Source of the DNA: Streptomyces pacificus
GTDB lineage: Bacteria > Actinomycetota > Actinomycetes > Streptomycetales > Streptomycetaceae
Assembly (NCBI RefSeq): GCF_011766325.1
Contig: NZ_BLLG01000005.1
Location: 1-64,000 of the forward strand
Length of the DNA: 64,000 nt
Reading direction: 5' to 3'
Shown one piece after another: positions 1-64,000 of the stretch. Under the pieces are notes generated by a model. It saw nothing but the letters and a program-made list of their open reading frames with translations, was not told the origin of the DNA and ran no database searches. The position numbers and the translations under genes were made by a program. Within the stretch, counting starts at the first letter, position 1. Each line of letters begins with the position of its first letter.

Positions 1-101
1 CCGCCAGCACTGACGGCGCTCGATGAACTCCAACTCCCGTCCAAACAGCGGGTGGAACGGGTGCGTCACCCGCACCCCGCCTGCATCTCCAGAGTCCGGA
101 A

Positions 102-353
102 CCTGAGCAGTCGACGGATCACGCCAACGCCGCCGCGGAGAGCTTCTGGGCCCTGCTCAAGGAGGAGATCGGCACCCGGAGCTGGCCCGACCGGGCCGCC
201 GCCCGCGCCGAGGTCCTCACCTTCATCGAGACCTTCCACAACCGCCGCCGCCTGCGCAAACACAACACCTTCGGCTACCTCACCCCGACCGAGACCAGAC
301 AGCGGCATCAACACGCCCTCGCGGCAAAACCAAATATCCGAGAGCACGGGGAA
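102..353 (+). pseudogene. IS3-type transposase, C-terminal fragment
   Basis: The frame starting at 102 reads DHANAAAESFWALLKEE, then FIETFHNRRRLRKHNTFGYL and TPTE. This is the typical end of an IS3-family integrase-core (rve) transposase: the last catalytic Glu region followed by the N-R-R-R-L/P-T-E tail. No N-terminal half or start codon is present, and bases 1-100 do not continue the protein, so only about 80 codons survive. The frame runs on without a stop into unrelated sequence to 737, so the native end is also lost. A remnant of a mobile element bordering the toxin-antitoxin-like genes that follow. Confidence 0.6.
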
Positions 354-380
354 ACTTCCGACGGCGCCGCCACCTCCATG

Positions 381-777
381 ATCGTCGCCGTTCAGCCGGC
401 CACCGCGGTGTCGTGGAGCGTGATCCGGTCGCCCGGGGCAAGGTGCCTCCACCGCGCCGGGGTCAGAGGCAAGAGCCGCACCGGCACCACTCCCGGCTCC
501 GTTCGAGCCCCGGCTCCGCAGCCGCCCGTGCGGGCTCCTCCCAGAAGCCCGCCTGCGGCAGCATCTCGGCCGATCACGGCGTCAGCCCGTCACACGTTGC
601 AGCGGAACGTCCACCACACCGCTCTCGCCTGCGGAGACGTGCTGCTGCGTGATCCACGTCAGCACCGAACCCGCACGGGGGATTCACGGACAGGGAATGC
701 GGACAAGGACGAATGGGAGGGTGCTCCGTCCCGGTGATCTCATGGCCCTGACCTTCCCGAATCGCTGCGGTGATGCC
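381..777. other. Intergenic stretch without a recognisable gene
   Basis: Several overlapping short frames are open here in both directions, as expected for GC-rich DNA, but none shows a known motif or a convincing ribosome-binding site. It probably contains decayed sequence beyond the transposase fragment and the upstream region of the Uma2 gene. Confidence 0.4.
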
Positions 778-1359
778 ATGACCGCACTGCCCGACCGGAT
801 GCGCCCGCCGCGCGCGGAAGGCTGGTTCGCGGAGGACCTGGACCGCCTCTCCGAGGCGCCCCGCCACACCGAGCTGATCGACGGAGCCCTCGTCTTCGTG
901 ATGTCGCCCCAGCGGTGGTGGCACGGCCACCTCGTCACGATGCTCACCGTCGCCCTCATGGAGCAAACGCCCGCCGATGTCAGGGTCGGCGGTGCGATGA
1001 CCATAAAGCTCGACCAGCGCAACCGACCCGAGCCGGATCTGCTGGTGACGACGGCCGACTACGACGGCGATCGCACCTGGTTCACACCGGACGAGGTACG
1101 ACTTGTCATCGAGGTCGTGTCCCCCGAGTCCGCCCACCGGGACCGCACGGTGAAGCTTCGCAAGTACGCAGAGGCCGGCATCCCGCACTACTGGTGCATC
1201 GAGGACGAGGGCGGCCTCCCCGTCGTCCACGTCTACGAACTCGACGGACCGACCGGCGTCTACGCGCCTGCCGGCATCTTCCGGGGCACCCTGAAGCGCC
1301 CTGTGCCTTTCGAGATCAGCCTGGATCTCGACAAGCTCACCCCGGCACGGGACAGCTAG
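778..1359 (+). CDS. Uma2 family (DUF820) nuclease-like protein
   Basis: A 193-residue protein of the Uma2/DUF820 family, which has a PD-(D/E)XK restriction-endonuclease-like fold; the biological role of these abundant Streptomyces proteins is not established. Visible family features are ELIDGALVFVMSP near the N-terminus, RPEPDLLV in the middle (the catalytic Asp of the PD motif), then VIEVVSPESAHRDRTVKLRKY (E-V-x-S-x-x-S/T followed by the D...K...YA segment) and AGIPHYWCIE. I start at the ATG at 778 because homologues begin close to MTALPDRM; in-frame ATGs at 649 and 742 would add 43 or 12 residues. It lies between a transposase remnant and an RHH/PIN pair, but no functional link can be shown. 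Confidence 0.85.
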   Translation: MTALPDRMRPPRAEGWFAEDLDRLSEAPRHTELIDGALVFVMSPQRWWHGHLVTMLTVALMEQTPADVRVGGAMTIKLDQRNRPEPDLLVTTADYDGDRTWFTPDEVRLVIEVVSPESAHRDRTVKLRKYAEAGIPHYWCIEDEGGLPVVHVYELDGPTGVYAPAGIFRGTLKRPVPFEISLDLDKLTPARDS

Positions 1360-1511
1360 AAGTCAGCACCAAGTCCGCACGGGAACACAGAAGGGGCCGG
1401 GCTCGCCCGAGCTCAACCCCTTCTGAAGCGCCTGCTCGACGAAGCACACAGCGCACCCCTCGGCCCCCTGACCGAGGAGGCGCAAGCAGCGGCGCCACAT
1501 CGCCCCCCAGG

Positions 1512-1531
1512 CGGGTATACCCGATGTATTC
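1512..1531 (+). promoter_or_regulatory. Operator/promoter of the RHH-PIN pair
   Basis: A perfect 12-bp palindrome, CGGGTATACCCG (1512-1523), contains GTATAC at 1515. A second copy, GTATTC, starts at 1526, exactly 11 bp (one helical turn) later. The second copy overlaps a possible -10 element, TATTCT (1527-1532), seven bases before the GTG at 1540, so the mRNA may be leaderless. Tandem half-sites one turn apart over the promoter are what an autorepressing ribbon-helix-helix antitoxin would bind. This is inference from sequence only. Confidence 0.5.
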
Positions 1532-1539
1532 TGTCAGGC

Positions 1540-1791
1540 GTGGCACACACAACGATCAAGGTCGAGAGCAGCATCCGGGACCGGCTGGCGATCCTGGCCG
1601 CCGAGAAGAACACCACGATCGCGGGGCTCGTCGGCGAATTCGCCACCCACACCCTCACACAGAGCGAGCGGGACGAGCAGGTCGCGAAGACCCTCGAAGT
1701 CCTGCACGCGCTCTCCGGCTACGCCCCGGACCCCGAGCAGGATCGCACAGCGGACGATGAGCTCATGCGTCGGCTCGGCAGCGCCGCGTGA
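1540..1791 (+). CDS. Ribbon-helix-helix antitoxin-like protein
   Basis: An 83-residue protein. Its N-terminus, TTIKVESSIRDRLAILA, is a beta strand followed by a helix, and AEKNTTIAGLVGEF is the second helix, giving an Arc/MetJ-type DNA-binding fold as in VapB-like antitoxins. The acidic C-terminal half (ERDEQVAKTLEVLH) would be the toxin-binding tail. The GTG start overlaps a promoter-like site, suggesting leaderless expression and autorepression. The stop codon overlaps the GTG of the next gene in GTGA, so the two are translationally coupled. Antitoxin function is inferred from fold and gene order, not proven. Confidence 0.7.
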   Translation: MAHTTIKVESSIRDRLAILAAEKNTTIAGLVGEFATHTLTQSERDEQVAKTLEVLHALSGYAPDPEQDRTADDELMRRLGSAA

Positions 1792-2177
1792 ACCCTGTCG
1801 CCCCCGTCGACGTAGTCCTCGACGACAGCGCGCTGCTCGCTCTGGGCTCAGGCAACGTCCTGGCCTCCCGCCTTCTGTACCAGGCCGCTGGGACCGGGGC
1901 CTGGCGCGTCCACGTCGCGCTGGCCGCACTCGCTGAAGCGGACCGGATACGCACCGGACTCGCCAGCCACCTCGGCATGCTCGACCAGGTGGTTCTTCAT
2001 CCGCTCGATCTCGCCGGAGTCCTGGCCGCCTCGGGCCACGGGCGGTCTCTGGGCTGGTGCCACACCCACCATGTGGCCATGCCCGGCCCCGAGCGCCTGG
2101 ATGGGGCACGCGTCGCCACCGTCCAGCCCAAGGCCTGGGACGGGGCCGACGTCCGGGTGCTCGACCTCACTCCCTGA
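1788..2177 (+). CDS. PIN-domain-like toxin (VapC-like)
   Basis: A 129-residue protein. Its beginning, VDVVLDDSALLALGSGN, matches the first strand of PIN domains with the catalytic Asp (V-L-D-x-S-A-L-L-A). The end, VATVQPKAWDGADVRVLDL, resembles the C-terminal strand of VapC-type proteins, with an acidic helix (AALAEADR) between. PIN toxins are Mg-dependent ribonucleases; here only some of the acidic residues can be placed, so activity is uncertain. It overlaps the RHH gene by four bases and is followed by a non-coding gap, so the pair forms a self-contained two-gene unit. Confidence 0.6.
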   Translation: MNPVAPVDVVLDDSALLALGSGNVLASRLLYQAAGTGAWRVHVALAALAEADRIRTGLASHLGMLDQVVLHPLDLAGVLAASGHGRSLGWCHTHHVAMPGPERLDGARVATVQPKAWDGADVRVLDLTP

Positions 2178-2323
2178 GCGATCCGCCCGGGTTGGGGCGG
2201 ACTCCACCGGTGGATGTGATCCGAGCGCTCCCCACGTGCACGCAATCAACCGGGTGGTTGACAGCTGTTTTCTGATTCGCGAACCATGAATCGTGGTGCC
2301 GGCCTGCGGCGCCGGTTCGGCAG

Positions 2324-3433
<1,110 letters not shown>

Positions 3434-3619
3434 GTTGGCGACTTCCTGGAGTGCGGACTGGCTGGTGGCCGGGCCCCGGGGGGCGTGGGCCGATCCCCCA
3501 GTTTACGGGCGCGCCGGCGGAGTACGTCACGCGTGCGACGCCTCGAACTCCTGACCAAGCTCCCCCAAAGTGCGTGTCCTGTGACGTGCCGATCGCACAT
3601 CGCGACCTACGTTGGTCAC

Positions 3620-4264
3620 GTGGAGCAGCAAAGGACTGGTACCCCCTCGAGGCAGCCGCGGCCGCAGGCCCCTCTCTCGCAGCAGGCCCCCCTCTCCAAG
3701 GGCACTCTCATCGAGGGCACCTCGGTCCACCGGGTCGCGGCCGGGCCCGGTGGACCCGGGCAGACCGACGCCCCTCACCGAACCGGGAAGCGGCCCGCGC
3801 GCCAGGTCCCTCCGCTGGTGGCCATCGTGCGCAGACTGCCCAACCCGCGGCTGACAGGGCTGGGCGCCGGACTGTTCGCCTGCACCCTGATGCTGGTGAT
3901 CGGCTCACTCGACCAGCTGCTGTTCGACGGCTCCGCCCTCGTCTACGGGGTGCTGTTCCTGCCGGTCAGCGCGCTGACCGGGTTCTGGGTGCGCGGCGCC
4001 GACCTGGTCACCGCACCGATCAGCGTGCCGATCGCGTTCACCGTGGGCCTGGTCCCGATCACGGGCGGTTCGGCGGGGACCGGCGGATCCGGGGGCATCG
4101 GTGTCGAGGTCATGGCCGTCGTCACCGCGCTGGCCGTGCAGGCGGGCTGGCTCTACGGGGGCACGCTCGTCGCGGGGCTGATCGCGACGGTGCGGAAGAT
4201 CCGGCTGATGACGGCCCGGCGCCGTGCCCGTCGGGAATCCGGGGCGCCGCCGCGCCGCGCCTGA
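3620..4264 (+). CDS. DUF6542 family membrane protein
   Basis: A 214-residue protein with a disordered N-terminal third rich in Pro, Arg and Gln, followed by RRLPNPRLTGLGAGLF and about four predicted membrane helices, roughly residues 78-98, 103-122, 128-155 and 165-190 (for example LVTAPISVPIAFTVGLVPI). This is the DUF6542 architecture of streptomycetes; its function is unknown. I use the GTG at 3620 (VEQQRTGTPS) because the longer open frame from 3485 has atypical composition and covers the ychF promoter region. The cytoplasmic tail ends in Arg-rich sequence. Confidence 0.7.
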   Translation: MEQQRTGTPSRQPRPQAPLSQQAPLSKGTLIEGTSVHRVAAGPGGPGQTDAPHRTGKRPARQVPPLVAIVRRLPNPRLTGLGAGLFACTLMLVIGSLDQLLFDGSALVYGVLFLPVSALTGFWVRGADLVTAPISVPIAFTVGLVPITGGSAGTGGSGGIGVEVMAVVTALAVQAGWLYGGTLVAGLIATVRKIRLMTARRRARRESGAPPRRA

Positions 4265-4299
4265 CGGGAGACCGCCCGTCAGCCGTGCGGCGCCGTCCC

Positions 4300-4319
4300 G
4301 CCGGGCCCGCGGGCCCGGC
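4300..4319. terminator. Perfect 20-bp palindrome between convergent genes
   Basis: GCCGGGCCCG followed directly by CGGGCCCGGC is a perfect palindrome between the ends of the DUF6542 gene (+) and ppgK (-). It can form a GC hairpin on either strand, the usual form of a bidirectional terminator in Streptomyces. There is no T-run. Confidence 0.5.
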
Positions 4320-4327
4320 GCGGTGGC

Positions 4328-5071
4328 TCAGCCGTGCCCGGCCGCCGCCGTCATGGCCGCTCCGACGATTCCCGCGTTGTTCCGCAACTGGGCCGGGACG
4401 ACCTCCGCCCGGATGTGGTGGAGCAGCGGAATGAACCTGTCCGCCTTGCGGCTGACCCCACCGCCGAGGATGAACAACTCCGGCGAGAACAGCATCTCCA
4501 GGTGCGCCAGGTACTTCTGGACCCGGCGGGCCCAGTGCTCCCAGCTCAGCCCCTCGTCCTCCTTGACCTTGGTCGACGCCCGCTTCTCGGCCTCGTGGCC
4601 GTGCAGCTCCAGATGACCGAGCTCCGTGTTCGGCACCAGCCTGCCGTCCATGAAGAGCGCACTGCCGATGCCCGTGCCCAGGGTCAGCAGCATCACCGTG
4701 CCCTTGCGGCCCCTCCCGGCCCCGAAGGCCATCTCGGCCACTCCCGCGGCGTCGGCGTCGTTCAGCACGGTGGCCGGCGCACCGAGCCGCCTGTGCAGCA
4801 GTTCGGCGGCGTCGACGTCGATCCAGCTCTTGTCGACGTTGGCGGCCGTACGGATGACCGAGCCGGTGACCACTCCGGGGAAGGTGACCCCGACGGGGCC
4901 CGACCAGCCGAAGTGCCGCACCACCTCCGCGACGCCGTCGGCCACGGGCTCGGGCGCGGCCGGATGCGGGGTGAGTACCTTGTGACGGGGTTCGACGAGC
5001 TCGCCGCGGTCGAGGTCCACGGGGGCGCCCTTGATCCCCGATCCGCCGATGTCCACTCCGAAGACGTTCAT
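4328..5071 (-). CDS. ppgK: Polyphosphate glucokinase (ROK family)
   Basis: A 247-residue cytoplasmic kinase that phosphorylates glucose to glucose 6-phosphate using polyphosphate or ATP. It starts [19 protein letters not shown] (phosphate-1 motif), followed by [22 protein letters not shown] (sugar-binding Asn-Asp and catalytic Asp) and [14 protein letters not shown] (phosphate-2). Length fits actinobacterial PpgK (about 250-260) rather than longer ROK repressors, and there is no DNA-binding domain. A -10-like TAACGT ends seven bases before the ATG at 5071, so the transcript is probably leaderless; an upstream GTG at 5077 is the alternative start. Confidence 0.95.
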
Positions 5072-5240
5072 GGACACAACGTTACGAGGAAGGGCGGACC
5101 GTCACTCCCCGGCGGCGGGTCCTTCGCCGCGCCGCCTACCCCCGGTTGCCGCCCCGGTGCCCGTGTCCCTGATCGCGGGCGGCGCTCCGGCCGCTCGACC
5201 GCCGTCCGGCCCGTGGCGCACCCCGGCCCGGGCGGGCGGC

Positions 5241-6221
5241 TCAGTCCTCGACGAGCGACGACGCCTCGGCCCGCAGGTCGCGGCGGAGTTCCTTGGGCAG
5301 CGAGAACGTGATCGACTCCTCGGCCGACTTGACGATCTCGACATCCTCGAACCCGCGCTGCGACAGCCACTCCAGGACCCCTTCGACCAGCACCTCCGGC
5401 ACCGACGCGCCGGACGTGACGCCCACGGTGGAGACGCCTGCCAGCCAGGCCTCGTCGATCTCGTCCGCGTAGTCCACAAGGTGGGCGTCGCGGGCTCCCG
5501 CTCCCAGGGCGACCTCGACGAGGCGCTTGGAGTTGGAGGAGTTCTGCGAGCCGACGACGATGACCAGGTCCGCCTCCGCGCCCATCTGCTTCACCGCGAT
5601 CTGGCGGTTCTGCGTCGCATAGCAGATGTCGTCGCTCGGCGGGGAGACCAGCAGCGGGAACTTGGTCTTCAGCCGGTCGACGGTCTCCATCGTCTCGTCA
5701 ACGGAGAGCGTGGTCTGCGACAGCCAGACGACCTTGGACGGGTCGCGGACCTCGACCCGGTCCACGTCCTCGGGGCCGTCGACCAGGGTGATGTGCTCCG
5801 GCGCCTCGCCGGTGGTGCCGATGACCTCCTCATGGCCCTCGTGCCCGATGAGGAGGATGTCGAAGTCGTCCTTCGCGTACCGCACGGCCTCCTTGTGGAC
5901 CTTCGTCACCAGGGGGCAGGTCGCGTCGATGGTGGCCAGCTTCCGCTCGGCGGCCTCCTCGTGGACGACCGGTGCCACGCCGTGGGCCGAGAACATCACG
6001 ATGGACCCCTCGGGGACCTCGGCCGTCGTCCCCACGAAGATCGCGCCCTTCTTCTCGAGGGTCTGCACCACGTACTTGTTGTGGACGATCTCGTGGCGGA
6101 CGTAGATCGGCGCGCCGTACTGCTCGAGGGCCTTCTCCACGGCGATCACGGCACGGTCCACGCCCGCGCAGTAGCCACGGGGTGCGGCGAGGAGGACGCG
6201 GCGGGCGTTCGTAGCAGTCAT
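5241..6221 (-). CDS. ispH: 4-hydroxy-3-methylbut-2-enyl diphosphate reductase
   Basis: IspH (LytB), a [4Fe-4S] enzyme performing the last step of the MEP pathway, giving IPP and DMAPP from HMBPP. The three cluster cysteines lie in [11 protein letters not shown] (near residue 17), [12 protein letters not shown] and [42 protein letters not shown] and [10 protein letters not shown] are the conserved substrate-binding segments. With the ATG at 6221 ([11 protein letters not shown]) the protein has 326 residues. A TACGAT -10-like box ends seven bases upstream of this ATG, suggesting a leaderless mRNA; the ATG at 6230 is the alternative. Confidence 0.96.
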
Positions 6222-6602
6222 GTCCCCCATCGTAAGGGCGCTCGGTACGGGCGAACGATCGCCCACAGGGCTGAGCCTCGTACGGGCCCGCGGGGCGCGA
6301 CCTGCCCGGAATCCCGGGGCCCGGTGCGGACCGCCGCCCGCAGCGGAGCCTGGGCCGCGGCAGGCGGCGCAGGGGAGGCGGGAGGTGCAGGGGAGGGGCC
6401 GCACCGCTCAGGGAAGCCCGCCGGCTGAGGGGAGGCGGAAAGGGGCAGCACCTCAGGGTAGGCCCGGCGCAGCCCGGCATCACGGCCTGACGCGGCGCAG
6501 CCCGGCGCAGCCCGGCATCACAGTCTGACGCGGCGCAGCACGGGGCAGGTTCGGTGCCGCGCCGGACCGGTCGTGTCAGAGGCGGCCGTTACGCTCGCGG
6601 AC

Positions 6603-7823
6603 ATGGGTCTCACTACGTCAGCCGAAGCCCCCCTGCCCGTGGGCGAGGTGTCACGGCTCATCGGAGGGTGGATCGACCGGCTGGGCGCGGTCTGGGTCGA
6701 GGGGCAGATCACCCAGCTGTCCCGCCGCCCCGGCGCCGGGCTGGTCTTCCTGACCCTGCGCGACCCCGCATACGACATCTCGGTGAGCGTCACCTGCTAC
6801 CGGCAGGTGTTCGACACCGTCGCGGATGCCGTGGCCGAGGGCGCGCGTGTGGTCGTCCACGCCAAGCCCGAGTGGTACGCCCCGCGCGGCCAGCTCTCCC
6901 TCCGGGCCGCCGAGATACGACCCGTCGGCATCGGCGAGCTGCTGGCACGGCTGGAGCGCCTGAAGCGGTCGCTCGGCGCCGAGGGCCTGTTCGCACCGGA
7001 CCGCAAGAAGCCCCTGCCGTTTCTGCCGCAACTCGTCGGCCTGGTATGCGGCCGGGCGTCCGCTGCCGAGCGCGACGTACTGGAGAACGCGCGGAGACGG
7101 TGGCCGGCCGTCCGCTTCGAGGTGCGCAATGTCGCCGTCCAGGGCGTGCGTGCGGTACCGCAGGTGATCCAGGCGGTGAAGGAGCTGGACGAGCACACGG
7201 GCGTGGACGTGATCGTCGTGGCGCGCGGCGGCGGCAGCGTGGAGGACCTGCTGCCCTTCTCGGACGAGCAACTGGTACGCGCGGTCGCCGACTGCCGCAC
7301 TCCCCTGGTGTCCGCGATCGGGCACGAACCCGACTCCCCGCTGCTCGATCTGGTGGCCGATCTGCGGGCCTCGACGCCTACGGACGCCGCGAAGAAGGTC
7401 GTGCCCGACGTCGGCGAGGAGCTGGACCGGGTGCGGACGCTGCGGGACCGCGCGCTGTGGACGGTCCGCGGCCTGCTGGAGCGCGAGGAGCGGGGGCTGC
7501 AGCACTGCCTGCACCGCCGTGTCATGGAGCGTCCGCACCGGATGGTGGAGGAGCGCGATCAGGAGACGGACGCCCTGGCCGACAGGGGCCGCCGGGTGCT
7601 GGGGCATCTGCTGGACCGCGCGGACTCCGAGCTGTCCCACACCCGCGCTCGTGTCGTCGCGCTGTCGCCTGCGGCGACGCTGCAGCGGGGATACGCCGTG
7701 CTGCAGCGCGAGGACGGCACGGTGGTGCGGGCGGCCGGTGCGGTATCGGCGGACGAGGAGCTGAGGGCGCGGGTCTCGGAGGGCGAGTTCCGGGTCCGGG
7801 TGTCGGATCCGGGTGTCGGGTGA
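6603..7823 (+). CDS. xseA: Exodeoxyribonuclease VII large subunit
   Basis: The catalytic subunit of exonuclease VII, which degrades single-stranded DNA from both ends into oligonucleotides. The N-terminal OB-fold region is [20 protein letters not shown] through [20 protein letters not shown]. The central catalytic domain contains [40 protein letters not shown] and [21 protein letters not shown] long coiled-coil tail follows and the end is [17 protein letters not shown]. With the ATG at 6603 it has 406 residues; a GTG at 6573 would add ten. TTACGCT just upstream may be the -10 of a leaderless transcript. xseB follows 129 bp downstream. Confidence 0.96.
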
Positions 7824-7883
7824 CCGAGCGGCACGGGCTTTCCGGCCGGTCCGGCGAGGGTGCCTGCCGGGCCGGATCGACGC

Positions 7884-7940
7884 GGCAGTGCTTGCCGGGT
7901 CGCGAACCGTCGACAGGGCAGTGCTTGCCGGGTGGCGAAC
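7884..7940 (+). repeat. 23-bp direct repeat upstream of xseB
   Basis: Two copies of a 23-bp sequence starting GCAGTGCTTGCCGGGT (7884-7906 and 7918-7940), 34 bp apart and differing at one base, fill the space just ahead of xseB. The second copy ends next to TAGGGT (7941-7946), a possible -10 element. Could be a regulatory duplication or a small slippage product. Confidence 0.75.
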
Positions 7941-7952
7941 TAGGGTGGAGAC

Positions 7953-8255
7953 ATGACGGCCAGGACCGACGAGGACACACTCGGCTACGAGCAGGCGAGG
8001 GACGAGCTGATCGATGTTGTGCGCCGGCTGGAGGCGGGCGGCACGACGCTGGAGGAGTCCCTGGCGCTGTGGGAGCGCGGCGAGGAGCTGGCCAGGGTGT
8101 GCCGCCGCTGGCTCGACGGCGCCCGCGCCCGGCTCGACGCCGCTCTGGCGGAGCGGGACAAGCCCGGGGCCCGGGAGGCGTCGTCCGCGGCCGGGCCTGC
8201 CGCGGACGACGGCGACGGTGGTGCGCGTACGGACATCGGCAGGGACGAGGTCTGA
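7953..8255 (+). CDS. xseB: Exodeoxyribonuclease VII small subunit
   Basis: A 100-residue small subunit that binds the large subunit in several copies. The conserved core is [20 protein letters not shown] followed by [36 protein letters not shown], the two-helix Exonuc_VII_S domain (about residues 10-65). The C-terminal 35 residues are a disordered Ala/Asp/Gly tail that is not conserved. The ATG at 7953 follows GGTGGAG at a short distance; TAGGGT ten bases upstream could alternatively drive a nearly leaderless message. Lies after xseA in the same direction with a 129-bp gap. Confidence 0.95.
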
Positions 8256-8498
8256 GCCGGCAGTCCGCAGGGGCGCCCCCCCATCGGCCGCCGGACCGCC
8301 GGGCGAGTGAGGCCGGGGCGGGCCGCGCCGGCACGCCGAGGCCGGACGACGGACACGGCACCCACGCCGCGGCCGCGCCCGACGCCGGACGAGCGGACCC
8401 GGACCCGGGGCCGGGGCCGGGCCGCTGAGATGCCCACCGCCGGGAGACGGCGCCGCTCAAATCCCCCTTGCCGTCACGACCGCGCCGAGGCGTGGCCT

Positions 8499-8516
8499 CC
8501 CGGCCCGAGGGCCGGG
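8499..8516. terminator. Short GC hairpin between xseB and the DUF4245 gene
   Basis: CCCGGCCC, a two-base loop and GGGCCGGG form an 8-bp perfect stem directly before the stop codon of the leftward DUF4245 gene and downstream of xseB. Consistent with a shared terminator for the convergent genes; no T-run is present. Confidence 0.4.
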
Positions 8517-9071
8517 TCAGGAGGCGGACGGAACCGGCGACGGCGTGGTGCCGGACTCCGACTCCAGCGCCGCGGCCAGCTGCGCGAGCCGCTCGTACGA
8601 GGCCGTCCCCGTCACCACTGTCGTCGAGCCCTGGCCGGTGCGGACCAGAGCGTCGTACTTCTCACCCTCCCAGCGCTGCCACGTCTCTGCGCCGACCGGC
8701 TGGGTGGCGTCGGTCGGGGCCGCCTGCTGAGTGACCTTGGGGACGTACGTCCCGGGCGCCTGCGTGGACTGCTCGACCGCCGCGTACTGCCCGTCCGGGT
8801 CCAGGAAGCCGAGGTGCCAGGCGTAGCCGTCCTCGCGCCGGAAGGTCACCGAGGTCGGCTTCCAGTCGGCGGACAGCCCCGCCGGGGCCGCCACCGGGTA
8901 GGGCGCCGCCCGGCGGGCCGTCACCAGTTCCACCCGGTAGTCGACGGGCCGGATCGGGTCCAGGGAGTCGTCGTGCGGGATGAAGAGGTAGATGACTCCT
9001 GCGAAAGCGCAGATGACCGCCATCGACTGGATCATTCCGCGCACTGTCTGGTTGCCACGCTTGCCTGCCAC
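8517..9071 (-). CDS. DUF4245 family membrane-anchored protein
   Basis: A 184-residue protein with a basic N-terminus ([16 protein letters not shown]) and one membrane helix at about residues 17-31 ([15 protein letters not shown]), followed by an extracytoplasmic domain. Conserved DUF4245 features are [19 protein letters not shown], the WKPTSVTF strand, [19 protein letters not shown] and the C-terminal [15 protein letters not shown]. Function is unknown, but the gene is regularly found near glpX and xseA in streptomycetes. The start is GTG at 9071; a GATAGT box a few bases upstream suggests a leaderless transcript. It is divergent from glpX. Confidence 0.85.
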
Positions 9072-9196
9072 CGCACTATCGTCGCATCAAGGCCGTTCGC
9101 TCAGACGTGGGCCCCTCTGCTCATTTTGTCGACGTACCGATAGAGTCGCAGCACCCTCTTCATCCCGGCCGTCGTCGTACAGAAAGGTGCGCTCCG

Positions 9197-10228
9197 ATGA
9201 CCGATCATCATCTTCCGTCCCCGCTCGAGGTCTCGCCCGAGGCCCCGGACCGCAACCTCGCCCTGGAGCTCGTACGCGTCACCGAGGCCGCCGCCATGGC
9301 CGCCGGACGCTGGGTCGGCCGCGGTGAGAAGAACGGCGCCGACGGCGCGGCCGTCAAGGCCATGCGCACCCTCGTGAGCACCGTGTCGATGAACGGTGTC
9401 GTCGTCATCGGCGAGGGCGAGAAGGACGAGGCCCCGATGCTGTTCAACGGGGAGCGGATCGGCGACGGGACCGGCGCGGAGTGCGACATCGCCGTGGACC
9501 CGATCGACGGCACCACACTCACCGCCAAGGGCATGCCCAACGCGATCGCGGTACTCGCGGCGGCCGACCGGGGCACCATGTTCGACCCGTCCGCGGTGTT
9601 CTACATGGACAAGCTGGTCACCGGCCCCGAGGCCGCCGACTTCGTCGACATCAACGCCCCGGTCTCGGTGAACATCCGCCGGGTCGCCAAGGCGAAGAAC
9701 TCCTCCCCCGAGGACGTCACCGTGGTCGTCCTGGACCGCCCCCGCCACGAAGGCATCGTCAAGGAGATCCGCGAGACGGGCGCGCGCATCAGGTTCATCT
9801 CCGACGGCGACGTCGCGGGCGCGATCATGGCGGTACGCGAGGGCACCGGCGTCGACCTGCTGATGGGCATCGGCGGCACACCCGAGGGCATCATCGCCGC
9901 GTGCGCGATCAAGTGCCTCGGCGGCACCATCCAGGGCAAGCTGTGGCCGAAGGACGAGGAGGAGCGGCAGCGCGCCGTCGACGCCGGACACGACCTGGAC
10001 CGCGTCCTCCTCATGGACGACCTGGTCAGCGGCGACAACGTGTTCTTCGTCGCCACCGGCATCACGGACGGCGAACTGCTGCGCGGGGTGCGCTACCGCT
10101 CCGCGACCGCGACCACCCAGTCACTCGTCATGCGTTCCAAGTCGGGCACGATCCGTCAGATCGACTCGACCCATCGCCTGTCGAAGCTGCGCGCCTACAG
10201 CGCCATCGACTTCGACCGCGCCAAGTAG
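9197..10228 (+). CDS. glpX: Class II fructose-1,6-bisphosphatase
   Basis: GlpX-type fructose bisphosphatase, a metal-dependent gluconeogenic enzyme releasing phosphate from fructose 1,6-bisphosphate in the cytoplasm. The 343-residue protein shows [18 protein letters not shown] (Asp/Glu metal ligands), [20 protein letters not shown] (the D-P-I-D-G-T motif), [31 protein letters not shown] and AATTQS-like substrate-binding segments near the end ([11 protein letters not shown]). The ATG at 9197 is preceded by GAAAGG at good distance; the open frame reaches back to 9107 but the added stretch is not conserved. A strong hairpin follows the gene. Confidence 0.96.
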
Positions 10229-10269
10229 GGCGCGGGCCGCGACCGCGGCACCGGGGTGCCCGGTCACCG

Positions 10270-10338
10270 GCATCCGGGCACACACGGACGGGGGCGCCCC
10301 ATGTGCGGTGGGGCGCCCCCGTCCGTGTGCCGGGATGC
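10270..10338. terminator. Long bidirectional terminator hairpin
   Basis: Left arm 10270-10300 and right arm 10310-10338 pair almost perfectly, with one two-base bulge and one mismatch, around a nine-base loop. The inner stem is CGGACGGGGGCGCCCC and its complement. Located between the convergent glpX and WhiB genes, it is the strongest terminator-like structure in the window. Confidence 0.85.
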
Positions 10339-10349
10339 CGCGGTCTCCG

Positions 10350-10700
10350 TCAGGCCGCCGAGGGCGCCTTTTTGATCTCCGTCTCGCGCCGGCGGCGACG
10401 GGCCAGCACCACGCGGCGCTCGGCCGCGGTGAGCCCGCCCCACACGCCGTAGGGCTCGGGCTGGAGCAGCGCGTGCTCGCGGCACTCGACCATGACGGGG
10501 CAGCGGGCGCAGACCCGCTTGGCCGCGTCCTCGCGCGAGAGCCGCGCCGCCGTCGGTTCCTTGGAGGGCGCGAAGAACAGTCCGGCTTCGTCCCGGCGGC
10601 ACACCGCCTCCGTGTGCCAGGGCGCGTCCTGGTCTTCCCGAGCGGCTGAACGCTGGGGAGGAACGGCTACCTGCAGGGGCTGATGCGGCAGTTGCAGCAC
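10350..10700 (-). CDS. wblI: WhiB family iron-sulfur regulator (WblI-like)
   Basis: A 116-residue WhiB-like protein. These small actinobacterial regulators carry a [4Fe-4S] or [4Fe-4S]/NO-responsive cluster and act with the principal sigma factor. The four cluster cysteines are in HTEAVCRRDEAG (about residue 33) and KRVCARCPVMVECREHAL (C-x-x-C-x5-C). The G-V-W-G-G turn (PYGVWGGLTAAERRVVL) precedes an Arg-rich DNA-binding tail, RRRRRETEIKK. GTG at 10700 has AGGAG six bases upstream. The assignment to WblI rests on memory of a similar glpX neighbour in S. coelicolor; the WhiB family call is secure. Confidence 0.9.
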   Translation of the reverse strand: MLQLPHQPLQVAVPPQRSAAREDQDAPWHTEAVCRRDEAGLFFAPSKEPTAARLSREDAAKRVCARCPVMVECREHALLQPEPYGVWGGLTAAERRVVLARRRRRETEIKKAPSAA

Positions 10701-10833
10701 GGTCTACTCCTGACGACGGCTTCGCGAGCGAGAGACGATGCAGCAAGGCCTACCCGCTGTACGCGCGCCTATGCACTGAGTGGCATCGCGTTCAGCGCAC
10801 CGGAACCGCGGGCCACCCCAACCGCCCCCGGTG

Positions 10834-11616
10834 TCAGGGCCCCAGACGCTTGCGCAGCCGGTCGTGGAGGTCCGCGATGAGCTTCCCGCGCTTCGGCTTC
10901 GCCTCCACATTGCCGAAAACGGAATACCCGTTGACGACCACGACCGGGGCCTCCGGGTCGGCGGCCTCCAGCGTGACGACCTCGAAGTTGCCGAAGACCC
11001 CCGTGCCGCTGCCGCGCAGCGAGATGTTCTCGGGGACGCGGACCTCCACATTGCCGAAGATCGAGGTGGCGTTGATGACGCTGAGCCGCTGGCCGAACAT
11101 GGCCTCGGTCAGGTCGATCTCGATGTTCCCGAAGAGCGAGAACGCCTGGGTCCGGGCACCGACGCGCCAACGCCCCTTGCGGATGGAGCTGGAGAAGACG
11201 GCCACGAGGTTCTCGGCCGGGCCTTCGGCGGCCTCGGGGCCATAGGCATACGGGGCCGGGTCCCGGCGGGGCGAGGGGCCCGCGGGCAGGTCATGGACGA
11301 TCGGCTCCAGTTCACCCACGGTCTTGGCACGGTAGACCGCGTCGATGCGCTCGGCGTGCTCCTCGGCATCGAGCCGCCCCTCGGCGAGAGCCTCCCGGAG
11401 GATGTCCGCCGTCCTGTCGCGGTCGGCGTCGGAAGCGCGGACGGCCCTGGCGGGGTCCGCGGGCGCGGGGGGTGCGGGGGGTGCGGCAGGCGCGGCGGGC
11501 GGGGCAGGAGCCTGCGGTGCGGAGGGCGCGGCAGGCCCGGAGGGCGCGGCAGGCGCGATGGGGTTCTGGGCCTGTCGGCGCCCGGGGTCCGCTGAGTCGT
11601 GCTTGTCGAGGTCCAC
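10834..11616 (-). CDS. DUF1707 protein with LiaF-like C-terminal domain
   Basis: A 260-residue protein. After a Pro/Ala-rich N-terminal linker it has a DUF1707 (SHOCT-like) domain at about residues 54-105: VRASDADRDRTADILREALA, GRLDAEEHAERIDAVYRAKT. The C-terminal half repeats strands of the form FSLFGNIEIDL, TSIFGNVEVRVP, GVFGNFEVVTL and YSVFGNVEAK, a beta-solenoid like DUF2154/LiaF cell-wall stress proteins. It lacks membrane helices, so it is probably cytoplasmic. A TAGGGT -10-like box ends six bases before the GTG at 11616, suggesting a leaderless transcript; a GTG at 11622 is the alternative. Function not established. Confidence 0.8.
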   Translation of the reverse strand: MDLDKHDSADPGRRQAQNPIAPAAPSGPAAPSAPQAPAPPAAPAAPPAPPAPADPARAVRASDADRDRTADILREALAEGRLDAEEHAERIDAVYRAKTVGELEPIVHDLPAGPSPRRDPAPYAYGPEAAEGPAENLVAVFSSSIRKGRWRVGARTQAFSLFGNIEIDLTEAMFGQRLSVINATSIFGNVEVRVPENISLRGSGTGVFGNFEVVTLEAADPEAPVVVVNGYSVFGNVEAKPKRGKLIADLHDRLRKRLGP

Positions 11617-11622
11617 ACCCAC

Positions 11623-11648
11623 ACCCTAGCGATACGCGATAGATCGCG
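11623..11648 (-). promoter_or_regulatory. Promoter and palindromic operator of the DUF1707 gene
   Basis: Read on the minus strand, CGCGAT-CT-ATCGCG (11635-11648) is a 14-bp inverted repeat with a two-base centre, lying just upstream of TAGGGT (11623-11628), a good -10 element seven bases from the GTG at 11616. A palindrome in the promoter spacer suggests repression by a dimeric regulator; TATCGCGATA-like sites are often bound by PadR-type proteins, but the binder here is unknown. Confidence 0.45.
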
Positions 11649-11790
11649 ACTAGGGCGTGTTGCGAGAGCAGCTCGGCCCGAGCGGCAACAGGGTGGGGTC
11701 CGCCGCCTTCGGCGCGCGTGATCGCAAGACCAAAAGGCACTCCCGAAACGGAGACATACGGCCACCCTTGGGGACCTGAGTCCGGGGAGG

Positions 11791-11874
11791 GGCTCCGGGC
11801 TCCGGGCTCCGGGCTCCGGGCTCCGGGCTCCGGGCTCCGGGCTCCGGGCTCCGGGCTCCGGGCTCCGGGCTCCG
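11791..11874. repeat. Twelve perfect tandem copies of a heptamer
   Basis: The unit GGCTCCG is repeated exactly 12 times without interruption (84 bp) in the gap between the DUF1707 gene and the class I fumarase gene. No ORF with plausible function uses it. Copy number of a 7-bp unit is likely to vary between isolates. Confidence 0.95.
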
Positions 11875-11969
11875 ACTGAGCCTTACCTCACAAGCCCGGA
11901 CGGCAGCGGGCGTCTTACGCTTGTGGGCGCGCTGCCCAAGGATGCCAGCCGCCGTCTGCCGAGTGAGGA

Positions 11970-13694
11970 ATGGCCGCAATGCCCCCTGTCCCCCGCCCCA
12001 CCCGCACTGCCGATTCCCGCCCGACCTCCCCTGCGTTCGCCTACACCGGTCTGCTCCCCCTGGGAGAGGACACCACGTCCTACCGCCTGGTCACCACCGA
12101 GGGCGTCGCCACCTTCGAGGCCGACGGGCGCACCTTCCTCAAGGTCGAGCCCGAGGCGCTGCGCCGTCTCGCGGAGGAGGCCGTTCACGACATCCAGCAC
12201 TACCTCCGCCCGACGCACCTCGCCCAGCTGCGCACGATCATCGACGACCCCGAGGCGTCGGCGAACGACAAGTTCGTCGCGCTTGACCTGCTCAAGAACG
12301 CGAACATCGCGGCGGCGGGCGTGCTCCCCATGTGCCAGGACACCGGTACGGCGATCGTCATGGGCAAGCGCGGGCAGAACGTCCTCACCGAGGGCGGCGA
12401 CGAGGAGGCGCTGAGCCGCGGCGTCTTCGACGCGTACACCAGGCTCAACCTGCGCTACTCCCAGATGGCCCCGCTCACCATGTGGGAGGAGAGGAACACC
12501 GGCACGAACCTGCCCGCCCAGATCGAGCTGTACGCGACGGACGGCGGCGCGTACAAGTTCCTCTTCATGGCCAAGGGCGGCGGCTCAGCCAACAAGTCCT
12601 TCCTCTACCAGGAGACCAAGGCGGTCCTGAACGAGGCCTCCATGATGAGGTTCCTGGAGGAGAAGATCCGCTCCCTGGGCACGGCCGCGTGCCCGCCGTA
12701 CCACCTGGCCGTCGTCGTCGGCGGGACATCGGCCGAGTACGCGCTGAAGACCGCGAAGTACGCCTCCGCGCACTACCTGGACGAACTGCCGGAAGAGGGC
12801 TCGGGCCTCGGGCACGGCTTCCGGGACAGGGAGCTGGAGCAGAAGGTCTTCGAGCTGACGCAGCGGATCGGCATCGGCGCGCAGTTCGGCGGCAAGTACT
12901 TCTGCCACGACGTGCGGGTGGTGCGCCTCCCGAGGCACGGCGCGTCCTGCCCCGTGGCGATCGCCGTGTCCTGCTCCGCCGACCGCCAGGCGGTCGCGAA
13001 GATCACCGCCGAGGGCGTATTCCTGGAGCAGCTGGAGACGGACCCGGCGCGCTTCCTGCCGGAGACCACCGACGAGCAGCTCGACGAGAGCGGCGACGTG
13101 GTCAGGATCGACCTCAACCGGCCGATGGACGAGATCCTGGCCGAGCTGACCAAGTACCCGGTCAAGACGCGGCTCTCGCTCACCGGCCCGCTCGTCGTGG
13201 CCCGCGACATCGCGCACGCCAAGATCAAGGAGCGACTGGACGCAGGCGAGGAGATGCCGCAGTACCTCAGGGACCACCCGGTCTACTACGCAGGCCCCGC
13301 GAAGACCCCGGAGGGCTACGCGTCCGGGTCCTTCGGCCCGACGACGGCCGGGCGGATGGACTCCTACGTCGAGCAGTTCCAGGCAGCGGGTGGTTCCAAG
13401 GTCATGCTGGCCAAGGGCAACCGCAGCCGGCAGGTCACGGACGCCTGCAAGGAGCACGGCGGCTTCTACCTCGGCTCGATCGGCGGCCCCGCGGCGCGCC
13501 TCGCCCAGGACTGCATCAAGAAGGTGGAGGTCGTCGAGTACGAGGAACTCGGCATGGAGGCCGTCTGGAAGATCGAGGTCGAGGACTTCCCGGCGTTCAT
13601 CGTCGTCGACGACAAGGGCAGCGACTTCTTCCAGGACCCCGCGCCCGCGCCGACCTTCACCTCCATCCCGGTCCGCGGCCCCGGTCGGTCCTGA
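11970..13694 (+). CDS. Class I fumarate hydratase (iron-sulfur)
   Basis: An oxygen-sensitive [4Fe-4S] fumarase interconverting fumarate and malate in the TCA cycle; 574 residues, the length of single-chain class I enzymes. The N-terminal alpha domain includes [20 protein letters not shown] (first cluster Cys), [19 protein letters not shown] and [34 protein letters not shown] and [10 protein letters not shown] supply the other cysteines. The C-terminal beta domain contains [40 protein letters not shown] and the [10 protein letters not shown] segment. The ATG at 11970 is used; GTGAGG is close upstream and an ATG at 11979 may be the real start. A class II enzyme follows 517 bp downstream. Confidence 0.95.
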
Positions 13695-14211
13695 GCCAGG
13701 AACCCGGCGCTCTCCCCGGCCGGGCGCTCTCCCCGGCCGGGGACTCCTCCCGGCCGTGGACTCCTCCGGGCCCTGCGCCGGCCCTGCACGGCCCGCTGTC
13801 CCCGAGAGACCCCGCTGCCGGGACCCGAGGAGCTCGGGGACGGCCAGCCGCCCGCCGGGCCCGGAGGAGAGCGGCCGCCCGCGCCCCGACCACCCGGACC
13901 CGGACGGCCCGGGGACCGGCCCCGCATCCGGACCGCCCGCGCCCGGTGGTCCACCGGCTTCCGCCCCCGTGTGCCGACGGCACCGGGTCGCGTCGGCACC
14001 GCGCGCCGCCGCCCACCATGCCGCCGCCCGCTCACCGGGCCGCCGCCGGCGACGCTCGCCCGAGCGGCCGGAGCGGCAGCTCGTGTGCGGCGCACGGCCG
14101 TCCGGGCCCCCTGGGCCGTCCGGGCTGTGCGGACCGTCCGGCACGGCCGGGGCGCGCATCTGGGAATAGCCGCCACCACTGGCATGCTGACCCTGACCAG
14201 GAGGTTCGACG
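13695..14211. other. Intergenic region between the two fumarase genes
   Basis: No gene is supported here. The first 70 bp contain two tandem copies of a 17-bp motif (GCGCTCTCCCCGGCCGG) and related GACTCCTCC repeats. The remainder is Pro/Arg-coding noise in all frames. The fumC Shine-Dalgarno sequence AGGAGG lies at the right end. Confidence 0.5.
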
Positions 14212-15618
14212 ATGTCCGACACGAGCGAGAACGCAGGCCGCCACCGGATCGAACACGACTCCATGGGAGCGGTCCGCGTGCCGGAGCACGCGAAGTGGCG
14301 TGCCCAGACCCAGCGGGCGGTGGAGAACTTCCCCCTCTCCGGGCTGCGGCTGGAACGCGCCCATGTGGAGGCACTGGCCCGGATCAAGCAGAGCGCCGCC
14401 AAGGTCAACGCGGAGCTCGGCGTCCTCGACCATGACGTCGCGGGGGCCATCCAGGAGGCGGCCGCCGAGGTCGCCGAGGGCCTCTGGGACGAGCACTTCC
14501 CCGTCGACGTCTTCCAGACCGGCTCGGGGACGTCGTCCAACATGAACATGAACGAGGTGCTGGCCACCCTCGCCGGCGAGCGCCTCGGCCGCGAAGTCCA
14601 CCCCAACGACCACGTCAACGCCTCGCAGTCGTCCAACGACGTCTTCCCCTCGTCGATCCACATCGCCGCGACGGCCGCCGTGACGCGGGACCTGGTCCCC
14701 GCGCTGGAGCACCTGGCGCAGGCGCTGGAGCGCAAGGCCGCGGAGTTCGCCGGTGTGGTGAAGGCCGGCCGCACCCATCTGATGGACGCGACACCGGTCA
14801 CTCTCGGCCAGGAGTTCGGCGGCTACGCGGCGCAGATCCGGTACGGGATGGAACGCCTCGACGCCTCGCTGCCGCGGCTCGCCGAACTCCCGCTCGGCGG
14901 TACGGCGGTGGGAACCGGCGTCAACACGCCGCCCGGGTTCCCGGCGGCGGTCATCGCCGAGGTGGCGCGCGCGACCGGGCTGCCGCTGACCGAGGCGCGC
15001 GACCACTTCGAGGCGCAGGGTGCCAGGGACGGACTCGTGGAGGCCAGCGGCCAGCTGCGGACGGTCGCCGTCTCGCTCACCAAGATCTCGAACGATCTGC
15101 GCTGGATGGCGAGCGGTCCGCGCACCGGCCTCGCCGAGATCCGGCTGCCCGACCTCCAGCCCGGTTCGTCGATCATGCCGGGCAAGGTCAACCCGGTCGT
15201 CCCCGAAGCCGTCCTCATGGTGGCCGCGCAGGTCATGGGCAATGACACGACGGTCGCGGTGGCGGGCGCCGCGGGGAACTTCGAGCTGAACGTGATGCTC
15301 CCGGTGATGGCCAAGAACCTGCTGGAGTCGGTGCGCCTTCTCGCGAACGCGGCCCGGCTGCTCGCCGACCGCACGGTGGACGGAATCACCGCCGACGAGG
15401 AACGGGCCCGTGAGTACGCCGAGTCGTCGCCTTCCGTCGTCACCCCGCTCAACAGGTACATCGGGTACGAGGAGGCCGCAAGGGTCGTCAAGAGGTCCCT
15501 GGCGGAGCGGAAGACGATCCGCGAGGTGGTGCTGGAGGGCGGCTACGTGGAACGCGGGGCGCTGACGGTCGAGCAGCTGGACGAGGCGCTGGACGTCCTG
15601 CGGATGACACGCCCCTGA
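14212..15618 (+). CDS. fumC: Class II fumarate hydratase
   Basis: A heat- and oxygen-stable, cluster-free fumarase of the aspartase/fumarase superfamily, 468 residues. The signature [16 protein letters not shown] (about residue 320) carries the catalytic Ser loop. [13 protein letters not shown] and [20 protein letters not shown] are the substrate-binding regions and [19 protein letters not shown] contains the general catalytic His. The start ATG follows AGGAGG with a seven-base spacer. It lies in tandem with the class I fumarase gene, so the cell has an iron-dependent and an iron-independent version side by side, allowing the TCA cycle to continue under iron limitation or oxidative stress (inference). 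Confidence 0.97.
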
Positions 15619-15789
15619 GGCCGACCGCGGCACCGCCGGAGGCGACACCCTCTCGTCGCACGCGGCGCCGCAGTGTCGAGGCCCGCCAGACGCGCACCGG
15701 AGCGTGCCGCCGGAGCCGCTCCGCCCCGCGCGCTGACGGAGCCCGTCCCGCCCCATGCCCTGGTGGCACGTCAGACGGCCTGCGCCCCG

Positions 15790-16014
15790 TCGCGAGGGGG
15801 CGAGGACGGGTTCGACCGGGCCCGGTCGGCCGGGCTGATCGCCGAGGACCGGGCGCGGCGGGTGCGTGCGGCGGGTCCGGACGCGGTCGCGCCGATCGGG
15901 GGCTGGGGTGCGCCGTACTCCGACGGCTGGGAGGACTGGCGGCCCGACCCCCGCCGGCGGGTCACGGAGCTGCCGGGCGACTGGAATCGAACCCCGGCGG
16001 CCACGTCCGCATGA
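15790..16014 (+). pseudogene. DUF402 protein, C-terminal remnant
   Basis: Only the last 70 or so codons of a DUF402 (FomD-like nucleoside-diphosphate hydrolase-fold) protein can be recognised: EDGFDRARSAGLIAEDRARRV, then GGWGAPYSDGWEDWRPDP and LPGDWNRTPA. The preceding sequence back to 15673 is open but does not contain the beta-barrel core, so the gene is 5'-truncated. Intact homologues of about 200 residues are common near fumC in Streptomyces, as far as I recall, which supports decay in place rather than a new gene. Confidence 0.55.
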
Positions 16015-16030
16015 CGGCGGCGTGAGACCC

Positions 16031-16061
16031 TTGATGCGCCCCCGGGGTTCAAACGTAGGAT
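16031..16061 (+). promoter_or_regulatory. Sigma-70-like promoter ahead of the SpoIIE-type gene
   Basis: TTGATG (16031-16036) and TAGGAT (16056-16061) are separated by 19 bp. They lie about 80 bases before the GTG at 16144, which has a strong AAGGGGGA ribosome-binding site. The spacer is slightly long. Confidence 0.4.
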
Positions 16062-16143
16062 CGTCCTCCGCAAGACCACGTCGCATCAGAGACTGAGCGC
16101 AGCACAGAAACTGACCGTAAGTCATCACAAGGGGGACCGAACC

Positions 16144-16422
16144 GTGCCGAATGTGCGCCCGGACATCCCCCGATCTGTCGATGCCTCGCCCGGATTGGGT
16201 ATGGGGTATATCGACCTTCCGGGGGCGTTGCCGTCCCGGGCCGCGGGCTCGTTCGCCCGGCGGCCCGGGGAACCGCGGCGCAGCCACGATCGTCAACGCC
16301 CCCGGAGGCACCAGGCGGCACCCGGGAACCGGGGCGCCGCGGTCGTGCCGTGCCCGGCGGGCTCGGCAGGACGGTTCCCAGCCTCGTACCACCGGCCCGG
16401 ACGGACGGAATCCCAGGCGTGA
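16144..16422 (+). CDS. Small ORF translationally coupled to phosphatase gene
   Basis: A possible 92-residue protein starting MPNVRPDIPRSVDASPG. It has a strong AAGGGGGA ribosome-binding site, a promoter-like sequence upstream, and a TGA that overlaps the likely GTG start of the SpoIIE-type gene (GTGA). No domain is recognised and the second half is Arg/Pro/Gly-rich, so it may be a leader peptide, a genuine small protein, or the true N-terminus of the phosphatase separated by a frameshift. Codon position bias is weak. Confidence 0.4.
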   Translation: MPNVRPDIPRSVDASPGLGMGYIDLPGALPSRAAGSFARRPGEPRRSHDRQRPRRHQAAPGNRGAAVVPCPAGSAGRFPASYHRPGRTESQA

Positions 16423-18302
16423 CGGAGCATCCCACCTCCCACGAAGGCCGGCAGCCTGTCGCCGCCCGGTCGCAGGAGCGCACCCGGCCGCGGCAGGAGG
16501 CCGCCGCCCATGCCTCCCGGCCGGCAGCGGCCGCCGCGGTCCCGCCGCAGCCGCCCGCACCCCCGTCCCCGCCGGGGGACGCAGCGGGGCCGGCCCGCCG
16601 CGACGGCGACCGGCTGCGGTTCGTCGGTGCGGCCACCCGGAGGATCGCCCGCGGAATAGACCTGGACGAGATCGTGCTCGGGCTGTGCCGGGCCACCGTC
16701 CCCACGTTCTCCGACGCCATCCTCGTGTATCTGCGGGACCCGCTGCCGGTGGGCGACGAGCGGCCCGTCGAGCCGTTCGTGCTGCGACTGCGGCGGACCG
16801 ACCGGCTCCGTTTAGCGGACGAGGACACCGAGAGCGCCCTGCTGGGCGGTTTCCCGGTGCCGGTGCTCGGCGCGCCGGCCGAGGTCGCGCCGGCCGCCGA
16901 GCTGTGCGAGGTGATCGCGGGCGGCGCGCTGGCCGAGGTCCTGCGCGGCGTGCGTCCCGTCTTCGGCGACTCGGCCGCCGCCCGTGCGGCGCTGCCCGAG
17001 CTGCTGGGCGACGGCAGGACCCTGCCCGCGGGGCACCGGTCGGTCCTGGCACCGCTGCGGGGCCGTCGCCGGGTCACCGGCGCCGCGATCTTCCTGCGCC
17101 GTCCCGACCGGCCCGCCTTCGAGCCGGACGACCTGCTGGTGGCCGCCCAGCTGGCGACGCACACCGCGCTGGGCATCGACAAGGCGGTCCTGTACGGCCG
17201 CGAGGCCTACATCGCGGACGAGCTGCAGCGCACGATGCTGCCCGAGGGGCTGCCGCAGCCGACCGGTGTACGGCTGGCCTCCCGCTATCTCCCGGCCGCG
17301 GAGACCGCGCGGGTCGGCGGCGACTGGTACGACGCCATCCCGCTGCCCGGCAGCCGGGTCGCGCTGGTCGTCGGCGACGTCATGGGCCACTCCATGACAT
17401 CGGCCGCGATCATGGGCCAGCTGCGGACGACGGCCCAGACCCTGGCCGGTCTCGACCTGCCGCCGCAGGAGGTGCTGCACCATCTCGACGAACAGGCCCA
17501 GCGGCTCGGCACCGACCGCATGGCGACCTGCCTGTACGCGGTCTACGACCCGGTCGCGCACCGCATCACCATCGCCAACGCCGGCCATCCGCCACCGGTG
17601 CTGCTGCACCTCGGCGGTCGGGCGGAGGTCCTGCGGGTGCCGCCGGGCGCTCCCATCGGCGTGGGCGGGGTGGACTTCGAGGCCGTGGAGCTGGACGCGC
17701 CCGCCGGGGCCACCCTGCTCCTCTACACCGACGGGCTGGTGGAGTCGCGGCTGCGGGACGTGTGGACCGGCATCGAGCAGCTGAGGGAGCGGCTGGCCGC
17801 GACGGCGCAGCTCACCGGCTCCGACCACTCGCCGCCGCTGGAGGCGCTCTGCGACGACGTGCTGGACATGCTGGGCCCGGGTGACCGGGACGACGACATC
17901 GCCCTGCTCGCGGCCCGTTTCGACGGGATCGCACCGAGTGACGTCGCCTACTGGTTCCTGGAGCCGGAGGACTCCGCCCCGGGTCGGGCCCGCCGGCTGG
18001 CCCGCAGGGCACTGGCGCGCTGGGGCATGGAGGAGCTGTCCGACTCGGTGGAGCTGCTGGTCAGCGAGGTGGTGACCAATGCGGTGCGGTACGCCGAGCG
18101 ACCGGTGACGCTGCGGCTGCTGCGCACCGACATGCTGCGCTGCGAGGTCGGCGACGACTCGCCGCAGCTGCCGCGCCAGCGGCGGGCCAGGGACACGGAC
18201 GAGGGCGGCCGCGGGCTGTTCCTGGTGAACCGGCTGGCCAGACGGTGGGGGGCGACCCGGCTGTCCACCGGCAAGGTCGTCTGGTTCGAGCTGGTCATCT
18301 GA
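16419..18302 (+). CDS. GAF-SpoIIE phosphatase-HATPase signalling protein
   Basis: A 627-residue regulator of the partner-switching type. A Pro/Ala-rich N-terminus is followed by a GAF-like sensor domain (about residues 75-270, DRLRFVGAATRRIARGIDLD onward). A PP2C/SpoIIE serine phosphatase domain follows, with ELQRTMLPEGLPQ, RVGGDWYDAIPL and VVGDVMGHSMTSAAIMGQLR supplying metal-binding Asp residues. The last domain is an RsbW-like HATPase_c_2 (about 510-627, LLVSEVVTNAVRYA and DEGGRGLFLVNRLARRWG), an anti-sigma-type kinase. It could both phosphorylate and dephosphorylate anti-sigma antagonists. The start at GTG 16419 overlaps the upstream small ORF; an in-frame ATG at 16350 is an alternative. 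Confidence 0.9.
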   Translation: MTEHPTSHEGRQPVAARSQERTRPRQEAAAHASRPAAAAAVPPQPPAPPSPPGDAAGPARRDGDRLRFVGAATRRIARGIDLDEIVLGLCRATVPTFSDAILVYLRDPLPVGDERPVEPFVLRLRRTDRLRLADEDTESALLGGFPVPVLGAPAEVAPAAELCEVIAGGALAEVLRGVRPVFGDSAAARAALPELLGDGRTLPAGHRSVLAPLRGRRRVTGAAIFLRRPDRPAFEPDDLLVAAQLATHTALGIDKAVLYGREAYIADELQRTMLPEGLPQPTGVRLASRYLPAAETARVGGDWYDAIPLPGSRVALVVGDVMGHSMTSAAIMGQLRTTAQTLAGLDLPPQEVLHHLDEQAQRLGTDRMATCLYAVYDPVAHRITIANAGHPPPVLLHLGGRAEVLRVPPGAPIGVGGVDFEAVELDAPAGATLLLYTDGLVESRLRDVWTGIEQLRERLAATAQLTGSDHSPPLEALCDDVLDMLGPGDRDDDIALLAARFDGIAPSDVAYWFLEPEDSAPGRARRLARRALARWGMEELSDSVELLVSEVVTNAVRYAERPVTLRLLRTDMLRCEVGDDSPQLPRQRRARDTDEGGRGLFLVNRLARRWGATRLSTGKVVWFELVI

Positions 18303-18368
18303 GAGCCGCCCGGCGGCCCGGCCGCCCGGCAGACGACCGGTGGCGCGGCCCTCCGGGGGCCGTCCGGA

Positions 18369-18448
18369 GGCCCGGCCGTCTGAAGGCCCGGCCGTCTGAA
18401 GGCCCGGCCGCCTGAAGGCCCGGCCGTCCGGAGGCCCGGCCGCCTGAA
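18369..18448. repeat. Five tandem copies of a 16-bp unit
   Basis: The unit GGCCCGGCCGTCTGAA occurs five times with single-base or short variation (CCTGAA, TCCGGA endings), with partial copies on both sides. It lies between the SpoIIE-type gene and katA. Each unit contains GGCCCGGCC, so RNA from this region could fold into alternative hairpins and may serve as a terminator. Confidence 0.85.
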
Positions 18449-18586
18449 GGCCGGTCCGGGGCCGCCAGCCATCCCGACCGGGGCGAAAGCCGGATCGAGT
18501 CCAAAGTTGCCGTCTTCGCATGCGAGGAGTTGACTGGGGCACACGGCCGATGCGACCACATTCCCTCGATGAACGGGAGGACGCTC

Positions 18587-20050
18587 GTGACCGAGTCACC
18601 CCCCAAAGCGCCGTACACGACCAGCAGCCACGGCATCCCCGTGGAGAGCGACGAGCACTCGCTGACCGTGGGGCCGGACGGCCCGATCCTTCTCCAGGAC
18701 CACTATCTGATCGAGAAGATGGCCCAGTTCAACCGGGAGCGCGTGCCGGAACGGGTGGTGCACGCCAAGGGCTCCGGCGCGTACGGCTTCTTCGAAGTCA
18801 CCGAAGACGTGAGCCAGTTCACCAAGGCGGACCTGTTCCAGCCGGGCCGGCGCACCGAGATGCTGGCCCGCTTCTCGACGGTCGCCGGTGAGCAGGGCTC
18901 CCCGGACACCTGGCGCGACCCCCGCGGATTCGCCCTGAAGTTCTATACCGAGCACGGCAACTACGACCTGGTCGGCAACAACACGCCGGTCTTCTTCGTA
19001 CGCGACACGATCAAGTTCCAGGACTTCATCAGGTCGCAGAAGCGCCATCCGGTCACCGGGCTGCGCGACAACGACATGCAGTGGGACTTCTGGACCCTCT
19101 CCCCCGAGTCGGCGCACCAGGTCACCTGGCTGATGGGCGACCGGGGTATCCCGAAGACCTACCGGCACATGAACGGCTACGGCTCCCACACCTATATGTG
19201 GATCAACGGCGCCGGCGAGCGGTTCTGGGTGAAGTACCACTTCAAGACCGATCAGGGCATCGACTTCCTCACCCAGGAGGAGGCCGACGGCCTCGCCGGT
19301 TCCGACGCCGACCGGCACCGGCGCGACCTGTACGAGTCGATCGAGGCCGGGGACGCGCCCTCGTGGTCCCTGAAGGTCCAGATCATGCCGTTCGAGGACG
19401 CAGCGGACTACCGCTTCAACCCCTTCGACCTGACGAAGGTGTGGCCGCACGGGGACTACCCGCTGATCGACGTCGGCCGGATGACGCTGAACCGGAATCC
19501 GGAGGACTACTTCGTCCACATCGAGCAGGCCGCCTTCGAGCCGTCGAACATGGTTCCGGGCATCGGTCCCTCACCGGACAAGATGCTGCTCGGCCGGCTG
19601 TTCTCGTACCCGGACACCCACCGGTACCGGATCGGCCCCAACTACGCCCAGCTGCCGCCGAACCGGCCGCACGCGCCGGTGAACTCGTACGCCAAGGACG
19701 GCCCGATGCGGTACGCGCCGTCGTACCCGGCGCGGCCGTACGCCCCCAACTCCTACGGCGGTCCGGACGCCGACTTCGGCCGCTTCGGCGACCCCGCGGG
19801 GTGGGCGACGGCCGGCGAGATGGTACGCGAGGCGTACCGGCTGCACCGTGAGGACGACGACTGGGGGCAGGCGGGCACGATGGTCCGCCACGTCCTCGAC
19901 GACGCCGCCCGTTCGCGGCTGGTGTCGAACGTCAGCGGCCATCTGAAGCAGGGCGTCTCCCGGCCGGTGCTGGACCGCGCCGTGCAGTACTGGCGCAACG
20001 TCGACAAGGAGATCGGCGACCGGATCTCCCAGGAGGTCAACGGAGGCTGA
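18587..20050 (+). CDS. katA: Monofunctional haem catalase
   Basis: A 487-residue small-subunit catalase, converting hydrogen peroxide to water and oxygen. The active-site His lies in [17 protein letters not shown], the distal Asn in [11 protein letters not shown], and the haem-ligand Tyr in [40 protein letters not shown] and PDKMLLGR are also characteristic. The GTG at 18587 follows GGGAGG with six bases between; the longer open frame from 18530 is less likely. Unlike many streptomycetes, no catR (Fur-type) regulator lies next to it, but oxyR is 4.2 kb downstream. Confidence 0.96.
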
Positions 20051-20190
20051 CCGGGGACTCGGGCCGGGACCCGGGCCGGGACTCTCAGGCCGGGACTCTC
20101 GGGCCGGGACTCGGGCCGCCCGCACGTCCGGGCCCGGGGACCGGCCGCGCGCGGTCGACGGCCCCGCCCTCCCCGCCGCGAGGACCACGG

Positions 20191-20237
20191 CCGGGCGGCC
20201 AGGGCCGTGCACCGAGGTGCATGGCCCGGCCGCCCGG
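20191..20237. terminator. Bidirectional terminator between katA and the PBP gene
   Basis: Arms 20191-20213 and 20216-20237 form a stem of about 22 bp (CCGGGCGGCC ... GGCCGCCCGG) with one bulged base, one G-T pair and a two-base loop. It stands between convergent genes, 13 bp before the stop codon of the leftward gene. Imperfect GGCCGGGACTC repeats precede it. Confidence 0.75.
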
Positions 20238-20249
20238 GGCCGTCGCGCG

Positions 20250-22547
20250 TCAGCCGCTCCTCGACCAGGGCGGTATGCCGCCCGTCGCCCCGTCGGTCGT
20301 GCCCTCCGCGGTGCCTCCGTCGGTGGCACCGCCGTCGCTCTCGCCGCCCTCCGTGGTGCCCGAGTCGGCCCCGCCGCCCTCGGTGGTACCGCTGTCGGTG
20401 CCCTCCGTGGTGCCGGCCGTGTCATCCGGCAGGGTGGGCCCGTCGTCCGACGGCGACGGCTCGGGCGCCTCGCTCGGGGTGTCGTCCGGCTCCTCCGACT
20501 CCGACGGTTCTTCGGAGGGCTCCTCGGACTCCTCGCTCTCGGACGGCGCCGTGCTCGGGCTCGCCGGGGGCGCCTCCGGCACCGGTTGCCGCAGTTCCAG
20601 GTCGAACCGCCGGTCCGAGCCGCCGCCGAGGGCGCCCGTGGTGTAGTGCTGCCAGATCAGGGCCGGTACGCCACCGCCGTTGGCCCGGCCCTCGTTGACG
20701 GTGTCGGTCAGCGTGACCTGTCCGCCCTCGGGGTTCTCACCGAACAGGCCGACGGCGGTGACGAGTTCGGGCGTGTAGCCCACGAACCAGGCCGAGCGGT
20801 TGTTCTCCGAGGTACCGGTCTTGCCGGCCGCCTGGTAGTCGCCCTGGGCGTTGCGGCCGGAGCCGTCGCGCACCACGCCGGTCATGGCCTGGGTCACGGT
20901 GTCGGCCGCCTCCCGGCTGATGACGCGGCCGCCGCCCTCGGTCGCGGGCCCCACCTCGCGGGTCCGGTGCGTGGCGTCCTCCACGATCGACGGCGTGACC
21001 CTCTCGCCGTGGTTGTCGAGGGTGGCGTAGACCGCGGCCATGTCCCAGGTCGAGGCGCCCATCGTGCCCAGCGACATCGCGGGCCGCTCCGGCCAGCCGT
21101 CCCCGTCCCGCATGCCGAGGCCGAGCGCGGTCTCCTTCACCTTGCCGGGACCGACGTCCACGATCATCTGGGCGTACACCGAGTTGATGGAGCTGTCGGT
21201 GGCCTTCTGGACGGTGACGGGCCCATAGCTGCGGTCGTCCTCGTTCTCCGGCGCGAACGGCGTGTCGCTGCCCTCCACCGGGCGTTTGCTGGTGCCGTCG
21301 TAGATCGTCTCCAGTCCGATCGGCCGGCCGTCCTGGGTCTGCGCCCCGGCCTCCAGGGCGGTGGCGAGCACGATGGGCTTGAAGGTGGAGGCGGGCTGGT
21401 AGTCCCGGCGGGTGGCGTTGGAGATCCAGTGCTCGGTCGCACCGATCCCGCCGTACAGGGCGACGACCTTGCCGCTCTCCGGGTCGACGGAGGTCGCGCC
21501 GGCCTGGACGGTCGCGTCGCGCTCGTCGGCGTCGCGGTCGAGCTTCTGCTCCAGCTGCTCGTCGACGGCCTCGACGAGGGCGTCCTGCCGCTTCTTCTCG
21601 ATGCTGAGCGTGATGGTCCAGCCGCCGGCCTCGATCTGGTCCTCGCTGACGCCGCGTCCGGCGAGTTCGGCGTTGGCCGCCTTGACCAGGTAGCCGGTCT
21701 GCCCCTCCATGCCCGGGGCGGCCTTGGGCTCCTCCGGCACGGGGAACTCCAGGCCCGAACGGGTGGACGCGTCCAGCCACTTCTGCTCGACCATGTTGTT
21801 CAGGACGTAGTTCCAGCGCTCGCTCACCAGCTTCTTGCCGGTCGGCGAGGCGACCGCCCAGTCGTACTGGCTGGGGGCCTGGAGCAGGGCGGCGAGGTAG
21901 GCGCCCTCGGAGACGGTGAGCTCGCTCGCGTCCTTGCGGTAGTACGCCTGGGCCGCGGCCTGGATGCCGTAGGCGCCGCGCCCGTAGTAGCTGGTGTTCA
22001 GATAGCCGGCGAGGATCTCCTCCTTGCCCTTCTGCTGGTCCACCTTCAGCGAGATCACCAGCTCCTTGAGCTTGCGGGTGACCGTTTGGTCCTGGTTGAG
22101 GTAGTAGTTCTTGACGTACTGCTGGGTGATCGTCGAGCCGCCCTGCTTGCCTCCGCCGGTCAGGGTGTTGAACACACCGCGGGCGGTGCCCATCAGGTCG
22201 ATGCCGGAGTCCCGGTAGAAGCTCTTGTTCTCGGCGGCGACGAAGGCCTTCTCGACATCGTCCGGGATCTTGTCCAGGCCGACGATCTCGCGGTTGACCG
22301 TTCCGGTGCGGGCGAGGAGGGAGCCGTCGGCGTACTTGTAGACGTTGCTCTCCTTCTCGGCCTGCGCGTTGGCCGTGGGGACCGGCACCAGCAGATAGAC
22401 GATGAACAGCGCGCCCATGCCCAGCAGGCAGACCGTGAAGAAGGCACCCAGCAGCCTTCTCCAGGTGAGGAAGCGCCGTATGCCCCCGCCCTTGCCCACC
22501 CGGCGCGTGTCGCGCTGCCGGGCCCTCCGCGCTTCCGCTCGGCCCAT
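20250..22547 (-). CDS. Class A penicillin-binding protein (bifunctional)
   Basis: A 765-residue peptidoglycan synthase. It has a short basic cytoplasmic tail and a membrane helix near residues 30-55 (LLGAFFTVCLLGMGALFIVY). The glycosyltransferase (GT51) domain has AAENKSFYRDSGIDLMG, QGGSTITQQYVKNY and LKELVISLKVDQQKGKEEIL. The transpeptidase has S-x-x-K in QPASTFKPIVLA, S-x-N in DSSINSVYAQ and K-T-G in AAGKTGTSENNRSAWFVGY. The C-terminal 120 residues are a Ser/Glu/Pro and then Thr/Gly/Asp-rich tail, probably crossing the wall. The ATG at 22547 has GGAGC upstream; the open frame extends to 22610. Confidence 0.95.
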   Translation of the reverse strand: MGRAEARRARQRDTRRVGKGGGIRRFLTWRRLLGAFFTVCLLGMGALFIVYLLVPVPTANAQAEKESNVYKYADGSLLARTGTVNREIVGLDKIPDDVEKAFVAAENKSFYRDSGIDLMGTARGVFNTLTGGGKQGGSTITQQYVKNYYLNQDQTVTRKLKELVISLKVDQQKGKEEILAGYLNTSYYGRGAYGIQAAAQAYYRKDASELTVSEGAYLAALLQAPSQYDWAVASPTGKKLVSERWNYVLNNMVEQKWLDASTRSGLEFPVPEEPKAAPGMEGQTGYLVKAANAELAGRGVSEDQIEAGGWTITLSIEKKRQDALVEAVDEQLEQKLDRDADERDATVQAGATSVDPESGKVVALYGGIGATEHWISNATRRDYQPASTFKPIVLATALEAGAQTQDGRPIGLETIYDGTSKRPVEGSDTPFAPENEDDRSYGPVTVQKATDSSINSVYAQMIVDVGPGKVKETALGLGMRDGDGWPERPAMSLGTMGASTWDMAAVYATLDNHGERVTPSIVEDATHRTREVGPATEGGGRVISREAADTVTQAMTGVVRDGSGRNAQGDYQAAGKTGTSENNRSAWFVGYTPELVTAVGLFGENPEGGQVTLTDTVNEGRANGGGVPALIWQHYTTGALGGGSDRRFDLELRQPVPEAPPASPSTAPSESEESEEPSEEPSESEEPDDTPSEAPEPSPSDDGPTLPDDTAGTTEGTDSGTTEGGGADSGTTEGGESDGGATDGGTAEGTTDGATGGIPPWSRSG

Positions 22548-22780
22548 CGCTCCGTTGCTCCGCTCTCTGTTCCGCGCTCGTCTCCGCGCTCGTCTCCGGT
22601 CGCCGACCACCGGCCGCCGTCGTGCAGTACGCCGGCGGTCGTCGCCAGATCAGCTCTGAAAACTAACACCGGTCGTACAGACAAAGGGCTATCGATCCGG
22701 TCTTTTCCGGACGTGAGAATCAGCACCCGCCTCAAAGGAACCGACTCACGAGGGGTGCGCAGGGTTGCGAGGTGAATTAA

Positions 22781-22802
22781 TGTGTTAGCACATTGCTAGC
22801 AA
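22781..22802 (+). promoter_or_regulatory. Tandem operator-like site ahead of the SPFH-RHH genes
   Basis: TGTTAGCA (22783-22790) and TGCTAGCA (22794-22801) are nearly identical and spaced exactly 11 bp, one helical turn. The second is part of the 10-bp palindrome TTGCTAGCAA (22793-22802). They sit about 40 bp before the SPFH start in an AT-richer patch. The downstream RHH protein is the obvious candidate binder, by analogy with RHH repressors such as Arc and antitoxins; unproven. Confidence 0.5.
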
Positions 22803-22840
22803 GCGGGGCCGTGCTCTCGGCCCCGGGGACGGGGGCGCAC

Positions 22841-23782
22841 ATGCCTGCTACCAGCACATCTCTCCCACACCACCGCGAAGCGCCCGAGATGCCCCGGCCC
22901 CGAGTCGGGGAGTTCGCCGCGTACAGCATCGGCGGCGGCCTGGCACTGCTGCTCGGCCTGGCCGGACTCGCGGCCGGTGTGCTGCTGATGACGACGGGCG
23001 CCTCGGTGGCGGCGACGGCCGCGAAGGCCCTGCTGTTCCTGTGCGGGGCACTGGTGGTGGTCGCGTCCGCACTCGCGATGAGCGGGCTCAACATGATCGC
23101 CCCGGGCGAGGCCCGGGTGGTGCAGCTCTTCGGCCGCTACCGGGGCACGGTCCGCACGGACGGGCTGCGCTGGGTCAACCCGCTGACCACCCGGGCGAAG
23201 ATCTCGACCCGGATCCGCAACCACGAGACCGCGGTGCTCAAGGTCAACGACGCCTACGGCAACCCGATCGAACTCGCGGCGGTGGTCGTGTGGAGGGTCG
23301 AGGACACCGCGCAGGCGATGTTCGAGGTGGACGACTTCAGGGAGTTCGTCTCCACCCAGACCGAGGCGGCGGTGCGGCACATCGCGATCGAGTACCCGTA
23401 CGACGCCCATGACGAGGACGGGCTGTCGCTGCGCGGCAACGCCGAGGAGATCACCGAGAAGCTGGCCCTGGAACTGCGCGCCCGGGTGGAGGCCGCAGGC
23501 GTCCACATCGTCGAGTCGCGCTTCACGCACCTCGCGTACGCTCCGGAGATCGCCTCGGCGATGCTCCAGCGGCAGCAGGCCGGGGCCGTCGTCGCGGCCC
23601 GCCGGCAGATCGTGGACGGCGCGGTCGGCATGGTGGAGGCCGCGCTGGCGCGGATCACCGAGGACGGCCTGGTGGAACTGGACGACGAACGCAAGGCGGC
23701 GATGGTCTCGAACCTGATGGTGGTGCTCTGCGGGGACCGCGCGGCGCAGCCCGTCCTGAACACGGGCACGCTCTACCAGTGA
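22841..23782 (+). CDS. SPFH/Band 7 domain membrane protein
   Basis: A 313-residue protein of the stomatin/prohibitin/flotillin (SPFH) superfamily. Two membrane helices lie at about residues 25-55 and 61-83 ([19 protein letters not shown] and [18 protein letters not shown]). The SPFH domain follows: [60 protein letters not shown] and [18 protein letters not shown]. The C-terminal helical part contains RLEAARIA-like oligomerisation sequence. The ATG at 22841 follows GGGGACGGGGG. Its TGA overlaps the GTG of the RHH gene (GTGA), so the two are coupled. Role unknown; SPFH proteins scaffold membrane microdomains. Confidence 0.9.
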
Positions 23783-23997
23783 CTCCCTCCGAACGGAAGC
23801 AGGTGCTGCTGCGGCTCGACCCGGCGGTCTACGACGCGCTGGCGCGCTGGGCCTCGGACGAGCTGCGCAGCGCCAACGCCCAGATCGAGTTCCTGCTGCG
23901 CCGGGCCCTGTCGGACGCGAACCGGCTCCCCGGCGGCGTCAGACCGATCCCCCGCCGGGGGCGGCCGCCGGCATCGGAGGATCCGTCCGGGGAGTAG
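23779..23997 (+). CDS. Small ribbon-helix-helix (Arc-like) protein
   Basis: A 72-residue protein: RKQVLLRLDPAVYDALARWA is the strand and first helix of an RHH fold, and SANAQIEFLLRRALSDA is the second helix, as in Arc/HicB-type DNA-binding proteins. The rest is a basic, disordered tail. It overlaps the SPFH gene by four bases, so both are made from one mRNA. It probably autoregulates through the TGYTAGCA repeats upstream of the operon. Sometimes annotated as an antitoxin, but no toxin is visible next to it, so that label is not supported here. Confidence 0.8.
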   Translation: MTPSERKQVLLRLDPAVYDALARWASDELRSANAQIEFLLRRALSDANRLPGGVRPIPRRGRPPASEDPSGE

Positions 23998-24264
23998 CCG
24001 GACGCCTCCCCGGGAGACCTCCCCGGGCAGACCGGCCGGACGCCGAGCGGCGGAAGATCCGAGCGGCGGAAGGTCCGGCCGGCCGGTCCGACGGGAACGC
24101 GGGGCGGCGCGGCCGGGCGGTGCGGGCCGGAACCCGGGGCGTCGGCGCTGCCGAGGGGGCGGCGCCACCGGAAGGCCCACGCCCGCCGAGCGGGCGGTAC
24201 CGCCGGGGGTCAGCAGGTCAGCACAGGACCGGCGGGTGACGGCGTCGCGCTCCGGCGACGGCCC

Positions 24265-25353
24265 TCACTCCACCGCCGCCCCGGCCGGCGACCCCGGTTC
24301 GGCCGCCGGGACGCCGCCCGGTTTCACCGCCGGTACGACCGGTACGACCGGTACCACCGCCGGTAGGCCCGGTTCCCCCCGAAGGGGTCCCGCCGCGGAG
24401 CGTCCGCCGTCGTGGAGCACGCGCACCGGAAGGTCCTGGAGTACCTCCCGGAGCGCGCCCGCGAACTGCTCGAACTCCCCCTGGCGGGCGGCCCCCGAGC
24501 GCATCGCCAGGGCGACCCGGCGCGATGGGGCCGGGTCCGCGAAGTAGCCGGTGGCCAGGGCCGGATTACGGCCGGCCTCGACCTGGACGGCGGTGTGCGG
24601 CAGGAGGGTGACCCCCAGTCCGCCCGCCACCAGCTGGACCAGGGTGGACAGTCCGGCGGCGGTAGTGGTGACCGGCGCCCCGTCCGTGCGGCCCGCCTCC
24701 CGGCAGATGTCGAGGGCCTGGTCGCGCAGGCAGTGCCCCTCGTCGAGCAGCAGCAGCGGAAGCTCCCTGAGCGCGTCGCGCGGAATGCCCTCGCGGCCGC
24801 CGAGCCAGTGGCCGCCGTACGTGACCAGCACGAAGTCCTCGTCGAAGAGCGGCAGTTCGTCCACCCCGGGCACCCCGAGCGGTACGGCGAGGAGCAGCAG
24901 GTCGAGCCGGCCCGCCGCAAGCCCCTCCAGCAGCGACGACGTCTGCTCCTCGTGGACCTGGAGGTCCAGTTCCGGGTAGCGCTCGTGGACCAGCCTCAGC
25001 ACGCTCGGCAGCAGATAGGGGGCGACGGTCGGTATCACCCCGAGCCGCAGTACGCCGGTGAAGGGCGCGCGCACCGCCTCGGCCTCCTCCAGCAGTGCAC
25101 CGACGGCGTCGAGGACCGCCTTGGCGCGGGTCGCGAGCCGCTCGCCGGCAGGCGACAGCAGGACCTTCCGCGTCGTACGCTCCAGCAGCTGGACGCCCAG
25201 CGCCTCCTCCAGCGCCGACACGGCTCCGGACAGGGCGGGCTGGCTCATCCCGATCGCGGCGGCCGCATCCCGGAAGTGCAGATGCTCGGCGACGGCGGCG
25301 AAGGCGCGAAGTTGAGCCAGACTGGGCTGTTTGCCCCGTTTCACCGGATTCAC
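24265..25353 (-). CDS. oxyR: Peroxide-sensing LysR regulator OxyR
   Basis: A 362-residue LysR-type activator. The HTH is SLAQLRAFAAVAEHLHFRDAAA, with SQPALSGAVSALEEALG. The peroxide-sensing cysteines are in DEGHCLRDQALDICREAG at about residues 208 and 217, close to the Cys206/Cys215 pair I recall for S. coelicolor OxyR. The effector domain continues with TTTAAGLSTLVQLVAGGLGV. The C-terminal 45 residues (VVPVVPVVPAV then PAAEPGSPAGAAVE) are a low-complexity extension absent from typical OxyR. The start is placed at GTG 25353; the frame is open to 25413 but that part overlaps the promoter. In other streptomycetes it is divergent from ahpC; here 6.6 kb intervene. Confidence 0.93.
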   Translation of the reverse strand: MNPVKRGKQPSLAQLRAFAAVAEHLHFRDAAAAIGMSQPALSGAVSALEEALGVQLLERTTRKVLLSPAGERLATRAKAVLDAVGALLEEAEAVRAPFTGVLRLGVIPTVAPYLLPSVLRLVHERYPELDLQVHEEQTSSLLEGLAAGRLDLLLLAVPLGVPGVDELPLFDEDFVLVTYGGHWLGGREGIPRDALRELPLLLLDEGHCLRDQALDICREAGRTDGAPVTTTAAGLSTLVQLVAGGLGVTLLPHTAVQVEAGRNPALATGYFADPAPSRRVALAMRSGAARQGEFEQFAGALREVLQDLPVRVLHDGGRSAAGPLRGEPGLPAVVPVVPVVPAVKPGGVPAAEPGSPAGAAVE

Positions 25354-25363
25354 CGCCCTCACT

Positions 25364-25405
25364 GATAACCACCTCCGATCACAGCGGGTCAGTCTAGCCA
25401 TTTCC
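25364..25405. promoter_or_regulatory. OxyR-box-like sequence at oxyR
   Basis: On the + strand, ATAA, CGAT, GGTC and CCAT occur at exact 11-base spacing (four-base half-sites with seven-base gaps), the spacing of the OxyR consensus ATAG-N7-CTAT-N7-ATAG-N7-CTAT. The 42 bases match 28 of 42 positions in the block ahead of ahpC (31911-31952). It lies about 10 bases upstream of the oxyR start, suitable for autoregulation. Confidence 0.45.
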
Positions 25406-25609
25406 GCGATCAATGCACTCTGCGCCAGGGTGGGGTCCCACCCCCCGGAGGCCCCCTGAGCGCCTCAAGAGCGGGAAGCACGACACCACGGCCGTTCACT
25501 TCTGCTCAGGCATCGTGCGGTGCGGAAGGCGCTCGTCGCCGATGTGGTCGAACCCGTACACGAAGGGGACGAGCGCCTACGAGAACCGCAGGCCCTCTCC
25601 TCGCCGCTC

Positions 25610-25790
25610 TCACCCCGGCAGCCTGCCCCCTGCCGCGAACTTCACGAACGATGCCCAGGACGACGGCGGGAGCGCCAAGGTTCCACCGCCGCGGCGCTTC
25701 GTGTCTCGAACTGTCTCGAACCATGACCCGCTCCGGGTCGTTGTCGGCCACCTCGACGCAGCCAGTGAGGCGGAACTATTCAGTCGCCTA
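25610..25790 (-). pseudogene. DUF397 protein, frameshifted remnant
   Basis: Two minus-strand frames together give the DUF397 pattern: CVEVADNDPERVMVRDS in one, then GGGTLALPPSSWASFVKFAAGG in the other. DUF397 proteins (about 60-80 residues) are small partners of XRE regulators in Streptomyces. The frame changes near 25710 and the start is lost at the junction with the transposase fragment, so this copy is dead. A further minus-strand fragment, FVYGFDHIGDERLPHRTMPE, lies just downstream (25508-25585) and was not identified. Confidence 0.55.
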
Positions 25791-25988
25791 CCCGATGGTG
25801 TAGCGGACATGGCGGGCGTGGACGTAGGCCCGCCACCAGGTGCCCACGGACCGTTCCGCGACCTGCAACACCGCAGCCGCCTGCCGGTAACCCTTCACCT
25901 GCCCCGACTCCAACACGGCCACAACCCGCAACCGCACCACTTCCCACCCCGCCGGCGCCACCCGCCGGGGATCCCCGGCCTCAGCCAC
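25788..25988 (-). pseudogene. Transposase N-terminal fragment (HTH, IS630-like)
   Basis: A GTG-started frame of 66 codons reads EVVRLRVVAVLESGQVKGYR, QAAAVLQVAERSVGTWWRAY. This is the helix-turn-helix of transposases of the IS630/winged-helix type. It stops abruptly after RYTIG where DUF397-related sequence begins, so the catalytic domain is missing. A mark of past insertion and deletion at the left side of the inserted block. Confidence 0.5.
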
Positions 25989-26227
25989 ACCCCATCAACG
26001 AACCGGGCAACTCAACAGTCCCGCCTCAATACGCGGAACGCAGGCCAGGTGTGCTCTTTGCTCCCCAGACGGTCGCCGTGGTCAACGAGGTCCGGATTCG
26101 CCCGCCAGGGTGGGGAGATTCAGACAGCCCCATCACCACAGGAGGTCCTGTCCTCGTCCCGCGGTCCGGCCTGGCCTGGCCTGGCCGAGCGTGGGCTCAC
26201 AGGCAGAGCGCCGGATCGAAGGCCCTG

Positions 26228-26968
26228 TCAGCTCGTCGCCTTGACGGGTCGGCAGGTCCGGTGTCGTGTCCAGCAGGCGCCGGAGACCACGGCGCCCACC
26301 ATCACGATCGGCACCACGGGGAGGAGGTACATGAGCTTGTAGTACCCGAACCCGTAGTCGTGGGCATCCAGGTACGCCACCCAGGGGACGCCGACCGCCC
26401 AGCCGAGCGAGGCCGCCGTCGCCAGGATCGCGGGCAGAGACCTGGTGAGGCTCCGTACCGTTGCTTCTCGCGCCGGGTCGAGATGGCGTCGCAGCGCCCT
26501 GGCCACGCTGAGTCGAATCGTGAAGAAGGCGGCGAAGAGGCACACACCCCATCCCGCCCACATCAGGGGAACCCCGGCATTGGAGCAGACTTGTTGCGCC
26601 TGCTGCAGGCTCCCGTCAGACCTGGTCGCCACAGATTCGAAACCGCAGTCGAGTATCCGGGACCAGCCCACCCACCAGAAGGCCATGGCGGCCAGGGCCG
26701 GCAAGACAGCTCCGGTGGCCGCGGCGAGTGCCGTTTCCTTCAGACGCCGGCGCGAGGCCACCAGCCCCCGTTCGACGGCCCAGGAGGCGGCCAGTACTTC
26801 CACATCACCCGCGATATACGACCTGACATCTTGGCCGTCGAGCGCTGCAGCGGTCAGATCGGCAGTCAGTTCCTCGGCCATCTCCGAGGCTGTCCGTTCG
26901 TCGACCCCGAGCCGACGCCAGGTCTTCCGGGCCTGGGAGGTGATGTCCTGGATGACTTGAGCACTCAA
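26228..26968 (-). CDS. Membrane protein coupled to PadR regulator
   Basis: A 246-residue protein. The N-terminal 70 residues (SQARKTWRRLGVDERTASEMAEELTADL) resemble the small helical HAAS-type domain (DUF1700/DUF1048 class) that accompanies PadR regulators. About four membrane helices follow, at roughly residues 83-105, 130-152, 175-197 and 207-232 (AAATGAVLPALAAMAFWWVGW, LMYLLPVVPIVMVGAVVSG). It starts with TTG at 26968, overlapping the TGA of the PadR gene (TTGA). PadR/HAAS pairs often sense membrane or antibiotic stress; the signal here is unknown. Not identified beyond this. Confidence 0.7.
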   Translation of the reverse strand: MSAQVIQDITSQARKTWRRLGVDERTASEMAEELTADLTAAALDGQDVRSYIAGDVEVLAASWAVERGLVASRRRLKETALAAATGAVLPALAAMAFWWVGWSRILDCGFESVATRSDGSLQQAQQVCSNAGVPLMWAGWGVCLFAAFFTIRLSVARALRRHLDPAREATVRSLTRSLPAILATAASLGWAVGVPWVAYLDAHDYGFGYYKLMYLLPVVPIVMVGAVVSGACWTRHRTCRPVKATS

Positions 26969-27318
26969 TGTTCTGATTCCTTGTGTGTGACGGGCGTGAC
27001 TATGGAGCCGACACTCGCGGTGAAACCGCTCCAGTCATGACTCCAGGATCGAAGCAGCTGCGAACCGGCTTCGCTCGGCCTGTAGTAGGTCCGCGCGGGA
27101 CCGCTGTCCCCCGCGCGACGCTCCACCTCGACCAGGCCGCGTTTGCGCAACCGCGCCAGTGCCGGATAGATCGACCCGTCGGCGACGTCCAGACCTGCCT
27201 CACCGAGCCGGACGGTCATCTCGTATCCATAAACCGGGGCCTGCGCCATCAGGGCCAACAGGCACATGTCCAGCACACCGCGAAGCCACTGGGCACGTGG
27301 AACCGACGTCTCCTCCAT
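26965..27318 (-). CDS. PadR family transcriptional regulator
   Basis: A 117-residue PadR-type winged-helix repressor: WLRGVLDMCLLALMAQAP, VYGYEMTVRLGEAGLDV, then DGSIYPALARLRKRGLVEVE and ARTYYRPSEAGSQLLRSW. The recognition helix and the Y-x-L/S-E-A-G motif are intact. The start is the ATG at 27318 because TAAGGT, a -10-like element, ends seven bases upstream, implying a leaderless mRNA. The frame reaches 27339 but those extra codons lie in the promoter. It heads a two-gene operon with the membrane protein and probably represses it. Confidence 0.85.
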   Translation of the reverse strand: MEETSVPRAQWLRGVLDMCLLALMAQAPVYGYEMTVRLGEAGLDVADGSIYPALARLRKRGLVEVERRAGDSGPARTYYRPSEAGSQLLRSWSHDWSGFTASVGSIVTPVTHKESEH

Positions 27319-27325
27319 GGGCAGT

Positions 27326-27355
27326 ACCTTACACAGCAAGATTCATGCACGGCAA
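27326..27355 (-). promoter_or_regulatory. Promoter of the PadR operon
   Basis: On the minus strand, TTGCCG (27350-27355) and TAAGGT (27326-27331) are separated by 18 bp, a good sigma-70-type match. The predicted start point coincides with the ATG at 27318. AGCTAGCT, a short palindrome, lies just upstream of the -35 element and may be an operator. Confidence 0.5.
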
Positions 27356-27480
27356 GCTAGCTATCCGTGGATCGCGATCATGCGTCCCGAGAAACTGCCG
27401 TTCATGATCGCCAAGCGCGGCGAAGTGTCACGCCGGGCCCAGCACCGTGATATAGGGCCTGCCCCGTTTCATCCTCACTC

Positions 27481-28267
27481 CGGGTCGGGGCGGTTCAGTT
27501 CGGCAAGGCGGACGGCGACGGCCCGGCGGGCACCCTGAAGCGCACGATCGAGTGCATCGACCGTGCGGCCGAGCTCCTGGACATATACCGGCAGCGCTTC
27601 GACATCGGGCACGTCCACATGGGGTGGCTCGGCGATCACGTCGAGGGCTTCGTGTCGCAGAACGGCTCGAACACCTGGCGGACCTCGCTGACGCTCACGG
27701 AGCAGATCCGCCTTACCCGGCGCGTCATGTTGCACGGTGCCCTGACGATGGCGCCGCTCGCCTCCCGAGTGTCGATGGCCGCCGTGCCCGGCAACCACGG
27801 CGAGGGCGGTCAGGATCGCAGGCCAAGGGGTGACGCGCTACGACGACTCCCACGACACCGAGTCCCTGATCTCCGTACGCGACGCTCTGGCGCTCGATGC
27901 CGAGCGTTTCGGCCACATCGAGTTCTACGTGCCGGACACCGACGAACTGACCGTGGTTGTCGACTGCTCGGGCACGACCGCGGCTCACGCCCACGGGCAC
28001 CAGTGGAGGCCCGGCCGGCACTTCGACTGGTGGAAGGGGCAAGCCTTCAACAAGGCGTCCGCGATGCACCAGGCCGACCCTCTCCTTGCCGGTCACCTCC
28101 ACCACGAGTTCGTGGACACGGACGGACCGCGCACGTTCATCCAGCCCCCAGCCATGGAGAGCGAATCGACGTGGTGGCGGCACGCGAAGGGCACGACCGG
28201 AGCGCCGGGCCTGGTCGTCGCCGTGACGAAGGACGGCCACACCCCCGTGAAGGAAGTGGTCCGGTGA
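27481..28267 (+). pseudogene. Phage-type metallophosphoesterase, frameshifted
   Basis: Reading first frame 1, then frame 2 after about 27810-27830, gives the calcineurin-like metallophosphoesterase motifs in order: HMGWLGDHVEGF (G-D), MAAVPGNHGE (G-N-H-E), TTAAHAHGHQW, and LLAGHLHHEF (G-H-x-H). Similar proteins are known from Streptomyces phages. The frame change lies between the GNHGE motif and TRYDDSHDTES and needs a net +1 difference. No start codon exists upstream because of an in-frame stop at 27448. The downstream half alone, ATG-less, is open from 27830 to 28267. Its stop overlaps the next gene in GTGA. Confidence 0.6.
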
Positions 28268-28572
28268 GCGGCTCCCACGACTGGGCTCTCCTCGACGACC
28301 CGCAGGTTCAGCGCGTGATCCACGTGGTGGCCCGCAAGTTCGGCACGGAGTACGGGCTCGCCCTGGAGCGGGACGACGCCCGGCAGGAAGCGGCCCTCAT
28401 CGTCGCCGAGAAGGCCGGCGAAGCGCGCGAGATGCTCGCGGCCGGTCCCGGCCTCCTGCACCGCTGGCTGTGTCAGCAGATCCGGAACGCGTGGCTCACG
28501 GACCTCCGCCACCAGTCACGGCACCTGTCCTACGAGGTCGCCCTGAACGGGGCGGCGAGGGGACTCCTGTGA
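28264..28572 (+). CDS. Small phage-type protein, sigma region 2-like
   Basis: A 102-residue protein with GTG start overlapping the preceding stop codon and its own stop overlapping the next GTG. Its sequence, RDDARQEAALIVAEKAGEAR and LLHRWLCQQIRNAWLTDLRH, resembles the region 2 helices of sigma-70 family proteins (the D-x-x-Q-E and W-L-x-x-I-x-N-x-x-x-D-x-x-R patterns). No region 4 is present. This resemblance is from pattern only. Part of a three-gene phage-like cassette. Confidence 0.55.
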   Translation: MSGSHDWALLDDPQVQRVIHVVARKFGTEYGLALERDDARQEAALIVAEKAGEAREMLAAGPGLLHRWLCQQIRNAWLTDLRHQSRHLSYEVALNGAARGLL

Positions 28573-29015
28573 GTGCGTACGATCGCCGAATTGTCGAGCA
28601 CCTCCTTCCGGCCGTGTGGTCCCCAGAGGCCGCGTACGGCTTGCGGAACCCGGCCGCCCCGGACGCGGACATGCCCAAGGGAAGCGTCGACAAGCGGGCC
28701 GCGGACACACTGTTCGCACACCTCGCCGACATCCGCCGAGCCTGGGCGGGCTGTCCTCTCGAACTCGGCGAGCGCCGAGCCCTGTTCCTTCGATTCGCCC
28801 TCGACTGGCCGGACGCTCTGATCGCGGCCCGCGACTCCGTGACCGACCGGGCAGTGCGTTACCGGCTCGAACGCGGAGTCGGCAAGCTCGCGTCCTGGCT
28901 GAACGGGCGCGACTACGTGGATGGGTACGACGATCTGCATCCTCAAGGGGATATCGAGCAGCCACAGCCGGAGTGCATTCCGTGCTGGAGCAGCTCCTTT
29001 GCCCACGCGGTGTGA
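28569..29015 (+). CDS. Small phage-type protein, sigma region 4-like
   Basis: A 148-residue protein starting with GTG in a GTGA overlap. Its C-terminal half, LGERRALFLRFALDWPDALI, then VTDRAVRYRLERGVGKLAS, has the layout of a helix-turn-helix of sigma region 4, a helix ending in a turn followed by a recognition helix. The N-terminal half is unidentified. With the preceding gene it could form a two-part sigma-like factor, but this is inference. No other domain is visible. Confidence 0.55.
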   Translation: MSAYDRRIVEHLLPAVWSPEAAYGLRNPAAPDADMPKGSVDKRAADTLFAHLADIRRAWAGCPLELGERRALFLRFALDWPDALIAARDSVTDRAVRYRLERGVGKLASWLNGRDYVDGYDDLHPQGDIEQPQPECIPCWSSSFAHAV

Positions 29016-29033
29016 GGCGGCAGGATCACCCCC

Positions 29034-30062
29034 ATGCGCATCTTGGTCATGGGTGGTACATGGTTCCTGGGCAGGGAAGTTGTCGCCGAGTCACTGCGCC
29101 GGGGGTGGCGGGTGACGACCTTCACAAGGGGGTTGTCGGGCGAGCCGGTGCCGGGGGTGGAGAGGGTTCACGGTGACCGGACCGTCCCCGCGGACCTGCG
29201 CCTGCTGGCCGCCCACGGCCCATGGGACGCGGTGATCGACACGTCCAGCTCCGAACTGCCCCCGCGCGTCGTTCAACTCTCCGCCAGCGCTCTGAGTGCG
29301 CAGACGGCGCGCTGGGTGCACCTCTCCACCGTGTCCGTCTACGCAGACTGGCCACACAGTGCGTTGACCGAGGAGTCACCGCTTCTGGAATGCCCGGCCG
29401 ACGCCGACGAATCGTACGGGTTCACCGGGCAGGACGGCTCCCCGACCAAATATGGCTTCCAGAAGGCCGGCGGGGAGAAGGCCGTGGTCGAGGCCCTCGG
29501 AGATCGTGCGGTGTTTCTGCGGCCGGGGGTGATCCTAGGGCCTGCTGAGTATGTGGGCAGACTTCCCTGGTGGCTCACTCGTGCTCACCGGGGCGGTCCC
29601 ATCGTCGTTCCCGCTCCGGCTGACCGCCTGATCCAGCCAGTGGACGTGCGTGACGTGGCAGCCTTCGCAGTGGATCAAGCGGCATCGACAGGCGGCGGTG
29701 CCTTCAACATCGCGCATCCGACCGGGATCACCTTCGCGGACTTCGTTCAGGCCTGTCTGGAGGTGACCGGTGGGGCGGGACGCCCTGTGTGGACACAGCC
29801 AGAGGTGCTGGCGGAGTGCGGGGTCAAGCAGTGGACCGAGATGCCCCTCTGGCGTACCCATGCGGGTGTCTGGCTGGTCAATTCGGATCGGGCGGTGGCA
29901 TCTGGCCTCCACTGCCGCCCGCTTCGGGACACGATCGCGGACACGTGGGCCTGGTGGCAGTCGGCGGGCCGCCCTGTGGATCATCCGCGCTGGGCGGACC
30001 ACGGAGTCAGCCCCGAGAAGGAGGCCAAGATCCTCGCTTCCCTCCCGGGGCCGACGGCCTGA
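29034..30062 (+). CDS. NAD-dependent epimerase/dehydratase (extended SDR)
   Basis: A 342-residue oxidoreductase with an N-terminal Rossmann motif VMGGTWFLGREVV (G-G-x-x-F-L-G) and a modified extended-SDR pattern: DAVIDTSS, VHLSTVSVYAD and a Y-x-x-x-K-like segment in SPTKYGFQKAGGEKAVVEAL. RLIQPVDVRDVAAFAVD and AFNIAHPTGITFADF are the substrate-domain regions. Substrate unknown; such proteins act on sugars, nucleotide sugars or RNA-linked reactions in different species. The ATG follows AGGATCA. It is convergent with a broken regulator gene. Confidence 0.85.
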   Translation: MRILVMGGTWFLGREVVAESLRRGWRVTTFTRGLSGEPVPGVERVHGDRTVPADLRLLAAHGPWDAVIDTSSSELPPRVVQLSASALSAQTARWVHLSTVSVYADWPHSALTEESPLLECPADADESYGFTGQDGSPTKYGFQKAGGEKAVVEALGDRAVFLRPGVILGPAEYVGRLPWWLTRAHRGGPIVVPAPADRLIQPVDVRDVAAFAVDQAASTGGGAFNIAHPTGITFADFVQACLEVTGGAGRPVWTQPEVLAECGVKQWTEMPLWRTHAGVWLVNSDRAVASGLHCRPLRDTIADTWAWWQSAGRPVDHPRWADHGVSPEKEAKILASLPGPTA

Positions 30063-30069
30063 ACTGAAG

Positions 30070-30735
30070 TCAGGCTTCCAGCGCTGCCAGGGGTCCGGAC
30101 CCGGTTCCGAGCTGGTGGCCAGCGGACAGACGGGTGAAGTCCTCGATCCGTTCTCCGAGCTCGTTGGCCAGTGCCGCTCCCTGGTAGCGCTGCATCGTCA
30201 GGGCGCGGCGCACCCTGGCCGTGCGCACGAGAAGACCTGTCGTCCTCTGGGCCTGCGGTACCTCCCACAGGGGTTCGAGGGCAGCGTGCGCGCCATCCAG
30301 GTCACCGCGCAGCAAGCGTGCGGCAGCCATGTCGGCCGAGGCGCCGCCGACCACTCGCGGCGACCGCCGAGCAGCCGGGCGACTTCCCGCCAGCTCCAGG
30401 GCACGACTGGCTTCGACTTCGGCTCGCTCGCCATCCCCGAGAAGGAGGCAGGTCGAGGCGTTGGACATGGCCTGCCGCTCCCCAGAGAAGGCGAATTCCC
30501 CGGCCACCTCGTCGTGCAACTCGTCGGTGAGACCCTGCCCATGGCTCTCCGTTGCGTCCAGTGCCCGGCCAGCGGAGGTGGCATCACCGAGATAGCCGCA
30601 CGCACGGGCCTCGATCGCCCCCAGGCGTCGGCGGGCGGTGTCGCCGAGCGCGGGTTCCCCAAGTTGCAGCAGCAGACGCCCGAATGCACGGAGTGGCTCA
30701 TCGCCGCGTCGGCCGCCGCCACCGCCGAAGCCACG
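30070..30735 (-). pseudogene. Truncated TPR-like regulator C-terminus
   Basis: From about 30735 leftward the minus-strand frame gives helical repeats typical of the C-terminal half of Streptomyces XRE/TPR regulators: GDTARRRLGAIEARACGYLG, MSNASTCLLLGDGERAEVEA, SRALELAGSRPAARRSPRVV, AAARLLRGDLDGAHAALEPL, ending at 30070. The N-terminal HTH and start codon are missing. At about 30735 the frame runs into sequence antisense to the next gene. Open to 31014 only because of GC bias. Confidence 0.5.
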
Positions 30736-31089
30736 TTGAACGCTGACGTGGTCCCGGTGGACCGCTCCGCCCTCGACCCGGTGGCCTACTACCTCGCCGC
30801 CGTCGACCGGGCCCGCCGCGAACCGGACCCCGCCGCCGTGGCGCGGCTCTCCGCTCTCGCCACCGCCCACGCCAGCGGCTACGGGCTCCTCATCGCCACC
30901 GTCCTCGACCCCGCCGTTCCCCTCGGTGACCATCGAGACCGTGACCTTGGCTACCGGGCCGCCGTCGACCGCCGTCTTCACCGACTTCTGACCGAACTGC
31001 GCATCCCGCACCAACGGATGGGCAACACCCCGGACGACCAGTCCGCCACCATAAAGGCTGCCCTAGCCCTGGCGGAGGCAGGCCGGTGA
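30730..31089 (+). pseudogene. Truncated kinase/AAA-like protein C-terminus
   Basis: About 120 codons, beginning abruptly after 30730, read DRSALDPVAYYLAAVDRARR, GYGLLIATVLDPAVPLGDHR, DRDLGYRAAVDRRLHRLLTEL, to the stop at 31089. I recognise this as the C-terminal part of nucleoside-kinase-like AAA proteins that often precede aldo/keto reductases in Streptomyces. No P-loop or start remains. Stop overlaps the GTG of the downstream gene (GTGA). It abuts the other truncated gene head-on. Confidence 0.45.
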
Positions 31090-31859
31090 CCGGCGGCACT
31101 CGACCGGCCGGAACCCTCGCCATCGCCGGAAAGACCGTGTCTCGGCTGGGTTTCGGCACCATGCGCCTGACTGGCCCCGGCACCTGGGGCGACCCGCCCG
31201 ACACCGACCGCGCCCTACGTCTCCTCCATACCGTCGTGGACGAGGGCATCACCCACCTCGACACTGCCGACGCCTACGGCCCCCACACCGCCGAACACCT
31301 CATCCGCCGCGCCCTGTGGCCGTACCCAGAAGAACTACTGATCGCCACCAAGGTGGGCATGGTCAGACCCGCGCGCAACGTTTGGAAGCCGCTCGGACGG
31401 CCCGAGTTCCTGCGCGCCACAGTCGAGCAGTGCCTCCGCCGGCTGGGCGTGGACCGCCTCGACCTGTGCTACCTCCACCGCGTCGACCCGGCCGTCCCAC
31501 TACCGGAGCAGGTCGGCACGCTCGCCGAGCTCCAGCAGGAAGGGAAGATCGCCCACGTCGGGCTGTCCAAGGTGGCACCAGAGCAGATCGACACCGCGTC
31601 CAGCGTCGTCAAGGTGGCGGCGGTGCAGAACAAGCTGAGCGCGGCCGTGCCCGACGACACCGCCACCGTGGAGCACTGCCGAGTGCGCGGCATCCCGTAC
31701 GTCCCCTACGCGCCGCTGGGTTCTGGTCTCCTCACGCAGGCAGAAGACCTCCGCAAGGCCCTTCGACGGCTACTCGGCCTCGGCGATCATGTGGCCCCCA
31801 TTCCCGGCACGAGTTCGGTCGCGCACCCGCGGGAGCTCCTCCGGGCAACATCCGACTAG
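31086..31859 (+). CDS. Aldo/keto reductase
   Basis: A 257-residue NADPH-dependent oxidoreductase of the AKR fold. The tetrad is visible: Asp and Tyr in HLDTADAYGPHTAEHLI, Lys in ELLIATKVGMVRP, His in LDLCYLHRVDP. VSRLGFGTMRLTGPG is the typical N-terminus and HVAPIPGTSSVAHPRELL the cofactor-binding end. The GTG start overlaps the stop of the truncated upstream gene. The missing middle (about 20-30 residues shorter than most AKRs) is in the region after LLTQAEDL. Substrate unknown. Confidence 0.88.
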   Translation: MTGGTRPAGTLAIAGKTVSRLGFGTMRLTGPGTWGDPPDTDRALRLLHTVVDEGITHLDTADAYGPHTAEHLIRRALWPYPEELLIATKVGMVRPARNVWKPLGRPEFLRATVEQCLRRLGVDRLDLCYLHRVDPAVPLPEQVGTLAELQQEGKIAHVGLSKVAPEQIDTASSVVKVAAVQNKLSAAVPDDTATVEHCRVRGIPYVPYAPLGSGLLTQAEDLRKALRRLLGLGDHVAPIPGTSSVAHPRELLRATSD

Positions 31860-31910
31860 GTACACAGCCTCGGCGACCGGCGGTTTTCAGGGACCGCCGG
31901 TCGTTTGATT

Positions 31911-31952
31911 GATAGCCCCCGCCGATCGCTTTGGTTCGATTGATCGATTTCC
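31911..31952. promoter_or_regulatory. OxyR-box-like sequence ahead of ahpC
   Basis: ATAG (31912), CGAT (31923), GTTC (31934) and CGAT (31945) are spaced exactly 11 bases apart, the OxyR tetranucleotide pattern. The block matches 28 of 42 bases in the oxyR-side sequence at 25364-25405. It lies 65-105 bp before the ahpC start, a normal position for activation. Confidence 0.5.
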
Positions 31953-32016
31953 CTCTCCGATATCCGGCGTGGGAGTCTACGGGACGTCCAGCCCCTCGTA
32001 ACTCTGGAGAAGCACA

Positions 32017-32574
32017 GTGCTGACTGTCGGCGACAAGTTCCCCGCTTGGAAGCTCATGGGCGTGGAGGGCCCCTCTGACGACAAGCTGGAGATCAAGGAG
32101 TACTCTTCGGAGGACTTCAAGAACGGTTGGTCAGTGGTCTTCTTCTGGCCCAAGGACTTCACCTTCGTCTGCCCCACCGAGATCGCGGCGTTCGGCAGGC
32201 TGAACGACGAGTTCGCCGACCGCGACGCCCGGGTCCTCGGCTTCTCCGGCGACTCCGAGTTCGTTCACCACGCCTGGCGCAGGGACCACGCCGACCTGCG
32301 TGACCTGCCCTTCCCGATGATGGCCGACTCCAAGCACGAGCTGATGCGCGCCCTCGGCATCGAGGGCGAGGACGGCTTCGCCCAGCGGGCCGTCTTCATC
32401 GTCGACCCGAACAACGAGATCCAGTTCACCATGGTGACCGCCGGCTCCGTCGGCCGTAACCCCAAGGAGGTCCTGCGGGTCCTCGACGCCCTGCAGACCG
32501 ACGAGCTCTGCCCCTGCAACTGGTCCAAGGGCGAGGACACCCTCGACGCGGGCAAGCTGCTGGCCGGTGAGTGA
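32017..32574 (+). CDS. ahpC: Alkyl hydroperoxide reductase AhpC (peroxiredoxin)
   Basis: A 185-residue 2-Cys peroxiredoxin of the actinobacterial AhpC type, reducing hydrogen and organic peroxides. The peroxidatic Cys is C52 in [15 protein letters not shown]. The resolving cysteines are C165 and C167 in TDELCPCNW, characteristic of AhpC enzymes that use AhpD rather than AhpF. The GTG at 32017 follows TGGAGAAG with a six-base spacer. Stop overlaps a GTG before ahpD, so the two are co-translated. Expected to be under OxyR control. Confidence 0.97.
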
Positions 32575-32576
32575 GC

Positions 32577-33110
32577 ATGGCCCTCGATGAGCTGAAGTCC
32601 GCACTCCCGGACTACGCCAAGGACCTCAAGCTGAACCTCGGTTCGGTGATCGGCAACAGCGACCTCCCGCAGCAGCAGCTGTGGGGCACCGTCCTCGCCT
32701 GCGCGATCGCCTCCCGCTCGCCGATCGTGCTGCGCGAGCTGGAGCCCGAGGCCAGGGCCAACCTGTCCGCCGATGCCTACACCGCCGCCAAGTCGGCCGC
32801 CGCGGTCATGGCGATGAACAACGTCTTCTACCGGACCCGGCACCTGCTGTCGGACCCCGAGTACGGGACGCTGCGCGCCGGTCTGCGGATGAACGTCATC
32901 GGCAACCCGGGCGTCGAGAAGACCGACTTCGAGCTGTGGTCGCTGGCCGTCTCCGCGATCAACGGCTGCGGCCAGTGCCTCGACTCGCACGAGCAGGTGC
33001 TTCGCAAGGCCGGCGTCGAGCGCGATGTCATCCAGGAGGCCTTCAAGATCGCCTCGGTGATCCAGGCCGTCGGGACGACGCTGGACGCGGAGGCCGTGCT
33101 CGCCGGGTAG
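32577..33110 (+). CDS. ahpD: Alkyl hydroperoxide reductase AhpD
   Basis: A 177-residue AhpD protein, the thiol-disulfide partner that links AhpC to dihydrolipoamide through the lipoyl succinyltransferase system. The active-site pair is [16 protein letters not shown]131-x-x-C134 with His138, and Glu119 in the preceding helix. [20 protein letters not shown] is the typical start; a GTG six bases upstream (32571) overlaps the ahpC stop and may be used. The carboxymuconolactone decarboxylase-like fold spans the whole protein. Confidence 0.97.
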
Positions 33111-33145
33111 CGATGTCCCGGCCGTTCGGCCGGACCCCGCACAGA

Positions 33146-33178
33146 GCGCCCCGCACGGCACGCAGCCGGGCGGGGCGC
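33146..33178 (+). terminator. Hairpin after ahpCD
   Basis: GCGCCCCGC (33146-33154) pairs with GCGGGGCGC (33170-33178) around a 15-base loop, 36 bp after the ahpD stop. No T-run. Confidence 0.55.
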
Positions 33179-33338
33179 CGCTCTTCCCCCGCCGGGCGGG
33201 ACCTCCCCGCCGCCGCGGGGGGTCCGGCGCCCAGCCCGCGCCTCGTGCCGCGCCGGGCGGGGTTCGCCCGCGGGGAAGCGGCGCGGCGCGGCTTTTGGTG
33301 CGGCGTGGTCGGCGCGGCATCCGGTGCGGTGCGGCGCG

Positions 33339-34736
33339 TCAGGTGCGCTCCTCGCCCTCCGGGGGCGGGGGTTCGGACTTCGGTGCGGCGGGCGGCAGAG
33401 GCGGAGTCGGGGGCGTGGCCGGAGTCGGGGTCGGCGCCAGGTCCGTCACCGTCGCCCCGTGCGGAGCGGGGCCGATCCGGCTCACCTGGCCCTGGCCGTA
33501 CGCGTAGAGGTAGGTGACCACCGTGTTCGTCACCGCCACCAGCGGCACCGCGACCACCGCACCGCCGATCCCCGCCGTCAGACCGCCCGTGGCGACCGCG
33601 AGGACGACGGCCAGCGGATGGACCCGGACCGCGCGGCCGAGGATGAACGGCTGCAGTACATGCCCTTCGATCTGCTGCACGGCGAGCACCACGAGCAGCA
33701 CCATGAAGGCGGTGAACACCCCCTGGGTGACCAGGGCGACGACGACCGCCAGGGCACCCGAGACGACCGCGCCCACCAGGGGGATGAAGGAGAACAGGAA
33801 GATGAAGACGGCGAGCGGCACGGCGAGCGGCACGTCCAGGAAATAGATGCCGAGACCGATGAAGATCGCGTCGATGAGTGCGACCACCACCGTGCCCCGC
33901 ACATACGCCGTGAGGGTCCGCCAGGCCCGCGGCCCGGCGCCGGCGACACCGGGGCGGGCGGCGGCGGGCACCAGCTTCAGGGACCACTGCCAGATCCGCC
34001 GCCCGTCGTAGAGCAGGAAGAGGGTGGAGAACAGCGCCAGCAGTATTCCGGTGAGGATCTCCACCATCACGGTCACGCCCTGGAGCCCGGCGGAGGTGAT
34101 CTCCTGCGTGTTGGTGCCGATGGTGTCCTGGAGATTGTTCGCGATGTCGTTGATCTGGCGCTCGGTCACATGGAACGGGCTGTTGAGCAGCCAGCGTTTG
34201 AGTTCCTCGATACCGTCCTTCACCCGGTCGGCGAGGTCGCCGAGGTTCTCCGTCACCTGCCAGACGACGAACCAGCCGACGAGGCCGATGACGACGAAGC
34301 CCAGGATCGCCGTGACGGCCGTGGCGAGCCCACGCGGCAGCCCGGCCCCCTTCAGACGGGCCACGGTCGGCTGGAGCAGCGCGGTGACCAGCAGGGCGGC
34401 GACGAAGGCGAGCACGACGAGCCGAACCGAGCTGATGACGCGCATCAGCACCCAGAGCGTGCCGGCCAGGACCAGCAGCCGCCAGCCCGCCTCTGCCGCG
34501 ACCCTCATCCCCCAGGGGAGGGCCTCGACCGGATGGGGTCGCGCGGGAACGGCCGGGGCGTAGGCCGGCGGCGGTGGGACCCGGTCGGACGGGTCCGCCG
34601 CATCCGGACGCCCGTCACCGGGGTCACCGCCGGGCTCCGCCGCGGCCACGGCGGCGGCCCGCCGTTCCTCGAACCGCTCCCCGAGCCGGGACAGCCCGGC
34701 CCCCAGCCGACCCAGCCACGCTGGTGTCTTCGACAT
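33339..34736 (-). CDS. AI-2E family transporter (TqsA-like permease)
   Basis: A 465-residue membrane protein with a disordered cytoplasmic N-terminus (about 95 residues), then roughly eight membrane helices. Family-typical parts are LLVLAGTLWVLMRVISSVRL, VALLVTALLQPTVARLKGAG, FIFLFSFIPLVGAVVSGALA, VLLVVLAVQQIEGHVLQPFIL and RAVRVHPLAVVLAV. Substrate unknown; the name comes from a distant relative exporting autoinducer-2. The ATG at 34736 has GAGAGGGAAG upstream. The frame is open back to 34901, but that stretch is Pro/Gly-rich promoter sequence. C-terminal tail is Pro/Glu-rich. Confidence 0.9.
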   Translation of the reverse strand: MSKTPAWLGRLGAGLSRLGERFEERRAAAVAAAEPGGDPGDGRPDAADPSDRVPPPPAYAPAVPARPHPVEALPWGMRVAAEAGWRLLVLAGTLWVLMRVISSVRLVVLAFVAALLVTALLQPTVARLKGAGLPRGLATAVTAILGFVVIGLVGWFVVWQVTENLGDLADRVKDGIEELKRWLLNSPFHVTERQINDIANNLQDTIGTNTQEITSAGLQGVTVMVEILTGILLALFSTLFLLYDGRRIWQWSLKLVPAAARPGVAGAGPRAWRTLTAYVRGTVVVALIDAIFIGLGIYFLDVPLAVPLAVFIFLFSFIPLVGAVVSGALAVVVALVTQGVFTAFMVLLVVLAVQQIEGHVLQPFILGRAVRVHPLAVVLAVATGGLTAGIGGAVVAVPLVAVTNTVVTYLYAYGQGQVSRIGPAPHGATVTDLAPTPTPATPPTPPLPPAAPKSEPPPPEGEERT

Positions 34737-34998
34737 CTCGTGCTTCCCTCTCCCCCCAAGGTCCGTCCCGACCGTACACGGACCGAGCCCCCCACCGTCG
34801 GACGGTGAGGGGCTCAGCGGAGTCGGTCGGCCGGGACGGCCATCCGGGGTTCGGGGTCCGGCCGGCGCGGGCCTCCAGACACCCGCGGACACTCCGGGCA
34901 CTCGGGGTGCCCGCGCCGGCCCGCGGTCCCGCGCCCGCAGGCACCGGACGCCCCAGGGCCCGCCCTTCGGGCGGCCGGAGCTACTGGCGCGACACGCC

Positions 34999-35727
34999 TC
35001 AGTACCAGCGGTTGGCCTGCCAGAACGACCAGGCGCCGCAGGGGCTGCCGTAGCGGTCGTTCATATAGCTCAGACCCCACTTGATCTGGGTGGCGGGGTT
35101 CGTCTGCCAGTCGGCGCCGGCAGACGCCATCTTGGTGCCGGGGAGCGCCTGGACGAGGCCGTAGGCACCGGAGGACGGGTTCTGGGCCCGGTAGTTCCAA
35201 CTGGACTCGTGGTCCACGATGTTGCTGAAGCACTGGAACTGGTCGCCGGGGACCATCTGGCGGGCGATCGCCTGGACCTCGGAGATGGTGTACGAGGACT
35301 GCGCCGAGAAGCTGCCGGCGTCGCGGACGGCGGAGCGGCTGGCGCGCTCCTCGGCCTCCCTGGCTTCCTCGGCCTCCTTGGCCTTCCGGGCCTCGGCCTC
35401 GCGCTGGGCCTGCTCCTCGGCGGCCTGCTTCTTCGCCTCGGCGTCCTTGGCCGCCTGGAGGCGAGCCGCCTCCTCCGCGGACTTCCTCGCGGCCGTGTCG
35501 GCGGCAGCCGCCTGCGCGTCGGCCTGCTGTGTCAGGGACGCGACCTGAACCTGGGCCTGCTCACCGACGGGGATGTCCGCGAGCAGCGTCGCGTCCGCCG
35601 CGGTCGTCTCCAGGTTGTCGCCGTTCGCGGGAAGGGAGTTGCCCGAGGCAACACCCACGACAGCGCCGACAGTGGTGACCGCGGTGGCGGACGCCACCGC
35701 GAATCCCCGGACCGAGATCCGGCTCAC
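34999..35727 (-). CDS. Secreted lytic transglycosylase, SLT-like
   Basis: A 242-residue exported protein. The signal peptide VRGFAVASATAVTTVGAVVG is at residues 6-27. A long alternating Ala/Glu/Lys/Arg coiled coil follows (about 60-150, ARKSAEEAARLQAAKDAEAK). The catalytic SLT-like domain at the C-terminus shows SNIVDHESSWNYRAQNPSSG (catalytic Glu), AYGLVQALPGTKMASAG and WGLSYMNDRYGSPCGAW. This is the short transglycosylase domain common in Streptomyces cell-wall hydrolases, related in fold to Rpf/lysozyme proteins. GTG at 35727 follows GGAAGGA. It probably remodels peptidoglycan during growth or germination. Confidence 0.9.
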   Translation of the reverse strand: MSRISVRGFAVASATAVTTVGAVVGVASGNSLPANGDNLETTAADATLLADIPVGEQAQVQVASLTQQADAQAAAADTAARKSAEEAARLQAAKDAEAKKQAAEEQAQREAEARKAKEAEEAREAEERASRSAVRDAGSFSAQSSYTISEVQAIARQMVPGDQFQCFSNIVDHESSWNYRAQNPSSGAYGLVQALPGTKMASAGADWQTNPATQIKWGLSYMNDRYGSPCGAWSFWQANRWY

Positions 35728-35756
35728 ACGGTTTCCTTCCAGCACCGCCCGCACAG

Positions 35757-35823
35757 GTGACCTCGCGGGCGCAATCGTGCCCCTGGCACTGGCACTCCCT
35801 GTTGCTAGGTCACGGGAGGCACG
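35757..35823 (-). promoter_or_regulatory. Possible structured leader of the transglycosylase gene
   Basis: In the 5' region of the transglycosylase gene (minus strand), GTGACCT (35817-35823) can pair with AGGTCAC (35757-35763), enclosing 53 nt that themselves contain complementary segments. Genes of this type often carry c-di-AMP riboswitches in actinobacteria, but I could not find the riboswitch core motifs. The rest of the 326-bp gap has no ORF. Confidence 0.25.
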
Positions 35824-36053
35824 GGCCCGGTGGGCGCTCCCCTGCGGGAGTGCCGCGTGGTACTCGGGCGGCATACGGCGATGTCTGTGGAGTTGTGTGG
35901 TGCCGCGCCCCTGAGGGTGCGGGTGTGCCGTATGCGGGGCCTGACGGAACCCAGACTCTGCCGGACGCGGATGCCGCAGGGCAATTCATGGCCGCGTGGG
36001 AAAGCTCACACCCCGTTTGCCCCAGGAGATTTGTGGAAAGAGCGGCGCAGCAC

Positions 36054-36094
36054 GGCGCCGCCCGGCTAAGCTCCTTCGCTCGCCGGGCGGCGCC
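36054..36094 (-). terminator. 13-bp perfect hairpin after phoH
   Basis: GGCGCCGCCCGGC (36054-36066) and its exact complement (36082-36094) enclose a 15-base loop, 25 bp beyond the phoH stop codon. Strong rho-independent-like structure without a T-run, as common in Streptomyces. Confidence 0.75.
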
Positions 36095-36118
36095 CCTTTC
36101 CGTGCCGGGCAGGTCCCG

Positions 36119-37441
36119 TCAGATCGGCCCGTCCTCCAGCATCTCGGTCACCAGCGCGGCGATCTGCGAGCGTTCGGACCGGGTGAGCGTGACATGCGCG
36201 AAGAGCGGATGCCCCTTCAGCTTCTCCACGACGGCGACGACCCCGTCGTAGCGACCCACGCGAAGATTGTCCCGCTGCGCCACGTCATGGGTCAGGACGA
36301 CCCGCGAGTTGGGGCCGATGCGGGACAGCACGGTGAGCAGGACGTTCCGCTCCAGGGACTGGGCCTCGTCGACGATGACGAACGCGTCGTGCAGCGAGCG
36401 TCCGCGGATGTGGGTCAGCGGCAGCACCTCGAGCATCCCCCGGCCCAGGACCTCCTCGATGACCTCGCGTCCGGCCACCGCGGAGAGGGTGTCGAAGACC
36501 GCCTGCGCCCAGGGGCTCATCTTCTCGGCCTCGGTGCCCGGCAGATAGCCCAGCTCCTGACCGCCGACCGCGTACAGCGGCCGGAAGACCATCACCTTCC
36601 GGTGCTGCCTGCGCTCCAGCACGGCCTCCAGACCGGCACAGAGCGCGAGCGCGGACTTGCCGGTACCCGCCCGGCCGCCCAGCGAGACGATGCCGACATC
36701 CGGGTCGAGCAGCAGATCGAGGGCGATGCGCTGCTCGGCACTGCGGCCGCGGATACCGAAGGCCTCGCGGTCGCCCCGGACCAGCCGGACGCCGCCGCCG
36801 GTCGAGACCCTGCCGAGGGCCTTGCCCCGCTCCGACTGGAGGACGAGTCCGGTGTGGACGGGCAGGCCGGAGGCCTCGGGGACGTCCAGGTGCTCGTCCT
36901 CGAAGAGGATGTCCACCTGCTGGGCGGACAGGGCGAGTTCGGACATCCCGGTCCAACCGGAGTCCGTGGCGGCGAGCTCCGCACGGTACTCCTCGGCGAG
37001 GAGGCCGACGGAGGACGCCTTGATGCGCAACGGCAGGTCCTTGGACACGACGGTGACGTCGTACCCCTCTGCCTGGAGGTTCCGTGCCACCGCGAGGATC
37101 CGTGAGTCGTTGTCACCCAGCCGGTAGCCGGCGGGGAGCACCCCGGGGTCCGAGTGGTTGAGCTCGACGCGCAGCGTGCCGCCGAGGTCGCCCATCGGGA
37201 TGGGTGCGTCCAGGCGGCCGTACCGGACCCGGTAGTCGTCGAGCAGGCGCAGCGCCTGCCTGGCGAAGTAACCGAGCTCCGGGTGGTGCCTCTTGGCCTC
37301 CAGCTCCGTCACGACGACGATCGGGAGCACGACCTCGTGCTCGTCGAAGCGCGAGACGGCACTGGGGTCGGCCAGCAGGACGCTGGTGTCGATGACATAG
37401 GTGCGCCTGTCGGACATGCGGCGCTTTGTGCTGTTCACCAC
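36119..37441 (-). CDS. PhoH family protein with PIN domain
   Basis: A 440-residue PIN-PhoH fusion, in which the PIN domain acts as a ribonuclease and the PhoH domain as an ATPase or RNA helicase. The PIN domain (about residues 12-140) begins [20 protein letters not shown] and contains [16 protein letters not shown] and [16 protein letters not shown]. The PhoH domain has Walker A in [20 protein letters not shown], then [20 protein letters not shown] and Walker [17 protein letters not shown]. The start is GTG at 37441 ([16 protein letters not shown]); ATG at 37417 is the conservative alternative. The frame is open to 38218 but that part is repetitive. A hairpin terminator follows. Confidence 0.92.
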
Positions 37442-38066
37442 GGAAGGACGTACCCCCTCGGCTGAGATCGGGGTGTGCGACGGCGTCGCGGGCTGGGGGT
37501 CTCCCCACCGGACGGCAGGGGACCGGACCGGTCTCCGGCCACGATGCACGGGCCGGGCACCGGCCCCCCGTTCCTTCCGTGCTGGCCGCACGGTCGTCCT
37601 GGCGCAAAGGGCCTCCCGGGCGAGCGGCTCGGTGCCGCGCGCTGTAGAACGGCATCCGGAGCGGGTGTCCGGATGTCGACCTGTCAGGGATATTCCCTCG
37701 AACAAGCGCAGCCATGCCATGGCATATGACGATGTGTCGACGAACATGCGGTGGCCATGCCCCGGACCACCCCCAGGAGTGGCGGGCTTCCGCCCGTTCG
37801 GCCCACCGCGCCAGCGCCGAACGGGGTACCGGCCGTCAAGATCCCACCGGCCGCCTCCCCGTCGGCCCCCCTGCCGGCCACCGCCCCGGTGTTCCGCACC
37901 CGGCGGCGGGCACCGTCGCCTCGGGCGCCTCGGGCGGCCCCCGCCGACGGGGCCCGCGCGGGTGGCTCCGGGCGCGTGCTCAGGGCATCCGCCCGCCCGG
38001 GCAGCACCGGCGCGGACACCGCCGGCGCGGGCCGGCTCGAAGGGCCCGCAGCGGCGCGGCCTGCCG
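37442..38066. other. Intergenic region between phoH and uppS
   Basis: No gene is supported. Around 37685-37770 there is an AT-richer patch (CCATGCCATGGCATATGACG) likely to hold the phoH promoter. The rest is GC-rich with Pro/Arg-coding frames on both strands. Confidence 0.4.
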
Positions 38067-38828
38067 TCAGGCCCCGTAGCGGCGGTGGCGGGCCGCGTAG
38101 TCGCGGAGGGCGCGGAGGAAGTCGACCTTGCGGAAGGCCGGCCAGAACACCTCGCAGAAGTAGTACTCGGAGTGCGCGCTCTGCCAGAGCATGAAGCCCG
38201 ACAGACGCTGCTCGCCACTCGTACGGATCACCAGATCGGGGTCGGGCTGCCCACGTGTGTAGAGGTGGGAGGCGATCATGTCGGTATCGACGATCTCCGC
38301 GAGCTCCTCGAAGGTCGTCCCCCTCGCGGCATGCTCGTTCAGCAGGGAGCGCACCGCGTCCGCGATCTCCTGGCGGCCGCCGTAGCCGACCGCGACGTTC
38401 ACCAGTATCCCGTCGTTACCGGCGGTCGACCGCTGGGCCTCCTTGAGCACCGACTGGGTCCCGGCGGGAAGCAGGTCCGCGGTTCCCACGTGGTGCACCC
38501 GCCACCGGCCGTCGGAGGCGAGCTTGCGCACGGTGTTCTCGATGATGCCGAGAAGCGGGCGCAGCTCCTCCTCCGGACGGTCGAAGTTGTCCGTGGACAG
38601 CATCCAGAGCGTGACCACCTCGACATCGGTCTCGGCGCACCAGCCCAGCAGCTCGGAGATCTTCTCCGCCCCCGCCCGGTGCCCCTCCGCGGCCGTGCCA
38701 CCCGACGCCTTCGCCCAGCGCCGGTTGCCGTCGAGGATGACACCGATGTGCTTGGGCACCTGGGCGTGGTCGAGGCGGCCCTCCACCCGGCGTGCGTAGA
38801 GCCCGTACACCAGGTCGCGCAGGTTCAC
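38067..38828 (-). CDS. uppS: Isoprenyl transferase (cis-prenyltransferase)
   Basis: A 253-residue cis-prenyltransferase making polyprenyl diphosphates for cell-wall lipid carriers. Conserved regions are [18 protein letters not shown] (catalytic Asp33 and the G-N-R-R-W-A motif), [65 protein letters not shown] and the E-x-x-F segment [14 protein letters not shown] at 38828 has AAGGACT close upstream. The name uppS is used for the family; some Streptomyces paralogues make shorter chains, and the product length cannot be read from sequence. Confidence 0.93.
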
Positions 38829-38939
38829 AGTCCTTAACCCCTCCGTGCTGTGGCTGGCCCCCGACGCCCGTCACACTACTGCGGAGCGGCCGGGCGCACC
38901 CAACCCGGTCTGTCACAAGTCCGTGATAGGCAGGGAAGC

Positions 38940-39977
38940 GTGAACGACTCCCCCTATTACCGTGCAGCCGAGGACCGGTACACCTCGATGGAGTACCGCA
39001 GGACCGGCCGCAGCGGGCTCAAGCTGCCCGCGATCTCTTTGGGCCTGTGGCACAACTTCGGCGACGACCGCGCGCTCGCCTCGCAGCGGGCGATCCTGCG
39101 CCGTGCCTTCGACCTCGGCGTCACCCATTTCGACCTGGCGAACAACTACGGGCCGCCCCCCGGCTCGGCCGAGCTGAACTTCGGCAAGATCTTCGCCCAG
39201 GACTTCGCGCCGTACCGGGACGAGCTGGTCGTCTCCACCAAGGCCGGCTATCTGATGCACCCCGGGCCCTACGGCGAGTGGGGCTCCCGCAAGTACCTGA
39301 TGTCCTCGCTGGACGCTTCGCTGAAGCGGATGGGCCTTGACTACGTCGACATCTTCTACTCCCATCGCTTCGACCCGCACACCCCGCTGGAGGAGACGAT
39401 GGGCGCACTGGCGTCCGCCGTCCGGCAGGGCAAGGCCCTCTACGCGGGCGTCTCCTCGTACAACTCCGAGCAGACCGCCGAGGCGGCCCGGCTGCTGCAG
39501 GCGATGGGGGTCCCGGCACTCATCCACCAGCCGTCCTACTCGATGGTCAACCGCTGGATCGAGCACGACGGGATCCTCGACACCCTGGAGGCGGCCGGCA
39601 TGGGCTGCATCTCCTTCGCGCCGCTCGCCCAGGGACTCCTCACCGGCAAGTACCTCACCGGCGTACCGGAGGGCTCGCGGGCGACCCAGGGCAAGTCCCT
39701 CGACCCGGACCTGCTCTCCGAGGAGATGCTGCGCCGGCTGCGGGGCCTGGACGGGATAGCGCGGCGGCGCGGCCAGACGCTCGCGCAGCTGGCGCTGAGC
39801 TGGGTGCTGCGCGACGACCGGATGACCTCGGCCCTGATCGGCGCGAGCAGTGCCGGCCAGCTGGAGGAGAACGTGGCCGCACTGCGCGCGGCGCCGCTCA
39901 CCGAGGAGGAACTGAGGGAGATCGACGTCTTCGCGGTGGACACCGCGGGGACGAACATCTGGGCCGACCGCGGCTGA
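38940..39977 (+). CDS. Aldo/keto reductase (YghZ/Kv-beta-like)
   Basis: A 345-residue reductase of the AKR14/YghZ type, which reduces L-glyceraldehyde 3-phosphate and other aldehydes in E. coli. Catalytic residues: Asp and Tyr in VTHFDLANNYGPPPGSAELN, Lys in ELVVSTKAGYLMHPGPYG, His in DIFYSHRFDPHTPLEETM. HQPSYSMVNRWIEHDGILD and FAPLAQGLLTGKYL are typical. Cofactor end: SALIGASSAGQLEENVAALR. Starts at GTG 38940 with CAGGGAAG upstream. Divergent from uppS with a 111-bp gap containing both promoters. Confidence 0.92.
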   Translation: MNDSPYYRAAEDRYTSMEYRRTGRSGLKLPAISLGLWHNFGDDRALASQRAILRRAFDLGVTHFDLANNYGPPPGSAELNFGKIFAQDFAPYRDELVVSTKAGYLMHPGPYGEWGSRKYLMSSLDASLKRMGLDYVDIFYSHRFDPHTPLEETMGALASAVRQGKALYAGVSSYNSEQTAEAARLLQAMGVPALIHQPSYSMVNRWIEHDGILDTLEAAGMGCISFAPLAQGLLTGKYLTGVPEGSRATQGKSLDPDLLSEEMLRRLRGLDGIARRRGQTLAQLALSWVLRDDRMTSALIGASSAGQLEENVAALRAAPLTEEELREIDVFAVDTAGTNIWADRG

Positions 39978-40050
39978 CCCTGCCCGGGCCCCTTCAACAG
40001 CACCCGGGGCCGCCTGGGGCCATAAGGGGTCGTACGGGCCATACGGAGTC

Positions 40051-40090
40051 GTACGGGTTCGTGCGGGTTCGTGCGGGTTCGTGCGGGTTT
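40051..40090. repeat. Four tandem copies of a 10-bp unit
   Basis: GTGCGGGTTC is repeated four times (first copy GTACGGGTTC, last ending TTT) in the intergenic region after the aldo/keto reductase gene. Related CGTACGGG motifs precede it. Confidence 0.9.
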
Positions 40091-40227
40091 ATGCGCGGCT
40101 CTACCGGCCCGCACGGAACGGCACAGGGCATTCGGCACCCGGGGGCCACTCGGGGCATTGGGTGCACTTCGCTGGAACCCGGGAGCAATCGGGGGCGCAC
40201 CGGGGGGCGCTCGGGGGAAGAGAAATC

Positions 40228-40260
40228 GGGCCGGTCCGTGGGGGGGATACGGACCGGCCC
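40228..40260 (-). terminator. Strong hairpin with T-rich tail (minus strand)
   Basis: GGGCCGGTCCGT (40228-40239) and ACGGACCGGCCC (40249-40260) form a 12-bp perfect stem. Read on the minus strand it is followed by GATTTCTCTT, a T-rich tail, so it is oriented to stop leftward transcription. No coding gene ends just before it; the nearest, the broken DUF2079 gene, ends 424 bp away, so it may end a small RNA. Confidence 0.75.
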
Positions 40261-40261
40261 G

Positions 40262-40434
40262 AGGGGGGGGAGTTCCACCATAACCCTTTGCGCAGGCGAG
40301 CGCGCACCACGGCAGGCGCCAACTACTCTCCGGAGTCATACGACTGCGTTGCGGAAAGGGGAAAGACCCTGGGCAGGGGCCGGGTCGAGCCTCCGCGCGG
40401 GATGCGGGCCGTACTCCCTAAGAGGTAACGGCCC
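40262..40434 (-). ncRNA. Candidate small RNA ending at the hairpin
   Basis: A stretch of about 170 nt with lower GC than its surroundings, no ORF with coding character, a hairpin-forming block (40406-40434: GGGCCGT ... ACGGCCC on the minus strand), and the T-tailed terminator at its 3' side. CTTAGGGA near 40415 could be a -10 element. I could not match it to a known family such as 6S or SRP RNA. The evidence is structural only; it could also be the 3' untranslated region of the upstream gene. Confidence 0.25.
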
Positions 40435-40590
40435 ACCGTGCATCCGGTTGACGCGGCCCGTGCGGGACGACCGCATCCGGCGGCGCGGCCCGCTTGCGCC
40501 CGTAAGGGGCCTGTCGGACCGCTGCCGGGACCCGCCCTGAGCGGGCCGGACGCACCGCCGCGCCGAGGGCGGGCCCGACGGCGGCCCGCC

Positions 40591-40640
40591 CCGCCCCGTC
40601 CCGCCCCGTCCCGCCCCGTCCCGTCCCGTCCCGTCCCGTC
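40591..40640. repeat. CCGCCCCGTC and CCGTC tandem repeats
   Basis: Three copies of the decamer CCGCCCCGTC are followed by four copies of the pentamer CCGTC, a clear slippage-prone tract 44 bp before the end of the DUF2079 pseudogene. Confidence 0.9.
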
Positions 40641-40683
40641 CGCAAGGATCACCGGACACCGCGGCAGCGCGGCAGCGCGGGGA

Positions 40684-42236
40684 TCACCGGGGACGCCTCA
40701 GCAGCGTGATGCCGTCGAGGGCTGCGACACGGTCGTACCCGTACACCCGCTGCGCCGCCTCCAGTTCGGCCTCCTGCTGCTCGGGCGGATAGGGCCAGTG
40801 GCCCGTCCGGTACGGCCACGCCTCCGGGGCCCTGCTGTCGTGGATGATCCATTCCGCGGTGGGCCGGGGCGTTCGCTTCCGGCCGTACTCGTACAGACGC
40901 CCCTCGACCGGCCAGGTCGGGAAGAGCACGACGTGGCAGCGGGACGTGAGCTGGGGCACGAGTCGGTTGGAGGCGGCCACCGTCGCCCCGTCCGGGATCC
41001 GCTGGAGCAGCGCCCGGGCGGCCTCGATGTGCGGGGTGGTGCGCCAGGTGGCCCGCTGCGCCAGCTGGGCGAGCGGAAAGGAGGGCAGCAGCACCACCGC
41101 CACGGCGAGGACCGTGACCAGGGAGGCGCGCACATGCCGGGTCGCGAGCGGATCGCCGGCCCGGTGGTAGCGGCCGAGGGCGTCGATCAGACCGGCGAAG
41201 ACGACGGGCATCAGCACCGCGCTGTAGTGGAAGGCGGTTCCCCCGTGGAACGCGTTCTCCGACAGCATCCGCCAGGCGAGCGTCGGCACGGCGACCAGCG
41301 ACAGGGGCGACCGCAGGGCGAGGAGCGCACTGGGGGCGAACGAACACCAGCACAAGGGTCATGGCCTGGACGTCCGGACGCAGCGCGTCGAGCGGTGCGA
41401 AGGCCAGCGTGGCGAGGAGCGAACCGCGCCCGTCGGTGAGGTTGCCTCCGTGGGCGTACCCGCCGCCGGGGTTGAAGGCCGGCAGCAGCAGCGTGATCTC
41501 GACGGCGCTGCCGACGATTCCGGCCGCGGCCGTGGCGAGCCCCAGCTTCCGCGGCCCCTGCCAGGCCACATAGGCACCCACGGCGGCCAGGGTGAGCCCC
41601 AGGTCCTCCTTGACCAGCAGCAGGGGGCGGCCCAGGCGACGGCCCGCCCCCAGCGCCGCCGGCCGAGCGCCGCAAGGGCGAAGGCCAGCAGCGGCACGGC
41701 CAGGGCCACCTCGCGGAAGTCGAAGGCGGCGGCCGATGCGATGCCCCAGCTCACGCCGTAGCCGAAGGCGACGACATGCGCGGCGCGGCGGCCGAGCGCC
41801 CGGACGGCCCAGCGCGCCAGCGGCACCACGGCGACGGCGAGGAGGGCGGACTGGGCCACGAGCAGACAGAGCGGGGACGGCCAGAGGCCGTAGAGCGGGG
41901 CGAGGACGGCGACCAGCGGATGGAAGTGGTCGCCGAGCAGATGGAAGCCGTCGCCGCGCAACGGGACGACGGGAGCCTGGAGCCGGGCGTAGGCGGGCGT
42001 AGGCGGGCGTAAATGCGTACCGCCTGCTCGAAGATGCCGAGGTCGTAGCCCGTGGTGCGCAGGAGCTGGTGGCGGCGTAAGGCGACGGTCGCGTAGAGCA
42101 GGGACAGGACCGCCGCCCAACCCCAGGGGAGGAGGGCGGCGGAGGGACCTTCCGTCGGTCTCGCGTGTGCAGTCGAAGCCGGTGCCGGCTTCGACTGCAC
42201 ACGCGAGACCATGAAATTGTCAAAGAATGTCCGCAT
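40684..42236 (-). pseudogene. DUF2079 membrane protein, three frameshifts
   Basis: DUF2079 proteins are glycosyltransferase-like multi-spanning membrane proteins. The start at 42236 reads WGWAAVLSLLYATVALRRHQ and TTGYDLGIFEQAVRIYARL. The frame then changes near 42000 (extra 20 bp in a 10-bp tandem repeat, unit TACGCCCGCC), again near 41627 (one C fewer in a C-run, between GRAVAWAAP and LLLVKEDLGLTLAAV), and again near 41350 (4-bp duplication TTCGTTCG before APSALLALRS). Each part has good coding character, and the C-terminus ends at 40684 with ALDGITLLRRPR. Net shift is not a multiple of three. Either decay, or homopolymer/repeat errors in the sequence. Confidence 0.75.
42157..42210. repeat. 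Perfect 26-bp inverted repeat, 2-bp loop
   Basis: The arms at 42157-42182 and 42185-42210 are exact reverse complements (outer bases GGTCTCGCGTGTGC, inner CGAAGCCGG), separated by TG. It lies inside codons 10-27 of the broken DUF2079 gene, and the arms code for VSRVQSKPAP and ASTAHARPT. It would extrude as a cruciform or form a very strong RNA hairpin in the message. Confidence 0.95.
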
Positions 42237-42247
42237 ATGCCCGCATG

Positions 42248-42640
42248 CTAGAGGGCGTGACCTGTGGTGCTGTCCACATGGGCCGGGATCTCCCCCTCGT
42301 GGCGGTCGCCCGTGGACTTCGTGCCGGCCGGCTCGAACATCAGGATCGAGCCGCCCGGCGACGACGGCTTGTGCTCGGTGCCCCTCGGGACCACGAACGT
42401 GTCGCCCTTGCGGAGTTCGACCGTCCTCTCGACGCCCTCAGCGTCACGCATCGCTATCGCGAAGCGGCCGTCGAGGACCAGGAAGAACTCGTCGGTGTCC
42501 TCGTGCACGTGCCAGACGTGGTCCCCGGCGACGTGCGCCACGCGTACGTCGTAGTCGTTCATCCGGGCCACGATGCGGGGGCTGTACACATCGCCGAAAG
42601 AGGCGAGTGCCTCGGTCAGGTTGACGGGTGTGGGGTTCAT
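42248..42640 (-). CDS. Cupin-domain protein
   Basis: A 130-residue single-domain cupin. The first motif is VRVAHVAGDHVWHVHEDTDE with FFLVLDGRFAI (G-x5-H-x-H-x3,4-E-x6-G), and the second is VELRKGDTFVVPRGTEHKP (G-x5-P-x-G-x2-H). The two His, Glu and final His would bind a metal such as Mn, Fe or Ni. Possible roles include dioxygenase-like or sugar isomerase-like enzymes or storage; not determinable. ATG at 42640 overlaps the TGA of a small upstream ORF (ATGA). The DUF2079 gene follows 12 bp downstream, in the same direction. Confidence 0.85.
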   Translation of the reverse strand: MNPTPVNLTEALASFGDVYSPRIVARMNDYDVRVAHVAGDHVWHVHEDTDEFFLVLDGRFAIAMRDAEGVERTVELRKGDTFVVPRGTEHKPSSPGGSILMFEPAGTKSTGDRHEGEIPAHVDSTTGHAL

Positions 42641-42810
42641 GGTCCCCAGTCTGGCCCCTGACCACGGCGCGACCCGGGGGCTCCGGACCTGACCCGGGCC
42701 GCCTTCACCACGGACGGGGACGCCGAGAAGGCCGCCTGCCCCCAGGGCGCGACCGGCATCAGCCGGTCCCCGCAGCGCAGGGTCAGCGGCACTCCCTCGT
42801 CCGCGTCCAC
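42637..42810 (-). CDS. Small conserved-looking ORF overlapping the cupin start
   Basis: A possible 57-residue protein, starting at GTG 42810 (DADEGVPLTLRCGDRLMPVA), whose TGA overlaps the cupin ATG as ATGA. GCGAGGG lies upstream at a short spacing. The segment GDRLMPVAPWGQAAFSASPS looks like real protein sequence. The frame is open further upstream, so the exact start is uncertain. Function unknown. Confidence 0.4.
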   Translation of the reverse strand: MDADEGVPLTLRCGDRLMPVAPWGQAAFSASPSVVKAARVRSGAPGSRRGQGPDWGP

Positions 42811-42911
42811 TTCGCCCTCGCCGACTGCGGTCCGTGCCCACTGAGGGCCCGCGAACGCCGGGGCTTTCTGCAAGGGTCCCGGTAAGCGGGCAGGCACTCG
42901 CCGCACACCGC

Positions 42912-43949
42912 TCAGCCGGAGGTGAGCCCTCCGAGCAGCAGCCCGAGCAGCGCGCCCGAGACCATGAACGGCCCGAACGGGATGGCCGTACGGCGCCCCG
43001 CCCCGCGGAGGAGGACGAGCCCGAGCCCGTACACCGCGCCGAGCAGGAACCCCGCGAAGGCCCCCACGAAGAGGACCTGCCAGCCGTACCAGCCGAGCGC
43101 CACGCCGAGCGACAGGGCCAGCTTCACATCGCCGAAGCCCATGCCGTTCGGATTGACGAGGAAGAGCACGAGGTACCCGGCACCCAGCACGGGCCCGCCG
43201 AGCAGCGCCGTCGTCCATGACCCGCCGGCGCCGGGGAGCACTGCCGCGCCGCCCAGCAGTACGGCCGCCGCGGCGGCGAGCGGCAGAGTCAGCTGGTCCG
43301 GAAGCCGGTGGACGTTGCGGTCGACCAGGGCGAGCAGGACGGCGAAGGGCACGAGCAGCAGCCATACCGCCAGTTCCGGCCTGGGCCCGACGGCCGCGGC
43401 GAGTGCCGCACAGGAGACCGCGGTGGCCGCAGGTACGAGCGACGAGCAGCGGTAGGCGGCGGCACAGCGGACATCGGCGTCCTCGGGCCGGTCCACACCG
43501 CACGGCCCCGCCACAGCACCCGACACGTCCGCAACCGCCGACCCGGCCGCACCATCCGGCACCTCAGCCCCGGCTCGACCACCCGGCACGTCCGCACCGC
43601 ACGGCCCCGCCACACCGCGCGGCCCCGCCACAGCACCCGACACGTCCGCAACCGCGGACCCGGCCGCACCATCCCTCGCCCGCGAGTCGGACCCTTCCCG
43701 CGAGTCGGACCCTGCCGCCCCGGCGGACGCGACCGCGGGCCGCGCGGGCACGGCAGGCACGCAGCGCGGGCAGCGCGCGGGCCCCAGCCAGCCGCGCGCG
43801 GGACCGGTGAGAGGATGCCCGGCAGGACACGCGCTCCGCCACGCCGCCCCCGGCTCGACGGACATCCGATAGGCGGGGCGCGGCACGAGCACCCCCACCG
43901 CGGTCCCCCACACGGCGGCGGCGATCAGCGTCACGTACGCGTACTCCAC
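42912..43949 (-). CDS. Prepilin peptidase (A24 family)
   Basis: A 345-residue membrane aspartic protease, probably for cleaving Tad/Flp-type prepilins. The N-terminal part has a Cys-rich segment (SACPAGHPLTGPARGWLGPA, then RCPRC) as in bifunctional TadV/PilD enzymes. A Gly/Ala/Asp-rich insertion follows (about residues 65-155), made partly of two 65-bp repeats. The catalytic Asp residues are in LVDRNVHRLPDQLTLPL and MGFGDVKLALSLGVALGW. About seven membrane helices. Without the insertion it would be about 255 residues, the usual size. The pilus operon begins 3.6 kb upstream. Confidence 0.88.
   Translation of the reverse strand: MEYAYVTLIAAAVWGTAVGVLVPRPAYRMSVEPGAAWRSACPAGHPLTGPARGWLGPARCPRCVPAVPARPAVASAGAAGSDSREGSDSRARDGAAGSAVADVSGAVAGPRGVAGPCGADVPGGRAGAEVPDGAAGSAVADVSGAVAGPCGVDRPEDADVRCAAAYRCSSLVPAATAVSCAALAAAVGPRPELAVWLLLVPFAVLLALVDRNVHRLPDQLTLPLAAAAAVLLGGAAVLPGAGGSWTTALLGGPVLGAGYLVLFLVNPNGMGFGDVKLALSLGVALGWYGWQVLFVGAFAGFLLGAVYGLGLVLLRGAGRRTAIPFGPFMVSGALLGLLLGGLTSG
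43493..43674. repeat. Two 65-bp direct repeats inside the prepilin peptidase gene
   Basis: Copies at 43493-43557 and 43610-43674 differ at only two of 65 bases, 117 bp apart. In the protein they encode the repeated segment DGAAGSAVADVSGAVAGP. Recombination between them would delete 117 bp, an in-frame loss of 39 codons. Confidence 0.9.
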
Positions 43950-44112
43950 GGTCCGACCCTAGGGTCGGGGAGACGGAGGGTCATGGGCCCACGGGCCCAC
44001 TCCCGGCAGTCCGGATCCGCTCTCGGCACCCCGGGCCCGCTCTCGGCAGCCCTGGGCCCGGCCCGGCAGTTCGGGACCCATCCCGGCCCGACTCCCGCTA
44101 CGGTCCTGCCCC

Positions 44113-44484
44113 ATGGGCGCATGGCAGGACGGCAATGGCACGCTGACGGTCCCCGGCCGGGCTGATCCGGTCGATCTCCTGATCGCCGCGTCGTATGGTG
44201 CGCGCTACCGCGGTCTCCTCGGCCGAGACGGCCTGCACGGCGCGCTCATGCTGACACCCTGCGCGAGCGTGCACACCTTCCGGATGCGCTTCGCCATCGA
44301 CGTGGCCTATCTCGACAAGGAGTTGCGCGTCCTGGATGTCCGCACGATGCGCCCCGGCCGACTCGGGATACCGAGACCTCGCAGCCGCCATGTCCTGGAG
44401 GCGGAGGCGGGCGCGATGGCGCGATGGGGCGTACGACCGGGGATCCGGCTCACGATCGGGGCGGGGCGGCGCCCGGCAGCCTGA
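44113..44484 (+). CDS. DUF192 family protein
   Basis: A 123-residue protein matching DUF192, a small beta-rich domain found in bacteria and archaea with unknown function. Typical elements: SYGARYRGLLGRDGLHGALML, TPCASVHTFRMRFAIDVAYL, EAEAGAMARWGVRPGIRLTI. There is no signal peptide, unlike many DUF192 proteins. ATG at 44113 follows CTGCCCC with poor ribosome-binding sequence. It is divergent from the prepilin peptidase gene, and many streptomycetes have these two next to each other. Confidence 0.85.
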   Translation: MGAWQDGNGTLTVPGRADPVDLLIAASYGARYRGLLGRDGLHGALMLTPCASVHTFRMRFAIDVAYLDKELRVLDVRTMRPGRLGIPRPRSRHVLEAEAGAMARWGVRPGIRLTIGAGRRPAA

Positions 44485-44801
44485 CCGGTCGGGCCGTCAG
44501 ACCGGCAGACCCTCACACCGGCAGACCGGCAGACCGGCAGACCCTCACACCGGCAGACCGGCAGACCGGCAGACCCTCAGTCGCAGGGAACAGCAGGCGG
44601 CCGGACCGTCGGAGCACCGGACCGTCGGACGGCCGGTGGGGCGGACAGCCGCACGGGCGGAGGCACGGACCAGCGGAGGCGCGGACCAGCGGAGGCACGG
44701 ACCAGCGGAGGGGCTGAGGGGCGGACCATCTTCACGGCGCTCCACGAGATGGCCTCCCCGCCGTGGTCCGCCGTGGTCCGCTGCGTCCGGCACCCCGTAT
44801 A
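44485..44801. repeat. Minisatellite-like intergenic region
   Basis: From about 44500 to 44580, AGACCGGC and ACCCTCAC motifs form a 32-bp composite unit present about two and a half times. From about 44645 to 44715, a GGACCAGCGGAGGC-type unit of 15 bp repeats four times. No gene is supported; frames through it give long Pro/Arg-rich shadows. Confidence 0.8.
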
Positions 44802-45977
44802 TCAGGGCGGCCCCGTACCCAGCAGGGTGAACGCCCCGTACACCCCCGACGCGAGCGCGAGCAGCACCACCGTCACCACGATGACGACGCTCCGGCGGGC
44901 GGGCCGCGCGAGGGCGGCGGCAGCGGGCAGCAGCAGCGGGAACGCGGGCATCATCAGCCGAGGACGGGAGCCGAAATACGCGGCCCCGACCAGCGAAACG
45001 ACGACGATCCCGGCCGTGTACACCAGCAGCGGCAGCGGCAGGCCCTGCTTCACGCAGAGCCACAGCACCCAGAGCAGCAACCCGAGTGCGGCGATCAGCC
45101 CGACTCCGGCGAGCGGGTCGGGCCCCGTCAGATGCCCGACGACGAAACGGGCGAGGGCGACCCCGCCGTCGATCTCGTTGCCCCAGGCGGCCTGGACCTC
45201 GAAGTACGCCGTGGGGCTGCCCCGGCGCACCGCGACGAAGGCGGCATACCCCAGCCAGCCGAGCGGCGCGACGACCGCGCCGACGACCGCGCCGACGGCC
45301 GTCCGCCGCGTCAGGTCCCTCCGGAGCAGCCGCACGAGGACGGTCACACCGAGGGCGGCGACGAGCGCGACAGCCGAGGGCCGGGTGAGCCCGGCCAGCG
45401 CGCAGAGCGTCCCCGCGGCGATCCAGCGGTCGTTCAGCACGGCGTACAGCGACCAGGCGGCCAGCGCGGTGAACAGCGTCTCGGTGTACGCCATCGACTG
45501 CACGAAAGCGGTCGGGCAGACACCCCACAGCACGGCGAGCAGCACCCCCGTCCGTTGACCGGCCACATGGGCACCGACGGCGTGGATGCCCCAGGCGGCG
45601 GCGAGCGCAGCGAGCCAGCCGATCGCCAGTCCCGCCGTGGCGGCGCCGACCGGCAGCATCTCGGAGACCGCCCGCTCCAACGCGGGCAGCAGAGGGAAGA
45701 AGGCCAGATCCGAGTGGACGCTGCCATCGGGCAGCATCACCTCGTACCCGTAGCCGTACTCGGCGATCCGGACATACCAGACGGAGTCCCAGCGCCCGTT
45801 GAGCCGGTGCAGGGCGTCCTCCCCCTGCACCGCGGCGGCCGCCAGGAGGATCGCCGTTCCCAGCGCCCGGACCGCCGCGTACCCCAGGAGCGCGGGAGCA
45901 GCACGGGCGATCCCGGACGGAGGGGGCGCAGTGCGGGGGCGGTCGCTCCGTCGCGCCGATACGGACTGGTCGGACAT
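44802..45977 (-). CDS. PIG-V-like mannosyltransferase, integral membrane
   Basis: A 391-residue protein with about nine membrane helices. The segment LNGRWDSVWYVRIAEYGYGY contains the W-D-x-x-x-Y/W pattern of GT-C glycosyltransferases of the PIG-V/mannosyltransferase type, which use polyprenyl-phosphate-linked mannose. SDLAFFPLLPALERAV, AWGIHAVGAHVAGQRTGVLL, AYTETLFTALAAWSL and GLTRPSAVALVAAL also match. The C-terminus is AYFGSRPRLMMPAFPLLLPA. The substrate is unknown; mannosylation of proteins or lipids in the cell envelope is plausible. ATG at 45977 is close to the PucR gene end. Confidence 0.85.
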   Translation of the reverse strand: MSDQSVSARRSDRPRTAPPPSGIARAAPALLGYAAVRALGTAILLAAAAVQGEDALHRLNGRWDSVWYVRIAEYGYGYEVMLPDGSVHSDLAFFPLLPALERAVSEMLPVGAATAGLAIGWLAALAAAWGIHAVGAHVAGQRTGVLLAVLWGVCPTAFVQSMAYTETLFTALAAWSLYAVLNDRWIAAGTLCALAGLTRPSAVALVAALGVTVLVRLLRRDLTRRTAVGAVVGAVVAPLGWLGYAAFVAVRRGSPTAYFEVQAAWGNEIDGGVALARFVVGHLTGPDPLAGVGLIAALGLLLWVLWLCVKQGLPLPLLVYTAGIVVVSLVGAAYFGSRPRLMMPAFPLLLPAAAALARPARRSVVIVVTVVLLALASGVYGAFTLLGTGPP

Positions 45978-46034
45978 GCGCCCGATTATCGCCGCGGGTC
46001 GGGAGCGGCCGTCCTCCGGCCAACCTGACCGCCG

Positions 46035-47093
46035 TCAGATCTCCTGCTGCGGCCAGTCGAGCAGTCTGGCCCCGATGACCGCCGTCTGAAGGGTGTATCG
46101 GTGCACCGGATCGCCCGGGTCGGCGCCGGTGAGCCGGTGGATCCGGTCGAGCCGGTACGTCAGGGCCCGCACGCTGAGGTTGAGCCGCCGGGCCGCCTCG
46201 GCCGCCACGCAACCCGTGTCGAAATAGGCCTCGAGGGTGTCCAGCAGCGGCCGGGCTCCCCCGCGGGCCTGCCTGAGCGGGCCGAGGGCGCTGAGTACGA
46301 GGTCGGCCATGGCCTGCCGGTCGCGCGTCAGCACCGGGTACACCAGCAGGTCCGATGCCTGCAGCACCGGATCGTCAAGTCCCATCCGATCGGCCAGGTC
46401 CAGGGCGTTCAGCGCCTCCTCATAGGAGTGGACCACCCCGCCCGCACCCGGGTGGGCGCGCCCCACAGCCACTCGGCCGCCGTCCGTGGCCCCGTACGCC
46501 TGCTTGGCGAAGTAGCGGAGGACGTCGGACTGGTCACCCGGCGCGATACAGATCAGCCGGCCGTCCTTGGTGGTGAGGAGGATGTGGCGGTCCCCGAAGC
46601 GGGCGACGAGCGCGGCGCCGAGCCGGCGGGTGAGAGGATGGCCGTCGTCATACGACTCCGGGCCCCGGGCAACAGCCACCGCATGGGCGTGGGAGAGCAG
46701 CAGCCCGAAGCGTACGGCCCGCTCGGCGAGCCTGCCGAGGTCGCTGCGCCCGTACAGCAGATCGTCGACGAACTCCCGGCGGGCCGCCTCCTCCTGGCGC
46801 ACCGCGAGGCGCTGCGCCCGCTCATGGCCCTCGGCGAAGGCGTCCACGGCCTGCTCTGTCGCGGCGAGAAGGTGGTCGGCCGCCGCCGCCTTCAGTCCGG
46901 GCCGTATCGCGCGCGCGGCGGCCAGGTGTGCCCGAACCATGGTGCGCAGTCCGACACCCGCCTCCGCGGCGCGCTCCCCCTGGGTGCGGAGTGAGGCGAG
47001 TTCGTCGCGCGTGAGCCTCCGGCTGGTGGCACAGGCACCGGCCAGCACCTCGGCGTACCCCTCCAGATACGACTCGGTATCAAGCACCGTCAC
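46035..47093 (-). CDS. PucR-family transcriptional regulator
   Basis: A 352-residue regulator with the PucR C-terminal helix-turn-helix domain: LDTLEAYFDTGCVAAEAARR, LNLSVRALTYRLDRIHRLTG and HRYTLQTAVIGARLLDW. The middle (GGDEF-like fold) has ILLTTKDGRLICIAPGDQSD and VAVGRAHPGAGGVVHSYEEA, typical of the CdaR/PucR group. The N-terminal helical domain (RRLTRDELASLRTQGERAAE) probably binds a signal. The GTG at 47093 follows GGGGAG; the frame is open to 47150. Ligand unknown. A palindrome lies 100 bp upstream. Confidence 0.88.
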   Translation of the reverse strand: MTVLDTESYLEGYAEVLAGACATSRRLTRDELASLRTQGERAAEAGVGLRTMVRAHLAAARAIRPGLKAAAADHLLAATEQAVDAFAEGHERAQRLAVRQEEAARREFVDDLLYGRSDLGRLAERAVRFGLLLSHAHAVAVARGPESYDDGHPLTRRLGAALVARFGDRHILLTTKDGRLICIAPGDQSDVLRYFAKQAYGATDGGRVAVGRAHPGAGGVVHSYEEALNALDLADRMGLDDPVLQASDLLVYPVLTRDRQAMADLVLSALGPLRQARGGARPLLDTLEAYFDTGCVAAEAARRLNLSVRALTYRLDRIHRLTGADPGDPVHRYTLQTAVIGARLLDWPQQEI

Positions 47094-47189
47094 GTCTCGC
47101 TCCCCCGTTCCTTCCCCCGGCACGCCGACGACGTCACGACGCCGGGGCAACGGAGGTGGCCCCCTGCCGGCGACCGGCGTCAGGCATCA

Positions 47190-47221
47190 AGGATACGTAG
47201 AGATTGCCGGTGGTCGGCAAT
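47190..47221 (-). promoter_or_regulatory. Inverted repeat and promoter upstream of pucR-like gene
   Basis: ATTGCCG (47203-47209) and CGGCAAT (47215-47221) are exact complements around GTGGT. On the minus strand this places TTGCCG as a -35 element over the repeat, with TATCCT (47190-47195) 19 bp further as a -10 element, about 100 bases before the GTG start. May be an operator. The rest of the 457-bp gap (47094-47550) has no gene; it includes an A/G-rich tract near 47290-47340. Confidence 0.4.
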
Positions 47222-47550
47222 GCGAACAGGACCGCAGGCCTGAAAGGATCTGGTTGCACGGGGGAGGGCGAGGAAGACCGAGAGACCGTCTGCCGGAAAC
47301 GGGAAACAGGAAACAAGGAACGGGGGAACGGGGGTCCCGGGTTTCGGTGGAACCCTGCTGCCGACGGCAACCGACGGGTTCCGTGGCATGCCGGGCTCGG
47401 TCCTTCTCGCCCGCGCGGGCTGACACGCCTTCGTCTCCGAAGTGCGCACGTCCGCCCGATGCAGGGGGGTACCGGGGCGGACGCCGAAGGGCGTCCGCCA
47501 CCGGACTTCGGGACACGGCCGAAAAGCCCTGCCCGCGTCCGGACATGGGC

Positions 47551-48213
47551 TCAGCCCTGTGAGGCGCTCTCCCCGCCACGCGGGAACGAGACCTCCACCC
47601 GGCGGTTCTTCTTACGGCCGTCCTCGGTGCCGTTGTCGGCGATCGGGTAGTCCTCGCCATAGCCGCGGATCTCGTAACTGATGCCAGAGCCGCCGAGCTG
47701 CTGCGACAGGACCTTGTGCACGGCGTCCGCCCGCTCCTTGGACAGCACATCACCATGCGCGGCCGAACCCAGGTTGTCGGTGAAGCCGAAGACACGGACC
47801 CTCTTGGCACCCTGGTTGCGGATCTCCGCCGCGATATCGGCGATACGGGCGTTGGCGGCACCGGAGAGCTTGGCGCTGTCCTTGCCGAAGAGCACCTCTG
47901 CCTGGAGTGCGAACTTGAGGTGGGAGCTGGTCTCCTCACGGCGCTCCTCGCCGCCCTCGGACTCGACGACGGAAACGATGTCGAGTACCCGGGCGGACGC
48001 GAGGGTCGCACCGTCGCGGAGTTTGAGCCCCGGCGAGTCGCCGTCGATCTCGGGCGGCGGCGAGGTCGACTCCGTACCCGGAGGCGTGCCCGGTGAAGGG
48101 GTCTCGTCCGCCCGGGCACCACTGGCGGCCGCGAACTGCATACTGACGACCAGCGCGACCGCGGCGATGGCCGAGGTCGCGCCCCTTCGCGTGCGGGGCT
48201 TGGGGGCGGGCAT
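47551..48213 (-). CDS. OmpA-domain protein of the Tad locus
   Basis: A 220-residue exported protein. A signal peptide at residues 12-36 (ATSAIAAVALVVSMQFAAAS) ends near ARA-DETPSP. A Pro/Thr-rich spacer follows, then an OmpA-like peptidoglycan-binding domain: ALQAEVLFGKDSAKLSGAAN, RVRVFGFTDNLGSAAHGDVL, SKERADAVHKVL, ending RKKNRRVEVSFPRGGESASQ. The conserved Asp and Arg of OmpA that bind diaminopimelate are present (FTDNLGS, NRRVEV). The start ATG overlaps the lipoprotein TGA (ATGA). It is the last gene of the Tad operon and may anchor the pilus to the wall. Confidence 0.88.
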   Translation of the reverse strand: MPAPKPRTRRGATSAIAAVALVVSMQFAAASGARADETPSPGTPPGTESTSPPPEIDGDSPGLKLRDGATLASARVLDIVSVVESEGGEERREETSSHLKFALQAEVLFGKDSAKLSGAANARIADIAAEIRNQGAKRVRVFGFTDNLGSAAHGDVLSKERADAVHKVLSQQLGGSGISYEIRGYGEDYPIADNGTEDGRKKNRRVEVSFPRGGESASQG

Positions 48214-48806
48214 CAGGAGATCTCAATCGTGGCGGTGGGCATTGCCGGAACTTGAATATCGACCTTCGTTGTCGAGTCAGGCGGTGACGGGAACTGAGCG
48301 AAGAAATCCACGGTGGCGCCCGCGTCAACATTGAAGATTCCTGTGGTCGTCAACGGGTAGCCCTCTGTGTCTCGAAGAACGTAGTAGCGCTTCTTTCCTA
48401 CTCGGTCGACCAGCGTGATGCCGCCCAAAGAACGGCCCGTGCGCCGCACCTGACTTTCCTGGCCGTTCCACTCGATCGGTGCAACCGCCCGCTTGCCGCT
48501 AGTGTTCCTAATGGAGCCAGTAACGGTCAGAAAACCCCCGTCCTCACGGGCGGCGGTATGGACGACGAGTTGAAAGCCGTTGGCACCATTGATCGTGGCC
48601 AGTGTCTTACTGTTGTCCGGAACGGTGTTGGCGCTTTCGTTCTCTGAGTTGGCGCTCTCCGTGGTGGCGGGTGCCGAGTTGCTGTCCTCGCCCTTCGCCG
48701 ACACTCCGTCGCCCCCGCCGCAGGCGGTGAGCGAGAGGGGCAGCACTGTCGCCAGGAGGGCGGCAGCGAAAGCCTTCCGCGTGGTCACTCTGTGTCGATG
48801 ACTCAT
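48213..48806 (-). CDS. Lipoprotein, unknown domain
   Basis: A 197-residue lipoprotein with a signal peptide and lipobox LSLTACGGGD (Cys at about residue 29), an acidic Ser/Asn/Thr-rich linker (SANSENESANTVPDNS), and a C-terminal domain (TINGANGFQLVVHTAAREDG, FLTVTGSIRNTSGKRAVAPI, FPSPPDSTTKVDIQVP) with an immunoglobulin-like beta pattern. I do not recognise the family. I chose ATG 48806 (MSHRHRVTTRK) since AAGGA stands about nine bases upstream; ATG 48815 is the alternative. Overlap with the OmpA gene suggests a joint role on the outer face of the membrane. Confidence 0.75.
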   Translation of the reverse strand: MSHRHRVTTRKAFAAALLATVLPLSLTACGGGDGVSAKGEDSNSAPATTESANSENESANTVPDNSKTLATINGANGFQLVVHTAAREDGGFLTVTGSIRNTSGKRAVAPIEWNGQESQVRRTGRSLGGITLVDRVGKKRYYVLRDTEGYPLTTTGIFNVDAGATVDFFAQFPSPPDSTTKVDIQVPAMPTATIEIS

Positions 48807-48836
48807 GCGTGTCATTCCTTCTGCGTTCGTTCGCGG

Positions 48837-49424
48837 TCAGTTCTCGGCCAGCCGGATGTCGAAGAGGTCCGGCCCCTCCGGCGGAGGGCCTTCGCCCACC
48901 AGCCAGGGCTCCGTCCCCTCGCACGCCAGCGTCCCCAGCGGCTCGGGGAGAGGCGTGTAGCGGCATCGGGATGTGAGTGCGGCCGTGGCGTCGGCCGTGG
49001 CCTTCTTCGTCGCGGTGCCCGGCAGGACGGTGTCCCCCACCGGTCTTCTTGTCTCGACCTCGACCGTGAAGGCCCAACCGCCGTTGTCGTCTGCGCTGCA
49101 GCCACCCGGTGTCACGACGGTGTCGTTCCGCTCGGCCATGGGGTAGGCCGCCTCACAGCCTCGGAAGCTCCCGAACTCCGCCAGATTGAAGACCGCTGTC
49201 AGAAAGGGCGGGTTGGGATTGTCCGGCAGCTCCAGCTCGAACTGGTCGCGGGACAACTTGGCTGCCGCGAGCGCGGCTGCGTCGGCGCCCGTCTGTGCGG
49301 CGTTGCGTGTGGCGCCGGCCTGGCCGACCGCGAAGAACGCGAGCGCGAGAAAGAGCAGGCTCGCTACCACCACGACATAGGCGGGAGCGACCTGCCCTTT
49401 CTCGCGTGAGACTCGAAGTATCAA
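48837..49424 (-). CDS. TadG-like pilus assembly protein
   Basis: A 195-residue protein with a prepilin-like N-terminus, VSREKGQVAPAYVVVVASLL, then FLALAFFAVGQAGATRNAAQ TGADAAALAAAKL in the TadG style, and an extracytoplasmic domain with four or more cysteines (GCEAAYP, GGCSADD, SRCRYTP, LACEGTE). The position normally holding Glu at +5 after the cleavage site is Ala, so it may be an anchored minor pseudopilin. It begins with TTG at 49424, overlapping the Flp stop (TTGA). Confidence 0.8.
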   Translation of the reverse strand: MILRVSREKGQVAPAYVVVVASLLFLALAFFAVGQAGATRNAAQTGADAAALAAAKLSRDQFELELPDNPNPPFLTAVFNLAEFGSFRGCEAAYPMAERNDTVVTPGGCSADDNGGWAFTVEVETRRPVGDTVLPGTATKKATADATAALTSRCRYTPLPEPLGTLACEGTEPWLVGEGPPPEGPDLFDIRLAEN

Positions 49425-49654
49425 CCGCCAAGAATCTCGTTGACCGTGTCCGAGAGCCCGCCTGCGATCGTCTCCGCCACGCCCGAGCCCACCAGCGCCG
49501 CGATGATCAGCGCCACCAGCACGATCACCCCCACGTACTCCACGGCCCCCTGGCCTCGGTCGCCGCGGTGCCGGATCGCCTCGGCTGTCGTCCTCGCCCA
49601 GTTGCCCAGATGGACACGGGCGTTGATCGCGGCCCTGATGGTGGTGTTCGACAT
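49421..49654 (-). CDS. Flp-type pilin
   Basis: A 77-residue major pilin candidate of the Flp family. The prepilin site is GDRG-QGAVEYVGVIV: cleavage after Gly34, with Glu39 at +5 and Tyr40, as required by Tad pilin processing. A hydrophobic helix follows (VIVLVALIIAALVGSGVAET). The strong ribosome-binding site CAGGAGGGGAA precedes ATG 49654. It is followed immediately by a TadG-like gene and preceded by a regulator pair, so it sits in the middle of the locus. Confidence 0.9.
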   Translation of the reverse strand: MSNTTIRAAINARVHLGNWARTTAEAIRHRGDRGQGAVEYVGVIVLVALIIAALVGSGVAETIAGGLSDTVNEILGG

Positions 49655-49867
49655 GGTGTTCCCCTCCTGGTCCGGCCGGCCGCTCGCCGACCGACTCGTA
49701 CGGGTCCTCGGTGCCGCTCGTGGCTCCGGCTTCCTCCCGGCCGGCCTCATCGGCGGCACGCGAAGGGTACGGGCGGAGAACACCTCTTGGCATGGGCCCC
49801 TGGGCCCAACCGGGGTCCCGTTCCACGGGTGGCGTGTCGAGGGGCCCCGCGTTACCGGTCGGGTCGG

Positions 49868-50974
49868 TCATGACTCGCCGCCCTCCCTTCGGGCCAGTCG
49901 GTACCAGATGGCGATGGCCTCGCCCCGGCTCGCGGCGTTGAGCTTGGCGAAGATGCGGTTGATGTGGTTCTTGACGGTCTTCTGGCTGATGAAGCAGGTG
50001 GCAGCGATCTGCTGATTCGTCATACCCGATGCGATCAGCTCCATCACTTCCGCCTCCCGCCGGCTCAGCTCCGTCGGCAGTCCCCCGGGACCTGCCCCCG
50101 GGACGGTCGCCCAGGAGACCATCCCTGGAGAAGAATGTGCCACATTCGCTTGCGAAAGCGAAGAGTCGAGGGTGAACTGCTGGACCGTGGCGCCCCAGTC
50201 AACTAAGCCGCTCTGCTGTTCTGCTGATGATGCGCCGGTGGGCGAGGGGGTGCCACAGTGTGCGGTTGCAGACGCTTCCGGGTGGGGCTGCCCGGGCCCT
50301 TCGCCCACGTCCGCACTCCGACCGTCCGGCAGTGGTGACGGCGGCCGTCCCGGCGGGCCGGTGGTGGCGCACACCGCCGCGAGCAGGGCACCGGAGGCCG
50401 AGGGGGTGAAGGAGGCCCGGCCCTTCCTGACGTCACGGACGGCAGCGACGAGTTGGTCCACGGTGAACTCGCCGTGGACCAGATAGCCGCCCGCGCCACG
50501 GCGCAGCGCCTCGTGGACGACCGCGCTCTCGCGGCTGTACGTCGTCATCAGCACCGGCGCGAGACGCACCAGATACGGAAGGGCGGAGATGCCGTCGACC
50601 CCGGGCATCCGCACATCGAGCAGGACGACGTCCGGCCGGAGGCGGACGGCCGCCTCGTACGCCTGGCGTCCGTCGGCTACCTGAGCGACGACATGGATGC
50701 CCTGGCGGCCCTGGAGCAGCACCGCCAGGCCCGCTCGTACCACCGGGTTGTCGTCGGCGACGACGATCCGGAGCGTGCTCCCGGACGCCGCGGGAGCGGG
50801 CAGGCCGGGGCGGTCATCGGGCGTCGCGTCCGCCGGTTCTCGGGGAGCGGGGAAGGCAGACGGCCCTGAGGAAGGGCCGGAGGCGAACGGTGCGGTACGC
50901 GAGGGCGTACGCCGCGATCCGTCGGGGTGGTCGGTGAGTTGCCTTCCCGTCGTTCGGGAGATGCCGTCCGGCAT
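49868..50974 (-). CDS. LuxR-type response regulator of the Tad locus
   Basis: A 368-residue response regulator. A low-complexity N-terminus (about 65 residues) precedes the receiver domain: RIVVADDNPVVRAGLAVLL (acidic pair), DVVLLDVRMPGVDGISALP (phosphorylated Asp120) and VLMTTYSRESAVVHEAL. In AGGYLVHGEFTVDQLVAA the usual conserved Lys is replaced by His. A Ser/Pro/Gly-rich linker of about 100 residues follows, then the LuxR/GerE HTH: LSRREAEVMELIASGMTNQQ and ATCFISQKTVKNHINRIFAK. ATG 50974 follows GAGGAGG. Pairs with the kinase upstream and probably controls pilus genes. Confidence 0.92.
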   Translation of the reverse strand: MPDGISRTTGRQLTDHPDGSRRTPSRTAPFASGPSSGPSAFPAPREPADATPDDRPGLPAPAASGSTLRIVVADDNPVVRAGLAVLLQGRQGIHVVAQVADGRQAYEAAVRLRPDVVLLDVRMPGVDGISALPYLVRLAPVLMTTYSRESAVVHEALRRGAGGYLVHGEFTVDQLVAAVRDVRKGRASFTPSASGALLAAVCATTGPPGRPPSPLPDGRSADVGEGPGQPHPEASATAHCGTPSPTGASSAEQQSGLVDWGATVQQFTLDSSLSQANVAHSSPGMVSWATVPGAGPGGLPTELSRREAEVMELIASGMTNQQIAATCFISQKTVKNHINRIFAKLNAASRGEAIAIWYRLARREGGES

Positions 50975-51000
50975 GGTTGCGGCCTCCTCTCCGAGTGGAT

Positions 51001-51044
51001 TCGGAGTCGGTTCGGGGTCGGTTCGGGGTCGGTTCGGAGTCGAT
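51001..51044. repeat. Four tandem copies of an 11-bp unit
   Basis: TCGGGGTCGGT is repeated four times with A/G variation between the response regulator gene and the kinase gene. Eleven-bp spacing matches one helical turn, so a regulatory role is possible. Confidence 0.9.
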
Positions 51045-51237
51045 ACGTGAGGGGTCCTGGTGAATCCTGATGGACGTAGCCCGCGTGCGCACAGTGCGCA
51101 CGGATGGATGCGGGTGGGCGGGTAGACGGGTGGCGGAGAGGTCGGTACGGAGCGGTACTCCGCTGGACTCAGGCTGGGTTCGGATGGTGACGGCGGGCCC
51201 GGGAGGTCCGGAGCGGGAACCTGCGGACGTCATCCGG

Positions 51238-52812
51238 TCAGGGAACGGACGGTACCCGTCCAGGACCGCGCGGTCCGTTGAGGAGCGGGGTCGCCCGCGG
51301 CCGCCCCGGCGGCGCGTTCGGCGGGTCCGAGCGGATGGCCGTCAGCGGCAGCTCGAGCCGTACCTCCGTCCCCCGCGGATGGCACCCCCGCCCGACACGG
51401 ATGCGGGACCCGATGGACGCGGCGCGCTCCACCATGCCGACGAGGCCGAAGTGACCACCTCGGCGGAGGCCGTCGAGTGTGGTGCCCAGGGGCAGTCCCC
51501 TGCCGTCGTCGTAGACGCTGATGCGGAGCACGTCGCCGACGACGCCCGCCGAGACGTCGAGGTATGTGGGCTGCCCGTGGCGGTGGGCGTTCTCCATGGC
51601 CTCGGACGCGATGGTGAGCAGTTGGCGCGCGATGGCCTGGGGCACCGTGGGCACCGGCCTCGGGCCCAGTCGGTGGAAGCAGGCCCGCACATCGAGGCGG
51701 TGCGCGAAGTCCGCTGTGCGTGAGGCAAGTTCGGAGAGCACGTCGACCCCGCCGTCGACCCCGCCGTCGACCCCGCCGTCGACCCCGCCGTCGAGGCCGG
51801 ACCGGCAGCGGAGATCGGACAGCAGCTCCCGGGACTCGGCGGCGGCCCGGCGTGCCGATCGGGCGACGAGCTCCGCCTGGTACGTGACGGCCAGCGGATC
51901 CAGCCGGTCCGCGGAGCCGGCCAGGCCCTCCGCCGCCAGTGCGAGCCCGTGCAGCGTCTTGGCCAGTGAGTCGTGCATCTCCCGGGCGAGACGGGCGCGT
52001 TCCTTCTCCACTGCCTCGTTGACGGCGAGCCGGGCACGGGCCTCGGTGAGGGCCTGGGCTGCGGCGCCGAAGCCGAGCATGAGGTTGCGCAGGGTGCTGC
52101 CGCCCGCGCCCGCGATCACACACAGCCCGGGCAGCAGCAGGTCTCCGAGTCCGGCGTTCACGTCCGGGTTGACCGCGAACGCGCCGCCGATGATGAGCGA
52201 CTGGAGTACGGCGAAGACCGCCGCCCCGCGCCAGCCGTAGACCAGTCCGGCCAGCAGCGGCGTGCAGAGGGTGACATAGGCGAGGATCGACTCGGGCGAG
52301 GCGGTGGCCAGGAGCAGCGCGCCGAAGAGCGAGTCCGCCGCGAGAAGAGCGGGGTGCCGGAGCAGGAACGGCCCGAAGCGCTCCCAGTCCCGCAGCGGGA
52401 TATAGGAGACCATGAAGGTGACGATCACGGCGGAGCCGACGAGCCAGGTGCCCGGTCCCGGCCGGGTGTTGCCCAGCGCGAACGGCGTGGCCAGTGCGAT
52501 CACGGCCAGCCGGAAGCCGAAGACCTGCCGGCAGAGCGCCTGGAGGGCGTTGACCTGGATGGGCAGCGGCGGCACGGGCTCAGGACCGGCGGCAGCGGCG
52601 GTCCGCGAGGAATCCCCTTCGTCTGCGCCCGGGTTCTCCGTGTCGGCACCCGCGGTCTCCGTGTCGGCACCCGGCATCACCGCGTCCGCACCCGGCATCA
52701 CCGCGTCCGCGCCGCCGCGGAGTCCACCACCGGCTGTGTGACCGGCCTCGCCACCGGCCTGGTCGCCGGGTCCGCTGCCGCCGCTTCCACGGGCGGGGGG
52801 CCTCGGGCCCAT
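51238..52812 (-). CDS. Sensor histidine kinase of the Tad locus (HisKA_3)
   Basis: A 524-residue NarL-type kinase. The N-terminus carries repeats of the kind MPGADAVMPGADTETAGADT, then about six membrane helices (VIALATPFALGN, LVGSAVIVTFMVSYIPL, LFGALLLATAS, LVYGWRGAAVFAVLQSL and others). The dimerisation helix is KERARLAREMHDSLAKTLHG with the phospho-accepting His. The ATPase domain has ARQLLTIASEAMENAHRHG, SVYDDGRGLPLGTTLDG and RRGGHFGLVGMVERAASIGS. A VDGG-repeat (4 copies) lies between them. ATG 52812 has AGGAGG eight bases upstream. It lies between tadC and the response regulator gene. Confidence 0.92.
   Translation of the reverse strand: MGPRPPARGSGGSGPGDQAGGEAGHTAGGGLRGGADAVMPGADAVMPGADTETAGADTENPGADEGDSSRTAAAAGPEPVPPLPIQVNALQALCRQVFGFRLAVIALATPFALGNTRPGPGTWLVGSAVIVTFMVSYIPLRDWERFGPFLLRHPALLAADSLFGALLLATASPESILAYVTLCTPLLAGLVYGWRGAAVFAVLQSLIIGGAFAVNPDVNAGLGDLLLPGLCVIAGAGGSTLRNLMLGFGAAAQALTEARARLAVNEAVEKERARLAREMHDSLAKTLHGLALAAEGLAGSADRLDPLAVTYQAELVARSARRAAAESRELLSDLRCRSGLDGGVDGGVDGGVDGGVDVLSELASRTADFAHRLDVRACFHRLGPRPVPTVPQAIARQLLTIASEAMENAHRHGQPTYLDVSAGVVGDVLRISVYDDGRGLPLGTTLDGLRRGGHFGLVGMVERAASIGSRIRVGRGCHPRGTEVRLELPLTAIRSDPPNAPPGRPRATPLLNGPRGPGRVPSVP
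51742..51789. repeat. Four tandem 12-bp copies within the kinase gene
   Basis: GTCGACCCCGCC repeats four times exactly, encoding four copies of V-D-G-G between the dimerisation and ATPase domains. Unit length keeps frame if copy number changes, so this is a likely in-frame length polymorphism. Confidence 0.95.
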
Positions 52813-52964
52813 GTGGGTCACCTCCTGTTCCAGTCGCTCGCGCCGGCATGGTGCCGACCCTCTGCGCGGTCCCGCTCCGGCGCGAAACAGGCCGCCGGGG
52901 CGGTCGCGCTCCGTCGTGGTCGTGTCGCCGGTACGGTCGCGCCGGAGCGGTAACGGCGGGCCGG

Positions 52965-53855
52965 TCAGCCCCCGCTCAGGATGTCGGCGAAATCGACCCC
53001 GGAGCCGTAGTAGAAGCTCATCACGATCAGGATCATGGTCGCGGGGAGCATGACCATCGTGACCACGAGCGTCGTCTTGGGAATGGCCTTGGACGCGGAG
53101 CGCCTGGCGTTCTGCGCGTCCGTCCGCCGCATGTCCGTCGCGATCTGGATGAGCGTGTCGATGATCGGCGCGCCGAGTTCCTCCCCCTGCTGGAGGGCGG
53201 TCACGAACATCGACACCTGCTCGGAGGAGTTCCGCTTGCGCAGCTGCTCGAACGCCTCACGGCGACTGACACCCATGTCCATCTGGCGCAGGGTGATGCG
53301 GAGTTCGTCGGCCCAGGGGCCCTGGTACCGCTCGGCGACGCGCTCCAGCGCCTGCCGGAAGTTGAGCCCCGCGGAGACGACGACGGCGAGCACGTCGAGG
53401 AAGTCGGGCAGGGTGCGTTCGATGTCGTTGCGGCGGCGGCGGATGGCTATGCGCAGAAGGACATCGGTCCAGGCGAGCCCGTACGCCAGCGCGAGCAGTC
53501 CGACGATCGCCTGCCCGCGGAGGAGGAGGGAGAAGGCGGCGACCACGCCGAGCATTCCGTAGACGGCGCGGCGGGCGGCGTAGCGGTCGACGGTCATGCC
53601 GCCGGGATTGCCCGCCATGTCGAGCCTGTGACGCAGGTCGTCGACGCGCTTGGGTCCCATCATGGACAGCACGGCCGGTGCGAAGCGCATGCCGATGCGG
53701 TCGATACCGGAGCCGACCGCGCTGGTGCGGGTCGCACCGACCTCGAGTGCCACCGCGAGGTCGCCCGGCAGCTTGGCGTCGGCCCGGTACATCCGGATGC
53801 CGTGGAAGGCCCCGTACACCGCCAGTCCGAGAACGGCAGCCAGTAGAAGTCCCAT
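52965..53855 (-). CDS. tadC: Tad platform protein TadC
   Basis: A 296-residue inner-membrane protein of the type II/IV secretion GspF family. Four or so membrane helices; the GspF domain contains VERTLPDFLDVLAVVVSAGL-like sequence (DIERTLPDFLDVLAVVVSAG, NFRQALERVAERYQGPWADE, MGVSRREAFEQLRKRNSSEQ, VSMFVTALQQGEELGAPIID). It forms the pilus assembly platform together with TadB, driven by the TadA ATPase. ATG 53855. It is transcribed after tadB with a repeat-rich gap. Confidence 0.93.
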   Translation of the reverse strand: MGLLLAAVLGLAVYGAFHGIRMYRADAKLPGDLAVALEVGATRTSAVGSGIDRIGMRFAPAVLSMMGPKRVDDLRHRLDMAGNPGGMTVDRYAARRAVYGMLGVVAAFSLLLRGQAIVGLLALAYGLAWTDVLLRIAIRRRRNDIERTLPDFLDVLAVVVSAGLNFRQALERVAERYQGPWADELRITLRQMDMGVSRREAFEQLRKRNSSEQVSMFVTALQQGEELGAPIIDTLIQIATDMRRTDAQNARRSASKAIPKTTLVVTMVMLPATMILIVMSFYYGSGVDFADILSGG

Positions 53856-53877
53856 GAGATGTCCCCTGTTTCCCTGA

Positions 53878-54137
53878 TCACCTGATCCCGGTTCCCGCGA
53901 TCCCGGTTGCCGTGATCGCGGTCGCTCGGATCCCGGTCGCTCCGATCGCGTCTCCCCTGGTCAGAGTCGCTCCGATCGCGGTTCCCCTGATCGCCGTCGC
54001 TCTGACCCCGGCTTCTCCGATCCCGGTCGCTCTGACCCCGGCTTCTCCCATCCCGGCTTCTCCGATCCCGGCGCCTGCCCCGGGTCCCGAGTGCCCGGAT
54101 TCCCGTGCGCCTCGGCGGCCGCCCTCCTGGTTCTCTC
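53878..54137. repeat. Imperfect repeats between tadB and tadC
   Basis: Related 15-bp units of the form CGCTCTGACCCCGGCTTCTC and CTCCGATCCCGGT repeat about ten times between the two platform genes. The minus-strand frame reads a shadow of G-I-G-E-A-G-V-R-A-T type repeats. No gene is supported. Confidence 0.75.
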
Positions 54138-55079
54138 TCACACCCGGATCCGTGACATCCGGCGGATGAGGAAGAAGCCGACGGCGTACATGCCGAAGGC
54201 GACGACGACCGCGAACTGGCCGGCTACCGAGGCGGTCATCGTGTCCAGGGCACCCGGGCTCATGGCGTTGATCATCAGCAGGAAGCTGAGACCGAGGAGC
54301 GGAACGGCGAGCGCGGTCACCTTCACCTGCGAGAGCAGGGTCGTGACCTCTCGCCGGGTCTCCTTGCGCTCCTCCAGTGTCTCGGTCAGGTTGCGCAGCG
54401 AGCTGACGACCTCGCCGCCCGCCCGATTGGAGAGGACGAGTGTCGTGACGAGGACGACCAGTTCGCGAGAGGGCAGGCGCTCGGCCAGCGCGCCCAGCGC
54501 GTCGTCCAGGCTGTGGCCCAGGGTGAGCTGGTCGGCGACGCGCATGAGTTCCTCTCCGGCCGGGTTGTCGAGTTCCTCGGCGGCCATGGCGAGCGCGGTG
54601 CGCATGGCGAGTCCTGCCTGGGTGGCGTTGGCCAGGACGCGGGTGAGCTCGGGGAGCTGGTTGATGAACGCCTCGGTCCGCTTCGCCCGCTGCCAGTCGA
54701 GATAGGCGTCGCCGCCCCACAGGCCGATGACGGCCGCCAGGATGCCGAAGAACGGTGCGAAGACGGCCCCGACGCTGAAGTAGACGGCGAGCAGCGCGCC
54801 GATCACGTACACGACGTACTCACCGGGGGTGAGGTCCAGCCCGGTCGTGGCTATCTTGCGCTCGATCCGTCTGCCGAGGGCGGTACCGCGCAGCCGACGG
54901 TCGACTCCTCGGAAGCGGCGTCGCCGGCCCGCGGGGAGGGCGGCCTGCCCGGTCTGGGACATCCGGTCGACAAGCGCCTGCCGCTGGGCCTTGCCCGAGG
55001 CGTAGGCATGCACCCCGATGACGCCGAGCAGTCCTGCGAGCAGGGTGACGCCGATGGTCAGGAGGGTGAGATCGGCCAC
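54138..55079 (-). CDS. tadB: Tad platform protein TadB
   Basis: A 313-residue GspF-type inner-membrane platform protein. Helices lie near residues 4-24, 95-120, 265-285 and 290-310. The GspF domain contains RTEAFINQLPELTRVLANAT, QAGLAMRTALAMAAEELDNP, LTLGHSLDDALGALAERLPS and VTTLVLSNRAGGEVVSSLRN. GTG at 55079 with GGAAGG upstream; the frame is open to 55355 but the extra part is Gly/Pro-rich. It and TadC form the platform for the pilus. Confidence 0.93.
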   Translation of the reverse strand: MADLTLLTIGVTLLAGLLGVIGVHAYASGKAQRQALVDRMSQTGQAALPAGRRRRFRGVDRRLRGTALGRRIERKIATTGLDLTPGEYVVYVIGALLAVYFSVGAVFAPFFGILAAVIGLWGGDAYLDWQRAKRTEAFINQLPELTRVLANATQAGLAMRTALAMAAEELDNPAGEELMRVADQLTLGHSLDDALGALAERLPSRELVVLVTTLVLSNRAGGEVVSSLRNLTETLEERKETRREVTTLLSQVKVTALAVPLLGLSFLLMINAMSPGALDTMTASVAGQFAVVVAFGMYAVGFFLIRRMSRIRV

Positions 55080-55454
55080 GGGCTCAACCTTCCGTAGCGG
55101 TCGTGGACGGTACGCGTGTCGTCGCGACGGCAGTCCGTCGCGGCACGCGCCGGGCGGGTTTCGCGGTCTGCGGGACGCGGCGGAGCCGCGCCGGGGCTCC
55201 CGGGTGGACCCGCCCGGGAGCCCCGGCGCGGGACCCGGCCCCGGCCCAGGCCCTGGGCCCGGCCCGACGCAACCGCGCCGACCGGCCCGGGACCCGGTGG
55301 AGCCCCCTGGGACGTCGAAGCCGCTCGGGGCCGGCACTGCGCCGAAGTCCGGCACGGCACCCCGGGCCGTGACGACATCCCGTACGGCACCGAGGCCCTG
55401 TACGACACCCGCCTCGAACCCGGCCGCCCCCGGAGGCCGGGGGGCACATCGGGC
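55080..55454. other. GC-rich gap between tadA and tadB
   Basis: No gene is supported. The left part holds the tadB ribosome-binding site. The middle (55190-55260) has GGGCCC and CCAGGCCC palindrome-like repeats that could fold as hairpins. Remaining sequence is Pro/Arg-coding in all frames. Confidence 0.4.
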
Positions 55455-56795
55455 TCATGCCACGGCCCTGCGGAGCATGAGCTGGTCCTCCGATTCGGCC
55501 ACGCCGTAGGCGGGCGGGATCGGCTCGTTCTTCAGATACAGCCGTTCGGCGACCCGTCGCGGCAGCGGAAGGTACTCGAAGGCGCCGTGGACCTGCCCGT
55601 CGGCGGACATCGGCCGGGCGTCGAACCGGCACACCGTGACGATGCGGTAGTCCTCCCGGCCGTGCGAGTCCAGGACGGCGATCTCGGTGATCCTGCGCGA
55701 TCCGTCGGCGTGCCGGGTGAGCTGGACGATCACGTCGACGGCGCTGTTGATCTGGTCCCTGATCGCCACGAACGGGATCTCCACCTCGGACATCGAGGCC
55801 AGGGTCTGCAGGCGCATCAGCGCGTCCTCGGCGCTGTTGGCGTGGACGGTGGCGAGGGAGCCGTCGTGACCGGTCGACATCGCCTGGAGCATATCGAGGG
55901 TCTCGCCGCCACGGACCTCGCCGACGATGATGCGGTCGGGGCGCATGCGCAGCGAGTTGCGGACCAGATCGCGAATGGTGATGCGGCCCTTGCCCTCGAC
56001 GTTCGGTGGTCGGCTCTCCAGGGTGATCACATGGTTCTGCTGGAGCTGCAGTTCGGCGGAGTCCTCGATGGTGACGATCCGCTCCCCGTCGGGGACGAGC
56101 CCCGACAGGGCGTTGAGCAGGGTGGTCTTGCCCGTGCCCGTGGCGCCGGAGACGATCACGTTGAACTTCGCCCGGACGAGGCCGGAGAGCAGCATCGTCA
56201 TCTGCTCGTCGAGGGAGCCGAGTTCGATCATCTCGCGGAGCGAGAAGGCGCGCGGAAAGCGCCGGATGGTCAGGACGGGGCCGCTGAGCGAGAGCGGCGG
56301 GATGATCACGTTGACGCGTTCGCCACTGGGCAGCCGGGCGTCCACCATCGGGTTCGCCTCGTCGACGCGGCGGTTGACGGTCGAGACGATCCGCTCGATG
56401 GTCTGCATCAGCTGCTCGGTCGAGCTGAACCGCATGGGCAGCAGTTCCAGCCGGCCGCGGCGCTCGACGAAGACCTGCTCGGGCCCGTTCACCATGATCT
56501 CGCTGATGGAGGCGTCTTCGAGCAACGGCTCCAGGATCCCGAGGCCCAGGGCCTCGTCCACGACCCGGCGGATGAGCTGCGAACGCTCGACCGAGGAGAG
56601 CACCGGTCCCTCGCGGCTGATGATGTGGCCGAGCACCCGCTCCAGCCGCGCCCGCCGCTCGGCGGCCTGCAGCGTGGACATCTCCGCGAGGTCGATCTCC
56701 TCCAGGAGCTTGGCGCGGTACGTCCCGACGAGCCGGGCGTCCGAACCGTGGCCGGGGCTCGGGTCGGGACTGCTCATACGCGCCCGGAGGCTCAT
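55455..56795 (-). CDS. tadA: Tad secretion ATPase TadA/CpaF
   Basis: A 446-residue CpaF/TadA ATPase powering pilus assembly. An N-terminal helical domain precedes the core: SISEIMVNGPEQVFVERRGR, RIVSTVNRRVDEANPMVDA, Walker A in VSGATGTGKTTLLNAL (about residues 217-224), Asp box TIEDSAELQLQQNHV, and Walker B DRIIVGEVRGGETLDMLQAM, followed by GHDGSLATVHANSAEDALMR (His box). ATG 56795 follows GAAGGAG. Hexameric ATPases of this type supply energy for polymerising and retracting Flp pili. Confidence 0.96.
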   Translation of the reverse strand: MSLRARMSSPDPSPGHGSDARLVGTYRAKLLEEIDLAEMSTLQAAERRARLERVLGHIISREGPVLSSVERSQLIRRVVDEALGLGILEPLLEDASISEIMVNGPEQVFVERRGRLELLPMRFSSTEQLMQTIERIVSTVNRRVDEANPMVDARLPSGERVNVIIPPLSLSGPVLTIRRFPRAFSLREMIELGSLDEQMTMLLSGLVRAKFNVIVSGATGTGKTTLLNALSGLVPDGERIVTIEDSAELQLQQNHVITLESRPPNVEGKGRITIRDLVRNSLRMRPDRIIVGEVRGGETLDMLQAMSTGHDGSLATVHANSAEDALMRLQTLASMSEVEIPFVAIRDQINSAVDVIVQLTRHADGSRRITEIAVLDSHGREDYRIVTVCRFDARPMSADGQVHGAFEYLPLPRRVAERLYLKNEPIPPAYGVAESEDQLMLRRAVA

Positions 56796-57097
56796 GTGCT
56801 CGACTCCTTCACGAGGTCGACCGGACCCGGCGGGTCCGGAAGGCGGCGGCCGGGTTCAGCAGCCGGTGATCAGCGGACGGCAACAGCGGACGGGAACAGC
56901 GGACGGGGTGCGGCAGGTGTGTTCGGCGAACGGGGTGCGGCGGGCGGCGGCAGCCGTCGCGGTTCGGCGGGCGGCGGCGGGGGCGGCAGCGGGCGCGCGG
57001 GGGGCGGCGGGGGGGGGCAGCGGGCGCGCGGGGGCCAGCGGGGGGCGGCGGGGGGCAGCGGGGAAATCCATCGGTCCAAGCTCCACGGTCGGGGCCC
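56796..57097. repeat. G-rich tract between tadA and tadE
   Basis: From about 56935 to 57065 the + strand has many G-runs (for example GGGGCGGCGGGGGGGGGCAG) interleaved with GCGGGC and GGCGGC, with strong potential for G-quadruplex formation on the + strand. No ORF with coding character is supported. Confidence 0.6.
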
Positions 57098-57517
57098 TCA
57101 GCGGTCGGTGACGGGCATGGTCGCGGATCGGGTGGCCCTGCCGAAGTCCTGGATGCCCGGCACGACGGACGGGATCGAGACACGAGCGGTCATGGTGATC
57201 TCCTCGAATCCCCCGCCACCCGGCGAGATCTCGGTGCCCTTGGCCAGCCAGTCGCTTATCGCCGCCTTTCCCGCTCCCACAGCGTCGCCGTTCTGCATCG
57301 AATACGTACGGGCCGCCGCCCGCGCCGCGGTCCCGGCCTGCTGCACCGCGTACACGGCGATGCCCAGCTGGATCGCGGCGAGCGCGACGAGCAGCAGGAC
57401 CGGGATCCAGCCGAGGTACTCGATCGCGGTCTGCCCCCGGTCACGACGTTCGGGGACGCCCGGTCCGCCGCACCGGGCCCGGTCGGCACCCCTCCTCCGG
57501 AACGTGATCTTCCGCAT
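57098..57517 (-). CDS. tadE: TadE-like minor pseudopilin
   Basis: A 139-residue TadE-type protein. After a basic start (MRKITFRRRGADRAR) comes the prepilin-type sequence DRGQTAIEYLGWIPVLLLVA, with cleavage expected after Gly and Glu at +5. The hydrophobic helix VLLLVALAAIQLGIAVYAVQ and QAGTAARAAARTYSMQNG follow, as in TadE/TadF. The end is a small extracytoplasmic domain (GIQDFGRATRSATMPVTD). ATG 57517 overlaps none of its neighbours and lies 4 bp beyond the previous stop. Confidence 0.85.
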   Translation of the reverse strand: MRKITFRRRGADRARCGGPGVPERRDRGQTAIEYLGWIPVLLLVALAAIQLGIAVYAVQQAGTAARAAARTYSMQNGDAVGAGKAAISDWLAKGTEISPGGGGFEEITMTARVSIPSVVPGIQDFGRATRSATMPVTDR

Positions 57518-57520
57518 GGT

Positions 57521-58177
57521 TCAGTCCTCCCACACGGCGGAGGCCCGCCCGGGTGCGGTGAACGAGAAGTCGACGAGCCCCGGATACAGGACCGGGACGA
57601 CCACGCGCACCTCCGCGTCGTACAGGTCTCCGCCGACGGAGCAGTCGACCTCGGCCTCCCAGGAGTCCGGCAGGTTCCTCCGCGCCGCCGCCTCGCACGC
57701 CTGGGCCCCGCCGCCCTGCCCGGCCGCCGCGCCCGCCCGCGCGCCCTCGTCCGCCGAGTTCCCCGCGAGCGCGAACGCGTACCCGACGAGGGCCGCCTGC
57801 CAGAGCAGCACCAGCGTCGCCAGGATGATCGGCAGCATTCCGGTGAACTCCACCGCGGTCTGCCCGCGATCGTCCCGCACCGGGGTCCGGGTCCGGACGG
57901 CGCGCCCGAGCCCGGCGACAACCTGGACAGCACGGCGCCTGAGGCCCCTGCTCGACCCACCACGGCTCGGCACAGCCCTGCTCGGCCCACCACGGCTCGG
58001 CCCACCACGGCTCGGCACAGCCCGGCGCCGGACAGCCGGCCCGCCCCCCGCGCTCCACCCGCCGGCCGTCCGCCTTCCGACGGTCACCCGGCTCCCGGCG
58101 GCCCCCAGGCCGACGTGAGGCCGGGCGCCGGCCCTCCGGCCGCCGTCCCTCGCCACTCGCATCGCCGCCACTCGCAT
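57521..58177 (-). CDS. Second TadE-like pseudopilin
   Basis: A 218-residue protein (start uncertain). The pseudopilin part is DRGQTAVEFTGMLPIILATL, LVLLWQAALVGYAFALAGNS, ADEGARAGAAAGQGGGAQAC, ending in a domain with DSWEAEVDCSVGGDLYDAEV. Cysteine pair CEAAARR/CSVGG. The N-terminal 95 residues are Arg/Gly/Ser/Pro-rich with repeats such as SRGGPSRGGPSR, unusual for TadE proteins. Start taken at ATG 58177; ATG 58162 is also possible, and a 15-bp repeat ATGCGAGTGGCGGCG links them. Lies 32 bp after the cpaE-like gene and is followed directly by tadE. Confidence 0.75.
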   Translation of the reverse strand: MRVAAMRVARDGGRRAGARPHVGLGAAGSRVTVGRRTAGGWSAGGGPAVRRRAVPSRGGPSRGGPSRAVPSRGGSSRGLRRRAVQVVAGLGRAVRTRTPVRDDRGQTAVEFTGMLPIILATLVLLWQAALVGYAFALAGNSADEGARAGAAAGQGGGAQACEAAARRNLPDSWEAEVDCSVGGDLYDAEVRVVVPVLYPGLVDFSFTAPGRASAVWED

Positions 58178-58209
58178 CGCCGCAACTCGCCCCCTCGGTC
58201 TCCGGGCCC

Positions 58210-59451
58210 TCACGGCCTTCTCCGGATGCCCAGGGCACCCCGGTCGCTCCTCAACCTGCCCTGCTTCCGCGGCGCTTCGCCCTGCTTCACCAGGCCCAGC
58301 TCTCCCGCCAGTCCCCACAGCGCCTGCTTGATGGTGGACTTGGCCTCCAGGTCCTGCATCCGGCCGGCGTCCACGAGCGCCTGCAGTTCCCTGAAGTTGG
58401 CGGGAACCACCGTCCGGGAAACCCTGGTCGCGGTGATCCGCTCGACGAGCGGGGGCTGTATCTCCGTGTTGCGCGTGTACCGGTTGAGGACGGTGACGGT
58501 CTCCTCCGCCTTGCGGATCTGGAGCCGGTCCCAGAGCCTCACCATCCGCTTGGCCGCGCGTACGGCGACCACGTCCGGTGTGGTGACGAGCAGCGTCGTG
58601 TCGGCCATCTCGATCGCCGCCGCGTTCGCGCCGTTCATGCAGCTGCCGCAGTCGAGGACCACGACCTCGTACCGGTTGCGCAGGGCGCTGACGATCTGGC
58701 GCACCGAGCGCTCGGTGACCTCCTCGCCCCGTTCACCCTCCCCGGGGGCGAGCAGCAAACCGATCCCGGTCTCGTGGGCGTAGACCGCGTCCTGCAGGAC
58801 CCGCGGGGAGATGTCCTGGATGCCGGCCAGGTCGACGATCGAGCGCCGGAACTGGACGTCCAGGTAGGAGGCCACGTCGCCCGACTGCAGATCGAGGTCG
58901 CAGAGGGCGACGGTCGTCCCGCCCGCTCGGGCGGCGAGGGCGAGCTGGACGGCGGTGAGCGTGGTACCGACGCCGCCCTTGGCCCCGCTGACCGTGACGA
59001 CGGTGCCACCGGGTCCGGTGAACACCTCTCCGCCGGAGCCCAGATGGCGCCGTACACCGGCGGACCACGCTGCCGCGGCCTGTACCCGCTGGGCCAGCTC
59101 CTCGTAGGACAGGGGCAGACCGACCAGCCCCCGGGCCCCGGAGCCCATCGCTGCCGAGTACAGGACGGGGCTCGCGTCCGCGGTGACCAGGACGACCCCC
59201 ACCGCGGGGAAGCGCAGCGCCACCTCCCGGATCAGTTCGAGGGCGGGCACCGGGCCGATCCGCTCGTGGACCACGACGACCTCGGGGAGTTCGTCGACGG
59301 ATTCCGCGGCCAGCCGTGCCAGGGTGTCGATGAGCGCTGTCGAGTCACCGACCGGCCCTGCCGTCTCCGCTTCCGGGAGCTGGCTGAGCAGGGTGGTGAC
59401 GGACCGGGCGGCGTCGGCGTCGCCGACGGCCGGGAGGATTCTCGTCGTCAT
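58210..59451 (-). CDS. CpaE/TadZ-like ATPase (MinD family)
   Basis: A 413-residue protein with a receiver-like N-terminal domain (TRILPAVGDADAARSVTTLL, ELPEVVVVHERIGPVPALEL, FPAVGVVLVTADASPVLYSA) and a MinD/ParA-type ATPase domain: VSGAKGGVGTTLTAVQLALA (deviant Walker A), TTVALCDLDLQSGDVASYLD, VVVLDCGSCMNGANAAAIEM, DTTLLVTTPDVVAVRAAKRM. In CpaE/TadZ proteins this positions the pilus machinery at a pole. ATG 59451 lies 8 bp after the CpaB stop. Confidence 0.9.
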   Translation of the reverse strand: MTTRILPAVGDADAARSVTTLLSQLPEAETAGPVGDSTALIDTLARLAAESVDELPEVVVVHERIGPVPALELIREVALRFPAVGVVLVTADASPVLYSAAMGSGARGLVGLPLSYEELAQRVQAAAAWSAGVRRHLGSGGEVFTGPGGTVVTVSGAKGGVGTTLTAVQLALAARAGGTTVALCDLDLQSGDVASYLDVQFRRSIVDLAGIQDISPRVLQDAVYAHETGIGLLLAPGEGERGEEVTERSVRQIVSALRNRYEVVVLDCGSCMNGANAAAIEMADTTLLVTTPDVVAVRAAKRMVRLWDRLQIRKAEETVTVLNRYTRNTEIQPPLVERITATRVSRTVVPANFRELQALVDAGRMQDLEAKSTIKQALWGLAGELGLVKQGEAPRKQGRLRSDRGALGIRRRP

Positions 59452-59458
59452 CCGTCTC

Positions 59459-60169
59459 TCACTTGTCGCCTTCGAGGGTGTAGGTACCCTCCCCGGGGCG
59501 CAGCGTGGTCGAACCGCCGTCGGCGATCAGCGCGAGCCGTACGTTCACCGCGAACGACTCTGCGTAGGCGACGCGCTGGGCGTCCTCGGTGGTGAGTGCG
59601 AAGGTGATCGGGACGGCCTCGTGCGGGGCGCGCCGTCGGTCGTTGTCCCCTGGCTCGAGGGCGGTGAGCCGGCCGACGTCGATCACCCGGGCGTTGGGGA
59701 CGATGACGCGGGACTGCGCCTTCGTCCGGCCTTGGTCGTCCGCGGCGAAGGTGGCGTAGATGTTGACGGAGTCGCCGGCCCTGATCTTGCCCGCCACGCC
59801 CGTGGCGGCGTCGATCATGATGGCTATCTCCTGCTCGCCGGGGTCGAGCGCCGGGCGCTCGACGAACATGTCGTCCTGGAGCAGTGAACCCCTCTTGAGC
59901 CGGGTGACGGCCACCTTCCCGTCGACGACCGAGGCATCGGTGACCGCGTTGTCGGAGAGCCAGCGCTCGGGCATGGTGATCTTCTCGAACTGGTCCGGCC
60001 GCAGCGCCTGGTAGGGAGCGACATCGGACTTCACCCGGTATGCGGTGACCTCCGGTCCGACCTTCGCATTCACGTCACTGATCACCGAGAGCACGCCGGC
60101 GAACGCGCCGAGGGCACACAGGACCGAGAGGAGCAGCAGGACGACGCCACGGCGTTGGCGTGCATTCAT
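59459..60169 (-). CDS. cpaB: CpaB-like pilus assembly protein (SAF domain)
   Basis: A 236-residue membrane-anchored protein. The first helix (VVLLLLSVLCALGAFAGVL) is near residues 9-27. SAF-like and RcpC-like domain sequence follows: AYRVKSDVAPYQALRPDQFE, KVAVTRLKRGSLLQDDMFVE, AIMIDAATGVAGKIRAGDSV, NIYATFAADDQGRTKAQSRV. CpaB/RcpC proteins act in pilus export across the envelope in Gram-negatives; the role in a monoderm bacterium is not clear. ATG 60169. Confidence 0.9.
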   Translation of the reverse strand: MNARQRRGVVLLLLSVLCALGAFAGVLSVISDVNAKVGPEVTAYRVKSDVAPYQALRPDQFEKITMPERWLSDNAVTDASVVDGKVAVTRLKRGSLLQDDMFVERPALDPGEQEIAIMIDAATGVAGKIRAGDSVNIYATFAADDQGRTKAQSRVIVPNARVIDVGRLTALEPGDNDRRRAPHEAVPITFALTTEDAQRVAYAESFAVNVRLALIADGGSTTLRPGEGTYTLEGDK

Positions 60170-60301
60170 GAGCGGGGCGACCTCGATGGAAGACGTGGGC
60201 TGACGGGCGGACTGGTTCCTGCGGTGGGGTGCGCATACGGCCGGTACCGCCGGCGCGGCCGGGCCGCCGTCGGTCCGTGCCCACCGCCCCGGCGGCGTGC
60301 A

Positions 60302-61288
60302 TCAGGGCCCCTGGTGCATCGGCGCTCCCCCGCCGTGGGCACCCGGGGAGTGCGGCCGGTTTCCGGCGTGGGAGGCCGGGGACGTCCAGGAACCCGGGGA
60401 CGTCCAGGAGGCGGAAGAGCCCGGGGAGACGGGGGAGCCCGGGGAGCCCGGGGAGACGGGAGGGACCGGTGTGAGCGGGGCGAGGGGCGCCGAGCAGAAA
60501 CCGCAGCGGTCACCGATGAGTTCGATGCCGCACCAGGTGCACACCTCCCGCCGCACCGAGGAGACCAGCTGGTAGACCACGGAGATGTCGGCGAGAAAGG
60601 CGGCGAACTCGACCAGCCGCGACGTGCCCCACCACCGCGGGGAGTCGGCCGGCAGCGCGGTCTCCTCGACTCCGTGGACCCGCCAGCCGGGGGCGAGGTC
60701 CGTATGCACCCAATCCGACTGCAACTGCCCTCGGGCCACCATGAGCCGGGTGGCGAACCGGGGGCCGGCGAGTTCGCCTTGGCCGATTCTGACCAGTTGG
60801 GGGCCGGGGTGGGCCACGACACCGAACTGCGACCCGGGGACCCAGGACTTGGCGTGGGACCTGAGGCCGACCGGGACCCGGTCGAGTCGGGTGACCGAGT
60901 TGAGCAGGGCACCGGCCCAGACGTAGTGGGCCAGCAGCCGAGCCGCGGAGGCGACCACTCCGGCGCTGAAGTCGCAGACGGACAGCTGGCGCAACTGCCT
61001 GGCCAGCACGGACACCCCGAGGGGCGGCAGGTCGAGCTTCAGCAGAGCGATCCGGTCGCTCTCCAGGACGGAGCGGACCGTGTGCAGTCTGCGTTCGTGG
61101 GCGAGGGGGATGGAGGCGGGGTAGAGGGCGACCACATAGCCGTTCCGCTCGACGAGTAACTGCATGTCGGCGAGCGCGGCCTCCAGGGGCTGGGCGTCCG
61201 GCGCGTGCAGCAGCGCCGCGGTGGGCGTGTGGCTGTCCGTCGGCGGCAGCACCAGGTCGGCGCTGGTCACAGCAATCGCGGTCGGCAC
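60302..61288 (-). CDS. Unknown zinc-ribbon protein at the head of the Tad locus
   Basis: A 328-residue protein not recognised as a known family. It begins TAIAVTSADLVLPPTDSHTP, has ALADMQLLVERNGYVVALYP and KLDLPPLGVSVLARQLRQLS in the middle. A probable zinc ribbon follows with REVCTWCGIELIGDRCGFCS (two C-x-x-C pairs). The C-terminal 70 residues are Pro/Ser/Gly repeats (SPGSPGSPVSPGSSASWTSP). No signal peptide. Its place upstream of cpaB in the same direction, separated by 132 bp, suggests a role in the pilus system. ATG 61288 is used. Confidence 0.65.
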   Translation of the reverse strand: MPTAIAVTSADLVLPPTDSHTPTAALLHAPDAQPLEAALADMQLLVERNGYVVALYPASIPLAHERRLHTVRSVLESDRIALLKLDLPPLGVSVLARQLRQLSVCDFSAGVVASAARLLAHYVWAGALLNSVTRLDRVPVGLRSHAKSWVPGSQFGVVAHPGPQLVRIGQGELAGPRFATRLMVARGQLQSDWVHTDLAPGWRVHGVEETALPADSPRWWGTSRLVEFAAFLADISVVYQLVSSVRREVCTWCGIELIGDRCGFCSAPLAPLTPVPPVSPGSPGSPVSPGSSASWTSPGSWTSPASHAGNRPHSPGAHGGGAPMHQGP

Positions 61289-61581
61289 GCTGATTCCCCG
61301 TTCGGCTCCGGCCGCCGCAGCGGCGGCGGCCGCAGATCCCCTGCTCTTCGTGCTCCCCCTGCGTCAGCACTTTATCCGTCCGGCAGGTTGGGGGAACAGC
61401 TTTCGGAAGCCGGTAACCCGGCCGTCGCGGAATATGCACCGGCCAAAGCGGACGAAGCCGCCAGAGGTTAACTCCCGTATCAGAGAATTTATTTGATCAG
61501 TCGGGCCGGGGGGACGGTTCCATCGGGCAATCCCGCCGGCCGGTGCGATCGGGTCTACCCCGCCGGCCCGCCGGTCCCACC

Positions 61582-61745
61582 GGCCCGGTTCCGCTGCTCC
61601 GCCTACCCCGCCGGCCCGGTTCCGCTGCTCCGCCTGCCCCGTCGGCCCGGTTCCGCCGATGCCGCCCGGCGGATTCCCTCGGCCCCGCTCGAGCGGGGCC
61701 GATTCCGTCCAGACTGATTGCGTCCAGACTGATTCCGTCCAGACT
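61582..61745. repeat. 31-bp and 15-bp tandem repeats
   Basis: A 31-bp unit beginning GGCCCGGTTCCGCTGCTCCG occurs two and a half times at 61582, 61613 and 61644. Further right, a 15-bp unit GATTCCGTCCAGACT occurs three times from 61701. The whole gap 61289-61790 contains no supported gene. Confidence 0.9.
61681..61700. terminator. 20-bp perfect palindrome after the Nramp gene
   Basis: GGCCCCGCTC followed by GAGCGGGGCC is exactly self-complementary, 91 bp beyond the stop codon of the leftward Nramp-type gene. A likely terminator; direction uncertain. Confidence 0.5.
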
Positions 61746-61790
61746 GAACGCGGCATGCCGGCGCCCCGCTCCGGCCGTCGTGACAGGCGC

Positions 61791-63068
61791 TCACCAGGGG
61801 AGTTCACGTACCTGCTGCGCGCACAGCACGATGAACAGCAGCCCCGCCACGCCCAGCATGCCGTTGCTCAGCGGCCCGTTGCGCCACTCCCTGGGGACGC
61901 GCTCCGAGTTGAGCAACCAGACCAGGGTCAGCGCCAGGAACGGCATGAAGAAGGCGCCGATCACTCCGTAGGCGATGATCAGGCCGAAGGGCCGGTCGAG
62001 GAAGAGCAGCGAGATCGGCGGGAAGGTGAGCCACAGCAGGTAGCCGCGGAACGCCCGGGACCTTTCCCGCGGGGTCCCCGCCGGCGCCAGTGACGGGCGG
62101 TAGCGGGCGACGAAGTCGGCGAACAGCAGGCTGACGCCGTGCCAGACGCCGATCAGCGAGGTGAAGGAGGTGGCGAGGAAGCCGACGAGGAAGAGTTTCG
62201 CCGTGACGGCGCCGTAGCGGTCCGCCAGGATCGCGCCGAGGTCGAGCAGGCCCTTGTCGCCCTTGGCGATCGCGACCCCGGAGGCGTGCAGCAGCTCTGC
62301 GCCGACGAAGAGCATCGCGACCACGAAGACGCCGGTGGTGAGGTAGGCGACGCGGTTGTCGAGCCGCATGACCTTCATCCAGCCGACGTCCTTCCAGCCC
62401 TTGGCGTTGACCCAGTACCCGTACGCGGCGAGCGTGATGGTGCCGCCCACGCCGCCGATCAGGCCGAGCGTGTAGAGGAGGGAGCCTTCCGGGAGGACCG
62501 GCACGAGGCCGGCGAGCGCGTCGCCGAGGTTCGGTGCGACGCGCACGGCCAGATAGACGGTGATCGCGAACATCACGCCGACCATGACCGTCATGACCTT
62601 CTCGAACACGGCGTACCGGTTGAGCCAGACGAAGGCGAGCCCGGCCAGCCCGCAGAGGACGCCCCACCACTTGAGGTCCATCACGCCCGGGAACAGCGCG
62701 TCGAGCGGCAGCGCGCTGGAGGACATCGCCGCCGCCCCGTAGACGAAGCCCCAGACGGTCACGTACCCGATGAAGTAGAACGTGGTCCACCGGCCGAGGC
62801 TGCGCCAGCCGTCGAAGAGGGTGCGGCCGGTGGCGAGGTGCCAGCGTCCCGCCGCTTCGGCCAGTGAGATCTTCACCAGGCAGCCGATGACCGCCGCCCA
62901 CAGCAGCGTGTAGCCGTATCTGCCGCCCGCGATCAGAGTCGCGACCAGGTCACCCGCGCCGACGCCGGTCGCGGCGACGACGATGCCGGGGCCGATGTGC
63001 CGCCAGCCGGCCTTGCGCGTCACCGGGCCCGCCGTCCGGCCCGCCGGCTCCTCCACCGTGTCTGCCAT
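61791..63068 (-). CDS. Nramp-family divalent metal transporter-like protein
   Basis: A 425-residue membrane protein with about eleven helices. Typical Nramp-fold parts: [20 protein letters not shown] (TM1, where metal transporters have D-P-G-N; here the position is T-G-V-G-A-G-D), [40 protein letters not shown] and [20 protein letters not shown]. The D-P-G-N metal ligands are not present in the usual form, so metal specificity is doubtful and the substrate could be different. ATG 63068 has AAGGCAGGA upstream; the frame is open to 63638 but overlaps the divergent gene's region. Confidence 0.85.
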
Positions 63069-63249
63069 GCGTGTGGTCCTGCCTTCCCGTTCGTGCCGTG
63101 CGTCCCGCCGGTCGACCAGACAGTGGCCGGCCTGTGCTATTGACCGGGGCATGCCATACCCCGACCATGTGCCCGACACACCCGAACAACCGTCAGCACA
63201 TCCGTACGTCGCATCCAGACACCCCCACACTCCCCACCCAGGAGACAGC

Positions 63250-64000
63250 ATGCGACTTCGCACACGCGGCTCCGGCACCCCCGGCACCCCCGGCCGCACC
63301 GGCGGCCGCCGCGGCCGGAGATCCACCGCCCGGTCCGCCACCCGGTCCGCCGCCCTCGCCGGTCTGCTGGCACTCGCCGTCGCCGCGCCCTTCACCGCGG
63401 CCGCCTCACCGGCCCCCGAACCGTCGGCCTCCACGACCGCCGCCGACGAGCGGATCCGCCAGTACGAGATCCACGGGCCGTCGACCGTCGCCGAGCGCAC
63501 CGCCCTCGCGGCCACCGGCGCCTCCCTCGACGAGGTCCACGACCACACGGTCGTGGTCAGCGCGGACGCCGCCCAGGCCGAGCGGCTCCGCGCCCTCGGC
63601 CACGACCTCGAACCACTGCCCGCACCGCCGTCCCGCAAGACGGCGGGCGTCGCGGTGCAGCCGTTCGACTTCCCGCCCGCGGACTCCGGTTACCACAACT
63701 ACGCCGAGATGAGCGCGGAGATCGACCAGCGCGTCGCCGCCCACCCGGACATCATGAGCAAGCGGGTGATCGGCACGTCGTACCAGGGCCGCGACATCGT
63801 CGCCATCAAGATCAGCGACAACGTCGGCACGGACGAGGACGAGCCCGAGGTCCTCTTCACCCACCACCAGCACGCGCGTGAGCACCTCACCGTGGAGATG
63901 GCCCTCTACCTGCTGCGCGAGCTCGGCGACGACTACGGCTCCGACCCGCGGATCACCAACGCGGTCGACAGCCGGGAGATCTGGATCGTGCCGGACCTCA
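63250..64000 (+). CDS. Zinc carboxypeptidase (M14), cut by window edge
   Basis: Partial: 250 codons are visible. The N-terminus is a long Arg-rich signal peptide ([20 protein letters not shown], then [14 protein letters not shown]). A pro-region with [20 protein letters not shown] precedes the M14 domain: [60 protein letters not shown], in which H-x-x-E (HARE) ligates zinc. Secreted metallocarboxypeptidases of this kind remove C-terminal residues from peptides in the medium. ATG 63250 has GGAGAC upstream. Divergent from the Nramp-type gene. Confidence 0.92.

Follow-up and report, generated by a model that had tools for sequence, protein, structure and literature searches.

The stretch of DNA analysed here (hereafter referred to as the window) covers 64 kb of the genome of Streptomyces pacificus, a draft in 120 contigs. 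It contains oxyR, a LysR-family regulator gene (24268–25362, minus strand, with its stop codon at 24265–24267), and ahpC and ahpD (32017–33110, plus strand), and the gap between them measures about 6.65 kb. OxyR matches the Pfam domains HTH_1 and LysR_substrate above the cut-off and has OxyR PRK11151 as its best NCBIfam model, below the curated cut-off, and its residues 1–320 share 92.5% amino acid identity with those of Streptomyces wuyuanensis (L039). AhpC matches Pfam AhpC-TSA above the cut-off and NCBIfam AhpC TIGR03137 below the curated cut-off, and AhpD (32571–33110, plus strand) matches TIGR00777 above the cut-off and is 97% identical at the amino acid level to its L039 counterpart.

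The two genes lie side by side and point away from each other in 105 of the 109 oxyR loci compared, consistent with the original prediction that the two genes are normally adjacent; this proportion is not an unbiased frequency, because the loci are best OxyR matches (29 from 243 other matching genomes, together with 80 named loci) and probably include some species twice (the L010 and L039 junctions are identical, as are the L077 and G029 integrases). The genome draws for the OxyR, ahpC-start and two integrase searches overlap. The nearest relatives found (S. wuyuanensis L039, L010, L011 and L012) all lack an insertion, in agreement with the prediction that the block between the two genes is inserted, and the G+C content of the insert is 68.2%, compared with 71.7% in its surroundings.

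The sequence from 24404 to 25454 is 89% identical to S. wuyuanensis DNA (blastn), and pairwise alignment with L039 places the native border at 25454, where the homology stops. The last part of this native junction (25416–25454, plus strand) is what remains of the old ahpC promoter. Next to it lies a fragment of a serine integrase gene (25462–25565, plus strand; codons about 321–354), recognized by comparison with the integrase of a prophage in another genome (G752). A short helix-turn-helix fragment (25788–25985, minus strand) is a possible transposase remnant, as predicted, by a weak match to Pfam HTH_28 (E = 0.006, below the cut-off), and the predicted DUF397 remnants had no such match among the proteins scanned. 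One member of a predicted PadR pair, at 26965–27315, is a PadR-family regulator (Pfam PadR, 2.4e-16), whereas the other, at 26228–26968, has no assigned family (both minus strand); the two genes (26228–27315) are probably cargo, and a PadR relative in the G696 element is 43% identical over 100 amino acids. A phage early-gene cassette follows (27496–28933, plus strand), with PHROGs matches to an exonuclease (phrog_284), whose gene is broken across two frames, to phrog_1340 and to a sigma-like protein (phrog_3512), whose gene (28569–29012) is mostly taken in by the cassette match. Beyond it are an NAD-dependent epimerase gene (29034–30062; Pfam Epimerase), unassigned fragments (30073–31086) and an aldo/keto reductase gene (31086–31859; Pfam Aldo_ket_red). 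The genes in 29034–31859 had no match in the seven elements compared (G289, G097, G676, G696, G688, G752 and G874), and may be cargo or later insertions.

Integrase-bearing elements between oxyR and ahpC

Nine other Streptomycetaceae genomes carry, in the gap separating oxyR from ahpC and 0.1 to 4.5 kb from oxyR, the gene for a related serine integrase (at least 50% identical to the query); four were obtained by a search with the L077 integrase (E ≤ 1e-60) and five by a search with the G289 integrase (E ≤ 1e-130). The integrases of this family contain Pfam Resolvase and Recombinase domains and are therefore serine recombinases. In six of the nine genomes (G289, G097, G676, G696, G688 and G752), the oxyR side retains a truncated native ahpC start of 41–46 codons. 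A search with the G676 AhpC (E ≤ 1e-50) gave a single match in each of these nine genomes, at the far end, and in all of them this far-end ahpC has a new promoter and new 5′ codons. Four of the elements (G097, G676, G696 and G688) are AICE-like: G097 carries RepSA, FtsK-like and GntR genes, with relatives in the other three. G752 is a 51-kb prophage with genes for a terminase, protease, major head protein, tape measure protein and exonuclease. The G138 locus is split over two contigs.

The L077-integrase search identified relatives in 27 genomes at E ≤ 1e-60, 23 of which have just 34–37% identity, and use of ahpC is not claimed for this wider group, because its single member examined (G108) had neither oxyR nor ahpC within the 15 kb fetched. 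Searches for a close integrase gave a best identity of 28% among phages, none among viral contigs and none at E ≤ 1e-60 among plasmids. Split loci are not all of the element kind: in S. rimosus and CB02923, oxyR and ahpC are also separated with operators on both sides, but these loci carry an Lsr2 gene, and their ahpC start is of the native type.

Mosaic structure of ahpC

The ahpC gene of the window is intact and in frame, and its mosaic composition can be read directly from the alignments. Before the WPKDFTF stretch, its DNA identity is 57% to S. wuyuanensis, as against 88% to the G752 end and 84% to the G676 end, whereas from WPKD on it is 96% identical to S. wuyuanensis. The right breakpoint falls within ahpC near codon 42, as the match with relatives begins at 32136 and that with the G752 5′ end does not extend past 32142. 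This putative attR crossover interval (32136–32142, plus strand), also delimited by the overlap of the attL/attR pairs of G289, G097, G676 and G752 compared by eye, lies at the Phe codon two before the Trp of the conserved ten-residue active-site stretch. The arrangement is that of an attR, with an element-borne promoter and leader (31963–32016, plus strand; delimited by a Streptomyces DNA search and by 12 other separated ahpC copies) and element-borne 5′ codons (32017–32139, plus strand) leading in frame into the native 3′ part (32143–32574, plus strand). Since the promoter and the first ~42 ahpC codons are element-borne, the insertion ends inside ahpC, not upstream of it. The new start differs from that of G676 by 14 synonymous and 2 replacement codon changes, clearly suggesting selection on the protein, and from that of G752 by 8 synonymous and 5 replacement changes.

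A foreign source of this start was first suggested by a DNA query with 31860–32140 against 392 Streptomyces genomes (its own included), in which 205 had a match at E ≤ 0.001 and the matches listed for other genomes were confined to the beginning of the coding sequence plus no more than 13 bases 5′ of it. It was the integrase search that identified the donors; phage records contained AhpC matches below 60% identity only. A class-wide search for a donor of the AhpC start, in which 82 of 296 genomes matched (its own included) with a best identity of 60%, yielded no donor.

The phage-derived parts of the insert are collinear with the G752 prophage. The integrase fragment matches that of G752 at 83 of 104 bases (80%) and 23 of 34 amino acids (E = 4e-21), the cassette is 72% identical at the DNA level over 1,466 columns to positions 42834–44285 of the prophage, and the replacement ahpC start (32017–32142) is 90% identical, all three in the same order and on the same strand as in G752. 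In addition, part of the exonuclease (27830–28264) shares 85.5% amino acid identity with that of the Streptomyces phage Yosif. The cassette, which had been described as phage-like from the sequence, is thus part of an inserted prophage by its collinearity with G752, and not a bystander. The regions at 26.2–27.3 and 29.0–31.9 kb have no counterpart in G752, and the genome has no match to the L077 integrase (E ≤ 1e-60) or the G289 integrase (E ≤ 1e-130). The truncated native ahpC start (attL) is absent from the window, in which native homology ends at 25454, and no head or tail genes were found among the proteins scanned or by matches to that part of G752; the element is therefore a remnant rather than a prophage.

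These comparisons make it very likely that the block is a decayed prophage remnant that inserted in ahpC and brought a replacement start under an OxyR-type promoter. The sequence from 25455 to about 32142 would derive from a temperate phage akin to the ~50-kb Streptomyces siphophages, whose serine integrase is predicted to have inserted the element in ahpC, at the Phe codon just 5′ of the active-site stretch. Integration would have severed the native promoter and the first ~42 ahpC codons, and the substitute beside the attachment site of the element (an OxyR-type operator, a promoter, a start codon and ~42 ahpC codons) would have fused in frame with the native remainder, so that the lysogen would keep a whole ahpC, presumably under the host peroxide sensor OxyR. 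The native ahpC start and the bulk of the integrase and of the phage genes would have been deleted later, so that oxyR is left with one operator and ahpC with a foreign one. Of this account, the mosaic ahpC, the intact elements of relatives, the collinear phage remnants and the operator core are seen in the sequences themselves.

Operator blocks on the two sides of the insert

As the original prediction stated, a 42-bp block next to oxyR (25364–25405) and another ahead of ahpC (31911–31952) are identical at 28 of 42 positions, and they align without gaps and in the same orientation. No other 42-mer on either strand of the window had more than 24 matches to the left block, and none of 2,000 dinucleotide shuffles of 31860–32016 reached 28 (mean maximum, 18.5). 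We built a weight matrix from 92 distinct intact oxyR–ahpC junctions (of 105) in other genomes, and its best scores on both strands of the window were 66.6 at 25363, −9.3 at 31910 and −50.6 at the third site; the score of the right site was reached by 0 of 300 shuffles. The core pattern TGAT-N11-ATC-N19-ATTT occurs at exactly two sites in the whole 6.7-Mb genome, which are the two blocks, and its backward control at none, although the pattern is not an independent test because it was written with both sites already known. Chance likeness of the blocks is ruled out by the shuffles and the genome-wide pattern. The proposed four-base motifs at exact 11-base spacing (ATAA/CGAT/GGTC/CCAT and ATAG/CGAT/GTTC/CGAT) are weaker than stated, because just one four-mer is exactly common to both blocks. 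Judged by sequence, the left block is a native OxyR-type operator (25363–25415), adjoining oxyR, and the right block an element-borne one (31910–31962), 5′ of ahpC. Thus, of the suggestion that the regulatory region was duplicated or kept on both sides, the presence of an operator-like block on each side holds, whereas a duplication of the host region does not, the right block having arrived with a mobile element.

In S. coelicolor, OxyR reportedly acts on the native oxyR–ahpC junction, a finding ascribed to Hahn et al. in 2002. Binding of OxyR to the right block and control of the new ahpC promoter are predicted from the conservation of the operator. A2-T3, A15-T16-C17, C35 and A37-T40 are conserved in all 13 separated ahpC copies, which have lost the CCTCC of oxyR (the reverse of its likely ribosome-binding site) and much of the AGTGTAG stretch. 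Among these copies are those of the window, of L044 and of two integrase-free loci of the S. rimosus type, with no row dropped; the conserved columns are favoured, because the operator stretches were placed by best match to the core motifs, and a natives-only matrix had placed them at identical positions. The Streptomyces OxyR site described for another promoter (PMC10580950) looks different.

It is also conceivable, if rather unlikely, that the element arose as described but that its operator is inherited and disused, with ahpC constitutive or silent. The right operator of the window lacks the last GATCAAT half, the operators of the window (right), G676, G696, G688, G752 and G097 have lower matrix scores than any native junction, and the weakest of them (G752) was equalled by 1 of 300 shuffles. 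However, the core is kept in every separated copy while the neighbouring oxyR-specific signals are mostly lost, and ahpC is intact and in frame. We give very little credence to the idea that homologous recombination with a streptomycete of the S. buecherae type swapped the ahpC start, with unrelated insertions later and no site-specific integrase. S. buecherae (L108), G031 (probably S. buecherae, because its ahpC is 100% identical to that of L108) and G154 do have a similar ahpC start and a native junction, but the start in the window resembles the G752 element end (88%) no less than it does that of S. buecherae (86%), the sequence upstream of its start codon is unlike the S. buecherae junction, and an integrase fragment lies at the left border. 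Least probable of all is that the host junction was duplicated in tandem and its two copies were later parted by insertions, a scenario that would fit similar, gap-free blocks in one orientation but is largely refuted by the mosaic ahpC, as the right copy runs into a foreign start (57% against 96% for the remainder), does not keep the oxyR ribosome-binding site, and is separated from the left one by integrase and phage fragments ordered as in an intact prophage.

Known systems and implications for peroxide defence

The integrases of dusA islands and of the SXT/R391 elements, which are conjugative elements of gammaproteobacteria, are tyrosine recombinases and thus differ in class from the Resolvase–Recombinase serine type of the ahpC elements. 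SXT is also said to supply a new promoter and 5′ end, as attributed to Hochhut and Waldor in 1999. The AICE-like element of G097 resembles those of the pSAM2 kind in its RepSA, FtsK-like and GntR genes, and pSAM2 integrates in a tRNA gene via a tyrosine integrase. The Streptomyces phages Urza, Celia and Yosif are about 50 kb long. The terminase of the G752 prophage is 85–86% identical to those of Urza and Celia over 502 residues, and the nearest phage integrases, including the serine integrases of Urza, Celia and Yosif, are only 26–28% identical to those of the element family; the integration module therefore differs.

According to Farrugia et al. 2015 (PMC4482086), islands and prophages integrate at the 5′ end of dusA, a conserved gene, and put new sequence of their own in its place, with predicted −10/−35 promoters before and after; leftover dusA 5′ sequence is also noted. 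The ahpC element likewise supplies a new 5′ end of its target gene but, unlike the dusA islands, which target a tRNA-modification gene, combines a serine integrase with a peroxiredoxin gene and an operator like that of a host stress regulator. For SXT/R391 elements, too, the integration site is at the 5′ end of a gene that is conserved, prfC (PMC4344509, PMC2786100). The ahpC element shares the use of a serine integrase with Samy, phiC31, R4, TG1, SV1 and other Streptomyces phages; Samy has its attB inside a Streptomyces protein-coding gene, a radical SAM gene, and the main text of the account (PMC12924846) contains no word beginning with ahp or peroxi. Prophages in Streptococcus at a tRNA gene adjoining ahpF (PMC11357604) occupy a different site. 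No description of an ahpC integration site appeared among the open-licence PMC papers listed in the literature searches, and the system is new relative to the dusA islands and SXT/prfC in its target, its integrase class and its apparently regulated promoter.

These findings turn the apparent puzzle of two distant OxyR boxes into a testable account of how an element may enter the middle of a conserved defence gene that the host keeps, because the element brings the gene start and an apparent operator for the host regulator. They also point to a family of serine integrases whose attB apparently lies in ahpC and which may serve as an integration tool that keeps its target gene working, and offer a likely explanation for several split oxyR–ahpC loci and deviant AhpC N-termini. 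We consider it somewhat probable that Streptomycetaceae phages and AICEs share serine integrases that use the ahpC active-site codons as their attachment site, together with a 'repair module' of an OxyR promoter and ahpC start, and that their scars are found genus-wide. If so, the host would retain control of the peroxide defence of the lysogen after integration, elements that repeatedly integrate, decay and disappear would leave behind exchanged ahpC starts and duplicate operators as their scars, and mobile elements would drive the evolution of the N terminus and promoter of a core stress enzyme.

The oxyR–ahpC junction and its interruption

Among 109 loci retrieved with the window OxyR (80 named and 29 further relatives), the match starts of oxyR and ahpC lie at most 240 bp apart in 105 and 1285 to 2023 bp apart in four. 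Sequence conservation among the intact junctions is strong (TGATA...CGATCA...AGTGTAGCTATTTC...GATCAATG). In the window, a gap of 6.6 kb separates oxyR from ahpCD and is flanked on either side by a 42-bp block resembling OxyR boxes (25364–25405 beside oxyR and 31911–31952 ahead of ahpC), as the original prediction described; its coordinates, the gap and its count of 28 matches over 42 positions are correct, and the 11-base spacing of four-base motifs claimed for both blocks holds only loosely. The match is not due to chance, because no other 42-mer on either strand of the window matches the left block at more than 24 positions, none of 2,000 shuffles reached 28, and a weight matrix built from other genomes (92 distinct junctions) gives its highest score in the 64 kb to the left block and its next highest to the right block. 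A core pattern devised once both sites were known, TGAT-N11-ATC-N19-ATTT, occurs in the 6,713,203-base genome at these two blocks only, and its backward control gave no matches there.

The expected intact junction, free of the insert, is present in Streptomyces wuyuanensis (L039), the nearest named relative. Window positions 24404–25454 are 89% identical to this genome, and positions 32136–33179, which begin within ahpC, are 94% identical. Ahead of the WPKDFTF stretch the window ahpC shares only 57% identity with S. wuyuanensis, whereas from that stretch onward it shares 96%; the promoter and about 42 codons are therefore foreign and in frame with the native remainder, and the conserved 12-residue AhpC stretch is intact. 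The observation of a separated oxyR and ahpC is thus confirmed and its first interpretation, an insertion ahead of ahpC with the regulatory region duplicated or separately kept, is corrected: the insertion ends within ahpC, the left block is the native operator of the host, and the right block is element-borne.

Integrase-bearing elements within ahpC

In two of the four split loci (L077 and L044), the gap between oxyR and ahpC contains a gene for a serine recombinase. A search of 291 Streptomyces genomes with the L077 protein gave matches in 27 genomes (E ≤ 1e-60), and in each of the four whose identity is 50% or more (G029, G289, G097 and G138) the integrase lies between oxyR and ahpC. In G138 the gene is divided between a contig on which oxyR is 4.5 kb off and a second contig that carries ahpC. 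A second search, with the G289 integrase against 297 genomes of the family (E ≤ 1e-130), added G874, G696, G688, G752 and G676 (52–68% identity), all with the same placement; in G696 the integrase is about 3.8 kb from oxyR, which is only partly within the retrieved stretch. G676, G696, G688 and G752 are members of two other genera in the family. Phage, viral-contig and plasmid collections yielded no close relatives of the integrase.

A truncated native ahpC start lies ahead of the integrase, on the oxyR side, in six of these nine genomes (G289, G097, G676, G696, G688 and G752) and was not seen there in G874, G029 and G138. All nine genomes have a single AhpC match (E ≤ 1e-50), which lies at the end of the element away from oxyR (in G138, on the second contig); there the native coding sequence is joined to a promoter and 5′ codons that are both new. 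The element border is at a Phe codon just ahead of the WPKD stretch, and the sequences common to attL and attR (the ends at the oxyR and ahpC sides), compared by eye, are GTGTTCTTC in G289, GTCTTCGCCTG in G097, GTGGTCTTCTTCTG in G676 and CTTCGCGTGGCCGAAGGAC in G752.

The G752 element is a 51.2-kb prophage with genes for a terminase, head protease, major head protein, tape measure protein, ribonucleotide reductase (L208:7799–10402) and exonuclease, and its terminase is 85–86% identical to those of the Streptomyces phages Urza, Itza, VieEnRose and Celia. The G097 element encodes RepSA, an FtsK-like protein and a GntR regulator, relatives of which occur in the G676, G696 and G688 elements, and gene content suggests that these four are AICE-like. 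Related integrases therefore serve a phage and AICE-like elements; that they occur both in a prophage whose terminase matches ~50-kb Streptomyces phages and in AICE-like elements points to phages and conjugative elements having exchanged integration modules. A phosphotransferase-family (APH) gene (L203:17355–18530) is cargo beside the right end of the G676 element, and a relative of it is cargo in the corresponding place in the G696 element, likewise apparently AICE-like.

Three window segments match G752 in order and strands. Positions 25462–25565, which start seven bases past the end of the native junction (25454), match the integrase gene at 83 of 104 bases (E 4e-21; 23 of 34 residues); positions 27496–28933 are 72% identical to G752 42834–44285, spanning exonuclease, phrog_1340 and sigma genes; and positions 32017–32142 are 90% identical to the ahpC start that the prophage carries at its right end. 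The window block appears to be a decayed relative of this prophage, the remaining phage being gone, and its exonuclease gene is broken across two frames. G752 has no counterpart of the PadR gene with its unassigned neighbour, or of the stretch from the epimerase to the aldo/keto reductase; these parts may have been carried as cargo or inserted later.

Operator-like stretches and possible scars at ahpC

We compared 13 separated ahpC copies: those of the window, the nine integrase genomes (HB132 for G029), L044, and Streptomyces rimosus and Streptomyces sp. CB02923, the last two lacking an integrase. An operator-like stretch is present in all 13, scoring above all 300 shuffles in 12 and above 299 of 300 in G752, and columns A2, T3, A15, T16, C17, C35 and A37–T40 are kept in every copy. 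The stretches were aligned by best match to the core motifs, and the native matrix gave the same positions; as both placements favour conserved columns, these are best judged against others equally fixed in the natives. On the oxyR strand CCTCC corresponds to GGAGG, the likely ribosome-binding site of oxyR; the natively fixed CCT columns of this motif are retained in 2, 5 and 2 of the 13 copies. Within the AGTGTAG stretch, A28 is retained in 1 copy and G29 in 3. This pattern would be expected if the copies were kept for control of ahpC, not oxyR, and lends support to OxyR control of the separated copies. Six copies score below every native junction, and the window right copy lacks the last half-site.

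In CB02923 and S. rimosus (L049 and L068), oxyR and ahpC are separated by an Lsr2-type gene (Pfam Lsr2 in CB02923; by sequence likeness in S. rimosus), an operator is present at both sides, and the ahpC start is of the native type; this split may be an older case of the same process or may have arisen differently.

Sequence comparison establishes an insertion within ahpC, with the start replaced, the frame kept, an operator core and phage remnants. In the proposed mechanism, the integrase would make the join in ahpC, the new promoter would answer to OxyR, and later deletions would account for the loss of both the native ahpC start and the bulk of the element. In Streptomyces buecherae, G031 and G154 (L108, L120 and L121), one of the latter two probably being the same species as S. 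buecherae, the junction is native and the ahpC start is of the element type. Recombination between the two ahpC starts would leave this arrangement on removing an element, and these loci may be scars of such a loss. The G696 left end (L200), where the element promoter lies ahead of the native ahpC start beside the integrase, would represent the reciprocal product. Three other loci (L028, L032 and L090) have intact but longer junctions (217–219 bp) that seem to contain two operator-like copies, the second in the TGATC form found in the elements, possibly the scar of a lost element.

Relationship to known integrative elements

SXT integrates in the 5′ end of prfC and supplies a new 5′ end to this gene. 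Islands and prophages in dusA similarly give their target a new 5′ end (PMC4482086). Integrative elements that replace 5′ ends are thus a kind already known, to which the ahpC case belongs. The limited literature searched contained no report of an integration site in ahpC, and the main text of a Streptomyces serine-integrase paper mentions no ahp gene (PMC12924846). At the sgnM promoter, Streptomyces OxyR has a different, G+C-rich binding sequence (PMC10580950), a reminder that the operator reading at oxyR and ahpC stays predicted. What is new here is the target gene, the use of a serine integrase and a replacement promoter that is apparently regulated by the host.
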